Source: Paracoccaceae bacterium (GTDB taxonomy: Bacteria; Pseudomonadota; Alphaproteobacteria; Rhodobacterales; Rhodobacteraceae). From it: a stretch of DNA of 42,495 nucleotides. The stretch covers positions 1-42,495 of the forward strand of contig JABSSD010000204.1 in NCBI GenBank assembly GCA_013214575.1, written 5' to 3'. Positions 1 to 42,495 of the stretch are shown piece by piece. The position numbers and the translations under genes are program-made. Position 1 is the stretch's first letter. Each line of letters starts with the position of its first letter. The notes below the pieces were generated by a model, which saw only the letters and a list, made by a program, of their open reading frames with translations, had not been told where the DNA came from and did no database searches.

Positions 1-2
1 AC

Positions 3-614
3 AGCGCCATCATGAAAACCAGCGTCATCTCGACCGAGTTCCGCGACCGCTACCTGTCCACCCCCGGCGATCTTAACGCCTTTGAGGGCCGCGCCGTGGT
101 GTTTGACGGGCCAGAGCAATTCCACGCCACCATCGACGACGCAGCGCTGAACATCGACGAACACTGCGTGTTGATCATGCGCGGCGCCGGTCCCATCGGC
201 TATCCCGGTGGCGCCGAAGTGGTGAACATGCGGCCACCCGCCTATCTGCTCAAGAAAGGCATCCACGCGCTGCCCTGCCTTGGCGATGGCCGCCAGTCCG
301 GCACCTCCGGGTCGCCCTCGATCCTCAACGCCTCGCCCGAGGCGGCCGATGGCGGTGGCTTGGGTCTGGTGCAAAACGGCGATCGCATTCGCATCGATCT
401 GAACGCCTGCACCGCCAATATGCTGGTCGACGAGGGTGAGATTGAAAGGCGCCGCGCGGCGCTGCCGGCCGATGCCTATACACCGCCAAGCCAGACCCCC
501 TGGCAAGAGCTGTTCCGCGAAAAGGTCCGGCCGTTCTCAGAAGGCATGATCTTGGACGGGGCGGATGAATTCCAGGACATCGCCCACGGCACCATGCCAC
601 GCGACAACCATTAG
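3..614 (+). CDS. IlvD/Edd family dehydratase, C-terminal part (5' end outside window)
   Basis: The reading frame is open to the left edge, so only the last roughly 200 residues are present. Visible family signatures are GAGPIGYPGGAEVVNM, DGRQSGTSGSPS followed by a glycine-rich GDRIRIDLN stretch, and a C-terminal PRDNH. Members dehydrate 2,3-dihydroxy acids with an Fe-S cluster. The DGRQSGTSGSPSILNASPEA version is typical of the sugar-acid branch (arabonate/xylonate dehydratases) rather than biosynthetic IlvD. The GntR/FCD regulator just downstream fits a catabolic sugar-acid role, but the substrate is an inference. Confidence 0.9.
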   Translation, partial: SAIMKTSVISTEFRDRYLSTPGDLNAFEGRAVVFDGPEQFHATIDDAALNIDEHCVLIMRGAGPIGYPGGAEVVNMRPPAYLLKKGIHALPCLGDGRQSGTSGSPSILNASPEAADGGGLGLVQNGDRIRIDLNACTANMLVDEGEIERRRAALPADAYTPPSQTPWQELFREKVRPFSEGMILDGADEFQDIAHGTMPRDNH

Positions 615-640
615 CACCGGTTGCAAGGCGTTAAATCAAT

Positions 641-666
641 GCGTTACGGGCTCCTGCCCGTGACGC
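641..666. other. GC-rich stem-loop between dehydratase and GntR gene
   Basis: Arms gcgttacggg and cccgtgacgc pair over 10 positions (one G-U) around a 6-base loop. No run of T follows, so it is not a clear intrinsic terminator. It lies about 50 bases before the GntR gene and could be a weak terminator or a regulator-binding dyad. Confidence 0.35.
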
Positions 667-716
667 GACAAGCACTGCGACGAACATATTAGACTGTAGA
701 GAGTGAAGACGACGTG

Positions 717-1427
717 ATGCAACAGGACAAGGACACCATGCCCCAATTGCTGCCGCTGGACAGGTTTAGCGGCTCCCTGTCGACACGGGTGCATCTTGTT
801 CTAAAGGACGCCATTCTGTCGCTGGTCTACCGGCCCGGCGAGATTCTGCGCAAGACGACAATCTGCGACACTCTTGGCGTCTCCCGCTCACCGGTCTCCG
901 AAGCAGTCACCAAGCTCGCCGCCGAAGGGCTGGTCGATATCGTGCCCCAGGCCGGCACCTTTGTGTCGCGGTTTTCAATGGACGACATCCGCGAAGGCGC
1001 ATTCCTGCGTGAGGCACTGGAAATGGCAGCGGTAGAGCATGTAGCCCAGACCATAACCGAGCCGCAGGCGGTGCTGCTGCGGCGCAACCTGCGGCTGCAG
1101 CAGGCGCTGGCGGACGATGGCGATATCGAGGGCTTTCTGCAGGTCGACTCGGACATGCACAATCTGATCATGTCGTTTACCGGCTTCAAACGATTGGCCC
1201 TATTGGCGGAGACCGCCTGGACACAGGTGCTGCGGGCCAGACATCTGCACATGCCGACCCCGGGCCGCATGCAATCCGCAATCAAAGAACACACCGCCAT
1301 TGTTGCCGCAATTATCGCCCGCGACCCCGAGGCCGCCAAGCTGGCAACCCGCAACCACGTGCGGCTGCTGGTCAAATATATCGAGCCGCTCGAAGCGGAG
1401 CGGCCCGACCTGTTCAAGCCCCGCTAG
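717..1427 (+). CDS. GntR family transcriptional regulator with FCD effector domain
   Basis: DNA-binding repressor or activator of the FadR/FCD subfamily. Residues 20-85 form the winged helix-turn-helix (PGEILRKTTICDTLGVSRSP followed by VSEAVTKLAAEGL and a PQAGTFVS wing). The remainder is an all-helical FCD domain with acid and histidine positions typical of metal/ligand binding (DSDMHNLI, KEHTAIVAAI, ATRNHVRLL). ATG at 717 is chosen; a GTG directly before it at 714 is equally possible. FCD regulators commonly control sugar-acid or organic-acid catabolism, so the upstream dehydratase is a likely target (inference). Confidence 0.9.
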   Translation: MQQDKDTMPQLLPLDRFSGSLSTRVHLVLKDAILSLVYRPGEILRKTTICDTLGVSRSPVSEAVTKLAAEGLVDIVPQAGTFVSRFSMDDIREGAFLREALEMAAVEHVAQTITEPQAVLLRRNLRLQQALADDGDIEGFLQVDSDMHNLIMSFTGFKRLALLAETAWTQVLRARHLHMPTPGRMQSAIKEHTAIVAAIIARDPEAAKLATRNHVRLLVKYIEPLEAERPDLFKPR

Positions 1428-1698
1428 CAAAACCGTGCAAGTCCCAGGGCTGATCTGACCTGATCGCCGGTCCGTCACCCGGCCAAAAATGCAGGCATCC
1501 GGCCCAGCGCCCGGCGCAAAGGCCAAAAACAGCGCGACCCCGCTTAAGCTGCGCCACCCGCGTTCCAGTCAACCTTTACATGAGTTTGATCTGGGCCTAG
1601 AATCATCACCACATTCAAAAGACATTTACTTAGATCATTTCAACTTAACCGGGCGCGTTGACACATATTTACCTTTGACGCTCCAATGGGATTTTATC

Positions 1699-2886
1699 AT
1701 GAGCAAATCAGGGACATTGATTGAGAAAAAGGTAAAGGCCTTTGCCAGCGGCATGGAAACCCGGATGACGGTATTGCGCACCGCCAAGGTCAAAGAGACC
1801 GACAAACGTCTCGAAGCCGAGGCTAAAAAAACCGGTGCAGCAACTGCCGCCCCCACAGGCGAAGACAGGGTGATGAAACTCACCTTCATCATGTCCAAGG
1901 GGCCGTCCACCAAGGGGCGCACCGGCAAGCAACAGGCAATCGAGGTGGCCGAAGGCGACAGCTGGACCTGTTCCGGCAGCCACATGAACGACAGCGCCCG
2001 ACACATCAACATGTACACCCACGGTCCGGGCAAATCGGGCAGAAAATATATGATCGACCCCAAAAAGGCGTTTGGCGGCAAAGAGGAACACATCTGCAAT
2101 CTCGCCAAGTTCAAATCCGAATGGGTCGCGGAGATGAAAAAGCAAGATCTGCGCAATTTTCGAACCGGGACAGGCTATGGCGACGGAGATGATTATCACC
2201 TCGAATTGCCAGCGCCTCGGATCCCCAGAACCGACGCCGAATGTGTGACCTGCGTCGATGAATACTGCCGGCTGGTGGTGTTGGAGGGCTACAAGAACAA
2301 CACAAAATTTGAGAAGAGCTGGGCGGGTTCAGTCAAGGTTCCAATGGCAAAATACCGCAAGGAAAAGGAGACTGCAGACAAAGCCAGGCGCCTTGAGGAG
2401 CTCAAGAAAATGCGCTTCAAAGGCAAGCTCAGCGCCTCCGGAAAGCTGTTTTCAAACGCCACCAAAACCACCAAATCCTCGGTGAAGACAAGCGGGTCGA
2501 TCATGCCCCCTAAGGAGATCCAGGCCGAGGCAGGCAAAATCAGCCACATCCCACTGGTGCTGATCGCCACCCCCAAAAAAGGCACCTTTACAGATGTCTT
2601 CCTCGCCACCTCTCTCAGCCTGGCGCTGATAAAGTATCAAAACCTTGAGCAGGTTTTTGTGAAGGAAGTCCGCGTGGACAGCATCCTGTCGATGAAAGGG
2701 TTATTGAGTCGCGCCGCCGCAGCAAGCGCATCGGTGAAAATCGAGGTGACGCTGGGAGCGGGAACAGACCCCACCGGCAAAGCCACGGTCGAGTATTCAG
2801 TCGATGGTCTGGGGCCGGATGATCACAAGGGGAAAATCATTTATGACATCAAGGGATCAAGCTCAAAAATCTTGCAGATGACATGA
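1699..2886 (+). CDS. Hypothetical protein, 395 residues, lysine-rich
   Basis: I do not recognise the family. The protein is hydrophilic with no signal peptide or membrane helix. Residues 1-60 are charged and helical, residues 182-190 hold a CxxCxxxxC group (further Cys at 91 and 133), residues 215-245 form a strongly charged helix (KYRKEKETADKARRLEELKK), and residues 285-395 look beta-rich. The frame is open from 1489, but bases 1575-1700 are AT-rich and the translation there looks non-coding, so ATG at 1699 is preferred. It ends about 70 bases from the 3' end of a tRNA gene and has lower GC than its neighbours by eye, both suggestive of an acquired gene. Confidence 0.7.
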   Translation: MSKSGTLIEKKVKAFASGMETRMTVLRTAKVKETDKRLEAEAKKTGAATAAPTGEDRVMKLTFIMSKGPSTKGRTGKQQAIEVAEGDSWTCSGSHMNDSARHINMYTHGPGKSGRKYMIDPKKAFGGKEEHICNLAKFKSEWVAEMKKQDLRNFRTGTGYGDGDDYHLELPAPRIPRTDAECVTCVDEYCRLVVLEGYKNNTKFEKSWAGSVKVPMAKYRKEKETADKARRLEELKKMRFKGKLSASGKLFSNATKTTKSSVKTSGSIMPPKEIQAEAGKISHIPLVLIATPKKGTFTDVFLATSLSLALIKYQNLEQVFVKEVRVDSILSMKGLLSRAAAASASVKIEVTLGAGTDPTGKATVEYSVDGLGPDDHKGKIIYDIKGSSSKILQMT

Positions 2887-2954
2887 CCTGCGGGCGGCTC
2901 AGCAGGGGTGATAAATCACACCGCGTCCAAGGCCAAAGTCAGGTTGGAGATACA

Positions 2955-3031
2955 TGGTGCACCCGAGAGGATTCGAACCTCTGACCCCCTGATTCGTAGT
3001 CAGGTACTCTATCCAGCTGAGCTACGGGTGC
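2955..3031 (-). tRNA. tRNA-Arg (anticodon ACG)
   Basis: Reading the minus strand, acceptor GCACCCG pairs with CGGGTGC, followed by A and an encoded CCA. The anticodon arm is CCTGA-CTACGAA-TCAGG giving anticodon ACG, and the T arm contains GGTTCGAATCC. Length is 77 including CCA. ACG is the usual wobble-edited Arg anticodon for CGN codons. It is co-directional with the upstream histidine kinase gene. Confidence 0.97.
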
Positions 3032-3085
3032 ACTATGGCCGGGATTTAGTCTGACCAGCGCAGATGAGCAACCCCAAAAACGAAT

Positions 3086-4471
3086 TTAAATGGTGCCATC
3101 GCCTTTCGGCAGGCAGACGTCGAAAATCGTGCCCTCGGCTCCGGTCTGACGCAGGCTGACCGAGCCACCGTGGCCGCGCGCCAGTTCGGCGGCAATCGCC
3201 AGCCCCAGCCCTGACCCACCCTTGCGGGCACCGCCGTGAAACGGCGTGAACAGATTCTCCTGGGCCCGCTTGGGCAATCCCGGTCCGGTATCGCTGACCG
3301 AGATCCACCAGGCCTCGGCATCCTCAAACGCCGCGATCGTCACGGTGCCTGCCTCGCCGGTCGCGGCAATCGCCTGGCCGGCGTTGCGCACCAGGTTCAT
3401 CACAATGCGATAGAGCTGCTCGGGGTCGGCGCGCAGCTCCAGCTCGGCAGGCACCGCGCTGACAATTTCGATCCGGCCATCCGCAGACACGATGCGCTCG
3501 GCCTCGATCAGATCCCCGATCACCTCGCTCAGCTTGATCATGGTCAGCGTCGGCGCAGGTTCTTCGGCGCGGCCAAACGCCAATGTGCTTTCGCACAGCG
3601 ACACCGCGCGGGTCATCGAGTTTACCAGCTTCGGTGCCAGACGCCGCACCAGAGGGTCTTCGCTCATTTCAATCCGGTCGGTGAACAGCTGTGCCGAGGT
3701 CAGAATATTGCGCAGATCATGGCTGATCTTAGCCACCGCCTCGCCCAGCTGGGCCAGCCGCTGTTTTTGCTTCAGCGCCTGTGTCAGCTCGGTCTGCAAC
3801 TGCAACAGCGCCTCTTCGGCCTCGCGCAGCTCGGTCACCCCGGCCGAGGGCTGAATGATGCCGCGGGCATCCTCGGGGGCGGCGGCATAGCGCTGCATAT
3901 AGCCCACCACCACCTTGATCGGCTTGACCAGAAAGGCGCGCACCGCGACGAACAGCAAAACCGCGGTAAAGATCGAGATCACCGCCGAGAGCAGCAAAAT
4001 GCGCACCCCGTAGTCGATCATCGCCGCCCGCAGTGGCGCGGTTTCCATAGTGATTTCGATCAGAAGACCAGCCTCACGCACTGGGGCGCCGATCACCCGG
4101 ATGATCTGATTGCCCGGTGTCACCAGCCGCCGCATGGCATCGCCGATCAGCACAAGGGGACCGGCCATACGCAGATCATAGGTGGCTTCGATGGGCTGAG
4201 GGATCGGCGACGACAGCATCAACTGGCGCATCGCGTCGCGGCGCAACACCACGTTGAACACCCCTGCATTGGCCAACAGTTCGGCCTCCAGCTCGGTCTC
4301 CAGCATGTCATCCGCCAGCAGCACCAGCGAGGCAATCTGCGCCCGCTCCAGCCGCGTCAGCAGGTAATCCTCGCGGAACCGCGCAACCGAGGGCACAAAG
4401 ATCAGAACTTCGGCCAGCATCACGAACACCGTGGTTAGGATCAGAAATCGGCCTGAAAGCGAGTTTAACAT
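3086..4471 (-). CDS. Membrane sensor histidine kinase
   Basis: A 461-residue two-component sensor. Membrane helix 1 lies near residues 8-29, a sensory region of about 120 residues follows, and helix 2 is near 157-180. A HAMP-like linker and coiled coil (215-245) lead to the H box KISHDLRNILTS with phospho-acceptor His251. ATP-binding boxes are N box NLVRNAGQA (N359/N363), G1 DTGPG (394-398), F box LFTPF (407-411) and G2 GGSGLGL (418-424). All catalytic residues look intact. No response regulator gene is adjacent, so the partner and signal are unknown. Confidence 0.92.
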   Translation of the reverse strand: MLNSLSGRFLILTTVFVMLAEVLIFVPSVARFREDYLLTRLERAQIASLVLLADDMLETELEAELLANAGVFNVVLRRDAMRQLMLSSPIPQPIEATYDLRMAGPLVLIGDAMRRLVTPGNQIIRVIGAPVREAGLLIEITMETAPLRAAMIDYGVRILLLSAVISIFTAVLLFVAVRAFLVKPIKVVVGYMQRYAAAPEDARGIIQPSAGVTELREAEEALLQLQTELTQALKQKQRLAQLGEAVAKISHDLRNILTSAQLFTDRIEMSEDPLVRRLAPKLVNSMTRAVSLCESTLAFGRAEEPAPTLTMIKLSEVIGDLIEAERIVSADGRIEIVSAVPAELELRADPEQLYRIVMNLVRNAGQAIAATGEAGTVTIAAFEDAEAWWISVSDTGPGLPKRAQENLFTPFHGGARKGGSGLGLAIAAELARGHGGSVSLRQTGAEGTIFDVCLPKGDGTI

Positions 4472-4486
4472 TTCGCCCTTTCCGGC

Positions 4487-5905
4487 TCAGAGAATCCAGC
4501 GCTGCACAAACCGGACCGCGCGTTTAACGAACTGATTATCAAAAAGCCGAGGCGAGAAATAGGCCCCAGCGACACGTTTATTGATCTCGCCAAATGTTGG
4601 ATAGGGCGACACCATCGCCGCAATCTGGCTCATTTTCAAGCCATTGGCCAGCGCCAGCGACCATGTGCCGATCAGCTCGCCCGCCTGATGCCCGACAATC
4701 GAGGCCCCCACCGGGCGCCCCTTGACCACCATCACCTTGATGAACCCACGGGTTTTGCGCTCGGCCAGGGCGCGGTCATTGTGATGATAATCAAACCGCA
4801 CCACCTCCAGCTTGACGCCGTAAACATCGCGAGCCTGTGCCTCGGTCAGTCCCACCTGCGCCAGTTCCGGGTCGGTGTAGGTGACCCAGGGGATGTGGTT
4901 GGTCCTGGCCCTGGAGGCCAGGCCAAACAAGGCAGACCGGAGGATCACCCCGGCCTGATAGCCGGCCACATGGGTGAACTGCATACCACCAGCCACATCG
5001 CCAATGGCATATATTTTCTTGTTGCTGCTGCGCAGTTGGTCGTCGACCTGAATGCCGCTGCGGCTGGTCTCAACGCCAGCCGCCGCTAGGTTCAGCCGCT
5101 CTGTATTGGCCCGGCGCCCCACCGCCATCAGCAGATGCGAGCCCTTAAAGGTGCTGCCCGTCTTGACTTCAACCTCAATTGCCCCGGCCGAGCCACGGAT
5201 CTTGCTCACCATCGCCCCTCCAGCGATATCGACACCCTCATCGCGCAGGCCGTCCAGCACCACCTGCGCCAGTTCCGGGTCCTCCTTGCCCAGCGCGCGC
5301 TGACCCTCGATCACCGTCACCCTGCAGCCCAGCCGCACATGCGCCTGCGCTATTTCCATGCCAACCGGGCCACCGCCGATGATCAGCAGGTGCTCTGGCC
5401 GCTCGCGCAGATCAAACAGGGTTTCATTGGTGACATAGGGCACCCCGTTCAATCCCGGTATCGGCGGCACCAGCGGCGACGATCCGGTGGCAATCACCAC
5501 CCGACGCGCGGTGATGATATGATCTCCGGCCTGGACCTGCGTGGGTGAGATAAAATGGCCAAACTCGCGGATAACCCGCGCTCCAAAGCCCTCGAATCGC
5601 TCCTGGCTGTCCATCGGTTCAATGCTGGCGATGACGTCGCGCACGTGTTCCATTGCAGCCGCATAGTCAATTTTCGGCACCTGATCCGCGACGCCAAAAC
5701 CAGCGGTGTGGGCTTGCCCATAAGCCGCCTTGGCGCTGGCGATCAGCGCCTTGGAGGGCACACAGCCGTAGTTCAGGCAATCCCCGCCCATCTTGTGGCC
5801 TTCCAGCAGCACCACGTCAGCGCCCATCTGGCTGGCCCCGGCCGCAACCGACAAACCGCCCGAGCCGGCCCCAATGACCAGCAAATCACATTTCAGCTGT
5901 TTCAT
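4487..5905 (-). CDS. FAD-dependent pyridine nucleotide-disulfide oxidoreductase (mercuric reductase/lipoamide dehydrogenase-like)
   Basis: A 472-residue flavoenzyme. Residues 8-16 hold the FAD Rossmann motif (IGAGSGG), the redox-active disulfide is in GGDCLNYGCVPSK, and a second Rossmann motif (IIGGGPVGME) binds NAD(P)H. In the C-terminal interface the usual catalytic HPT of lipoamide dehydrogenase and glutathione reductase reads YPT (VSPYPTFGEINK), as in mercuric-reductase-like relatives, so it is probably not a housekeeping E3. ATG at 5905 overlaps the stop of the TVP38 gene (ATGA). The frame is open further upstream, but that stretch lies inside the TVP38 gene. The substrate is unknown. 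Confidence 0.9.
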   Translation of the reverse strand: MKQLKCDLLVIGAGSGGLSVAAGASQMGADVVLLEGHKMGGDCLNYGCVPSKALIASAKAAYGQAHTAGFGVADQVPKIDYAAAMEHVRDVIASIEPMDSQERFEGFGARVIREFGHFISPTQVQAGDHIITARRVVIATGSSPLVPPIPGLNGVPYVTNETLFDLRERPEHLLIIGGGPVGMEIAQAHVRLGCRVTVIEGQRALGKEDPELAQVVLDGLRDEGVDIAGGAMVSKIRGSAGAIEVEVKTGSTFKGSHLLMAVGRRANTERLNLAAAGVETSRSGIQVDDQLRSSNKKIYAIGDVAGGMQFTHVAGYQAGVILRSALFGLASRARTNHIPWVTYTDPELAQVGLTEAQARDVYGVKLEVVRFDYHHNDRALAERKTRGFIKVMVVKGRPVGASIVGHQAGELIGTWSLALANGLKMSQIAAMVSPYPTFGEINKRVAGAYFSPRLFDNQFVKRAVRFVQRWIL

Positions 5906-6639
5906 GATCCACTCTCTTTCTTGCCGCGCAGGCTGTTGATCACGATGGGCAGCGCCGCCAGCGCACTCAGCGCCAATATGGGGCCGATGATATGCGGCTC
6001 CCAAAGCAGGCTCAAATCCGGATCGTCGCCCCGGTCAAACACCTCGCCCAGCCCGACGCCAATCCAGGTAAAGACAATACCACCGGGAATAATGCCCAGC
6101 GCCGTGGTCCACAGGAAGGTCCGAAACCGCACCCCCACCAGCGCCGGCAACAGGTTGGCGACAAAAAACGGCACCGCAGGCACCAGCCGAATCAGCAACA
6201 GCACCGAGACCTCGTTGTCACGCAAACCGGTCTTGAACGCCTGCAACCGTCCCTCTGACGCCTCCAGCTTAGCGGTCAGCATCTCACCCAGCCCCCAGCG
6301 CGCCGCCAGAAATATCGCCGCCGCGCCGATGGTCGCTGCGGTGATGTTAAACAGAGTGCCCGCAACAATGCCAAACAGGAAGCCGCCAGTGACCGAGGCC
6401 ACTGCAGCACCGGGCAGTGAGAAGGCCACGATGAGGATATAGGTCCCGATGAACAGCGCCGCCAATCCCCAGAAATTCTGATCCCGGTAGGCCAGCAGCG
6501 ATTCGCGATTGTCGCGCAGCGTCTCAAAGCTCAGGTAATCGCGCAGGGTAAAGGCCCCAATCACCGCCACGCTGAGGACGATCAGCAACGGCAGGTGCCG
6601 GATAATCGGGCGTTTTGGGTCATCGCTTGTCTGTGTCAT
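5902..6639 (-). CDS. TVP38/TMEM64 (VTT domain) family membrane protein
   Basis: A 245-residue polytopic inner-membrane protein. A first helix lies at about residues 15-35, and a central VTT domain contains the reentrant-loop type segment GAAVASVTGGFLFGIVAGT and the later FRTFLWTTALGIIPGG. The family is related to DedA proteins and is linked to lipid scrambling or transport in other systems. It is translationally coupled to the flavoenzyme (4-base overlap). TVP38 genes are often next to such oxidoreductases, suggesting a shared function that is not defined here. Confidence 0.88.
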   Translation of the reverse strand: MTQTSDDPKRPIIRHLPLLIVLSVAVIGAFTLRDYLSFETLRDNRESLLAYRDQNFWGLAALFIGTYILIVAFSLPGAAVASVTGGFLFGIVAGTLFNITAATIGAAAIFLAARWGLGEMLTAKLEASEGRLQAFKTGLRDNEVSVLLLIRLVPAVPFFVANLLPALVGVRFRTFLWTTALGIIPGGIVFTWIGVGLGEVFDRGDDPDLSLLWEPHIIGPILALSALAALPIVINSLRGKKESGS

Positions 6640-6968
6640 CGCTATTTGGTCTCCAGTTCAGTCCTTTGCTACGCATAAAATAGGGTCGAGGCGAGTGACG
6701 CTGCATGTCAATCACGCTGCAGTGACCTGTGGCCCTCGATTTGTGAGAAAGGTTTCAGCCGGGCCAGTCCATACTGTTGAGCATCGGCACTGAAAGGCGC
6801 CTTCAGCCTCCTCCCCTCAGGTTTTCGGCCAAAAATATTGCATTCAGACCGAAAACCCACACCACAGGGTTTGACTCGCCGACCAATCCCTTCTAATGAC
6901 CGGGCTTCGAGATAGACACTTCGAGGGCTTCGCTTTGCTCTCGACACAATTAAATGGAGACCGGAGCG
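6640..6968. other. Divergent intergenic region upstream of rpmH and the TVP38 gene
   Basis: About 330 bases without a supported gene; the minus frame that covers much of it runs antisense through rpmH and has no family features. It must contain the TVP38 promoter (a perfect TTGACA on the minus strand at 6707-6712 has no well-spaced -10) and the rpmH promoter listed separately. Confidence 0.6.
6871..6899 (+). promoter_or_regulatory. Candidate rpmH promoter
   Basis: TTGACT at 6871-6876 is followed after 17 bases by TAATGA, or after 15 bases by TCTAAT. It lies about 70 bases before the rpmH start. The -35 box is strong and the -10 is only approximate. Confidence 0.45.
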
Positions 6969-7103
6969 ATGAAACGCACCTTTCAGCCTTCGAACCTGGT
7001 TCGTAAACGTCGCCACGGTTTTCGTGCGCGCATGGCCACTAAGGCAGGCCGCAAGATCCTGAATGCACGTCGTGCACACGGCCGCAAAGAACTGAGCGCA
7101 TAA
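6969..7103 (+). CDS. rpmH: 50S ribosomal protein L34
   Basis: A 44-residue, very basic protein beginning [20 protein letters not shown] and continuing with the universal [11 protein letters not shown] and ending GRKELSA. This is the full family length. A GGAG ribosome-binding site lies close to the ATG. The order rpmH-rnpA-yidD with yidC nearby is the conserved bacterial arrangement. It is too short to stand out in a simple ORF scan. Confidence 0.98.
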
Positions 7104-7134
7104 ACGCGCACCCAGTTTTCTGACGGATTTTAAA

Positions 7135-7190
7135 CCGCCGGAGGCCCCCTTGGGTTGGCATTGCCAATCTTAGGGAAACACCTCCGGCGG
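7135..7190 (+). other. Long stem-loop in the rpmH-rnpA spacer
   Basis: Arms ccgccggagg (7135-7144) and cctccggcgg (7181-7190) are perfect complements; the loop contains a second small dyad, ttggc-att-gccaa. A T-poor tail follows, so it may be an attenuator or processing site that lets rpmH be expressed far above rnpA. The exact role is inferred. Confidence 0.6.
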
Positions 7191-7232
7191 CTTCCGTTTG
7201 CCCACCGTGTCTCTCAGTTTCCATAGGTCAAT

Positions 7233-7562
7233 ATGCAAGTCCTCTCTAAACGCAGTGAATTCCTCGCCGCTGCCCGCGCCCGCAGGCAGGGTTCAAAGGG
7301 CATGATGGTGCAGGGCCGCAATCGTCGCGACGAGGACGGCATCCGGGTTGGCTTCACCTGTTCCAAGAAGGTCGGCAATGCCGTCGCCCGCAACCGGGCC
7401 AAACGCCGGTTGCGCGAAGTGGCGCGGATCGTTCTGTCCTCTCACGGGCAACCTGGCTGGGATTATGTGCTGATCGGCCGCGCCACGGAAACCGCCGCGC
7501 GCCCCTTTGACCAACTACAGGGCGACCTGATCCAGGCGCTGAAAAAAATCCATGGGAAATAA
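7233..7562 (+). CDS. rnpA: Ribonuclease P protein component
   Basis: A 109-residue basic protein that binds the RNase P RNA and helps it cleave tRNA 5' leaders. The core signature is present: KRSEFLAAARA at the N-terminus, then GFTCSKKVGNAVARNRAKRRLRE, which is the RNR motif helix. The C-terminus (YVLIGRATETAARPFDQL) matches the last strand and helix of the family. It follows rpmH and precedes yidD as expected. Confidence 0.96.
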   Translation: MQVLSKRSEFLAAARARRQGSKGMMVQGRNRRDEDGIRVGFTCSKKVGNAVARNRAKRRLREVARIVLSSHGQPGWDYVLIGRATETAARPFDQLQGDLIQALKKIHGK

Positions 7563-7622
7563 TTCCTCTGGCAGCGTGCGCGCCACCTTTTCCAGACCGA
7601 TAATCGCCCCTATCTAACGCTT

Positions 7623-7862
7623 ATGAACCTGCTGTCCCATATCATCGCCCTGCCAGTGCGCGCCTACCGGCTGATCTTCAGCCCCTGGGTTGGCTTTAAC
7701 TGTCGCTATCAGCCGACCTGCTCCGCCTACGCGCTCGAATCGCTTGAGAAACACGGGGCGTTGAAAGGCAGCTGGCTGGCCGCCAAACGCATTGGCCGCT
7801 GCCACCCCTTTGGCAGCGATGGCTATGACCCGGTGCCCGACAAGCCTGACGACAAGCCCTGA
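7623..7862 (+). CDS. yidD: Membrane protein insertion efficiency factor YidD
   Basis: A 79-residue protein of the PF01809 family, membrane-associated through an N-terminal amphipathic helix ([20 protein letters not shown]). The conserved [19 protein letters not shown] cluster and the later GRCHPFG...GYDPVP motif are present. It assists YidC-dependent insertion. Here yidC lies some 3.3 kb further on, separated by an insertion of a cupredoxin gene, ttcA and an EAL gene. Confidence 0.96.
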
Positions 7863-7893
7863 GGTCGCAACTCTCCAGAGCCGGCCTGTGACC

Positions 7894-8385
7894 TCAGTTC
7901 TGCGCCAAAGACAGCGCGAACAGATCGCGAAACGCCTGCTTTTCGCGATCCCCGGCCTTCATGGCGCTGATGCTGTCTTCGATACTGGTGACGCCACCGC
8001 CACCGCCAACAACCACCAGCATGGCCATGCCGTACATGCCGTGCCGATTGCAGCGCATCCCGTAGACCCCCGGTTCCTCAAACCGCATCTCGACACGGGG
8101 TTTGTTCGAGATCGAAACCGGCGCCATCGCGGCGCTCCAGAGCTGCGGCACCGAATGGACGGTATGCTGCCCCCGGCTGTTCAGAAAGACCACAGCATCA
8201 CCGGGCTCAAGACGGACCAGCGGCGGGTCAAAGCGGAACATGCCGGTGGCCGCCGTCGCCATCGGATCGGTCAGCTGTTTCACCTCATGTGACATGCCCT
8301 GCGACATATCAACAACAACATCTTCCGACAGCGCCGGAGTCCCCAGCAGGGCAGCGCCCACAAGCCAGGGGAGTATGGTTTTCAT
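7894..8385 (-). CDS. Pseudoazurin/plastocyanin-like blue copper protein, periplasmic
   Basis: A 163-residue precursor with a signal peptide (residues 1-20, ending near ALS-ED). The cupredoxin fold ends in GVYGMRCNRHGMYGMAMLVVVG, giving Cys112, His115 and Met120 with pseudoazurin spacing, plus a first ligand His in GQHTVHS (74 or 77). These make a type 1 copper site for electron transfer. A tail of about 35 residues beyond the copper loop (VTSIEDSISAMKAGDREKQ) is additional to a plain cupredoxin. ATG at 8385 is chosen because AGGTGA sits just upstream; a GTG at 8394 is the alternative. It is convergent with yidD. The redox partner is unknown. Confidence 0.88.
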   Translation of the reverse strand: MKTILPWLVGAALLGTPALSEDVVVDMSQGMSHEVKQLTDPMATAATGMFRFDPPLVRLEPGDAVVFLNSRGQHTVHSVPQLWSAAMAPVSISNKPRVEMRFEEPGVYGMRCNRHGMYGMAMLVVVGGGGGVTSIEDSISAMKAGDREKQAFRDLFALSLAQN

Positions 8386-8577
8386 AATGGTCACCTGTGC
8401 GGCAGCAACGCCGCCACAATAGGTTGCAGTTGCCCCCAGGCTAACACAGCCAGAGCCGCACCGACGTTGAGATGGCGCAACTCCGCATCTGACACCCGGC
8501 CTCGGGTCAGGTAAAAGCAGCTCTGGCCAATCGGGTTTTTCCTTGGCAAATTACCCCCCAACCGCTAGGGGCGCGAC

Positions 8578-9474
8578 ATGTTTGATACAGATTCCAATGC
8601 CATCCACCCGCTGTTTGCCGGGGCACCCTCAACCACCGGCTTTAATAAGCTGCGCAAGCGCATCGTGCGGCACACCCGCGAAGCGATTGAGCAATATGGC
8701 ATGATCGAACAGGGCGCCCGCGACCCCGGTGCCAAGCCGCAGAAATGGCTGGTCTGCCTGTCGGGCGGCAAGGACAGCTATACCCTGCTGGCGGTTCTTC
8801 ATGAGCTCAAGTGGCGTGGATTGCTGCCGGTCGATCTGCTGGCCTGCAATCTGGATCAGGGGCAACCGGGGTTTCCGGCCACCGTGCTGCCCGAATTTCT
8901 GGCCAGGATGGGCGTGCCGCACCGGATCGAATATCGCGACACCTACAGTGTGGTGATGGATAAGATCCCCGCCGGACGCACGTTTTGTTCGCTCTGCTCG
9001 CGCCTGCGACGTGGCAACCTGTACCGTGTTGCCCGCGAAGAGGGCTGCTCTGCCGTGGTCCTGGGCCACCACCGCGATGACATCCTTGAAACCTTCTTCA
9101 TGAACCTGTTCCACGGCGGCCGCCTGGCCACCATGCCGCCAAAGCTGGTCAATGAAGAGGGCGATCTGTTTGTTTACCGACCCTTGGCCCATGTGGCCGA
9201 GGCGGATTGCGACAAGTTCGCCCGCGCCATGAACTATCCAATCATCCCCTGTGATCTCTGTGGCAGTCAGGACGGATTGCAGCGCCAGCAGGTGAAACAG
9301 ATTCTCGACGGCTGGGAATCAAACAACCCCGGACGCCGTCAGGTGATGTTCCGGGCGCTGATGAATGCCCGTCCGTCACATCTGCTGGACCCCAATTTGT
9401 TCGATTTCCCGGGGCTGGAGCTGAAAAACACCACGCCTGACACAAAATCAGACGAAATTCCCGAGCTGCGTTAA
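8578..9474 (+). CDS. ttcA: tRNA 2-thiocytidine(32) synthetase TtcA
   Basis: A 298-residue ATP-dependent enzyme that puts sulfur on C32 of certain tRNAs. The PP-loop SGGKDS is at residues 62-67. The [4Fe-4S]-binding cysteines appear as [12 protein letters not shown] (C137, C140) and IPCDLCGS (C225, C228). [13 protein letters not shown] and [12 protein letters not shown] are further TtcA signatures. Monocistronic by position, with its promoter in the roughly 190-base divergent region shared with the cupredoxin gene. Confidence 0.95.
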
Positions 9475-9544
9475 CCGACGAGTCAGACCCATAGGCCTAT
9501 TGTCAAAACAACGCGTCGTTTGCGTTTAGGCGAAAGGTCATTTC

Positions 9545-11089
9545 ATGCTCCATCCGAATTCAGGTCAGTTGATGCGAATTCGACGCAAAATCGTCCCGGT
9601 TTTGCTTGGCCCGCCAATGCTTGCCTTTCTGCCTGCAGTCACCCTCGCCACATTCTGGTTGGGTGGCGAAGTTGCCTTACTGACCGTTGCCCTGGGGCTG
9701 CCCTTGCTGTTTGCCGCCCTTGGCGTCTTTGGCGGCGCCAAAATATCCTATGTCCCACGCGACAGCGTCACCGGCATGCTGTTGCGTGAAGGGTTCGAAT
9801 TTGTGCTGGAACAGGTCCATGTTGAGACCGACGACACCAACCTGAGATCGGCAGTGATGGTGCTGGAAATCGACGATTACAAAGACCTTGTTTCCCGGCA
9901 CGGCCAGGCGGCCAGCGATTCCGTGGTGCAACGCTGCGGCGAAAGGATCATCGAGACCCTGCGGGACAAAGATACCGTCGCCCGCATTGGGGACAGTAAA
10001 TTCGCGATTTGCCTGACCCCGGTACAACAGCTCGACCTTGAGCTCACCGTTCAATTGGCCGGACGGTTGCAGACGGCACTGGAGGACCCAATCCCACTGG
10101 ACGGGGCGTCGATTTACCTCTCCTGTTCCATTGGCTTTTGCATGCGCAGCCGGGCGCCGGGGCATAGTCCGGCAGAGTGGTTCACCGCCGCAACCACCGC
10201 ACTGGGTGAGGCTCAGCATAATGGCCCCTCAGGCATCCGCGCCTATTCGGCTGATATTCACCGCCGCACCAAAGCCCGCAGTGATCTGCGCGAAGATGCG
10301 GCCGCCGCTTTGGAAGGCGGCCAGATCCAGCCCTGGTTTCAGCCTCAGATCTCGACGGACACCGGCAAGGTCAGCGGCTTTGAGGCGCTGGCGCGCTGGT
10401 CGCACCCGGTGCATGGCATGATTCCGCCCGCAACCTTCCTGCCCGCACTGGAAGAGGCCGGGCTGATGGAGCAACTCAGCCAGGTGATGCTGTATCACGC
10501 CCTGACCGCGCTCAAGGCCTGGGATGCTGCCGGCATCCAAGTGCCGACAGTTGGAGTGAATTTTGCGATGGCCGAGCTGAAAAACCCCGGTCTGGTGGAC
10601 CGTGTCAAATGGGAAATGGAACGGTTCGAACTGGCCCCTGACCGGCTGGCGGTTGAAATCCTTGAAACCGTGGTCAGCGATTCCCCCGATGACATCATCA
10701 CCCGCAATATAATTGGTCTCGGCGCGCTTGGCTGCCAGATTGATCTGGATGACTTTGGCACCGGCCATGCCTCCATTGCCTCGGTGCGCCGCTTCAATAT
10801 CTCCCGCATCAAGATCGACCGCTCCTTTGTGATGAAGGCCGATCGCGATCCCGAACAGCAAAAACTGATCGGCGCGATCCTGACCATGGCCGAACGGCTG
10901 GAGCTGGAAACCCTGGCCGAAGGGGTGGAAACCGTAGGCGAGCACGCCTTGCTGGCGCAGCTGGGTTGCGACCATGTTCAGGGCTTTGGCATTGGCCGCC
11001 CGATGCCGTTTGACCAGACCCTGGACTGGATCACCGCGCACCAGGCAAAGCTGCAGGATGCCCCGGTGATCGGCAAACTGCGTAGCTAA
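9545..11089 (+). CDS. EAL-domain c-di-GMP phosphodiesterase with degenerate GGDEF domain
   Basis: A 514-residue membrane protein with two N-terminal helices (about 15-35 and 43-64). A GGDEF-like domain (about 75-235) has its signature replaced by IGDSKF (149-153), so cyclase activity is not expected. The EAL domain (about 250-500) keeps every catalytic position I can identify: EAL (280-282), N339, E371, DDFGTG (402-407), K423, E459 and Q479. It should hydrolyse c-di-GMP, with the decayed GGDEF possibly acting as a GTP sensor. The input signal is unknown. Confidence 0.93.
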   Translation: MLHPNSGQLMRIRRKIVPVLLGPPMLAFLPAVTLATFWLGGEVALLTVALGLPLLFAALGVFGGAKISYVPRDSVTGMLLREGFEFVLEQVHVETDDTNLRSAVMVLEIDDYKDLVSRHGQAASDSVVQRCGERIIETLRDKDTVARIGDSKFAICLTPVQQLDLELTVQLAGRLQTALEDPIPLDGASIYLSCSIGFCMRSRAPGHSPAEWFTAATTALGEAQHNGPSGIRAYSADIHRRTKARSDLREDAAAALEGGQIQPWFQPQISTDTGKVSGFEALARWSHPVHGMIPPATFLPALEEAGLMEQLSQVMLYHALTALKAWDAAGIQVPTVGVNFAMAELKNPGLVDRVKWEMERFELAPDRLAVEILETVVSDSPDDIITRNIIGLGALGCQIDLDDFGTGHASIASVRRFNISRIKIDRSFVMKADRDPEQQKLIGAILTMAERLELETLAEGVETVGEHALLAQLGCDHVQGFGIGRPMPFDQTLDWITAHQAKLQDAPVIGKLRS

Positions 11090-11212
11090 TCGCGTTTGAA
11101 TCTCCCCATTGGGGCACAATGACGCCCCGATACCCCCGAATCTGCTTGACCTTTGGGGTGCATCTCTGTTGAACCACACCCTGTAATTCCATGTACAAGG
11201 TTGCAGTCCCAA

Positions 11213-13030
11213 ATGGACGATCAGAACAAGAATCTAATACTCGCAACTGTGCTCAGCTTCCTGGTGATCCTCGGTTGGTATTTCTTTTTTCCACCGCCAG
11301 AGCCGGTTCCTGCCATTGATCCCGTGGCCACCGAATCCCAGGCCGAGGGCAGCTTTGCCGGCGCCCCGGCGGTTGGTGGCACCGCAACGGCCGATGCCAC
11401 CGCGACCGCCCAGGCCGCCGAGGCCGAAGCCCCCAGCGCACCGCGTATCATCATCGACACCCCACGCCTGTCCGGCAGCATCTCGCTGCAGGGGGGCCGG
11501 ATCGACGATCTGTCGCTGAAAGATTACCACGTCTCGATCGAAGACGATGCCGCGATCGTCAAGATGCTGTCGCCAGTGGGCGAAGCCGGCGCCTATTACG
11601 CGCTCTATGGCTGGGCTCCGGGCTCCGGTCTGGCCGCCGATGACGTTCCCGGTGCCAACACCATCTGGCAGGCCCAGGGCGACCCCGTGCTGGCCCCTGA
11701 CTCGCCGGTCACCATGACCTGGGACAATGGCAGCGGTCTGACCTTCTCGCGCAGCATTGCCATTGACGAAGACTATATGTTCAGCGTCACCCAGTCGGTG
11801 ACCAACAACAGCAGCGCCCCGGTGGCTCTGGCCCCCTACGGCACCCTGGCCCGACATGGCGAGCCTGCGGATCTGAAGAACTTCTTCATCCTGCACGAAG
11901 GCGCCATCAGCATGACCGATGGCACCCTGAGCGAAACCAAATACAGCAACATGCCCGACCTTGACGTCAACCCGCGCGAGGGCGTACCGGCCGAGGTGTT
12001 CCAGGTCGAGGCCAATGGCTGGGTCGGCTTCACCGATCACTATTGGATGTCGACGCTGATCCCGGCCAGCGGCCAGGCTTTCCGCTCGATCGCCAAATAC
12101 GACGAGCGTCGCGATATCTACCAAACCGACATTGTGCTGCCGACGATGACCGTTGCCGCTGGCCAGACCTCCGAAGTCACCAGCCAGCTGTTTGCCGGGG
12201 CCAAGGAATGGGCCACCATCCGCGCCTATGAGGCAGACGGTGTGGCTGGCTACATCAACAGTATCGACTGGGGCTGGTTCTTCTTCCTGACCAAGCCGAT
12301 CTTCTGGCTGCTGCACAATCTCAACCAGATCATTGGCAACATGGGCGTCTCGATCATCGTCCTGACCCTGATCATCAAGGCAATGCTGTTCCCTCTGGCC
12401 TACAAATCCTACGTCTCGATGGCCAAGATGAAGGAATTGCAACCACAGATGGAAGAGCTGAAGAAAAAGGCCGGCGACGACCGTCAAGCAGTCCAGAAGG
12501 GCATGATGGAGCTGTACAAGAAGGAAAAGGTGAACCCCGCCGCGGGTTGTTTGCCGATCGTGATGCAGATCCCGATCTTCTTCTCGCTGTACAAGGTGAT
12601 CTTTGTAACGTTTGAGCTGCGTCAGGCGCCGTTCTTTGGTCCGTTCCAGGATCTCAGCATGCCGGACCCGACCTCGATCATGAACTTCTATGGTCTGCTT
12701 CCATGGGGGGCGCCGGATCCCGGAACTCTGATGGCCACCGTGCTGATCGGTATTCTGCCGCTGTTGCTGGGTGTTTCGATGTTCCTGCAACAAAAGCTGA
12801 ACCCGGCACCGACCGATCCGACACAGCAGATGATCTTTGCCTGGATGCCCTGGGTGTTCATGTTCATGCTGGGCGGCTTTGCCTCGGGGCTGGTGGTCTA
12901 CTGGATTGCCAACAACACGATCACCTTTACCCAGCAGTATCTGATCATGCGCAGTCAGGGCTACACGCCTGACATATTCGGCAATATCAAATCCGGCTTC
13001 AAGAAAACGCCAAAGACGGATAAAAAATGA
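11213..13030 (+). CDS. yidC: Membrane protein insertase YidC
   Basis: 605 residues. N-terminal helix (about 7-26, ending GWYFFF), then an Ala-rich linker and a large periplasmic P1 beta domain (about 70-350). The conserved insertase core follows, with helices separated by the positively charged cytoplasmic hairpin MAKMKELQPQMEELKKKAGD and the motif NPAAGCLPIVMQIPIFFSLY. ATG at 11213 is used, because the MDDQNKNL start is the family norm and the open frame before it is not conserved. It overlaps the MOSC gene by four bases. Confidence 0.97.
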   Translation: MDDQNKNLILATVLSFLVILGWYFFFPPPEPVPAIDPVATESQAEGSFAGAPAVGGTATADATATAQAAEAEAPSAPRIIIDTPRLSGSISLQGGRIDDLSLKDYHVSIEDDAAIVKMLSPVGEAGAYYALYGWAPGSGLAADDVPGANTIWQAQGDPVLAPDSPVTMTWDNGSGLTFSRSIAIDEDYMFSVTQSVTNNSSAPVALAPYGTLARHGEPADLKNFFILHEGAISMTDGTLSETKYSNMPDLDVNPREGVPAEVFQVEANGWVGFTDHYWMSTLIPASGQAFRSIAKYDERRDIYQTDIVLPTMTVAAGQTSEVTSQLFAGAKEWATIRAYEADGVAGYINSIDWGWFFFLTKPIFWLLHNLNQIIGNMGVSIIVLTLIIKAMLFPLAYKSYVSMAKMKELQPQMEELKKKAGDDRQAVQKGMMELYKKEKVNPAAGCLPIVMQIPIFFSLYKVIFVTFELRQAPFFGPFQDLSMPDPTSIMNFYGLLPWGAPDPGTLMATVLIGILPLLLGVSMFLQQKLNPAPTDPTQQMIFAWMPWVFMFMLGGFASGLVVYWIANNTITFTQQYLIMRSQGYTPDIFGNIKSGFKKTPKTDKK

Positions 13031-13779
13031 CAAACCAAGTGACTGACATCTGGCGGCACCCGATCAAATCACATGGTCGGGAGCCGCTGGACAGCGTTAC
13101 CTTGATCGCCGGGCACACCATGCCCGGCGATCGTGTTTGGGCGGTGGCGCATGAGGCCTCCAAGGCGGACACCACCAAATGGGTGCCCTGCGCCAATTTC
13201 AGCCGTGGCTCCAAGGCGCCAGAGCTGATGGCGATCAACGCCCAGTTGGACGAGGCCACTGGCAGCGTCACCCTGCGCCACCCCAGCCGCCCGGATCTGA
13301 CGTTCTCGCCCGGGTCGGCAGAGGATCTGCCCGGGTTTCTGGACTGGGTGAAACCTCTGATGCCCACCAACCGCGCCGCATCAGCCCGGATCATTCGGGT
13401 GCCCGACCGTGGCATGACCGATACCGACTACCCCTCGGTGACCCTGTGCAACTGGGCGTCTCACCGGGCCGTGGAAACCGCGATGGGCCATGATTTGTCG
13501 CCGCTGCGCTGGCGCGGCAATATCTGGTTTGACCTGGGCACCGCCTGGGCGGAACATGATTGGATTGACCGCAGGGTGCAAATCGGCGAAGCGGTGTTCA
13601 AGATTCGTGAGCGAGTCGTGCGCTGTCTGGCGACGACCGCCAATCCCAAAACCGGCGTACGTGACGCCGATACACTTAAGGTTCTGAAAGACACCTGGGG
13701 CCATCAGGATTTCTCGGTCTATGCCGAAGTGATCCGGGGCGGTGCAATCAAAACCGGCGACGCAGTAAAGGTGCTCTGA
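13027..13779 (+). CDS. MOSC domain-containing protein
   Basis: A 250-residue protein with an N-terminal MOSC_N-type beta-barrel region (TDIWRHPIKSHGREPLDSV) and a C-terminal MOSC domain whose conserved cysteine is in RVVRCLATTANPKTG. MOSC proteins carry molybdenum cofactor or sulfur for transfer or reduction. The start overlaps the yidC stop (ATGA) and its stop overlaps the engB start (TGATG), so the three are translationally coupled. The specific substrate is unknown. Confidence 0.9.
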   Translation: MTNQVTDIWRHPIKSHGREPLDSVTLIAGHTMPGDRVWAVAHEASKADTTKWVPCANFSRGSKAPELMAINAQLDEATGSVTLRHPSRPDLTFSPGSAEDLPGFLDWVKPLMPTNRAASARIIRVPDRGMTDTDYPSVTLCNWASHRAVETAMGHDLSPLRWRGNIWFDLGTAWAEHDWIDRRVQIGEAVFKIRERVVRCLATTANPKTGVRDADTLKVLKDTWGHQDFSVYAEVIRGGAIKTGDAVKVL

Positions 13780-14429
13780 TGCAAATTCAATTTACCCTGG
13801 CCGAAACGCCAGACGACATCACAACTGAAAAGGGCCGCAAGCTGTTTGCCGGCGAGTCCGAGTTTGTCAAAGGTGTGGTGGCGATGTCCGGCCTGCCGCC
13901 TGCCGACCGTATGGAGGTCTGCTTTGCCGGCCGCTCCAATGTGGGCAAGTCCAGCCTGATCAACGCGCTGACTGGCACCAAAGGTCTGGCACGGGCATCG
14001 AACACCCCGGGCCGCACCCAGGAGATCAACTATTTCACCCAAGGCCCCGATCACTATCTGGTCGACCTTCCCGGCTATGGCTATGCCAACGCGCCGCTGC
14101 CGGTGGTGGAAAAATGGCAGCGCCTGCTGAAACAGTATCTGTCCGGCCGCCAGACCCTGCGCCGGGCCTTTGTGCTGATTGATGCGCGCCACGGGATGAA
14201 ACCGGTGGACGAGGAAATCATGTCGCTGCTCGACAGTTCCGCGGTGACGTTTCAGTGCGTGCTGACCAAGGTCGACAAGGTCAAGGACAAGGATCTCGAT
14301 GCGATGCTGGATCAGGTGCGCAGCAAACTGGCGACCCACCCGGCGGCCTATCCTGAAATGGTGCTGACCTCCTCCGAAAAAGGCGATGGCATTGCCACCC
14401 TGCGCTCGATCATCGTGGGATTGGTCTAA
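13779..14429 (+). CDS. engB: Ribosome biogenesis GTP-binding protein YihA/YsxC (EngB)
   Basis: A 216-residue GTPase required for 50S subunit assembly. G1 is GRSNVGKSS (51-59), G2 is in NTPGRTQEINYF, G3 is DLPGYGYA, G4 is TKVDK, and a serine-rich SSEKGDG supplies G5. Last gene of the yidC-MOSC-engB unit, closed by the strong hairpin downstream. Confidence 0.96.
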   Translation: MQIQFTLAETPDDITTEKGRKLFAGESEFVKGVVAMSGLPPADRMEVCFAGRSNVGKSSLINALTGTKGLARASNTPGRTQEINYFTQGPDHYLVDLPGYGYANAPLPVVEKWQRLLKQYLSGRQTLRRAFVLIDARHGMKPVDEEIMSLLDSSAVTFQCVLTKVDKVKDKDLDAMLDQVRSKLATHPAAYPEMVLTSSEKGDGIATLRSIIVGLV

Positions 14430-14491
14430 GCAGAGACACTCTGGCCATCATATCGGTAACTGGTCACGCCGTTGGCCGTGAAACCAGCCAA

Positions 14492-14533
14492 GCAAAAGGG
14501 GCCCCACCTGAACCAAGGTGGGGCCCCTTTTGC
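14492..14533. terminator. Bidirectional intrinsic terminator after engB and the SDR gene
   Basis: Arms gcaaaaggggccccacct and aggtggggccccttttgc enclose a short loop. The stem is flanked by A and T runs on both sides, so it can stop transcription from engB on the plus strand and from the SDR gene on the minus strand. Confidence 0.92.
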
Positions 14534-14556
14534 ATCGTCATCACAGCTGAACAGCG

Positions 14557-15285
14557 TCAGACGTGCTGGGCGCCGTTGACCTCAATCTCGGCCCCCGAGA
14601 TATAGGAGCTGTCCTGCGAACACAGGAAGAAGATCGCGGCGGCCACTTCTTCGGGCTGCCCCAAACGCTGCATCGGCAGCTTGGCAACGATCTTATCCGT
14701 ACCGGGCGACAGAATCGCCGTTTCCACCTCTCCCGGCGCAATGGCGTTGACCCGCACCCCCAATGGGCCAAAGTCATGCGCCATTTCCCGCGTCAGCGCC
14801 GCCAGGGCGGCCTTGGAGGTGGCATAAGCGGCGCCCGCAAAGGGATGCACCCGGCTGCCCGCAATTGACGTTACATTGACGACTGAGCCCTTGGCGGCCG
14901 CCAGCTCGTCCTTCAACCCACGCGCCAGCACCACCGGAGCAAAGAAATTGACGTGGAACACCTTCCCCCAGTCCATCAGATCGGTGTCCAGGGTGCTCAA
15001 CCGCTCGCCATTTGGGCCCTTGGGGGAAATCCCGGCGTTGTTCACCAATGCATCCAGCTTCCCGTCCAACAGCTCCTGAATCACTCCCACGGCATTGATG
15101 GTGCCTGCCGGATCGCCCAGATCGACCTGCACGTGATTTTCCTGGCCACCGCCCCAGGGGCATTCTTTGGGAAACGGATGGCGTGAGCAGGTAATCACCC
15201 GCCAGCCTTCGCTGTTAAATCGACGCACGGTGGCATGACCGATGCCACGGCTGGCCCCTGTCAGCAGCATTGTCTTCTGGCGCAT
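14557..15285 (-). CDS. SDR family NAD(P)-dependent oxidoreductase
   Basis: 242 residues of the classical short-chain dehydrogenase family. Cofactor motif TGASRGIG (9-16), structural NNAG (82-85), catalytic Ser140 and Tyr154-x3-Lys158 (YATSK) are all present, as is the C-terminal SSYISGAEIEVNGA typical of FabG-like members. Substrate cannot be told from sequence. It is divergent from argB and convergent with engB. Confidence 0.93.
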   Translation of the reverse strand: MRQKTMLLTGASRGIGHATVRRFNSEGWRVITCSRHPFPKECPWGGGQENHVQVDLGDPAGTINAVGVIQELLDGKLDALVNNAGISPKGPNGERLSTLDTDLMDWGKVFHVNFFAPVVLARGLKDELAAAKGSVVNVTSIAGSRVHPFAGAAYATSKAALAALTREMAHDFGPLGVRVNAIAPGEVETAILSPGTDKIVAKLPMQRLGQPEEVAAAIFFLCSQDSSYISGAEIEVNGAQHV

Positions 15286-15404
15286 TTTCCGGTCCTCACC
15301 TTTGATCGTGCTGGCGACCCTACCACCACAGCCCCCAGCTGCAACGCAACACTTGGCACTGCAGCCAGAACCGCGTAACAGATGCGGTCAAAGGGACCCC
15401 AGCG

Positions 15405-16268
15405 ATGAAGAAACAGAAAATGAACCGCGATTGGATTGCCACTGCCGCCACCCTGTCCAGCGCGCTGCCGTATCTGCAGCGCTATGATGGCGCCATTGTG
15501 GTGATCAAGCTGGGCGGCCACGCCATGGGCAGCGACGAGGCGATGGAGATCTTTGCCCGCGATATCGTGCTGATGCAGCAGGTCGGTGTGAACCCGGTGA
15601 TCGTCCATGGCGGTGGCCCGATGATCAATGCGATGCTGAAACGGCTGAATATTCAATCCGAATTCGTTGACGGCAAACGGGTCACCGATCAGGCCACCGT
15701 CGAGGTGGTCGAGATGGTGCTCTCCGGTCTGGTCAACAAGCGCATCGTTCAGGCCATCAACGCCCAGGGCGGCAATGCGGTGGGCCTGTCCGGCAAAGAC
15801 GCCAACCTGATCACCTGTGACCAAACCAACCCGGATCTTGGCTTTGTTGGCACCCCTGCCGAGATCGACCCGACCCTGCTGCACAATCTCTTTGCCAATG
15901 ACATGATCCCGGTGATTGCTCCTTTGGGCGTCGGCCGCAACGGCGAGACCTTTAACATCAATGGCGACACTGCCGCCGGCGCCATTGCTGCCGCGCTCAA
16001 GGCCGACCGGTTGCTGCTGCTGACCGATGTCTCCGGCGTCAAGGATGACAGCGGCGAAGTGGTGACCGAGCTGAAGGCCGGACAAATTCGTCAGATGACC
16101 CGGGACGGGGTGATTGCCGGCGGCATGATTCCCAAAACCGAAACCGCACTGGAGGCCATCGACGGCGGCGTGCGGGCGGTGGTCATTCTGGACGGGCGGG
16201 CGCCCAATGCGGTGCTGCTGGAACTGTTCACCGAACACGGTGCCGGGTCGCTGATCCGCCCCGACTAA
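15405..16268 (+). CDS. argB: Acetylglutamate kinase
   Basis: 287 residues; phosphorylates N-acetylglutamate in arginine biosynthesis. Family motifs [10 protein letters not shown] near the N-terminus, [11 protein letters not shown] for substrate binding, LLLTDVSGV and [11 protein letters not shown] are present. AAAGGGA eight bases before ATG 15405 supports this start; a second ATG at 15420 is possible. The arginine feedback region at the N-terminus ([20 protein letters not shown]) is retained. Confidence 0.97.
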
Positions 16269-16276
16269 ATTGCTTT

Positions 16277-16295
16277 GGCGGGTCAAAAGCCCGCC
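16277..16295 (+). terminator. Small stem-loop after argB
   Basis: ggcggg and cccgcc around a 7-base loop, 9 bases after the argB stop. No T run follows directly, so it is a weak candidate for termination or 3'-end protection. Confidence 0.35.
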
Positions 16296-16350
16296 ATCTG
16301 CCGCCTTTTGACAACAACGTGTCTGCAGCGGGCTTGCGTTTTACTTTTAC

Positions 16351-17163
16351 ATGCGCATTTCTGAATACATGGAACATGAAACCACCCTCCGCCTTACCGT
16401 TTTTCTGGGGCTGTTTGCCCTGTTTGCCGTGGCTGAGCAGCTGGCCCCCCGCAGGCCACGCCAGTTGCCGCGCCAGGGGCGCTGGCTGACCAATCTGATG
16501 ATCACTGTCGTCAACACTTTGACCCTGCGGGCGCTGGCTATCGGATTGCCCTTGCTGGCGGTCGGCGCCGCGATGTCCGCCCAGAGCCAGGGATGGGGCC
16601 TGTTCAACATGGTGGCGCTGCCACAGGCGCTTGAGGTGGCTCTGGCGATCCTCATCCTGGACCTGGCGATCTGGCTGCAGCATCTGATCACCCACAAAAT
16701 TCCGCTGCTGTGGCGGCTGCACCGGGTGCATCACGCGGACCGGGATATGGACGTGACCACCGCCCTGCGCTTTCACCCGGTGGAAATAGCCCTGTCCATG
16801 CTGCTGAAGATCGGGCTTATCTACGGGCTGGGACCCTCGGCCGTTGCGGTGGTGCTGTTTGAGATCATGCTGAACGGAACCGCGATGTTCAACCACTCCA
16901 ACCTCCGCCTGCCGCTGCCGCTTGATCGAATAGTACGGCGGTTTCTGGTCACCCCGGACATGCACCGGGTGCACCACTCGACTCTGCGCGCCGAGCACGA
17001 CAGCAATTATGGCTTTGCGCTGTCGATCTGGGATCGCCTGTTCGGCACCTATATCGCCCAGCCCGCCAAGGGCCATATCCAGATGACTGTTGGCCTGCAA
17101 TGGCAGGACGACCGCCCGGCCCAGCTGGGCTGGAGCCTGCTGCTGCCGTTCAAACGCAAATGA
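16351..17163 (+). CDS. Sterol desaturase/fatty acid hydroxylase family membrane protein
   Basis: 270 residues with several hydrophobic helices and the three di-iron histidine clusters of the superfamily: HLITH (111-115), HRVHH (124-128) and HRVHH (205-209). NHSNLRLPLP follows the membrane hairpin as in related hydroxylases. The likely reaction is O2-dependent hydroxylation of a lipid acyl or isoprenoid chain; the substrate is unknown. Its stop overlaps the start of the ferredoxin-like gene. A start at 16369 (second ATG) is possible. Confidence 0.9.
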   Translation: MRISEYMEHETTLRLTVFLGLFALFAVAEQLAPRRPRQLPRQGRWLTNLMITVVNTLTLRALAIGLPLLAVGAAMSAQSQGWGLFNMVALPQALEVALAILILDLAIWLQHLITHKIPLLWRLHRVHHADRDMDVTTALRFHPVEIALSMLLKIGLIYGLGPSAVAVVLFEIMLNGTAMFNHSNLRLPLPLDRIVRRFLVTPDMHRVHHSTLRAEHDSNYGFALSIWDRLFGTYIAQPAKGHIQMTVGLQWQDDRPAQLGWSLLLPFKRK

Positions 17164-17819
17164 CCTATGACCAGCTGGCCACCGAGGTTCAGGCACAGGG
17201 GCTGGAGATCCAGGGCAGCCTGCACCCGCGCCACTCCCCGGTCGCCGAGCTGGTGGGCGGCAGCTTGATCCTGCTGGGCACCGCCGGTGCCTTCTGGCCC
17301 GCCTTCACGGCCTCACCCGAGCATCTCGATGGCAACCCCGATCCGGTGGATCGCTGGTCGCTGCGGGTGATCGGCCGCCTGGCGCAGCGATTCGTTGCCA
17401 GCGCCCATTTTCCCTTTGGCGGACCGCCCTACACCCCCTTTGTCAATTGGGCCCTGGCCTCTGGCCAGGCCTTTACCTCGCCCTCGCAGATGATGGTGCA
17501 GGATCAGGTGGGGCTGATGATCTCTTTTCGGGGGGCGCTGCACTTTGCCGAGGAAATCGACATTCCGCCACCTCTGCGTGGCCCGTCACCCTGCGATACC
17601 TGCGCCTACAAACCTTGTCTAACCGCGTGCCCTGTCAGCGCTTTTGTCGATGGAGAGCCCTATCAATTACAGGCCTGCCACCAGCATCTGGACCGCGCCG
17701 AGGGCGCAACCTGCAGGACGCAAGGCTGCCTGGCAAGGCGCGCTTGTCCGCTCAGTTTGGGCGCAAATCGAGATTTTTTGCAATCCTCGCATCATATGCG
17801 CTATTTTCATAGCATATGA
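17160..17819 (+). CDS. Ferredoxin-like 4Fe-4S dicluster protein
   Basis: 219 residues. The N-terminal 140 residues are a globular region without a recognised motif, and the C-terminal part has eight cysteines: C145xxC148xxxxC153xxxC157P and C173, C185, C190, C196 (ending RACPLS). The pattern suggests two iron-sulfur clusters and an electron-transfer role. The start overlaps the hydroxylase stop and its own stop overlaps the phosphatase start (ATGA at both). The coupling suggests it may feed electrons to the upstream di-iron enzyme, an inference from position only. Confidence 0.8.
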   Translation: MTYDQLATEVQAQGLEIQGSLHPRHSPVAELVGGSLILLGTAGAFWPAFTASPEHLDGNPDPVDRWSLRVIGRLAQRFVASAHFPFGGPPYTPFVNWALASGQAFTSPSQMMVQDQVGLMISFRGALHFAEEIDIPPPLRGPSPCDTCAYKPCLTACPVSAFVDGEPYQLQACHQHLDRAEGATCRTQGCLARRACPLSLGANRDFLQSSHHMRYFHSI

Positions 17820-18313
17820 CCTGTACATTGATTCTGACTCGCCATGCCAAATCCGCCTGGGACAGCACTGCGCCCAGCGATCACGCGCGCCCTCTGAACA
17901 ACCGGGGCCGTCACTCTGCCACGGCACTGGGTCAATGGTTGCGCGAAATGGGCCACCTGCCAGATCAGGTGATCTCCTCGCCCTCGCAACGCACCCGCGA
18001 GACCTTTGAACGGCTGCAATTGCAAACCCCGGCGGTGTTTGTGGAGCGGCTGTACCACGCCAGTGCCGAGATCATCTTTCAGGTTCTCAGCGAGGCTGAA
18101 CGCCCCTGCACCATGATCTTGGGTCATAACCCCGGCATCGGCTCGTTTGCCCGCGCCATCGCCCATGAGGTGCCCGAGCACCCACGGTTTTTCAACTACC
18201 CAACCGGGGCGACCCTGGTTCTGGAGTTCGACATTGCCCGCTGGGGAGATTTGCAGTGGGGCAGCGGCAAACTGGTGGATTTTGCAATCCCGCGCGATCT
18301 TTTGGTGATCTAA
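17816..18313 (+). CDS. SixA-like histidine phosphatase family protein
   Basis: 165 residues of the histidine (RHG) phosphatase superfamily, small SixA-type. RHAKS (R9-H10) carries the phospho-acceptor histidine, ISSPSQRTRET supplies the second arginine, and MILGHNPGIG the second catalytic histidine. SixA removes phosphate from phosphohistidine, but the substrate here is not determined. Third gene of a translationally coupled trio. Confidence 0.88.
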   Translation: MTCTLILTRHAKSAWDSTAPSDHARPLNNRGRHSATALGQWLREMGHLPDQVISSPSQRTRETFERLQLQTPAVFVERLYHASAEIIFQVLSEAERPCTMILGHNPGIGSFARAIAHEVPEHPRFFNYPTGATLVLEFDIARWGDLQWGSGKLVDFAIPRDLLVI

Positions 18314-18332
18314 ACCCCGATGGACAATGTCC

Positions 18333-18424
18333 CGTGGTGCGTGCAAGCACGCACCCTACACTGCACAGGACGCATCCGTTTGCTGCGGCTGTAGGGTGCG
18401 TGCTTGGTGCTTGCACGCACCACG
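18333..18424. repeat. Two inverted copies of a GGTGCGTGC palindromic repeat
   Basis: The palindrome ggtgcgtgc-aa-gcacgcacc lies at 18336-18355. A reverse-oriented copy at 18395-18421 has its centre enlarged by an extra ttggtgc-like duplication. The flanks cgt and cctaca are also inverted, so the two copies can form one large cruciform. A third copy lies at 26370-26389. This is a REP/MITE-like dispersed intergenic repeat. Confidence 0.8.
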
Positions 18425-18485
18425 GCTGGCACAGGAACCAGTGGCCAGCCCCGCCATCACCGCCGACAAAAAGCGCCGGAAACAA

Positions 18486-18514
18486 GAAAGGCCGGGCATT
18501 GTGCCCGGCCTTTC
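18486..18514. terminator. Bidirectional intrinsic terminator between phosphatase gene and aapP
   Basis: gaaaggccgggca-ttg-tgcccggcctttc is a perfect 13-bp stem with a 3-base loop, A/T-flanked. It ends the convergent sixA-like and aapP transcripts. Confidence 0.9.
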
Positions 18515-18539
18515 TCATTGTCGCGTGAGCCGACCAGGA

Positions 18540-19331
18540 TCAGTGACCGAGGATCTGGCTCAGGAACAGTTTGGTGCGTTCGCTCTTTGGATTGTTAAAG
18601 AACTCTTCCGGTTCGTTCTGCTCGACGATCTGGCCGGCATCCATAAAGATAACCCGGTTCGCCACCTGACGGGCAAAGCCCATCTCATGGGTCACCACCA
18701 GCATGGTCATGCCCTCCTCGGCCAGTTCGATCATGGTGTCGAGCACCTCTTTGATCATCTCTGGATCCAACGCCGAAGTGGGTTCATCGAACAGCATGAT
18801 GCGCGGTTTCATGCACAGAGAGCGGGCAATCGCCACCCGTTGCTGCTGACCACCGGAGAGCTGTCCGGGGTATTTCAGCGCCTGTTCCGGGATCTTGACC
18901 TTTTCCAGGAAGTGCATCGCCGTTTCTTCGGCTTCTTTCTTGGGTGTTTTACGCACCCAGATCGGCGCCAGAGTCAGGTTCTCCAGGATCGTCAGATGCG
19001 GGAACAGATTGAAGTGCTGGAACACCATCCCCACTTCGCGACGGATCTTGTCGATGTTTTTCAGATCGTTCGACAGAACGGTGCCATCAACGGTGATCTT
19101 GCCCTGCTGGTGCTCTTCCAGCGCGTTCAGGCAGCGGATCAGAGTTGATTTCCCCGAGCCCGAAGGCCCGGCGATCACGATCCTCTCGCCTTGGTTGACG
19201 GTCAGGTTGATGTCACGCAACACGTGAAACGACCCGAACCATTTGTTCATGTTTGAAATTTCAATCGCAACCTCTTCCGAGACTTGCATCTTGGAGCGAT
19301 CGATTGTGCGTGCGGTAGCCAGTTCAGACAT
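18540..19331 (-). CDS. aapP: General L-amino acid ABC transporter, ATP-binding subunit
   Basis: 263 residues of the polar amino acid importer ATPase family (BztD in Rhodobacter naming). Walker [11 protein letters not shown]-loop region, signature LSGGQQQR, Walker [10 protein letters not shown] and the switch VVTHEMGFA are intact. AAGGAG lies just before the ATG. Last gene of aapJQMP. Confidence 0.95.
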
Positions 19332-19343
19332 CTGTTGAACTCC

Positions 19344-20831
19344 TTAACTGTGGCCAGTCTGAAGCTTGCGCTCCAGATACATGGAATAACGGGACATGGA
19401 GAAACAGACGATGAAGAACAGGAATGCGATGAACGCGAACAGTTCCCAATAGATGCCGTTCCAGGAGGTATCGGCGCGGATGGCCTGTGTCAGCCCGATC
19501 ACGTCAAACAGCCCGATGATGGACACCAGTGTGGTATCCTTAAAGATCCCGATGAATGTGCTTACGATGCCCGGAATGGAAACCTTCAGCGCTTGCGGCA
19601 TGATGATCAGCCGCTGTGCTTGCCAGTAGTCCAGACCCAGACTGTCGGCGCCCTCATATTGTCCGCGTGGCAAAGCCGCCAGACCACCCCGGATCACTTC
19701 GGCCATATAGGCAGCCGAGAAAAAGGTCATCATGATCATAACGCGCAGGATGATGTCAAAGTTGGTGCCGGGAGGCAGGAAGATGTTCAGCAGCAGCGAG
19801 GCCACAAACAGCAGCGTAATCAGCGGCACACCGCGAATGAACTCGATGAAACCAACACAGAGGAACTTGACGACCACCAGATCAGACTGACGCCCCAAGG
19901 CCAGCACCACACCGATCGGCAGCGAACAGCCAATCGCCACAACGCCCAGCAGGATCGCCAGCATGAAGCCACCAAACTGCCTCGATTGCACCGCTTCGAT
20001 ACCAATAGGAAGCACCGAAGACAGGCCAGAAGACACATAACCAGACAGTACCAGCCACCAGATAACCGCAGCCGCAACGGCAACAATCATCGTCAAAAGT
20101 TCGCTCATATAGGCCTTGCCGAAGCGAAGCACCAAATAACCGATCACAAAACCAAACGCCGTACAGATTGCCGGCCAAATGGTTCCGCCCCACATCAGCC
20201 AGGGCATCAGGAAGGGATAGATGGCAGTGAACATCAGAGGATTGGGCAGGCGTTTTGCGCCCTGAGCAATCTGCTCAGCCCGATCCGCGCCCGAAAGCGT
20301 CACCAGTTGATAACCAATAACCAGAGTGGCACCAGCAAAGCCCGCACGCAGGATCCAGACAAAGACCGACGCATCCATCAACACCGCAGTGACAAAGAAG
20401 GCCAGCACCAGCAGGAACCAGTTCATCCTACGGGAGATCATGTTGAACAGAATTGGCGTTATCGCCACCAGCAACAAGACCAGAGACAGGATGGGGCGCC
20501 CGTACAGCTCCTTTGGATAGAAGCCAAACAACAACTGCAGCCAACGCTCATTGATGACCCCCCAGCAGGCATGACCATGGGTTTGCCCCCAGGTCGCTGT
20601 CATGATCTCGCGGCATTCGGTCAGGGAACCGCTGTTCCACACGGATTGGAACACCCAAGGCAGAATACCAGCCAGCACAAAATAGATCGCATAGATCGAC
20701 AGCAGGGTGACAATGCCATTGATCCAGCTCGAGAACAGATTATGCCGCAACCAGCCAATAGCACCAACCTCAGACCCAGGTGGGTCTTGCTCTGGTAGCA
20801 TGTCTGTGCGGACAAAAGAAACATCACTCAT
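19344..20831 (-). CDS. aapM: General L-amino acid ABC transporter, permease subunit 2
   Basis: 495 residues, longer than the roughly 380-440 I recall for AapM/BztC. The C-terminal part (from about 285) is the inner-membrane permease core with the EAA loop EVIRGGLAALPRGQYEGADSLG that contacts the ATPase. The N-terminal half has many extra hydrophobic helices and a soluble loop with two Cys (CREIM...HACWG). A GGAG site lies seven bases before the ATG, and one base separates it from the aapQ stop. Confidence 0.93.
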   Translation of the reverse strand: MSDVSFVRTDMLPEQDPPGSEVGAIGWLRHNLFSSWINGIVTLLSIYAIYFVLAGILPWVFQSVWNSGSLTECREIMTATWGQTHGHACWGVINERWLQLLFGFYPKELYGRPILSLVLLLVAITPILFNMISRRMNWFLLVLAFFVTAVLMDASVFVWILRAGFAGATLVIGYQLVTLSGADRAEQIAQGAKRLPNPLMFTAIYPFLMPWLMWGGTIWPAICTAFGFVIGYLVLRFGKAYMSELLTMIVAVAAAVIWWLVLSGYVSSGLSSVLPIGIEAVQSRQFGGFMLAILLGVVAIGCSLPIGVVLALGRQSDLVVVKFLCVGFIEFIRGVPLITLLFVASLLLNIFLPPGTNFDIILRVMIMMTFFSAAYMAEVIRGGLAALPRGQYEGADSLGLDYWQAQRLIIMPQALKVSIPGIVSTFIGIFKDTTLVSIIGLFDVIGLTQAIRADTSWNGIYWELFAFIAFLFFIVCFSMSRYSMYLERKLQTGHS

Positions 20832-20832
20832 A

Positions 20833-22101
20833 TTACCGCTCCACCAGTTTGACGCTATTGTTGTACCAGTTCATTACCCCGGAAATGCTCAGCGAGATGG
20901 CCAGATAGACAACCATCAGCAGCATTACACCTTCCAGCTCACGACCGGTCTGGTTCATGGTGATACCGCCCAAAGTGCCGGTGATATCCATGTAACCAAC
21001 CGCAATCGCCAGCGACGAGTTCTTGGTCAGGTTCAGATAGTTGGAGATCATCGGCGGGATGATAACACGCAGTGCCTGCGGCAGGATCACCAGACGCATG
21101 GTCCGGTTCGGCCGCAATCCCAGCGCCGAAGCTGCCTCGGACTGACCGGCTGAAATCGCCAGAATACCGGCGCGCACGATCTCGGCGATGAAGGCCGCCG
21201 TATAGAGCGACAGCGCCAGCCACAGGGCAATCAGCGAGTTCCGCATATGAATGCCGCCGCGGAAGTTAAAGCCCTTCAGTTCGGGATAGCCCAGGTGGAA
21301 CCCCAAAGCGATCATCAGAACAATGGAGGGTCCAAACAGCAGGCCCAGCAGCACATGCCATGTTTTTGGACGATCCCCGGTTTCTTCCTGAATGACATTG
21401 GCCCGTGCGGTAACCTTGCGCATGCCAAAGATGCTCAGTCCCAACACGATCAGGAAGGCAATCAGATCCATCGAGACGTCAAACCGCAGCGCCATGTCAC
21501 CCAGGAAGTGGATATCGCCCAGGCTGCGTGAGAACAGCGGCTCGGGAATATAGACCCCCCGATTGGTGACGGCGACAGTGTTGAACAGATCCATCGTCGC
21601 GGTGGGGGTGTCGCCCTTGAACGCCCGTGGCATGGGCAGGGTTTCGATCAGGATGGCCATCGCCAGAATGATCCACAGCAGCACCGGTACATTGCGGAAG
21701 GTTTCCACATAGACGGTCATGATCCGCGCGATCAGCCAGTTATTGGACAGTCGCATAACGCCGACAAACACGCCGATGATAGTGGCGGTAATGCAGCCCA
21801 GCACCGCAACAACCAGAGTGTTGAGCAACCCGATCAGCGCAGCGCGGAGATGGCTGTCCTGGCTGTCATAGTCGAGCAGCCGCTGATTGATATCATACCC
21901 TGCCGTGTCCGTCAGGAAGCCAAACGACATCGGCTTGCCCAGGTTGTTCAGATTGGTGATTGCATTGTTAATAAGCCACGCTGCGAGAAGCATAAACGCA
22001 ATCATTGCGATGGCTTGGATTGTGGCTGACCGATACCGTGTATCGTAAAGGAGCATCGATAGTCGAAACGACTCCTTTGGTGGGTCAGTGAGTAGTGTCA
22101 T
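20833..22101 (-). CDS. aapQ: General L-amino acid ABC transporter, permease subunit 1
   Basis: 422 residues of the AapQ/BztB type: an N-terminal helix, a large external loop with NNLGKPMSFGFL, and several membrane helices. The ATPase-contact loop EIVRAGILAISAGQSEAASALG is followed by the typical LPQALRVIIPPMISNYLNLTK segment (shortened here). It pairs with AapM as a heterodimeric channel. Confidence 0.94.
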   Translation of the reverse strand: MTLLTDPPKESFRLSMLLYDTRYRSATIQAIAMIAFMLLAAWLINNAITNLNNLGKPMSFGFLTDTAGYDINQRLLDYDSQDSHLRAALIGLLNTLVVAVLGCITATIIGVFVGVMRLSNNWLIARIMTVYVETFRNVPVLLWIILAMAILIETLPMPRAFKGDTPTATMDLFNTVAVTNRGVYIPEPLFSRSLGDIHFLGDMALRFDVSMDLIAFLIVLGLSIFGMRKVTARANVIQEETGDRPKTWHVLLGLLFGPSIVLMIALGFHLGYPELKGFNFRGGIHMRNSLIALWLALSLYTAAFIAEIVRAGILAISAGQSEAASALGLRPNRTMRLVILPQALRVIIPPMISNYLNLTKNSSLAIAVGYMDITGTLGGITMNQTGRELEGVMLLMVVYLAISLSISGVMNWYNNSVKLVER

Positions 22102-22192
22102 GACCTAGAAATCCCCATGGCTCTCGGATTGATTTCTTTCGGCAAGGTTTATTCCTCACTCGGCGACAATCCGAAACATTCAATAGATATGA

Positions 22193-22221
22193 AAAGGGCG
22201 CAGGGGTTACCTGCGCCCTTT
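22193..22221 (-). terminator. Hairpin between aapJ and aapQ (partial terminator)
   Basis: aaagggcgcagg-ggtta-cctgcgcccttt, a perfect 12-bp stem with A/T ends, lies about 12 bases after the aapJ stop and within the same operon. In such operons an intercistronic hairpin typically allows more binding protein than permease to be made. Confidence 0.8.
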
Positions 22222-22233
22222 CCCACTAAGTGT

Positions 22234-23250
22234 TTAGCGGAACGGAGGCGAGTAGATCAGGCCGCCATTGGTCCACTGAGCGTTCAGCCCACGGGCCAGA
22301 CCGATCGGAGTTTCTTCACCGATGTTCTTGGCAAAGATCTCACCGTAGTTACCACCGGACATGATGGCGTTCTTGGCCCATTCAGCGTCCAGACCCAGCA
22401 TCGCGCCCAGGGTACCTTCGGTCCCCAGCAGACGGTTGATCTCCGGGTTGTTGGTGCCCGCAGACATTTCGCCGATATTGGCCGAGGTGACACCCAGCTC
22501 TTCCGCTGTAACCAGTGCGTTCAGAGTCCAGCGAACAACATCGCCCCACTCGTTGTCGCCGTGGCGGACCAGCGGGCCGAGAGGCTCTTTCGAGATGATT
22601 TCTGGCAGCAGAACGTGGTCGCCAGGGGCTTCGAAGGTGGCGCGCGTTGCGGCCAGACCGGAGGCGTCTGTGGTGTAGACGTCACAGGCACCAGCCAGAT
22701 ACTGCTGCTGACCTTCGGCGTTGGTTTCAATTGGAACCGGCTCGTAGCTGATGTTGTTGGAGCGGAAGAAGTCCGCCAGGTTCAGCTCGGTGGTGGTGCC
22801 GGTCTGGATACAAACGGTTGCACCGTCCAGTTCAGTGGCCGAGGAAACGCCCAGATCCTTGGGAACCATGAAGCCCTGGCCATCATAGTAGTTGATGCCA
22901 ACGAAGGTGAACTTCAGGTCAACATCGCGTGAGAAGGTCCAGGTGGTATTGCGGGCCAGCATGTCGATCTCGCCGGATGCCAGCGCGGTGAAGCGTGTCT
23001 TACCGGTGGTCGGAACAAATTCAACAGCGGTGGAATCACCCAGAACAGCAGCCGCAACGGCACGACAGATGGAGACGTCAAAGCCGCCCCATACGCCATC
23101 TGCGTCTGGAGCAGCAAAACCAACCAGACCGGTGGTGACGCCACAGTTCAGTGTGCCACGAGCTTTGACATCATCAAGTGTACCAGCAGCAGCTGCACCA
23201 GCAGCCAGGCCAGCGACAGTGAGCGCACCCAAAAGAACGGTTTTTTTCAT
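22234..23250 (-). CDS. aapJ: General L-amino acid ABC transporter, periplasmic binding protein
   Basis: 338 residues with a signal peptide (about 1-22, KK then hydrophobic, ending AAA-G). The mature protein is a type II solute-binding protein: GTLNCGVTTGLVGFA, FDVSICRAVAAAVLGD and LARNTTWTFSRD match the AapJ/BztA branch for broad L-amino acids. AGAGG precedes the ATG. It is the first and probably most expressed gene of the operon. Confidence 0.95.
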   Translation of the reverse strand: MKKTVLLGALTVAGLAAGAAAAGTLDDVKARGTLNCGVTTGLVGFAAPDADGVWGGFDVSICRAVAAAVLGDSTAVEFVPTTGKTRFTALASGEIDMLARNTTWTFSRDVDLKFTFVGINYYDGQGFMVPKDLGVSSATELDGATVCIQTGTTTELNLADFFRSNNISYEPVPIETNAEGQQQYLAGACDVYTTDASGLAATRATFEAPGDHVLLPEIISKEPLGPLVRHGDNEWGDVVRWTLNALVTAEELGVTSANIGEMSAGTNNPEINRLLGTEGTLGAMLGLDAEWAKNAIMSGGNYGEIFAKNIGEETPIGLARGLNAQWTNGGLIYSPPFR

Positions 23251-23318
23251 TTTTACCTCTTCCTGATATTTCCGCCCTTATGGACGGTTTTTTCCCGACA
23301 CCAGCAATGCCGGAACTT

Positions 23319-23351
23319 GCAACGAATTAGGATATCTTTCCAATTCGTTGC
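23319..23351. promoter_or_regulatory. Inverted repeat upstream of aapJ
   Basis: gcaacgaatt and aattcgttgc form perfect 10-base arms around a 13-base centre, about 70-100 bases before the aapJ start. There is no T run, so it is more likely an operator or leader structure than a terminator. The binding factor is unknown. Confidence 0.5.
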
Positions 23352-23481
23352 TAAGTTTGGGCTAATTCATCAACAGTCGTCAAGTGTTGGATCACGAAAA
23401 TCGATGGTCGAATAGTGAACTTTCTGGAATTTTCCCAATATCAAGGGCTGTAAATCAACGGTCTGGCCGTCAACGACACCG

Positions 23482-24186
23482 TCAAGATAAATCGTAAAAT
23501 CGCTTGGCATGCAGAAAGGCCTGCCGCTTGATTTCGGCCTCAGCCTGGGCCTCTTCGTCCGGCCCCCATTGCTCTTCCTGCCATTTTTCATCCAATCGCG
23601 ACAGCGACCAGATCTCACCAGCACTGCGCCAGCCAGCCGCCGCGGCAAAGCCCAGAACCAAAGATCCCGACATGCTGACCAAATCATGAAAGGCCGCCAG
23701 CTGGAAGGCGGACAGCGCCTGAACCCTAGTCCGTAGGCTCTTCAGTGCCTTTGCATCCTGAGGTTGATGCTTGATGCCGCAACGGGTTTGCAGCCTGACC
23801 TTCAGGTCTGACGCGGCCCAGTCCAGCGCCGGACCCCAGTGTTCATTTTGCCGCTGAACCAGTTCAACCGGGCTATCGGCGCGGTAACACAATAAATCTG
23901 CATCGCCATATTCGGCTAACATGTCAGCGACTTCACTGTGCTGCACCTGGACCTTATCCAACGCCGCATTGGCCGAGCGGGTACAGGGCATGGTATGGGG
24001 GTTCACCGCGCCCTCCTGCGCCTGCCATTCTGCGGCAATTGCCTCGGCCATAGCGCGTGTGGGCAGGATCAGACTCGCCTTCGCAGGTGTTTTGACCGAG
24101 CGACCGTCCAGTTCAACCGCGAATCGGCCCGCTGATTCGGTCACTGAGACCTCTGTCCAGAATCGCTTTTGCTTCCATGTGGTCAT
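23482..24186 (-). CDS. ATP12 family F1-ATPase assembly chaperone
   Basis: 234 residues; orthologues in alphaproteobacteria and mitochondria bind the F1 alpha subunit during assembly. KRFWTEVSV at the start, VELDGRSVKTPAK, the acidic-aromatic EWQAQ segment, NPHTMPCTRSANAALDK, and the DLLCYRA and NEHWGPAL motifs are characteristic. The stop of the upstream HAD gene is three bases away. Confidence 0.9.
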   Translation of the reverse strand: MTTWKQKRFWTEVSVTESAGRFAVELDGRSVKTPAKASLILPTRAMAEAIAAEWQAQEGAVNPHTMPCTRSANAALDKVQVQHSEVADMLAEYGDADLLCYRADSPVELVQRQNEHWGPALDWAASDLKVRLQTRCGIKHQPQDAKALKSLRTRVQALSAFQLAAFHDLVSMSGSLVLGFAAAAGWRSAGEIWSLSRLDEKWQEEQWGPDEEAQAEAEIKRQAFLHAKRFYDLS

Positions 24187-24189
24187 GAG

Positions 24190-24858
24190 TCAGGTCTTCC
24201 AAATTCGCTGTAACAGGGGGGCCAATTGGGCAAAGTTTTCGAGGCTGTGATCCGCCTTCAGCTGATCCACCGGATGATAGCCCCAAGCCACCGCGATCGT
24301 TGTCACTCCGGCTGCCCGGCCCATGTCGATGTCATAGCTGGTGTCGCCGATCATCACCGTATGTTCAGGTGCAACGCCGGTTTCGGACATCGCCGTATGG
24401 ATCATCGAAGGATGCGGCTTTGATGGGTGGTGATCCGCCGATTGCTTGGTCACAAAACAGCTCAGCCCATGCGCCGCAACCACCGCATCCAGCCCGCGCT
24501 GCGATTTGCCGGTGGCGATGCCCAACAGATACTCCGGCACCGCATTCAGCGTCGCCAGCATATCGGCGGTGCCGGGATACAATGGCGAATGCGCCTTGCC
24601 TGCGGCCTGACGCGACACCGTATAAGAGGACTTATAGCCCTCGACCAGAGCCACCCGGGTGGCGGCATCCATATCCGGTGTCAGCTTCTCGATGGCCAGA
24701 TCCAGCGACAGGCCGACAATCGACAGGATCGCCTGGCGCGAGGGGGCAACATGGCCAACCGCGGCAAAGGCCTCACCCATGGCGCCGGTGATGGCGCCCT
24801 GGCTGTCCACCAGGGTGCCATCCATATCAAACAGAACCAGTCGCAGGTCTGCGCTCAT
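24190..24858 (-). CDS. HAD-IA family hydrolase (phosphoglycolate phosphatase-like)
   Basis: 222 residues. Motif I FDMDGTLVDS (nucleophile D11, acid D13), a helical cap after it, motif II region GIATGKS, motif III Lys in KPHPSMI, and motif IV GDTSYDIDMGRAAG are complete. A small-molecule phosphatase of unknown substrate. It overlaps the pseudouridine synthase gene by four bases and precedes atp12. Confidence 0.9.
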   Translation of the reverse strand: MSADLRLVLFDMDGTLVDSQGAITGAMGEAFAAVGHVAPSRQAILSIVGLSLDLAIEKLTPDMDAATRVALVEGYKSSYTVSRQAAGKAHSPLYPGTADMLATLNAVPEYLLGIATGKSQRGLDAVVAAHGLSCFVTKQSADHHPSKPHPSMIHTAMSETGVAPEHTVMIGDTSYDIDMGRAAGVTTIAVAWGYHPVDQLKADHSLENFAQLAPLLQRIWKT

Positions 24859-25898
24859 ACCAGCTCCTCAAACGGATCCTCGGGCACATCCCTTGGATCC
24901 CACTGGAAATAGTCCCAGGTGTCCTGCATGTGCTGTGGCAGCGGCGCGGTGACATGCAGCACCGATCTGTTCATCGGGTGTTCAATCTTGATGCTGCGGG
25001 CATGCAGATGCAGCTTTTTCGAGATCTCGTCGCCCAGTTGCGAGCCCCAGCCATCGCCGAGGTTTTCCTGACCTGAGCCACCATATTTGCCGTCGCCGAT
25101 AATCGGGTGACCCAACTCGCCCATATGGGCCCGCAGCTGGTGGGTGCGCCCGGTGACCGGGCTCAGCGCCATCCAGGCCGCACGTTGGCCCGCCGCCTCC
25201 AGCACAACATAATCGGTGATCGCCTTTTTGGCGCCCGGGGTGCTGTCGATATCACGCGGGTGGATGTTATACATCTTCTCGCCCTCGCCGCCCGGCCCAT
25301 GCCCCTGCGCCTTGACCAGCCCGGTTTTGATCATGCCAAGCTTGGGATGTGGCACCCCGGCCACCACCGACCAATACACCTTGCGGGTCTCTCGGTGACG
25401 AAACGAAGCGGTCAGCGCCTTGGCCGACAGCCGGTCACGCGCCAGCAGCAAGACCCCAGAGGTATCCTTGTCCAGCCGGTGCACCAACCGCGGTTTGTCT
25501 TCATAGCCAAATTTCAGCGCTTCGGCCAACCCGTCCACATGGCGGCTTTGACCGCTACCACCCTGCACCGCCAGCCCATGTGGCTTGTTCAGCGCGATCA
25601 CGTGATCGTCGCGGTAGATCACGCAGGACTGGATCATCTTGATATCCGCATCCGAGATCCGGCGCAGCATGTCACTGGGCCGCAGATCGCTGTCCGGCAG
25701 CGGCGGCACCCGCACGGTTTGGCCGGCCATAACCCGGGACGAGGATTTAACCCGGCCGCCGTCGACCCGCAGATCGCCCTTGCGGCACATCTTTTCGATG
25801 CGACCCTGACTGATATGCGGGAACAACCGCCGCAACCAGCGGTCCAGCCGCTGGTCGGTGTCGTCGTCTGCAACAATGATTTTCTGTACGCCGCTCAT
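24855..25898 (-). CDS. RluA family 23S rRNA pseudouridine synthase (RluC/D-like)
   Basis: 347 residues. An S4 RNA-binding domain (about 16-60, DQRLDRWLRRLFPHISQGRI) precedes the catalytic domain whose signature HRLDKDTSG is at 140-148, with catalytic Asp143. VTGRTHQLRAHM is the second family motif. A far upstream in-frame start was rejected because that stretch lies inside crcB; ATG at 25898 overlaps the crcB stop (ATGA). Confidence 0.93.
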   Translation of the reverse strand: MSGVQKIIVADDDTDQRLDRWLRRLFPHISQGRIEKMCRKGDLRVDGGRVKSSSRVMAGQTVRVPPLPDSDLRPSDMLRRISDADIKMIQSCVIYRDDHVIALNKPHGLAVQGGSGQSRHVDGLAEALKFGYEDKPRLVHRLDKDTSGVLLLARDRLSAKALTASFRHRETRKVYWSVVAGVPHPKLGMIKTGLVKAQGHGPGGEGEKMYNIHPRDIDSTPGAKKAITDYVVLEAAGQRAAWMALSPVTGRTHQLRAHMGELGHPIIGDGKYGGSGQENLGDGWGSQLGDEISKKLHLHARSIKIEHPMNRSVLHVTAPLPQHMQDTWDYFQWDPRDVPEDPFEELV

Positions 25899-26275
25899 GA
25901 CAGCACTCCTCTCGCGGCCATCAGGCCAATAAACAAACCGCCCACCGACAGCACCACGGACAGACCCACATAGAGCGCCGCCTGTCCCAATGTTCCGCGC
26001 TGGATCAGGTTCACCACCTCCAGCGAAAACGCCGAGAAGGTGGTGAAGCCTCCCAACAGCCCGGTCATCACAAAGGGGCTCATATGGGTCAAACCGCGAT
26101 AGGCAGCAGCCCCCACAAAGGCCCCCATCAGGATCGAGCCGATGACATTCACCAGCACCACAGCAACCGGAAACGGATGATGCCCCAGCAGACGAATCAC
26201 ACCAAGACCTGTCAGGTATCGGCACGCCGCACCGATTGCGCCACCGCAGGCGACATATAAGACGGTATAAAACAT
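25895..26275 (-). CDS. crcB: Fluoride ion transporter CrcB
   Basis: 126 residues with four membrane helices, the length of a Fluc channel subunit. GGAIGAACRY, the polar-lined VNVIGSILMG and the pore/sodium segment GLLGGFTTFSAFS are present. ATG at 26275 gives the standard N-terminus; the longer open frame reads through the repeat at 26370 and is not conserved. Confidence 0.93.
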   Translation of the reverse strand: MFYTVLYVACGGAIGAACRYLTGLGVIRLLGHHPFPVAVVLVNVIGSILMGAFVGAAAYRGLTHMSPFVMTGLLGGFTTFSAFSLEVVNLIQRGTLGQAALYVGLSVVLSVGGLFIGLMAARGVLS

Positions 26276-26365
26276 TGGCGGTCTCTCGCGTGTGCCGCCC
26301 CGGATGTCAAGTTTTCCCAGCAATGCGCCACACGCAAGGCTCGGCGCACCCCGCTGGCAATCGCC

Positions 26366-26389
26366 GTAGGGTGCGTGCTTGCACGCACC
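26366..26389. repeat. Third copy of the GGTGCGTGC palindromic repeat
   Basis: gtag then ggtgcgtgc-tt-gcacgcacc, same core and same gtagg flank as the copies at 18.3-18.4 kb. It lies between rarA and crcB, so it belongs in an intergenic slot of an otherwise compact gene row. Confidence 0.8.
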
Positions 26390-26418
26390 GTCAGCCCCGT
26401 CAGCAGGGGGAAACAAGC

Positions 26419-27747
26419 CTAACGGTTGCGCTGCGCCCGCAATTTGGCAAAATAATCCACCCGCCGCTTTAACTCGCGCTCGAATCCGCGTTCCACCGGC
26501 TGATACAGCACCGGGTGCTTCACCCCATCCGGGAAATAATTCTGCCCCGAAAACCCATCCTCGGAGTCATGATCATAAGCATAGCCATCCCCGTAGCCCT
26601 GCTCGGCCATCAATTTGGTCGGGGCATTCAGGATGTGTTTGGGCGGCGGAGCGCTGCCGGTCTGTTTGGCCAGCCTGCGCGCCGCCTTGATGCCGACATA
26701 GACCGCGTTCGATTTTGGCGCCAATGCCAGATAGACCGCCGCATTGGCCAGCGCCAGTTCGCCCTCCGGGCTGCCCAACCGCTCGTAGGTTTGCCAGGCG
26801 TTCAGACAGACAGTATTGGCCTGCGGATCGGCCAGGCCAATATCCTCGGTCGCCATCATGGTTAGCCGACGCGCAAGGAACCGCGGGTCTTCACCGCCCT
26901 CCAACATCCGCCCCAACCAGTACAGCGCGGCGTCCGGGTCTGATCCGCGAATGGATTTATGCAGAGCCGAGATCAGATTGTAATGCTCATCCCCCGATTT
27001 GTCGAATTTTGCCGCCCGCCGCATCAGCCGGGTCGCCAGCCTGTCCCGGTTCAGCGGCGTCGGCACTTTCCAGGCCGAGACCTGTTCGATCAGGTTCAGC
27101 AGGGCGCGGCCATCGCCATCGGCCATTTCATGCAGCGCATCGCGGGCATCGGCATCCAGCGGCAGCGCCCGCTCCAGCTCCTTCTCAGCCCGCTGGGTCA
27201 GCAGTTCCAGATCCACCAGCGACAGGCGCTCCAGCACCAGCACCTGCGACCGGCTGAGCAAGGCGGCGTTCAGCTCAAAACTGGGATTCTCGGTGGTGGC
27301 GCCAACCAGCAGAATGGTGCCGTCCTCCATATGCGGCAGAAACCCGTCCTGCTGCGCTTTGTTGAAGCGGTGCACCTCGTCGACAAACAGCAGGGTACCG
27401 CGGCCATTCTGACGGCGGATCTTGGCGGCCTCGAACAGTTTTTTCAGTTCGGCCACACCCGAGAAAATCGCACTGATCTGCACAAAATGCAGATCGCTTT
27501 CCGCCGCCAGAAGACGGGCGATGGTGGTCTTTCCCACCCCCGGCGGGCCCCAGAAGATCAACGACGACAGCGAGCCCGACGCCAACATCACCCCCAAAGG
27601 CGCCTCGGGGCCGAGAACCTGCGCCTGACCGATAACCTGCGCCAGCACTCGCGGCCGCAGCCGGTCGGCCAGAGGACGATTGGGCTGGAGGTGATTAGGT
27701 TGGGGCTGATCCGCCTGCGCGCCAGTGGAGTCGAAAAGATCCGCCAT
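26419..27747 (-). CDS. rarA: Replication-associated recombination protein A (RarA/MgsA)
   Basis: 442 residues of AAA+ ATPase related to clamp loaders. Walker A GPPGVGKTT (67-75), Walker B LLFVDEVHRFNKAQQD, sensor 1 LVGATTENPSF and the C-terminal tetramerisation part with ALYWLGRMLEGGEDPRF are present. It acts at stalled replication forks. The gene starts two bases after the Deg protease stop. Confidence 0.95.
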   Translation of the reverse strand: MADLFDSTGAQADQPQPNHLQPNRPLADRLRPRVLAQVIGQAQVLGPEAPLGVMLASGSLSSLIFWGPPGVGKTTIARLLAAESDLHFVQISAIFSGVAELKKLFEAAKIRRQNGRGTLLFVDEVHRFNKAQQDGFLPHMEDGTILLVGATTENPSFELNAALLSRSQVLVLERLSLVDLELLTQRAEKELERALPLDADARDALHEMADGDGRALLNLIEQVSAWKVPTPLNRDRLATRLMRRAAKFDKSGDEHYNLISALHKSIRGSDPDAALYWLGRMLEGGEDPRFLARRLTMMATEDIGLADPQANTVCLNAWQTYERLGSPEGELALANAAVYLALAPKSNAVYVGIKAARRLAKQTGSAPPPKHILNAPTKLMAEQGYGDGYAYDHDSEDGFSGQNYFPDGVKHPVLYQPVERGFERELKRRVDYFAKLRAQRNR

Positions 27748-27749
27748 GA

Positions 27750-29129
27750 TTATAACCAGAACTGAAGCGTCAGCCTCTGGCCGCCGCGCAGCAAGACCAT
27801 CTTCACCCTGCGCCCCGACTCCGCCAACAATGTGGGCACATCGATGGTGTTGGTGACCGGATTTCCGTTAATCTCCTGCAGCACATCCCCCGGTCGCAAC
27901 CCGGCGCGGACGCCGCTGCGGCCGGGATTGGTAATCACCACCCCCTCGGCGCTGAGCGGCAGCCCCAGACGCAGGATCACCGCCGGATTGATCCGGGCGA
28001 CAATCAGGCCCGGCAACATTGAGGCCTCATTCATCTGCAGCAGGTCGGCCGATGGAATATTGGGGGCCGCCATCATTTTCACATGTAAATCAACCGCTTC
28101 GACCCCACGCAACCCGGTAATTTGCGCCCGCCCACCCATGCCGACAACCGACATGCGAAACACCATCTCCGAGGGGGAATTGACCACCTGCCCCTCAACA
28201 GCGGTGATTACATCCCCCACCTTGAACCCCTGCTCGGCAAAAGGGCTGGCTGGGTGCAGGTCCGAGATCACCATGCCCACCGGCAGCTCCATCCCCAGCG
28301 AGGCCGCCATATCGGCATCAACCGGCTGCCCGGACATGCCGGCCCAGGGCCGCTGGAATTCCTCGGCGCCCTGCCGCGCCTGATTGACAAATTCGCGCAC
28401 CAGATTGGCCGGGATCGAGAAGCCAATACCGTTTGAGCCACCAGAGCGGCTGATAATACGGGTATTGATGCCGATCAGATCGCCATTGACGTCGATCAGC
28501 GCCCCGCCCGAGTTGCCGGGATTGATCGCCGCGTCGGTCTGCAGGTAATAACCAAATCCCTCGCCCGTTGCGGTGCCGGTCCGGGCCAGCCCGGAAATGA
28601 TGCCGCTGCTCACGGTTTGGCCGACTCCAAATGGGTTGCCAATGGCCAGTGCCAGCTCGCCGACCTCAACCTGATCGCTGTTGCGCAGATCCAGAAATGG
28701 CAGATCGGCAGCGCCCTCCAGCTGCAGAATCGCCAGATCGCTGGCCTTATCCGCCAGCACCACACGGGCATTGTATTCACGCCGATCCGTGGTCACCACC
28801 CGGATTTCGGTGGCCATGCCAACCACGTGGTAGTTCGACACAACAATACCGTCAGCCGAGAGGATCACCCCCGACCCCAGCGAGTTCTGCACCCGTGATT
28901 GCGGCTTGGTGAAGCCGCGAAAGAAATCATCAAAGAAGGGATCGTTTGAAAACGGCGTCCGCTGGCGTTCCTGGGTGACGATCCTGGCATAGATATTCAC
29001 CACTGCCGGCGCGGCCTGTTTGACCAGTGGCGCAAAGCCAAGGCTGATTTCAGCCTGCGAGGACGGCACTTGGGTCTGAGCGGCCAGCGGGGCGGCAAAA
29101 ACAAGGGCAATAAGGGCTGCGCGGATCAT
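27750..29129 (-). CDS. Do/DegQ-type periplasmic serine protease
   Basis: 459 residues. Signal peptide 1-18 (MIRAALIALVFAAPLAAQ). The trypsin-like domain has catalytic His101 (SNYHVVG), Asp131 (KASDLAIL) and Ser207 (NPGNSGGALID). Two PDZ domains follow (about 275-370, 380-455). Start at 29129 is supported by TTGGAG seven bases upstream and by the signal peptide. Likely function is periplasmic quality control. Located directly ahead of rarA. Confidence 0.93.
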   Translation of the reverse strand: MIRAALIALVFAAPLAAQTQVPSSQAEISLGFAPLVKQAAPAVVNIYARIVTQERQRTPFSNDPFFDDFFRGFTKPQSRVQNSLGSGVILSADGIVVSNYHVVGMATEIRVVTTDRREYNARVVLADKASDLAILQLEGAADLPFLDLRNSDQVEVGELALAIGNPFGVGQTVSSGIISGLARTGTATGEGFGYYLQTDAAINPGNSGGALIDVNGDLIGINTRIISRSGGSNGIGFSIPANLVREFVNQARQGAEEFQRPWAGMSGQPVDADMAASLGMELPVGMVISDLHPASPFAEQGFKVGDVITAVEGQVVNSPSEMVFRMSVVGMGGRAQITGLRGVEAVDLHVKMMAAPNIPSADLLQMNEASMLPGLIVARINPAVILRLGLPLSAEGVVITNPGRSGVRAGLRPGDVLQEINGNPVTNTIDVPTLLAESGRRVKMVLLRGGQRLTLQFWL

Positions 29130-29373
29130 TTTGGCTCCAACATAAACTCTCCTTAGGATATGCGGGGGACACTGGCCAATTGCAAGCTCAGCCCGGGTCA
29201 ATAGGACAGTCAGGGGCGCTGCCCCTCTTGGCCAAAGGCCAATTCACCCCGGAGTACTGTTGGCAAAAAGAAACCGGCAGCGGCTGATCTCGCCCGGATC
29301 TTCATCTGGCCCTAAATACCCCCGCCGGAGGCAGCGCCCAACAGGCGCATTTGCAAAGCTGACAACAAAAAAA

Positions 29374-29396
29374 CCCCCGATCCTGAGGAACGGGGG
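29374..29396 (-). terminator. Intrinsic terminator after rplQ
   Basis: On the minus strand cgggg and tcc arms (with ccccc and gga partners) close a small loop and are followed by seven T. It ends the ribosomal region about 30 bases after rplQ. Confidence 0.85.
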
Positions 29397-29428
29397 CTAT
29401 CAGTATTTGAACGCTAGGTCCGAAAATA

Positions 29429-29851
29429 TTATTCGTCGGCGGCAACGTCTGCTGCTGCAACGCGGGCTTTGTCGCCAGCGCCTTTGGCATCGCGGTCACG
29501 GTCAACAAATTCGATGATCGCCATCGGAGCCATGTCACCATAGCGGAAGCCAGCCTTCAGGACGCGCACATAGCCACCGGAGCGGTCTTTGTAGCGGGGG
29601 CCCAGGATGTCGAACAATTTGGTGACATATTGGTCTTGCTTCAGCTTGGACGCAGCTTGGCGACGGGCGTGCAGATCGCCGCGTTTTGCCAATGTGATCA
29701 TCTTCTCGATGATCGGCTGTAATTCTTTTGCTTTGGGCAGGGTTGTCTTGATCTGCTCGTGCTCGATCAGCGAGCCGGCCATGTTGCAAAACAGAGCTTT
29801 ACGGTGCTCATGAGTACGGTTCAGGCGGCGGTAACCACGTTTATGGCGCAT
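29429..29851 (-). CDS. rplQ: 50S ribosomal protein L17
   Basis: 140 residues: [20 protein letters not shown], then [22 protein letters not shown] and [20 protein letters not shown], all L17 hallmarks. The C-terminus adds an Ala-rich acidic tail. It normally directly follows rpoA; here a sulfotransferase-like gene and a terminator separate them, so it probably has its own promoter. Confidence 0.97.
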
Positions 29852-29936
29852 TGTTGATATCCAATCTTATTTATACTTTGTCTGGCAGCCCTCGTGGGCC
29901 ACACCCTTGGAGCGGCAAGTGCGCTCGAACCCAGTT

Positions 29937-29965
29937 CGCGTACACGATCACACCCCCCTTGTAAA
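29937..29965 (-). promoter_or_regulatory. Candidate rplQ promoter
   Basis: Minus-strand TTTACA at 29960-29965, a 17-base spacer, then TACGCG at 29937-29942, about 90 bases before rplQ and just after the sulfotransferase stop. Good -35, weak -10. Confidence 0.35.
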
Positions 29966-29970
29966 GTCTG

Positions 29971-30906
29971 CTATGGAGAGATCCGCTGCAACAGGATCTG
30001 ACGATCCGCTTCACTCATGAAGCGGTCGGAAAACTCGGAGTTCGACAGCTGGTAACGCGCCATAATTTCACACTTCAGCGCCTGCGGCATCAACCCCCTA
30101 TCAGATTTGACCTCAAGCCGGGTCTGAACCTCGCGCAGGTCCGACAAAAAACCTTGCCGTTGCTTGGACTGCGGATGCGCCCGGTCAAAAGCGCGCAGGA
30201 TTTCGATCATCACAATATTCAGCGATTCGCGGTGTACCCGCGCGCCGCCGGAACGGTCCAGCGGATCAAGCCCCAACACCTGTTCGACATCAGAAACGAT
30301 ATCCTTCGCACAGGTCTCGCGATGATACAGGCGCGCCCGGAAGCGGTCGTCACTGACATGGGCTGTCCAGGGCGCAATGCGCTGCAGGAAATCAAACCCT
30401 CGCACCTGGTGGCGGACAAAATCGGTGATGCCATTATAGCTGTCCGGCCCATCAGCAAGTCTCCATTTATACGCGCTTTCCATCAGTTCGTCCTGGCGGC
30501 GCACGTAATAGAGAAGCCGTACGTCAAAGCCTTTCAGAGCCTTGATGACCTGGGCAGCCTGCCAGGGACGGAAATAGCACAGGTGCTCGGACGACAGCAC
30601 TGTCAGGTGTTCGGGGGGGCGGGATTTGATTTCCGCCCGCAGCTCGGCCAGGAGGCTGGCTGCCGATTTCAGCAGGCCCGCTTGATGCTCCAGTGGAAAA
30701 ACGTCGTGATGAGCCCCGGATGAGCGTCGCCCAGTCACCGGAAAATGGAACCGCGGGTCACAGCTGGTGCGATGCACAAAATAGGTCTGCAGCGCGGTTG
30801 TGCCGGTCTTGCCATGGCCGATATGCAGCCAGACCTGATGCGGCCCAGCCTTTTGCGGGTCAGCCTTTCGCGGGTCAGCTTGCGCCTTGCCTTGCAGCCG
30901 CAACAC
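29971..30906 (-). CDS. Sulfotransferase-like protein, inserted between rpoA and rplQ
   Basis: About 311 residues. HIGHGKTGTTALQTYF (28-43) matches the PAPS 5'-phosphosulfate loop (GxxKTGTT), and LLYYVRRQDELMESAYKW (131-148) matches the 3'-phosphate-binding segment. Before them is a duplicated ADPRK/ADPQK stretch. The frame is open back to a TTG inside the rpoA terminator, so I prefer GTG at 30906, which has GGAGG five bases upstream. The acceptor substrate is unknown. Not part of a standard alpha operon. Confidence 0.72.
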   Translation of the reverse strand: MLRLQGKAQADPRKADPQKAGPHQVWLHIGHGKTGTTALQTYFVHRTSCDPRFHFPVTGRRSSGAHHDVFPLEHQAGLLKSAASLLAELRAEIKSRPPEHLTVLSSEHLCYFRPWQAAQVIKALKGFDVRLLYYVRRQDELMESAYKWRLADGPDSYNGITDFVRHQVRGFDFLQRIAPWTAHVSDDRFRARLYHRETCAKDIVSDVEQVLGLDPLDRSGGARVHRESLNIVMIEILRAFDRAHPQSKQRQGFLSDLREVQTRLEVKSDRGLMPQALKCEIMARYQLSNSEFSDRFMSEADRQILLQRISP

Positions 30907-30939
30907 GGGCGCCTCCAAACGGGTTGTTTGAAATAAAAA

Positions 30940-30964
30940 GGAGCGGGCCAATTCGGCCCGCTCC
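30940..30964 (-). terminator. Intrinsic terminator directly after rpoA
   Basis: ggagcgggcc and ggcccgctcc around a 5-base loop; on the minus strand TTTTTATTTC follows. Ten-bp stem, 10 bases after the rpoA stop. Confidence 0.88.
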
Positions 30965-30974
30965 CAAAAGACAC

Positions 30975-31991
30975 TTAAAAACTGTCTTCGAACTTTTTCG
31001 CCAGATCTTCGATATTGTCCGGTGGCCAGTCCTCGACGTCCATGCCGAGATGCAGACCCATGCCCGAAAGCACTTCTTTGATCTCGTTCAGCGACTTGCG
31101 GCCGAAGTTCGGCGTGCGCAGCATTTCGGCTTCGGTTTTCTGGATCAGATCGCCGATGTAGACGATGTTGTCGTTCTTGAGGCAGTTTGCCGAACGCACC
31201 GACAGTTCCAACTCGTCCACTTTCTTGAGCAGCAGCGGGTTGAACTCGAGACCGTCGTCCTCGTCCGCGCGGGAGGCGGATTCAGGCTCGTCGAAGTTGA
31301 CGAAGATCGACAGTTGATCCTGCAGGATACGGGCGGCAAAAGCCACCGCGTCTTCCGGCGTGATCGAGCCATCGGTGTCAATCTTCATGGTCAGCTTGTC
31401 ATAGTCCAGCACCTGACCTTCGCGGGTCGGCTGCACATCATAGGAGACCTTTTTGACCGGCGAGTAGATCGCGTCGATCGGGATCAGCCCAATGGGCGCA
31501 TCTTCCGGCTTGTTCTTTTCAGCCGAAACATAGCCATTGCCGGTGTTCACGGTCAGTTCCATGAACAGATCGGCGCCGTCGTCCAGGTGACAGATCACGT
31601 GGTCGCGGTTGAGGATCTCGATGCCTGCCGACTCAGAGATGTCACCGGCGGTGACAATGGCTGGGCCCTTGGCATTGATCGACAGCCGCTTGGGGCCTTC
31701 GACTTCCATCCGCAGGCAGACGCCTTTGAGGTTCAGGATGATGTCGGTGACGTCTTCACGCACCCCGGCAACACTGGAAAACTCGTGCAGAACGTTGTCG
31801 ACCTGAACGGATGTGATGGCAGCGCCTTGCAGCGAGCTCATCAAAATACGACGTAGGGCGTTGCCCAAGGTCAGGCCAAAGCCACGTTCCAGCGGCTCAG
31901 CCACAACAGTGGCCTGGCGTGCGGGGTCGTTGCCCGGCTTAACTTCAAGCTGCGTCGGCTTGATCAGTTCAGCCCAATTCTTATGGATCAT
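30975..31991 (-). CDS. rpoA: DNA-directed RNA polymerase subunit alpha
   Basis: 338 residues. N-terminal domain with [22 protein letters not shown] for assembly with beta; C-terminal domain with [19 protein letters not shown] and [12 protein letters not shown], the DNA/activator-binding region. Start MIHKNWAEL at 31991 is the family norm in this group; the ten extra residues upstream are not. Third gene of rpsM-rpsK-rpoA. Confidence 0.98.
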
Positions 31992-32059
31992 GCGTTCCCT
32001 CCATTCCTGCCTGTACCCCATGTCCGATAGGTTCAGGCGCCCGAGGTTTCAAATGACAA

Positions 32060-32091
32060 GCTGGGGCCCATGAAAAACACAGGACCCCAGC
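32060..32091. other. Stem-loop between rpsK and rpoA
   Basis: gctgggg and ccccagc (extendable by two pairs with one mismatch) around an 18-base loop in the rpsK-rpoA gap. No T run. Possible attenuator or processing site. Confidence 0.35.
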
Positions 32092-32107
32092 GATAACTAA
32101 GTGTCGC

Positions 32108-32497
32108 TTAGACGCGGCGGCGTTTAGGCGGACGGCAGCCATTGTGTGCCATCGGTGTCACATCACGGATTGAGGTGATGTTGAAGCCAACCGCGGCCAG
32201 AGCGCGCAGTGCGGATTCACGACCGCCACCGGGGCCCTGAACTTCGACTTCCAGAGTTTTAACACCATGTTCCTGTGCTTTTTTGCCTGCATCTTCTGCA
32301 GCCAGCTGAGCAGCATACGGCGTGGATTTCCGCGAGCCCTTAAAGCCCATGGTTCCAGCCGAGGACCATGCAATTGCATTGCCCTGAACATCCGAGATGA
32401 GAATCTTGGTGTTGTTGAACGAGCTGTTAACGTGAGCAACGCCGGAGGCGATGTTCTTGCGCTCTTTTTTCTTCGTACGAGTCTTTTCGCGTGCCAT
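32108..32497 (-). CDS. rpsK: 30S ribosomal protein S11
   Basis: 129 residues, full length: [39 protein letters not shown] and the C-terminal [20 protein letters not shown]. Part of the platform of the small subunit. Spaced 15 bases from rpsM. Confidence 0.98.
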
Positions 32498-32512
32498 TGA
32501 TAAAACCCTCCC

Positions 32513-32881
32513 TTACTTCTTCTTACCAGCAATAGCCCGGGCAGGACCTTTGCGAGTACGAGCGTTGGTGTGGGTCCGCTGACCACGAACAGGCAAGTTA
32601 CGACGGTGACGCAGGCCACGATAGCAACCCAGATCCATCAAACGTTTGATGTTCATCTGTGTTTCGCGACGCAGGTCGCCTTCGACGTCGACGTTGGCGT
32701 CGATGTGCTCGCGGATGCGCAGAACTTCGGAGTCGGTCAATTGGTTCACACGACGAGTTTCGTCAATGCCCACAGCTTCGCAAATAGACTTGGCTGTGGT
32801 TGTACCGATTCCGGTGATATAGGTGAGGGCGATTGGAACCCGCTTTGCAGTCGGGATGTTTACGCCGGCAATACGTGCCAC
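32513..32881 (-). CDS. rpsM: 30S ribosomal protein S13
   Basis: 122 residues. [35 protein letters not shown] and the C-terminal [15 protein letters not shown] are diagnostic. The start is GTG at 32881, preceded by AAAGGAACG; the frame is open for 41 further codons upstream but those are not S13. First gene of the rpsM-rpsK-rpoA unit. Confidence 0.97.
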
Positions 32882-33036
32882 GTTATACGTTCCTTTTGTT
32901 GCGATTCCGTAGCTCCGGAACCTTTTTTCACAACACCAGACCCTGACAGTAACGCCGTTGGGCCCAGTATTTTCGAGGTAGCCTTGCAGATGGGTCAGAC
33001 CCATCCACAGGAATTGATTCCCCGTAGGGATGGGAC

Positions 33037-33065
33037 TGGGTATGAGGTATTTTACGGATCGTCAA
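33037..33065 (-). promoter_or_regulatory. Candidate promoter of rpsM-rpsK-rpoA
   Basis: Minus-strand TTGACG (33060-33065), a 17-base spacer and TACCCA (33037-33042), between the adk terminator and rpsM. The leader would be about 150 bases. Confidence 0.45.
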
Positions 33066-33132
33066 CCCACCTTTTGGCTGGCCCCGGTTTTCTGGACATA
33101 GCCGGCTGCCCCAGCGGGCAGTTGACATGAAA

Positions 33133-33154
33133 AAGGGCAGGAAAACCTGCCCTT
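33133..33154 (-). terminator. Intrinsic terminator after adk
   Basis: aagggcagg-aaaa-cctgccctt, perfect 9-bp stem; on the minus strand a T run (CCTTTTTCATG) follows. It separates secY-adk from rpsM. Confidence 0.88.
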
Positions 33155-33180
33155 AAATAACTTCAGATCCGAGGCCGCCT

Positions 33181-33822
33181 TCAGCCGAGAATAGCCTCGA
33201 TCGATTTCTGCACTTCGGTGATGTCGGCCAGACCGTTGACCGGACGCAGGTCGCCCTTGGCATAGTAATAGCCAATCAGCGGCGAGGTCTTTTTGTAGTA
33301 TTCCATCAGCCGAGTGCGCAGGCTGACTTCGTTGTCATCGCCGCGCCGCGTCATTTCGGTGCCGCCGCATTTGTCACAGATGCCCGCCTTGGCGGTGGGG
33401 TTGATGTCATCATGGTACACTTCACCACAATCACCACAGGTGAAACGACCGGTGATTCGCTTGACCAGCGCATCGTCGTCTACCCGCATCTCGACCACGG
33501 TGTGCAGCGACTGGCCGAGCTTGGCGAGCAGAGCCGCCAGCGCATCGGCCTGCGCCAAGGTGCGAGGAAAGCCATCAAAGATGAAACCAGCACCCGATTC
33601 GGATGTCAGCTTCTCTTCGATCAGGCCAATGACGATCTCGTCTGTCACCAGCTTGCCAGTATCCATGATGGCGGCAACCTTCTGCCCCAACTTGGTACCG
33701 CTGGACTTGGCTTCGCGCAGCATATCGCCGGTGCTCAGCTGCACCATGCCACGGGTTTCAACCAGATGGCGGGCCTGGGTGCCTTTACCTGCACCAGGGG
33801 GGCCTAGCAGTATGATATTCAT
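33181..33822 (-). CDS. adk: Adenylate kinase
   Basis: 213 residues. P-loop [11 protein letters not shown] near residue 5-15, FDGFPRT, and a LID with four cysteines (CGDCG and CDKCGG) that should bind zinc, as in many Rhodobacterales. Converts AMP + ATP to two ADP. Coupled to secY by a 4-base overlap, which is the standard order. Confidence 0.97.
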
Positions 33823-35183
33823 TTGCGCGATGGCCCCCGCCGGTTGCGCTTCTTGTTCTTGCCACGCAGCTGGCTTTTCTCGATCAGACCTTCGTACTGA
33901 TGCGCCAGCAGATGGCTCTGCGCCTGCTGAATGGTGTCCATAGTCACCGAGACAACAATCAGAACCGAGGTGCCGCCAAAGTAGAACGGGATGGCAAACT
34001 GACCGCGCAGAATTTCCGGCAGCAGCATCACCAGCACCAGATAACCCGAGCCCAGCACTAACACGCGGTTGACCACATACTCAAGATATTCGGCGGTCTT
34101 CTTGCCCGGACGGATGCCCGGAACAAAACCGTTCTGATTCTTCAGGTTTTCGGCGACCTCATCCGGCTTGAACGACACGTTGAAGGTGTAGAAATAAGCG
34201 AAGAACACGATCATCGTCACAAAGAACAGCAGGTACAGCGGCTGACCGGGGCCAAAGTTGGCCAGCAGCCAGGACATCACCGGACCATTGGTTGCCCCCG
34301 ACGAGAAGGTCGAGATGGTGGTCGGCAGCAGCAAAAGCGAGCTGGCAAAGATCGCCGGGATCACGCCTGCAGGGTTCACTTTGACCGGCAGATGCGACGA
34401 GCCACCGTCATAGACCTTCATGCCCACCTGACGGCGCGGGTACTGAATATGGATCTTGCGCAGGGCCCGCTCCATAAACACCACAAACATGATGATTGCG
34501 ATCACCATCACCAGCACCATCACGATAACCGCAGGGCTGATGGCCCCCGAGCGACCCGAGGCAAAGAACTGCGCCAGGGCGGCGGGAACCTCGGCGATGA
34601 TGCCGACGAAGATGATCAGCGAGATGCCGTTGCCCAGACCGCGCTGGGTGATCTGCTCGCCCAGCCACATCAGGAACATGGTGCCGCCAACCAGTGTAAT
34701 CATACAGGCCAGGCGGAAATACATGCCGGGTTCGGTGGCCAGCTCGCCTGCCTCAAGCGACACTGCCAGCCCATAAGACTGGGCGGTGGCCAGAGCCACG
34801 GTGCCAAAGCGGGTGTATTGGTTGATCTTCTTGCGGCCCTGCTCGCCTTCTTTCTTCAACTGCTCCAGCGACGGAACCATCGAGGTCAGCAGCTGGATAA
34901 TGATCGAAGCGGAGATATAGGGCATGATGCCGAGGGCAAAGATGCCCATTCGGCCAAGTGCGCCACCGGTGAACATCGACACCATGCCGCCAATACCTTG
35001 GCCGGCCTGTGTCATGAATTCACGTAGGGCGATTGTGTCGATGCCTGGAACCGGAATGAATGTACCCAAACGGTAGACAATCAAAAGGCCCAGGGTGAAC
35101 AGGATGCGATTACGCAGGTCTGTCGCTTTGCCAAGCGCGGACCAGCTCGTGTTCGCCGCCATTTGTTCTGCTGCTGATACCAT
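33819..35183 (-). CDS. secY: Protein translocase subunit SecY
   Basis: 454 residues with ten predicted membrane helices. The plug/N-terminal [12 protein letters not shown], the [12 protein letters not shown] motif and the conserved C5 loop [22 protein letters not shown] are present. Central channel of the Sec translocon. It is preceded by a strong hairpin and therefore likely has its own start of transcription or depends on read-through from rplO. Confidence 0.97.
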
Positions 35184-35206
35184 GAAAAAGGTCTCTTTGT
35201 TGCGAA

Positions 35207-35244
35207 AACGCCGCCCAAAGCCATTTTCCGGCTTGGGCGGCGTT
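35207..35244 (-). terminator. Strong hairpin between rplO and secY
   Basis: Minus strand: aacgccgcccaagcc pairs almost perfectly with ggctttgggcggcgtt, followed by TTTTCG. It has the form of an intrinsic terminator or attenuator after rplO. Confidence 0.8.
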
Positions 35245-35295
35245 AATTGGAAAACTGAAGACTATGTAAGCGGCATTGTTGCCGCTCACAAGCGC

Positions 35296-35769
35296 TTACT
35301 CAGCTGCAGCTGTTTTTGCGACCAAGGTCAGAGCGCCGCCAGCTTTTTCTACTGCTTCAACGGCTGCTTTTGAGGCGCCGGTAACAGAGATTGTGACTTT
35401 GCCAGTGATTTCGCCTTTGGCCAGAACGCGGATACCGTCCAGCTTGCGACGCACAACACCCGATTCGACCAGGCTGGCTTCGGTGATCGACGCAGCGTCG
35501 AGTTTGCCAAGGTCGATGAATTTCTGGATCAGGCCCAGGTTGATGACAGCAAATGCCTTGCGGTTCGGCTTGTTAAAGCCACGCTTTGGCAGACGTTGGT
35601 ACAAAGGCATCTGACCGCCTTCGAAACCTTTGATGGCAACACCCGAACGGGCTTTTTGACCTTTGATACCACGGCCACCCATTTTACCGGTGCCGGAACC
35701 CGGACCACGGCCAATGCGCTTGCGTTTTTTGGTAGCGCCAGGATTGTCGCTCAGTTCATGAAGTTTCAT
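35296..35769 (-). CDS. rplO: 50S ribosomal protein L15
   Basis: 157 residues: [42 protein letters not shown] and the basic-glycine-rich core. ATG at 35769 has AAGGAG upstream; the longer open frame is leader sequence. It is normally right after rpmD, but here it is 1.5 kb away with its own promoter. Confidence 0.97.
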
Positions 35770-35867
35770 ATCGCTTCTCCTTAGCCGGATGTGACCCACG
35801 AAGCGTATTCGGGCCAACCACGGCAAATATTGCTTTTGATTCGATGACCCGGATGGCCATTGGCTGC

Positions 35868-35896
35868 CTATAGACCTGTTGGGGTGGGGGATCAAG
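35868..35896 (-). promoter_or_regulatory. Candidate rplO promoter (CTTGAT-N17-CTATAG)
   Basis: Minus-strand CTTGAT at 35891-35896, a C-rich 17-base spacer, then CTATAG at 35868-35873, about 100 bases before rplO. The same pattern with the same spacing and a C-rich spacer is seen before rpmC, which supports both. Confidence 0.6.
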
Positions 35897-36059
35897 GCAA
35901 AGAAAGAAAGGGCTGGGCAACTCTTCCCTTGCCTGCATCCAAATCACCTTAGCTTACTTGGATGGCTATGGGCAGCAACTGCCCGTTGGCGCCGACTCTC
36001 AACCTCGGGATTCGTTTCAGCGCCTGACCTTGGGGAGGGCGCACGCCGCCTCTGCAACG

Positions 36060-36131
36060 CAAAACGCCCCCGCAATGCGGAGGCGTTGGCGATCATTCAA
36101 ACCCCAGGGAGGAGGAAGGGGATGAATGAAT
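36060..36131 (-). ncRNA. CCUCCUCCC-loop small RNA (CcsR/'cuckoo'-like) in DUF1127 3' region
   Basis: On the minus strand, roughly 100 bases after the DUF1127 stop, TCATTCA pairs with TGAATGA and CCCC with GGGG, presenting loop TTCCTCCTCCCT (motif CCTCCTCCC, plus-strand 36107-36115). A second hairpin, aacgcctccgc-att-gcgggggcgtt (36063-36087), followed by TTTT is an intrinsic terminator. The two-hairpin layout downstream of a DUF1127 gene matches the CcsR RNAs next to ccaF1 in Rhodobacter sphaeroides (established there). The ends here are predicted, not measured. Confidence 0.78.
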
Positions 36132-36234
36132 TCCTGAGCGTTTACCAGTTCACATTGGATCGGGTTTCACGGCCTCTCGCCTTCGGCTCGAACGCGAACA
36201 CCAATGATCCAGCCCAGCAAAAGCTGGAAACGCT

Positions 36235-36450
36235 TTAGCGGCCGTATACGTGGATACGGGCAATATCGGCGATGTCGCAGCGGCGCACACCGATGTCGGC
36301 CAACTCGCGATTCTCCAGCCGGTCCAGCTCGGCAAATGTGCGCTTGTATTCGGCGTTCAGCGCCCAGGCCTGTTTGCTGTCTTCAAAGAAACCGGACAGG
36401 CGGGCGAACAGGTTGAAACCGGTGGAGGCTGTGGTGATGACATGTGCCAT
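36235..36450 (-). CDS. DUF1127 family small protein (CcaF1-like)
   Basis: 71 residues. The C-terminal part, ELDRLENRELADIGVRRCDI then ADIARIHVYG, is the DUF1127 motif, rich in Arg/Asp and helical. A related protein in R. sphaeroides (CcaF1) is an RNA-binding protein involved in maturing the sRNAs encoded next to it (established knowledge for that case; applied here by analogy). The N-terminal ~30 residues are a less conserved aromatic stretch. Confidence 0.9.
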   Translation of the reverse strand: MAHVITTASTGFNLFARLSGFFEDSKQAWALNAEYKRTFAELDRLENRELADIGVRRCDIADIARIHVYGR

Positions 36451-36522
36451 GATAAAATCCTATGTTTTTTCCAGCTGAGACCCATTCCCCAGCTCTTTGT
36501 TTTGTTCTTGTTTGGTGAGGTC

Positions 36523-36550
36523 TAGATATAGGATTTGATCGCGCTAACAA
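36523..36550 (-). promoter_or_regulatory. Candidate DUF1127 promoter
   Basis: Minus strand TTGTTA (36545-36550), 16 bases, TATCTA. The -10 area CCTATATCT resembles the CYTATNT type reported for RpoH-dependent promoters of Rhodobacter, and a stress-sigma promoter would fit the DUF1127/CcsR genes. Spacing from TTG to the CCTAT box is only 15, so this is tentative. Confidence 0.4.
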
Positions 36551-36716
36551 CGGACAGTTCGGTCAATCCGCTATGCGCTGGCCGCATGGGGAATGTCATA
36601 ATTCGTTGTTAATTGCGTGGGGCAACCAAGGCGCGCCACATGGGCAGGCCCCCTCGTGCGTCCAAGCCTGCCAGTTAGCCAGTGCAGGCGCACAGGCTGG
36701 AACAGGCTGGAACAGG

Positions 36717-37136
36717 CTACAGCAGAGCCCAGATCGCCAGTACGCAGAGTATCATCAGCATCGCCCAGCCAGCCACGTAGGTAAAGGTCCGCAAACCCTG
36801 AGAGGCCTGACCCAGGTTTCGGGCATAGACAAGGACATAGGCCAAACGGGTGGCCAGAAAGACAGCCATCAGCAGATTGACCCAGGTCGCCGACACCCCG
36901 GCAAGGATACAGGCAAACAGGGCGATCGCTGCGGCCGGCATGATTTCGATGCCGTTTTGATGCGACCTGTTGAGCCGGTACAGTTTGTTGTCATAGTCTG
37001 CCTTCGGGGTGCTGCCCGGGGCCGCTCCGGCCTTGGCCTTGGCTGCACCAACCATCGCCGACTGCAACAGCACGGTCAGTACAAAGACCAGCAGTGAAAT
37101 GATGGCGACAGAATAGTCTGCAACGAGTTCTGGCAT
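36717..37136 (-). CDS. MAPEG family membrane protein
   Basis: 139 residues with four membrane helices and the family motif YRLNRSHQNGIEIMPAAA. MAPEG proteins are trimeric membrane enzymes or related proteins of eicosanoid/glutathione metabolism in other organisms; bacterial members mostly have unknown roles. It sits in the gap between rpmD and rplO, minus strand, preceded by the rpmD terminator. Confidence 0.85.
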   Translation of the reverse strand: MPELVADYSVAIISLLVFVLTVLLQSAMVGAAKAKAGAAPGSTPKADYDNKLYRLNRSHQNGIEIMPAAAIALFACILAGVSATWVNLLMAVFLATRLAYVLVYARNLGQASQGLRTFTYVAGWAMLMILCVLAIWALL

Positions 37137-37260
37137 GTGATTTCCCCCAAAAATGAATAGGTAATGAGTTAATCAAATATGCGGAAAGTCTCGGTCGTCA
37201 AATATTGCGCAGCATCAGTAGCGAGAAATGCTGAGACATTTCGGGGCCCTCGATACAGAA

Positions 37261-37287
37261 AACGCCCCCGGCGGCACCGGAGGCGTT
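37261..37287 (-). terminator. Intrinsic terminator after rpmD
   Basis: Minus strand aacgcctccgg-tgccg-ccgggggcgtt (one mismatched base), followed by TTTTCTG, about 25 bases after rpmD. It closes the rpmC-rpmD ribosomal unit. Confidence 0.85.
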
Positions 37288-37310
37288 CTAACGTTATCAG
37301 AAGAAAGGGC

Positions 37311-37499
37311 TTAGCCTTTTTCTTCGATGATCACGACCATGTGTGAAATCTTGTTCACCATGCCGCGGATGGAAGGAGTGTCTTCCAGTTCGCGTGTCTT
37401 GTGCATCTTGTTCAGACCCAGACCGACCAGCGTAGCACGCTGTTTGGCGGGGCGGCGGATCGGCGAACCGATCTGCTTTACGACGATAGTTTTAGCCAT
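37311..37499 (-). CDS. rpmD: 50S ribosomal protein L30
   Basis: 62 residues; [20 protein letters not shown] then [20 protein letters not shown] and [11 protein letters not shown] fit L30 over its full length. Last gene before the split in the spc cluster. Confidence 0.97.
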
Positions 37500-37511
37500 C
37501 TTCCGGTCTCC

Positions 37512-38087
37512 TTAAGCTTCAGCTTCGGCCGCAGCCGCTGCTGGTGCTTCGTCCCGCTTGGGCAGGATGTCGGCAACTTTCTTACCACGACGCTGTGCAA
37601 CCGAACGAGGGCTGGACTCTTTGCGGAGACCGTCCATGGTTGCGCGGATCATGTTGTAAGGGTTCTGCGATCCCAGCGACTTGGACACGACGTCCTTGAT
37701 GCCGAGCATTTCGAAAACCGCACGCATTGGGCCACCGGCGATGATACCAGTACCTTCAGGTGCCGTCCGCATGATCACTTTACCAGCGCCATGACGGCCC
37801 TCGATGTCGTGATGCAGAGTACGACCTTCACGCAGTTGAACGCGGATCATCTGACGCTTGGCCTGCTCGGTGGCTTTACGAATGGCCTCGGGGACCTCTT
37901 TCGCTTTACCTTTTCCAAAGCCAACGCGGCCTTTCTGATCGCCAACAACAACAAGTGCTGCAAAACCAAAGCGCTTACCGCCTTTTACGGTTTTGGACAC
38001 GCGGTTGATCGCAACCAAGCGATCTGCGAATTCCGGAGTTTCGTCGCGATCACGACGGCCGCCGCGGCGGTTGTCTTCTCTTGCCAT
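37512..38087 (-). CDS. rpsE: 30S ribosomal protein S5
   Basis: 191 residues. [40 protein letters not shown] and the C-terminal [20 protein letters not shown] are S5 motifs. The N- and C-termini carry charged and Ala-rich extensions usual in alphaproteobacteria. Confidence 0.97.
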
Positions 38088-38171
38088 GAGGCATTCCTTT
38101 CATCCGGCGCTGACGCGCCTAATATCCAATCCTGGTGAGCACCCCTAGCATGGGGCGCCCCCGGATTATCG

Positions 38172-38194
38172 GGGCGGCGCTAAAGGCGCCGCCC
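38172..38194 (-). other. Stem-loop between rplR and rpsE
   Basis: gggcggcgc and gcgccgccc around a 3-5 base loop in the unusually long (113-base) gap. On the minus strand it lacks a T run. It may be a processing or attenuation site in the spc mRNA. Confidence 0.5.
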
Positions 38195-38200
38195 ACAGTT

Positions 38201-38560
38201 TTAGATCTTCAGGCCACCTTCACGGGCCGCGTCGGCCAAGGCCTTCACTTTACCGTGGAACAGGAAGCCACCGCGATCAAAATAAGCTTCTTCAACACCG
38301 GCTTTCTTAGCACGCTCGGCAATAACCGCGCCCACTTTGATTGCCGCTTCGATGTTGTTCTTGCCAACGAAACCCAGATCTTTTTCCAGGGTCGAGGCAG
38401 AAGCCAGTGTAACGCCACGAACGTCGTCGATCAGCTGAGCGCTGATGTTCTTGTTCGAACGGTGAACCGACAGACGAAGCCGTCCGGAGTTCACGCGGCG
38501 AAGTTTGTTCCGGACGCGCAAGCGGCGCTTCAGAAACAGGGTTCTTTTGCTGTTTGCCAT
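38201..38560 (-). CDS. rplR: 50S ribosomal protein L18
   Basis: 119 residues; [20 protein letters not shown] and [14 protein letters not shown] match L18, with the [21 protein letters not shown]-terminus. Binds 5S rRNA. Confidence 0.97.
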
Positions 38561-38571
38561 GATGCAGGTCC

Positions 38572-39105
38572 TTACTTCTTCTTGCCTTCTTTGCGGAAGA
38601 CAAATTCACCTTTGTAACGAATGCCCTTGCCCTTGTAGGGCTCGGGCTTACGCCATGCGCGAATGTTGGCCGCAACCTGACCCACAGCCTGATCATCAAT
38701 GCCTTCGACAAAGATGATGGTCGGCTTAGGGGAGGTAACAGTCACACCCTCGGGCGCTTCGTATGTCACGTCGTGCGACAGGCCCAGGTTCAGCTTCAGG
38801 ACGTTGCCCTGCATCTGTGCCCGGTAACCCACACCGCGGATCTCCAGCTCTTTCTTAAAGCCGGTGGTGACCCCGATTACCAAGTTGGCAATCATGGTGC
38901 GGGACATGCCCCACTGCTGACGTGCCCGTTTGGACATGCCGCGTGGTGTGATGGAAACAACGTTATCTTCGACCACCAGGGTCACGTCGTCAGTGGCGGA
39001 GAAGCTACGGGTCCCTTTGGGGCCCTTAACTTCGATGGTCTGGCCGGACACCGTTGCAGTAACACCTGCAGGCAATGTAACCGGTTTTTTACCAATACGA
39101 GACAT
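38572..39105 (-). CDS. rplF: 50S ribosomal protein L6
   Basis: 177 residues: [29 protein letters not shown]-type repeat, and the C-terminal [20 protein letters not shown] signature. Full length. Confidence 0.97.
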
Positions 39106-39117
39106 CGATTGACCTCC

Positions 39118-39510
39118 TTAGAAGACGGTGCAGAGCACTTCGCCGCCAACATTGGCTGCCCGTGCTTTTGCGTCCGACATCACACCCTGTGGGGTGGAGA
39201 CAATCGACACACCCAGGCCCTGACGGACCGACGGGATGTCATTAACGCCCATGTAAACGCGACGACCGGGCTTAGAGACCCGCTTCAGCTCGCGAATGAC
39301 AGGTTCGCCATCGTAATACTTCAGGCTGATTTCGATAGCCGGGTGGCCATCGGTACCAGTGGTTGGCTCATATCCACGGATGTAACCTTCGTCTTCCAGC
39401 ACTTCCAGAACCCGAACCCGCAGCTTAGACGCTGGAGTTGAGACTGTGGATTTGCCGCGCAACGAGGAGTTACGGATCCGGGTGAGCATATCTGCGATAG
39501 GATCGTTCAT
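39118..39510 (-). CDS. rpsH: 30S ribosomal protein S8
   Basis: 130 residues; [20 protein letters not shown] and the C-terminal [20 protein letters not shown] with GGEVLCTVF are S8 signatures. In E. coli S8 represses the spc operon; whether that holds here is not visible. Confidence 0.97.
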
Positions 39511-39523
39511 ATCTGTCTCTCCC

Positions 39524-39829
39524 TTACCAGCTCGATTTCACCATGCCGGGGATCTGGCCAGCTGAGCCAAGGTCCCGCAGCGCGATCCGACTAATCTTGA
39601 ACTTACGATAGTAAGCGTGCGGACGGCCGGTCAGCTGGCAACGGTTGTGCAAACGTGTAGCCGAGCTATTGCGCGGCAGTTTCGCCAATTTCAGAACCGC
39701 AGCAAAGCGCTCTTCCATTGGACGGGTTTGGTCACTCGCGATCTCTTTCAGCGCAGCGCGTTTTGTGGCAAATTTAGCCACCAGACGCTCCCGCTTTTTC
39801 TCGCGTTCGATCATGCTTTTCTTAGCCAT
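39524..39829 (-). CDS. rpsN: 30S ribosomal protein S14 (zinc-free type)
   Basis: 101 residues, [20 protein letters not shown] and [20 protein letters not shown]. It lacks the four zinc-binding cysteines of short S14, so it is the C-minus form. Confidence 0.97.
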
Positions 39830-39847
39830 GTCTATTCCTTCCCGCGC

Positions 39848-40411
39848 TTACGAATTGAAGGGCATGTTGAGAGCTTTCAACAGCGCCTTGGCTTCCGCGT
39901 CGTTATCCGCGGTCGTAGCGATCACAATATCCATGCCCCAGTTTTCGTCGATTTTATCAAAATCGATTTCTGGGAACACGAGGTGCTCTTTCAGGCCCAT
40001 GGCGTAGTTGCCACGACCGTCAAAAGATTTGCCCGGGACGCCGCGAAAGTCACGGATACGAGGCATTGCGATGGTGATCAGACGGTCCAGGAATTCATAC
40101 ATCCGGTCGCCGCGCAGGGTCACTTTGGCGCCCATTGGCATGCCTTCGCGAACGCGGAAGCCAGCAATAGAAACCTTGGCGATGGTGGTCAGAGCTTTCT
40201 GGCCAGCAATCAGCGACAGATCAGCCTGAGCCGATTTTGCCTTCTTGCTGTCACGGACAGCGGCACGACCGCAGCCAATGTTCAGAACGATCTTATCCAG
40301 CTTGGGGATCATCATGTCGTTCTTGAAACCGAATTCCTCTTTCAGAACACCGCGAACGGTCTCTTTGTAAAAGGTCTTCAGGCGCGGGGTGTAAGCAGCA
40401 GTATCAAGCAT
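39848..40411 (-). CDS. rplE: 50S ribosomal protein L5
   Basis: 187 residues; [31 protein letters not shown] at the N-terminus, and the C-terminal [20 protein letters not shown]. Binds 5S rRNA. It overlaps the rplX stop by eight bases. Confidence 0.97.
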
Positions 40412-40715
40412 CGATCACGTCCCCTGTCGTTTTGGCAAAGCGGACTTTCTTGTCGCCTTCCATGCGGAAGCCAACGCGAGTTGCTTTGCCGTTTGCGTCC
40501 AGCAGTGCCAAGTTCGACAGCTGGATCGGCAGGGCTTTGGGCAGACGCCCACCCTGCTCGGTCTGGGTCTGACGGGTGGCGCGGATGGCAACATTGACGC
40601 CGTCAACGATAGCCTTGCCAGCCTGGGGGTTCACAGAAGCGATAACGCCCTCTTTGCCCTTATCCTTGCCAGCCAACACGACAATCTTGTCGCCTTTGCG
40701 GAGTTTAGCAGCCAT
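40404..40715 (-). CDS. rplX: 50S ribosomal protein L24
   Basis: 103 residues; [20 protein letters not shown] is the KOW motif and [20 protein letters not shown] follows. Two bases from rplN and overlapping rplE. Confidence 0.97.
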
Positions 40716-40717
40716 TG

Positions 40718-41086
40718 TTACAGCACCTCCGGAGCAAGCGAGATGATTTTCATGAAGTTCTTGGCCCGCAGCTCACGAACAACTGGACCGAAGATACGTG
40801 TACCGACCGGTTCATTAGCATTGTTCAGGATCACAGCAGCGTTGCTATCAAAGCGGATAGCAGTACCGTCTGCGCGGCGAACTTCTTTGGCGGTGCGAAC
40901 GACAACGGCCTTGCGGACATCACCTTTCTTAACGCGACCACGTGGGATGGCTTCTTTAACCGAGACGACAATGATGTCGCCTACGGATGCGTATCTACGC
41001 TTAGAGCCACCCAGAACCTTGATGCACTGTACTCGGCGAGCGCCTGAGTTATCAGCAACATCCAGGTTAGTTTGCATCTGGATCAT
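40718..41086 (-). CDS. rplN: 50S ribosomal protein L14
   Basis: 122 residues; [40 protein letters not shown] and [20 protein letters not shown] are universal L14 motifs. Confidence 0.98.
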
Positions 41087-41185
41087 TTGGTTTCTCCCGA
41101 CCTATGGAAACTGGCGATGCGTGCCATGATGCTTCCAGGGTTTCGACAAACTGGGATGTCTGTCGGTTAAGGGTTCTTGAGGCTC

Positions 41186-41416
41186 TTAAGCTCCCAGAAC
41201 TTCCCAGCGTTTCGTCTTCGACTTTGGCGCGCATTCGATGATGCGTACGGAATCGCCAACTTTGAAAACGTTCTTCTCATCGTGGGCCCGATATTTCTTG
41301 GACTTACGGATGGTCTTCTTCAGAACAGGGTGCGTAAAGCGGCGTTCAACCGAGACTGTTATGGTCTGGGCATTGGCGTCGCTGGTCACAACGCCAGTCA
41401 AAATACGTTTGGGCAT
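41186..41416 (-). CDS. rpsQ: 30S ribosomal protein S17
   Basis: 76 residues; [39 protein letters not shown] and [20 protein letters not shown] match S17 fully. The 99-base gap to rplN is longer than usual. Confidence 0.97.
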
Positions 41417-41427
41417 CGTGTCGCTCC

Positions 41428-41628
41428 TTATTCAGCTGCAGCTGCAGCTTTTTGGTTCAGAATGGTCTTTACACGGGCAGCGCCGCGGCGAGCCGCTTTG
41501 ATGCCTGATGTGTTTTCCAGCTGACCGGTGGCCTGTTGAAAGCGCAGGTTAAAGCTTTCTTTCTTCAGGTTTGCGAGTTCATCGCGGAGTTCATCCGCGG
41601 ATTTTTCGCGAAGATCCTTGGCATTCAT
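41428..41628 (-). CDS. rpmC: 50S ribosomal protein L29
   Basis: 66 residues; [20 protein letters not shown] and [19 protein letters not shown] then [14 protein letters not shown] match L29, with a short Ala-rich tail. In the normal S10 cluster rplP is directly upstream. Here a promoter, a leader and a toxin-antitoxin remnant come first. Confidence 0.97.
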
Positions 41629-41648
41629 AGCCTAAGTCCTTTCCAATG

Positions 41649-41714
41649 CACCAGAAGGCCCCTAGCGGGTAACCTTGCATCTGGTGGGTTATTTTCAACC
41701 GCGCGGCTGCGCGG
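41649..41714 (-). promoter_or_regulatory. Structured 5' leader of rpmC
   Basis: Two stem-loops in the leader: ccgcgc/gcgcgg (41699-41714) and caccaga/tctggtg with further inner pairing aagg/cctt (41649-41686), the latter ending 20 bases before the rpmC ATG. Such leaders often mediate ribosomal-protein feedback, but none is proven here. Confidence 0.45.
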
Positions 41715-41768
41715 CAATTAGAATCACTTGGCCCGATTCCTTGCGAAATAGGGGTTAGCGATGGGTTC

Positions 41769-41797
41769 CTATAGGGGACTGCGGGTGTGGGGGCAAG
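41769..41797 (-). promoter_or_regulatory. Candidate rpmC/spc promoter (CTTGCC-N17-CTATAG)
   Basis: Minus-strand CTTGCC at 41792-41797, 17-base C-rich spacer and CTATAG at 41769-41774. It matches the rplO promoter in both boxes and spacing. A start here would give a leader of about 130 bases and make spc expression independent of the disrupted DNA upstream. Confidence 0.6.
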
Positions 41798-41826
41798 GGG
41801 AAGGTTGGAACTGCCTTTGAAAGTTA

Positions 41827-42210
41827 CTACTCCACAGTTTTCACGCGTTCTTTGAACCAAACCGACAAGTCCTCAAACGAGATGGACCCATCAGCAACAC
41901 CAACCACAATGTCGTCAATTGGCTCGTCATCAGGGATATTTGGAAAGTAGCCACTACGCTCAATCAAGATTTCCACCACAAGCCACGCGGTCCGCTTATT
42001 GCCGTCGATAAATCCATGATTACCGACCATGCTCTCAAGAAGGGCTACCGCTTTCCGATCCATTGGTCGGTGATAGCCAGATTACGGGCGCCCAAGCGCG
42101 GACACAATAAGATCAAGACTACTGATTCCCGGTCGTCCGCCATATGTTAGCGCCTCATCATGCGCCGCAATCGCATCTGCCAGCGTTACCTTGTAGTGAC
42201 GCTTACCTAT
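41827..42210 (-). pseudogene. Doc-type (Fic/Doc family) toxin, disrupted
   Basis: 128 codons, the length of phage P1 Doc. Codons 14-42 read as the Doc N-terminus (AIAAHDEALTYGGRPG), codon 43 is TAA (42082-42084) where a Tyr is usual in the RPY(S/T)GY segment, and the Fic motif HGFIDGNKRTA starts at codon 65 as in Doc. The expected start position, overlapping the antitoxin stop, is ATA rather than ATG. The remaining open frame from ATG 42063 (78 residues) still contains the motif. Doc inactivates EF-Tu by phosphorylation. Two lesions indicate decay; a sequencing error cannot be excluded. Confidence 0.75.
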
Positions 42211-42356
42211 TGACCAAACGCTTCAAAGCATCTTTGCGTTTAGATGAAGCCCCCCGCACGACAACTTCGGTCGCCGCACTGGCCCTATTGGTTCCTTTTG
42301 GCGTTTTCACTGAAACAAAGCGGCCGGTTTGCGCCTCACGCGCAATCACACCACCT
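42203..42356 (-). pseudogene. Antitoxin gene remnant upstream of doc, truncated by IS
   Basis: The last 50 codons are open (GVIAREAQTGRFVSVK, then VVVRGASSKRKDALKRLVNR ending TAA) and the stop overlaps the toxin start by eight bases, as in toxin-antitoxin pairs. Upstream the frame runs directly into the IS end at 42357 and hits a stop inside it, so the original N-terminus is gone. A GTG at 42349 is the only remaining possible start. The family is not recognised with certainty. Confidence 0.6.
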
Positions 42357-42495
42357 GGCTTTGTTGCACAAATCGGCCTGAGGTCGGGCTCCCCCTTACC
42401 CCTGACGGACTTATCCTACGGTAACAGTTTCAGGTATGCCAAGAGCTGTGAATTCGTTGAGAATTGCGGCGCGAATTTGGATCTCCGCAACCTGC
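42357..42495. mobile_element. IS5/IS903-like insertion sequence, one end
   Basis: Plus-strand ggctttgttgcacaaatcgg has the form of the terminal inverted repeat of IS903-type elements (GGCTTTGTTG...). The transposase 3' end lies just inside it. The element extends beyond the window, so neither its other end nor its target duplication is visible. Confidence 0.75.
42411..42494 (-). CDS. IS5 family transposase, C-terminal fragment
   Basis: The minus-strand frame is open from the window edge and ends QVAEIQIRAAILNEFTALGI then PETVTVG and TAA, resembling the tail of IS5-family transposases (AExQIRxAILNxFTxLG). The remainder is outside the window. It lies 54 bases inside the IS end. Confidence 0.65.
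   Translation of the reverse strand, partial: QVAEIQIRAAILNEFTALGIPETVTVG

Follow-up and report, generated by a model that had tools for sequence, protein, structure and literature searches.

A DUF1127 and CcsR-like RNA unit in the rpmD-rplO gap probably answers to a redox regulator rather than to the surrounding ribosomal genes

Results

Organisation of the rpmD-rplO gap

The window, the whole 42,495-nucleotide stretch of Paracoccaceae DNA analysed here, carries on its minus strand the gene order rpsE-rpmD-MAPEG-DUF1127-rplO-secY-adk. Pfam matches and gene order both confirm the preliminary description in placing a DUF1127 gene in the rpmD-rplO gap; the gap also holds a MAPEG-family gene. 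In the direction of transcription the locus comprises the following features.

37311..37499, minus strand: rpmD (L30; PF00327), final gene of the upstream ribosomal block
37256..37287, minus strand: intrinsic terminator of rpmD, AACGCC...GGCGTTTTC, read from the sequence, with part of it caught by the terminator scan
36717..37136, minus strand: MAPEG-family gene (PF01124), inside the gap
36571..36588, minus strand: LysR-type box CATGC-N7-GCATAG, upstream of the DUF1127 gene
36527..36550, minus strand: promoter core, TTG (36548-36550), N17, TATA (36527-36530)
36473..36494, minus strand: 5′ UTR hairpin AGCTGGGG-AATGGG-TCTCAGCT, covarying across 36 sequences
36235..36450, minus strand: gene for a DUF1127 protein of 71 aa (PF06568)
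36137..36234, minus strand: structured 98-nt insert, from the stop codon to the hairpin
36093..36129, minus strand: CcsR-like hairpin, its loop holding CCTCCTCCC at 36107-36115
about 36060..36088, minus strand: intrinsic terminator of the unit, hairpin and T-run, seen in the fold
35867..35895, minus strand: promoter-like site of rplO, TTGATC-N17-TATAGG
35296..35769, minus strand: rplO (L15; PF00828), heading the downstream ribosomal block

The DUF1127 reading frame scores 43 bits against PF06568 (Pfam cut-off 23.3) and has no match in NCBIfam; its product is a probable RNA-binding protein. The nearest named relative is Parasedimentitalea denitrificans (L032), with 86% identity in the DUF1127 protein, and locus L178, from the same genus as the window, is identical to it across the DUF1127 locus. 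Our genus sample consists of the window's genome and seven further genomes of the genus of P. denitrificans. The 98-nt insert, bounded by AGCGTTT/AAACGCT, was seen by eye in three of these eight genomes and is absent from four, the remaining one having a shorter hairpin. A genome search for the insert as a multi-copy element returned a single match, the insert itself.

A loop hairpin in the 3′ UTR and its conservation

Both hairpins that had been assigned to the 3′ region of the gene are there, the CCTCCTCCC loop hairpin followed by a terminator, and they are sited in the 3′ UTR, outside the gene. The motif falls entirely inside the 12-nt loop of hairpin 36093-36129, and the 93-nt stretch here folds with −39.5 kcal/mol (z −2.98), a value equalled by none of 200 shuffles. 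A generic terminator scan did not list the unit's terminator, which is visible in the fold. Because CCTCCTCCC occurs 23 times in the genome against 18 times for its reversed control, the motif by itself carries little weight; the value of the evidence rests on loop, stem and position together.

Conservation of loop and stem had been expected in relatives that keep the DUF1127 gene. It holds throughout the genus, the loop motif being unpaired and enclosed in 8/8 genomes (0 to 11 of 500 flank shuffles did as well) while the stem sequences differ yet still pair, and it does not extend to most of the named relatives. A protein search gave 33 loci. One of them, L064 from Pseudocitrobacter, matched over 23 residues at E 1e-5 and was set aside as unrelated. 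CTCCTCC follows the DUF1127 gene within 250 nt in only nine of the 32 left (L032, L033, L034, L036, L037, L041, L043, L051 and L054; L032 and L033 are counted here and among the eight genus genomes alike). The best fold of L043 does not enclose the motif, and L036 gives weak enclosure, equalled by 32 of 500 shuffles. The other 23 relatives, mostly Ruegeria, lack CTCCTCC within 250 nt downstream and have, by eye, a terminator-like hairpin; TTTT occurs within 120 nt in 31/32. Where DUF1127 follows rpmD in a wider family sample, two loci have CTCCTCC no more than 100 nt beyond the stop, L077 and L142, the latter with two hairpin sites of which one alone is well enclosed. Locus L118 has three DUF1127 genes in the gap, one with CTCCTCC at 195 nt. 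Given these counts in the relatives and the family sample, the DUF1127 gene and its location are steadier than the RNA part.

Likeness to CcsR RNAs

At the gathering threshold, Rfam recognises nothing but a tRNA in the whole window. The covariance search with the CcsR family that the preliminary description had called for gave 14.4 bits for CcsR1 (RF02791), where 65.3 are needed, and ar14 (RF02344) reached 22.1 bits against a gathering score of 58.8. As both scores are far below threshold, we grade the unit as CcsR-like and not as a proven family member; the proposed match to CcsR and CcaF1 stands for the DUF1127 gene, the CUCCUCCC loop hairpin and the terminator, and fails for formal Rfam membership. 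The genome's own ccaF1-like locus, on C14, scores 36.9 bits for CcsR1, also below 65.3. It has four hairpins with C-rich loops, of which three display CUCCUCC and the fourth CCCCUCCC. In the paralogues on C93, C176 and C200, the C-rich loop sits in the terminator hairpin itself.

The unit shares with CcsR RNAs the display of CCUCCUCCC in a hairpin loop. It also resembles the CIN1 locus of R. sphaeroides, defined in the accessible part of PMC10253847 by CcsR RNAs directly 3′ of a short DUF1127 gene, in having its RNA directly downstream of such a gene, and differs in having one hairpin in place of four tandem homologous RNAs. A literature search found no paper pairing DUF1127 with the word CCUCCUCCC. 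The unit is a further DUF1127 gene with a CcsR-like RNA, a known kind of element.

A promoter signature that marks DUF1127 genes

Among 55 upstream regions of DUF1127 genes in the rpmD-rplO gap, ATKC-N7-GCAT is found in 37 (shuffled mean 0.86, maximum 4) and TTG-N17/18-CYTATNT in 25 (shuffled mean 0.135). The window's genus belongs to the 30 regions without the latter and has TTG-N17-TATATCT or similar. Judged against the RpoH consensus, the promoter spacing in Ruegeria is RpoH-like, and the promoter core of the window is so less clearly.

The genome has nine DUF1127 genes, six of which are followed by CTCCTCC after the stop: that of the window and those on C14 (where CTCCTCC occurs three times), C43, C93, C176 and C200. 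All six have ATGC-N7-GCA-N23/24-TTG-N17/18-YNTA upstream. The genes on C44, C139 and C148 have neither ATGC-N7-GCA in the 400 nt upstream nor CTCCTCC in the 300 nt downstream. Across the 5.59-Mb genome, the full pattern has 6 matches, exactly the six CTCCTCC-bearing DUF1127 genes, and its reversed control has 0. Since the pattern was built from these six promoters, and C93, C176 and C200 are near-identical paralogues, tests in other genomes weigh more. The seven other genus genomes hold 27 matches (3 in the reversed control); a DUF1127 gene lies downstream in 21 of the 26 examined, and 19 of those 21 have CTCCTCC no more than 300 nt past its stop. The gap unit itself fits the full pattern in 5/8 genus genomes, the exceptions being G120, G121 and G124. 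In 40 genomes of other genera of the family there are 52 matches against 14 in the reversed control, and 22 of the 29 examined precede a DUF1127 gene. CTCCTCC lies within 350 nt at only eight of these 22 genes, seven of them having it in six or seven copies, and for that reason we take the signature to mark the DUF1127 gene and not the hairpin: the CcsR-like RNA is a frequent but optional companion. A DUF1127 gene is lacking at 5/26 matches in the genus and at 7/29 in the family, and one of the latter, L275, is the site after an LsrB-like gene.

Matches at L230, L246 and L250, in three genus genomes, share near-identical letters of the type ATGCCTT-N4-GCATC and have no DUF1127 gene; a fourth near-identical match exists. 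The loose box alone, with two mismatches, was too unspecific for a genome scan (468+510 matches; reversed control 313+324).

Between promoter and gene, the leader hairpin covaries. In the 36 sequences, all 8 pairs change on both sides, a score reached by 1 of 500 shuffles, and 37 cells have two-sided changes, reached by 0 of 500; the signal is lost when the partners are slid. The two outer pairs are unformed in 23 and 18 sequences. The hairpin, with an apex of GGGGAAU type, stands directly before the ribosome-binding site and is possibly a site of autoregulation.

The box beside an LsrB-like gene

A perfect copy of the box at C215:3913 lies directly after a LysR-type regulator gene (L189:2433-3344, minus strand) and before an RNA that passes the Rfam threshold for SorX (55.9 against 46.6) and stays below that for SorY (59.6 against 111). 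Among solved LysR proteins, the L189 product is closest to LsrB of A. tumefaciens, with 253 bits to PDB 9HH1 and 98.6 to the next solved LysR entry; 9HH1 is identified as that protein in the accessible part of PMC11975290. Of the best 25 of 56 NCBIfam families for this protein, none exceeded its cut-off. At a cut of 1e-60, an LsrB-like protein is found in 32/41 genomes, at most once in each.

An exact ATGC-N7-GCAT occurs within 150 nt after the gene at 16 of 30 lsrB-like loci, against a Markov mean of 0.29, and is missing from that interval at 14. Five of the six loci from outside the family have it. A SorX/SorY-type CCTCCCTGTTGG follows the gene in 19/24 Rhodobacteraceae loci. A motif taken to mark TrxB was found within 1.5 kb upstream at none of these 24 loci, so that adjacency to trxB is not seen in the family. 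A TrxB-like motif is upstream at 6/6 loci outside the family, in three of them as a CATC-type motif only. An upstream trxB is the arrangement given for vtlR in the part of PMC7486931 open to us.

Brucella VtlR is described, in the available text of PMC12595884, as a positive regulator of three DUF1127 genes and of AbcR2, with the motif CAATGCAGCCATGCA; its half-sites are those of the unit's box, its spacer 6 where ours is 7. LsrB is called seemingly unique to Rhizobiales in what could be consulted of PMC11975290; if orthology holds, the Rhodobacteraceae sequences would speak against this.

A near-perfect box, TATGC-N7-GCATAC, was also noticed at about L190:2593-2611 (C195:8093-8110), some 120 bp upstream of a reading frame that is elongation factor P-like by sequence.

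The gap and its ribosomal neighbours

The comparison of gene order that had been suggested bears out the position of the DUF1127 gene: among the 32 named relatives, rpmD lies upstream in all 31 whose sequence reaches it, rplO lies downstream in 27, and 26 show both flanks. The place in the gap is therefore old. Across the family, DUF1127 follows rpmD in 15/110 sampled genera, with both flanks in view in 88. Over 89 regions (these 88 and the window), the gap ranges from 46 to 5144 bp and exceeds 500 bp in 56; insertions at this site are common across the family. The element TTG-N20-TATAGG before rplO is kept in both relatives with rplO in view, L178 (TTGATC) and L180 (TTGCCC), despite differing distances to the DUF1127 stop (465, 1435 and 1420 nt).

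Duplex energies of the loop with the start regions of 17 window genes were −11.3 for rpsN, −11.1 for rpsH, −9.4 for rplO and −9.0 for rpmD, placing rplO 7th and rpmD 9th. This comparison, weak and made within the window, gave no preference for rplO or rpmD. Among the matches listed in our literature search, none pairs DUF1127 with rplO or rpmD.

Discussion

We somewhat favour the view that the unit is a free-standing DUF1127/CcsR-like sRNA transcription unit in an LsrB/VtlR-type regulon, lodged at a permissive boundary between ribosomal units. Because its promoter is common to sister units elsewhere in the genome, control probably lies with a redox regulator and not with the flanking ribosomal genes. 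Here a LysR activator of the LsrB/VtlR kind, responding to a predicted stress signal, would bind ATGC-N7-GCAT, which lies some 50 bp ahead of the −10 element, and switch on transcription, the sigma factor probably being RpoH-like or the housekeeping one. The mRNA would encode the small DUF1127 protein, and its 3′ end could be cut off to leave a two-hairpin sRNA, as by RNase E for such RNAs in R. sphaeroides (PMC10253847 and PMC8307010, in the parts available). Displaying CCUCCUCCC in its first loop, the sRNA may base-pair with target mRNAs at their purine-rich Shine-Dalgarno stretches. Five more DUF1127/CUCCUCC units of the genome would be driven by the same regulator, along with a SorX-type sRNA next to the regulator gene.

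Three other readings need weighing. The hairpin and terminator might be the plain 3′ end of the DUF1127 mRNA, an aid to protection or termination with no separate regulatory RNA. This agrees with the 23 named relatives, Ruegeria orthologues among them, that keep the gene without a nearby CTCCTCC, and with the C-rich loops lodged in the terminator hairpin itself on C93, C176 and C200. Yet the loop motif stays fixed in all eight genus genomes (L043 being the exception among the named relatives) while the stems vary and still pair, and a mere stabiliser would have no need for a fixed CUCCUCC loop; we regard this reading as rather improbable. It is doubtful, too, though less so, that the box belongs to a different LysR-type regulator or that RpoH alone controls the promoter, as for ccaF1-CcsR in R. 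sphaeroides. The operon there has an RpoHI/RpoHII promoter according to a figure legend in PMC10253847, and the recurrence of TTG-N17/18-CYTATNT before gap DUF1127 genes fits such control, but the palindromic box is additionally kept at a fixed distance and, in several families, turns up again immediately downstream of the LsrB-like gene.

The preliminary description had raised a link to ribosomal protein expression, whether by co-transcription from the spc cluster or by anti-Shine-Dalgarno action on neighbouring ribosomal mRNAs. The long-standing place of DUF1127 after rpmD speaks for such a tie, as does the ability of the loop to pair with ribosomal start regions. The link is not borne out in either form. 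In cis it is unlikely because the rpmD terminator, the unit's own promoter signature and terminator, and the promoter-like site of rplO set the unit apart on both sides; the openness of the gap to many other inserts and the small share of genera with DUF1127 in it also led us to discard it. In trans, other start regions of the window pair better with the loop than those of rplO and rpmD. Taken whole, this explanation is very improbable, and an address within a ribosomal cluster need not imply a tie to ribosome synthesis.

Beyond the unit, whose free-standing nature we favour, our opinion is evenly divided on a family-wide extension: that an LsrB/VtlR-type redox regulator across the Rhodobacteraceae uses one promoter grammar for DUF1127 proteins and for anti-Shine-Dalgarno sRNAs, both CcsR-like and SorX-like. 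The rpmD-rplO unit would then be an old, position-stable member in which the sRNA part comes and goes while promoter and 5′ UTR hairpin stay.

The stress sRNAs CcsR and SorX/SorY have been investigated in R. sphaeroides, where RpoH controls them. Work on VtlR/LsrB in rhizobia and Brucella has treated it as an sRNA regulator, which in Brucella also acts on DUF1127 genes. The novelty here lies in the promoter signature and in its proposed tie to a regulator of LsrB/VtlR type; the signature joins the two fields and allows a direct test, in a tractable laboratory bacterium, of what regulates a whole class of small proteins and sRNAs. In the literature searched, which left out most subscription papers, we found no account of either in Rhodobacteraceae.

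Comparison with known systems

The closest counterpart of the unit is ccaF1-CcsR1-4 of R. sphaeroides, with which it shares a 71-aa DUF1127 gene, a CCUCCUCCC loop hairpin in the 3′ region and a terminator at the end. Unlike that operon, it has one hairpin and not four, sits between rpmD and rplO, and scores far below the Rfam threshold in a genome whose ccaF1-like locus lies apart, on C14. The alphaproteobacterial sRNA ar14 (RF02344) gives a weak model match, under its gathering score, across the same stretch. A regulated leader is shared with a DUF1127 gene of S. meliloti, which the available portion of PMC12218461 reports to be under uORF attenuation; where the S. meliloti leader has a uORF, that of the window carries a covarying hairpin. 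With the VtlR/LsrB regulons of Brucella and Agrobacterium the common elements are a LysR regulator, sRNA and DUF1127 targets (the latter in Brucella; both predicted here) and ATGC...GCA half-sites. Differences from these regulons are the spacer of 7 and not 6, the SorX/SorY-like RNA after the regulator gene in Rhodobacteraceae, the lack there of a TrxB motif upstream of it, and the presence of CTCCTCC downstream of six out of six box-bearing DUF1127 genes in the genome described here.
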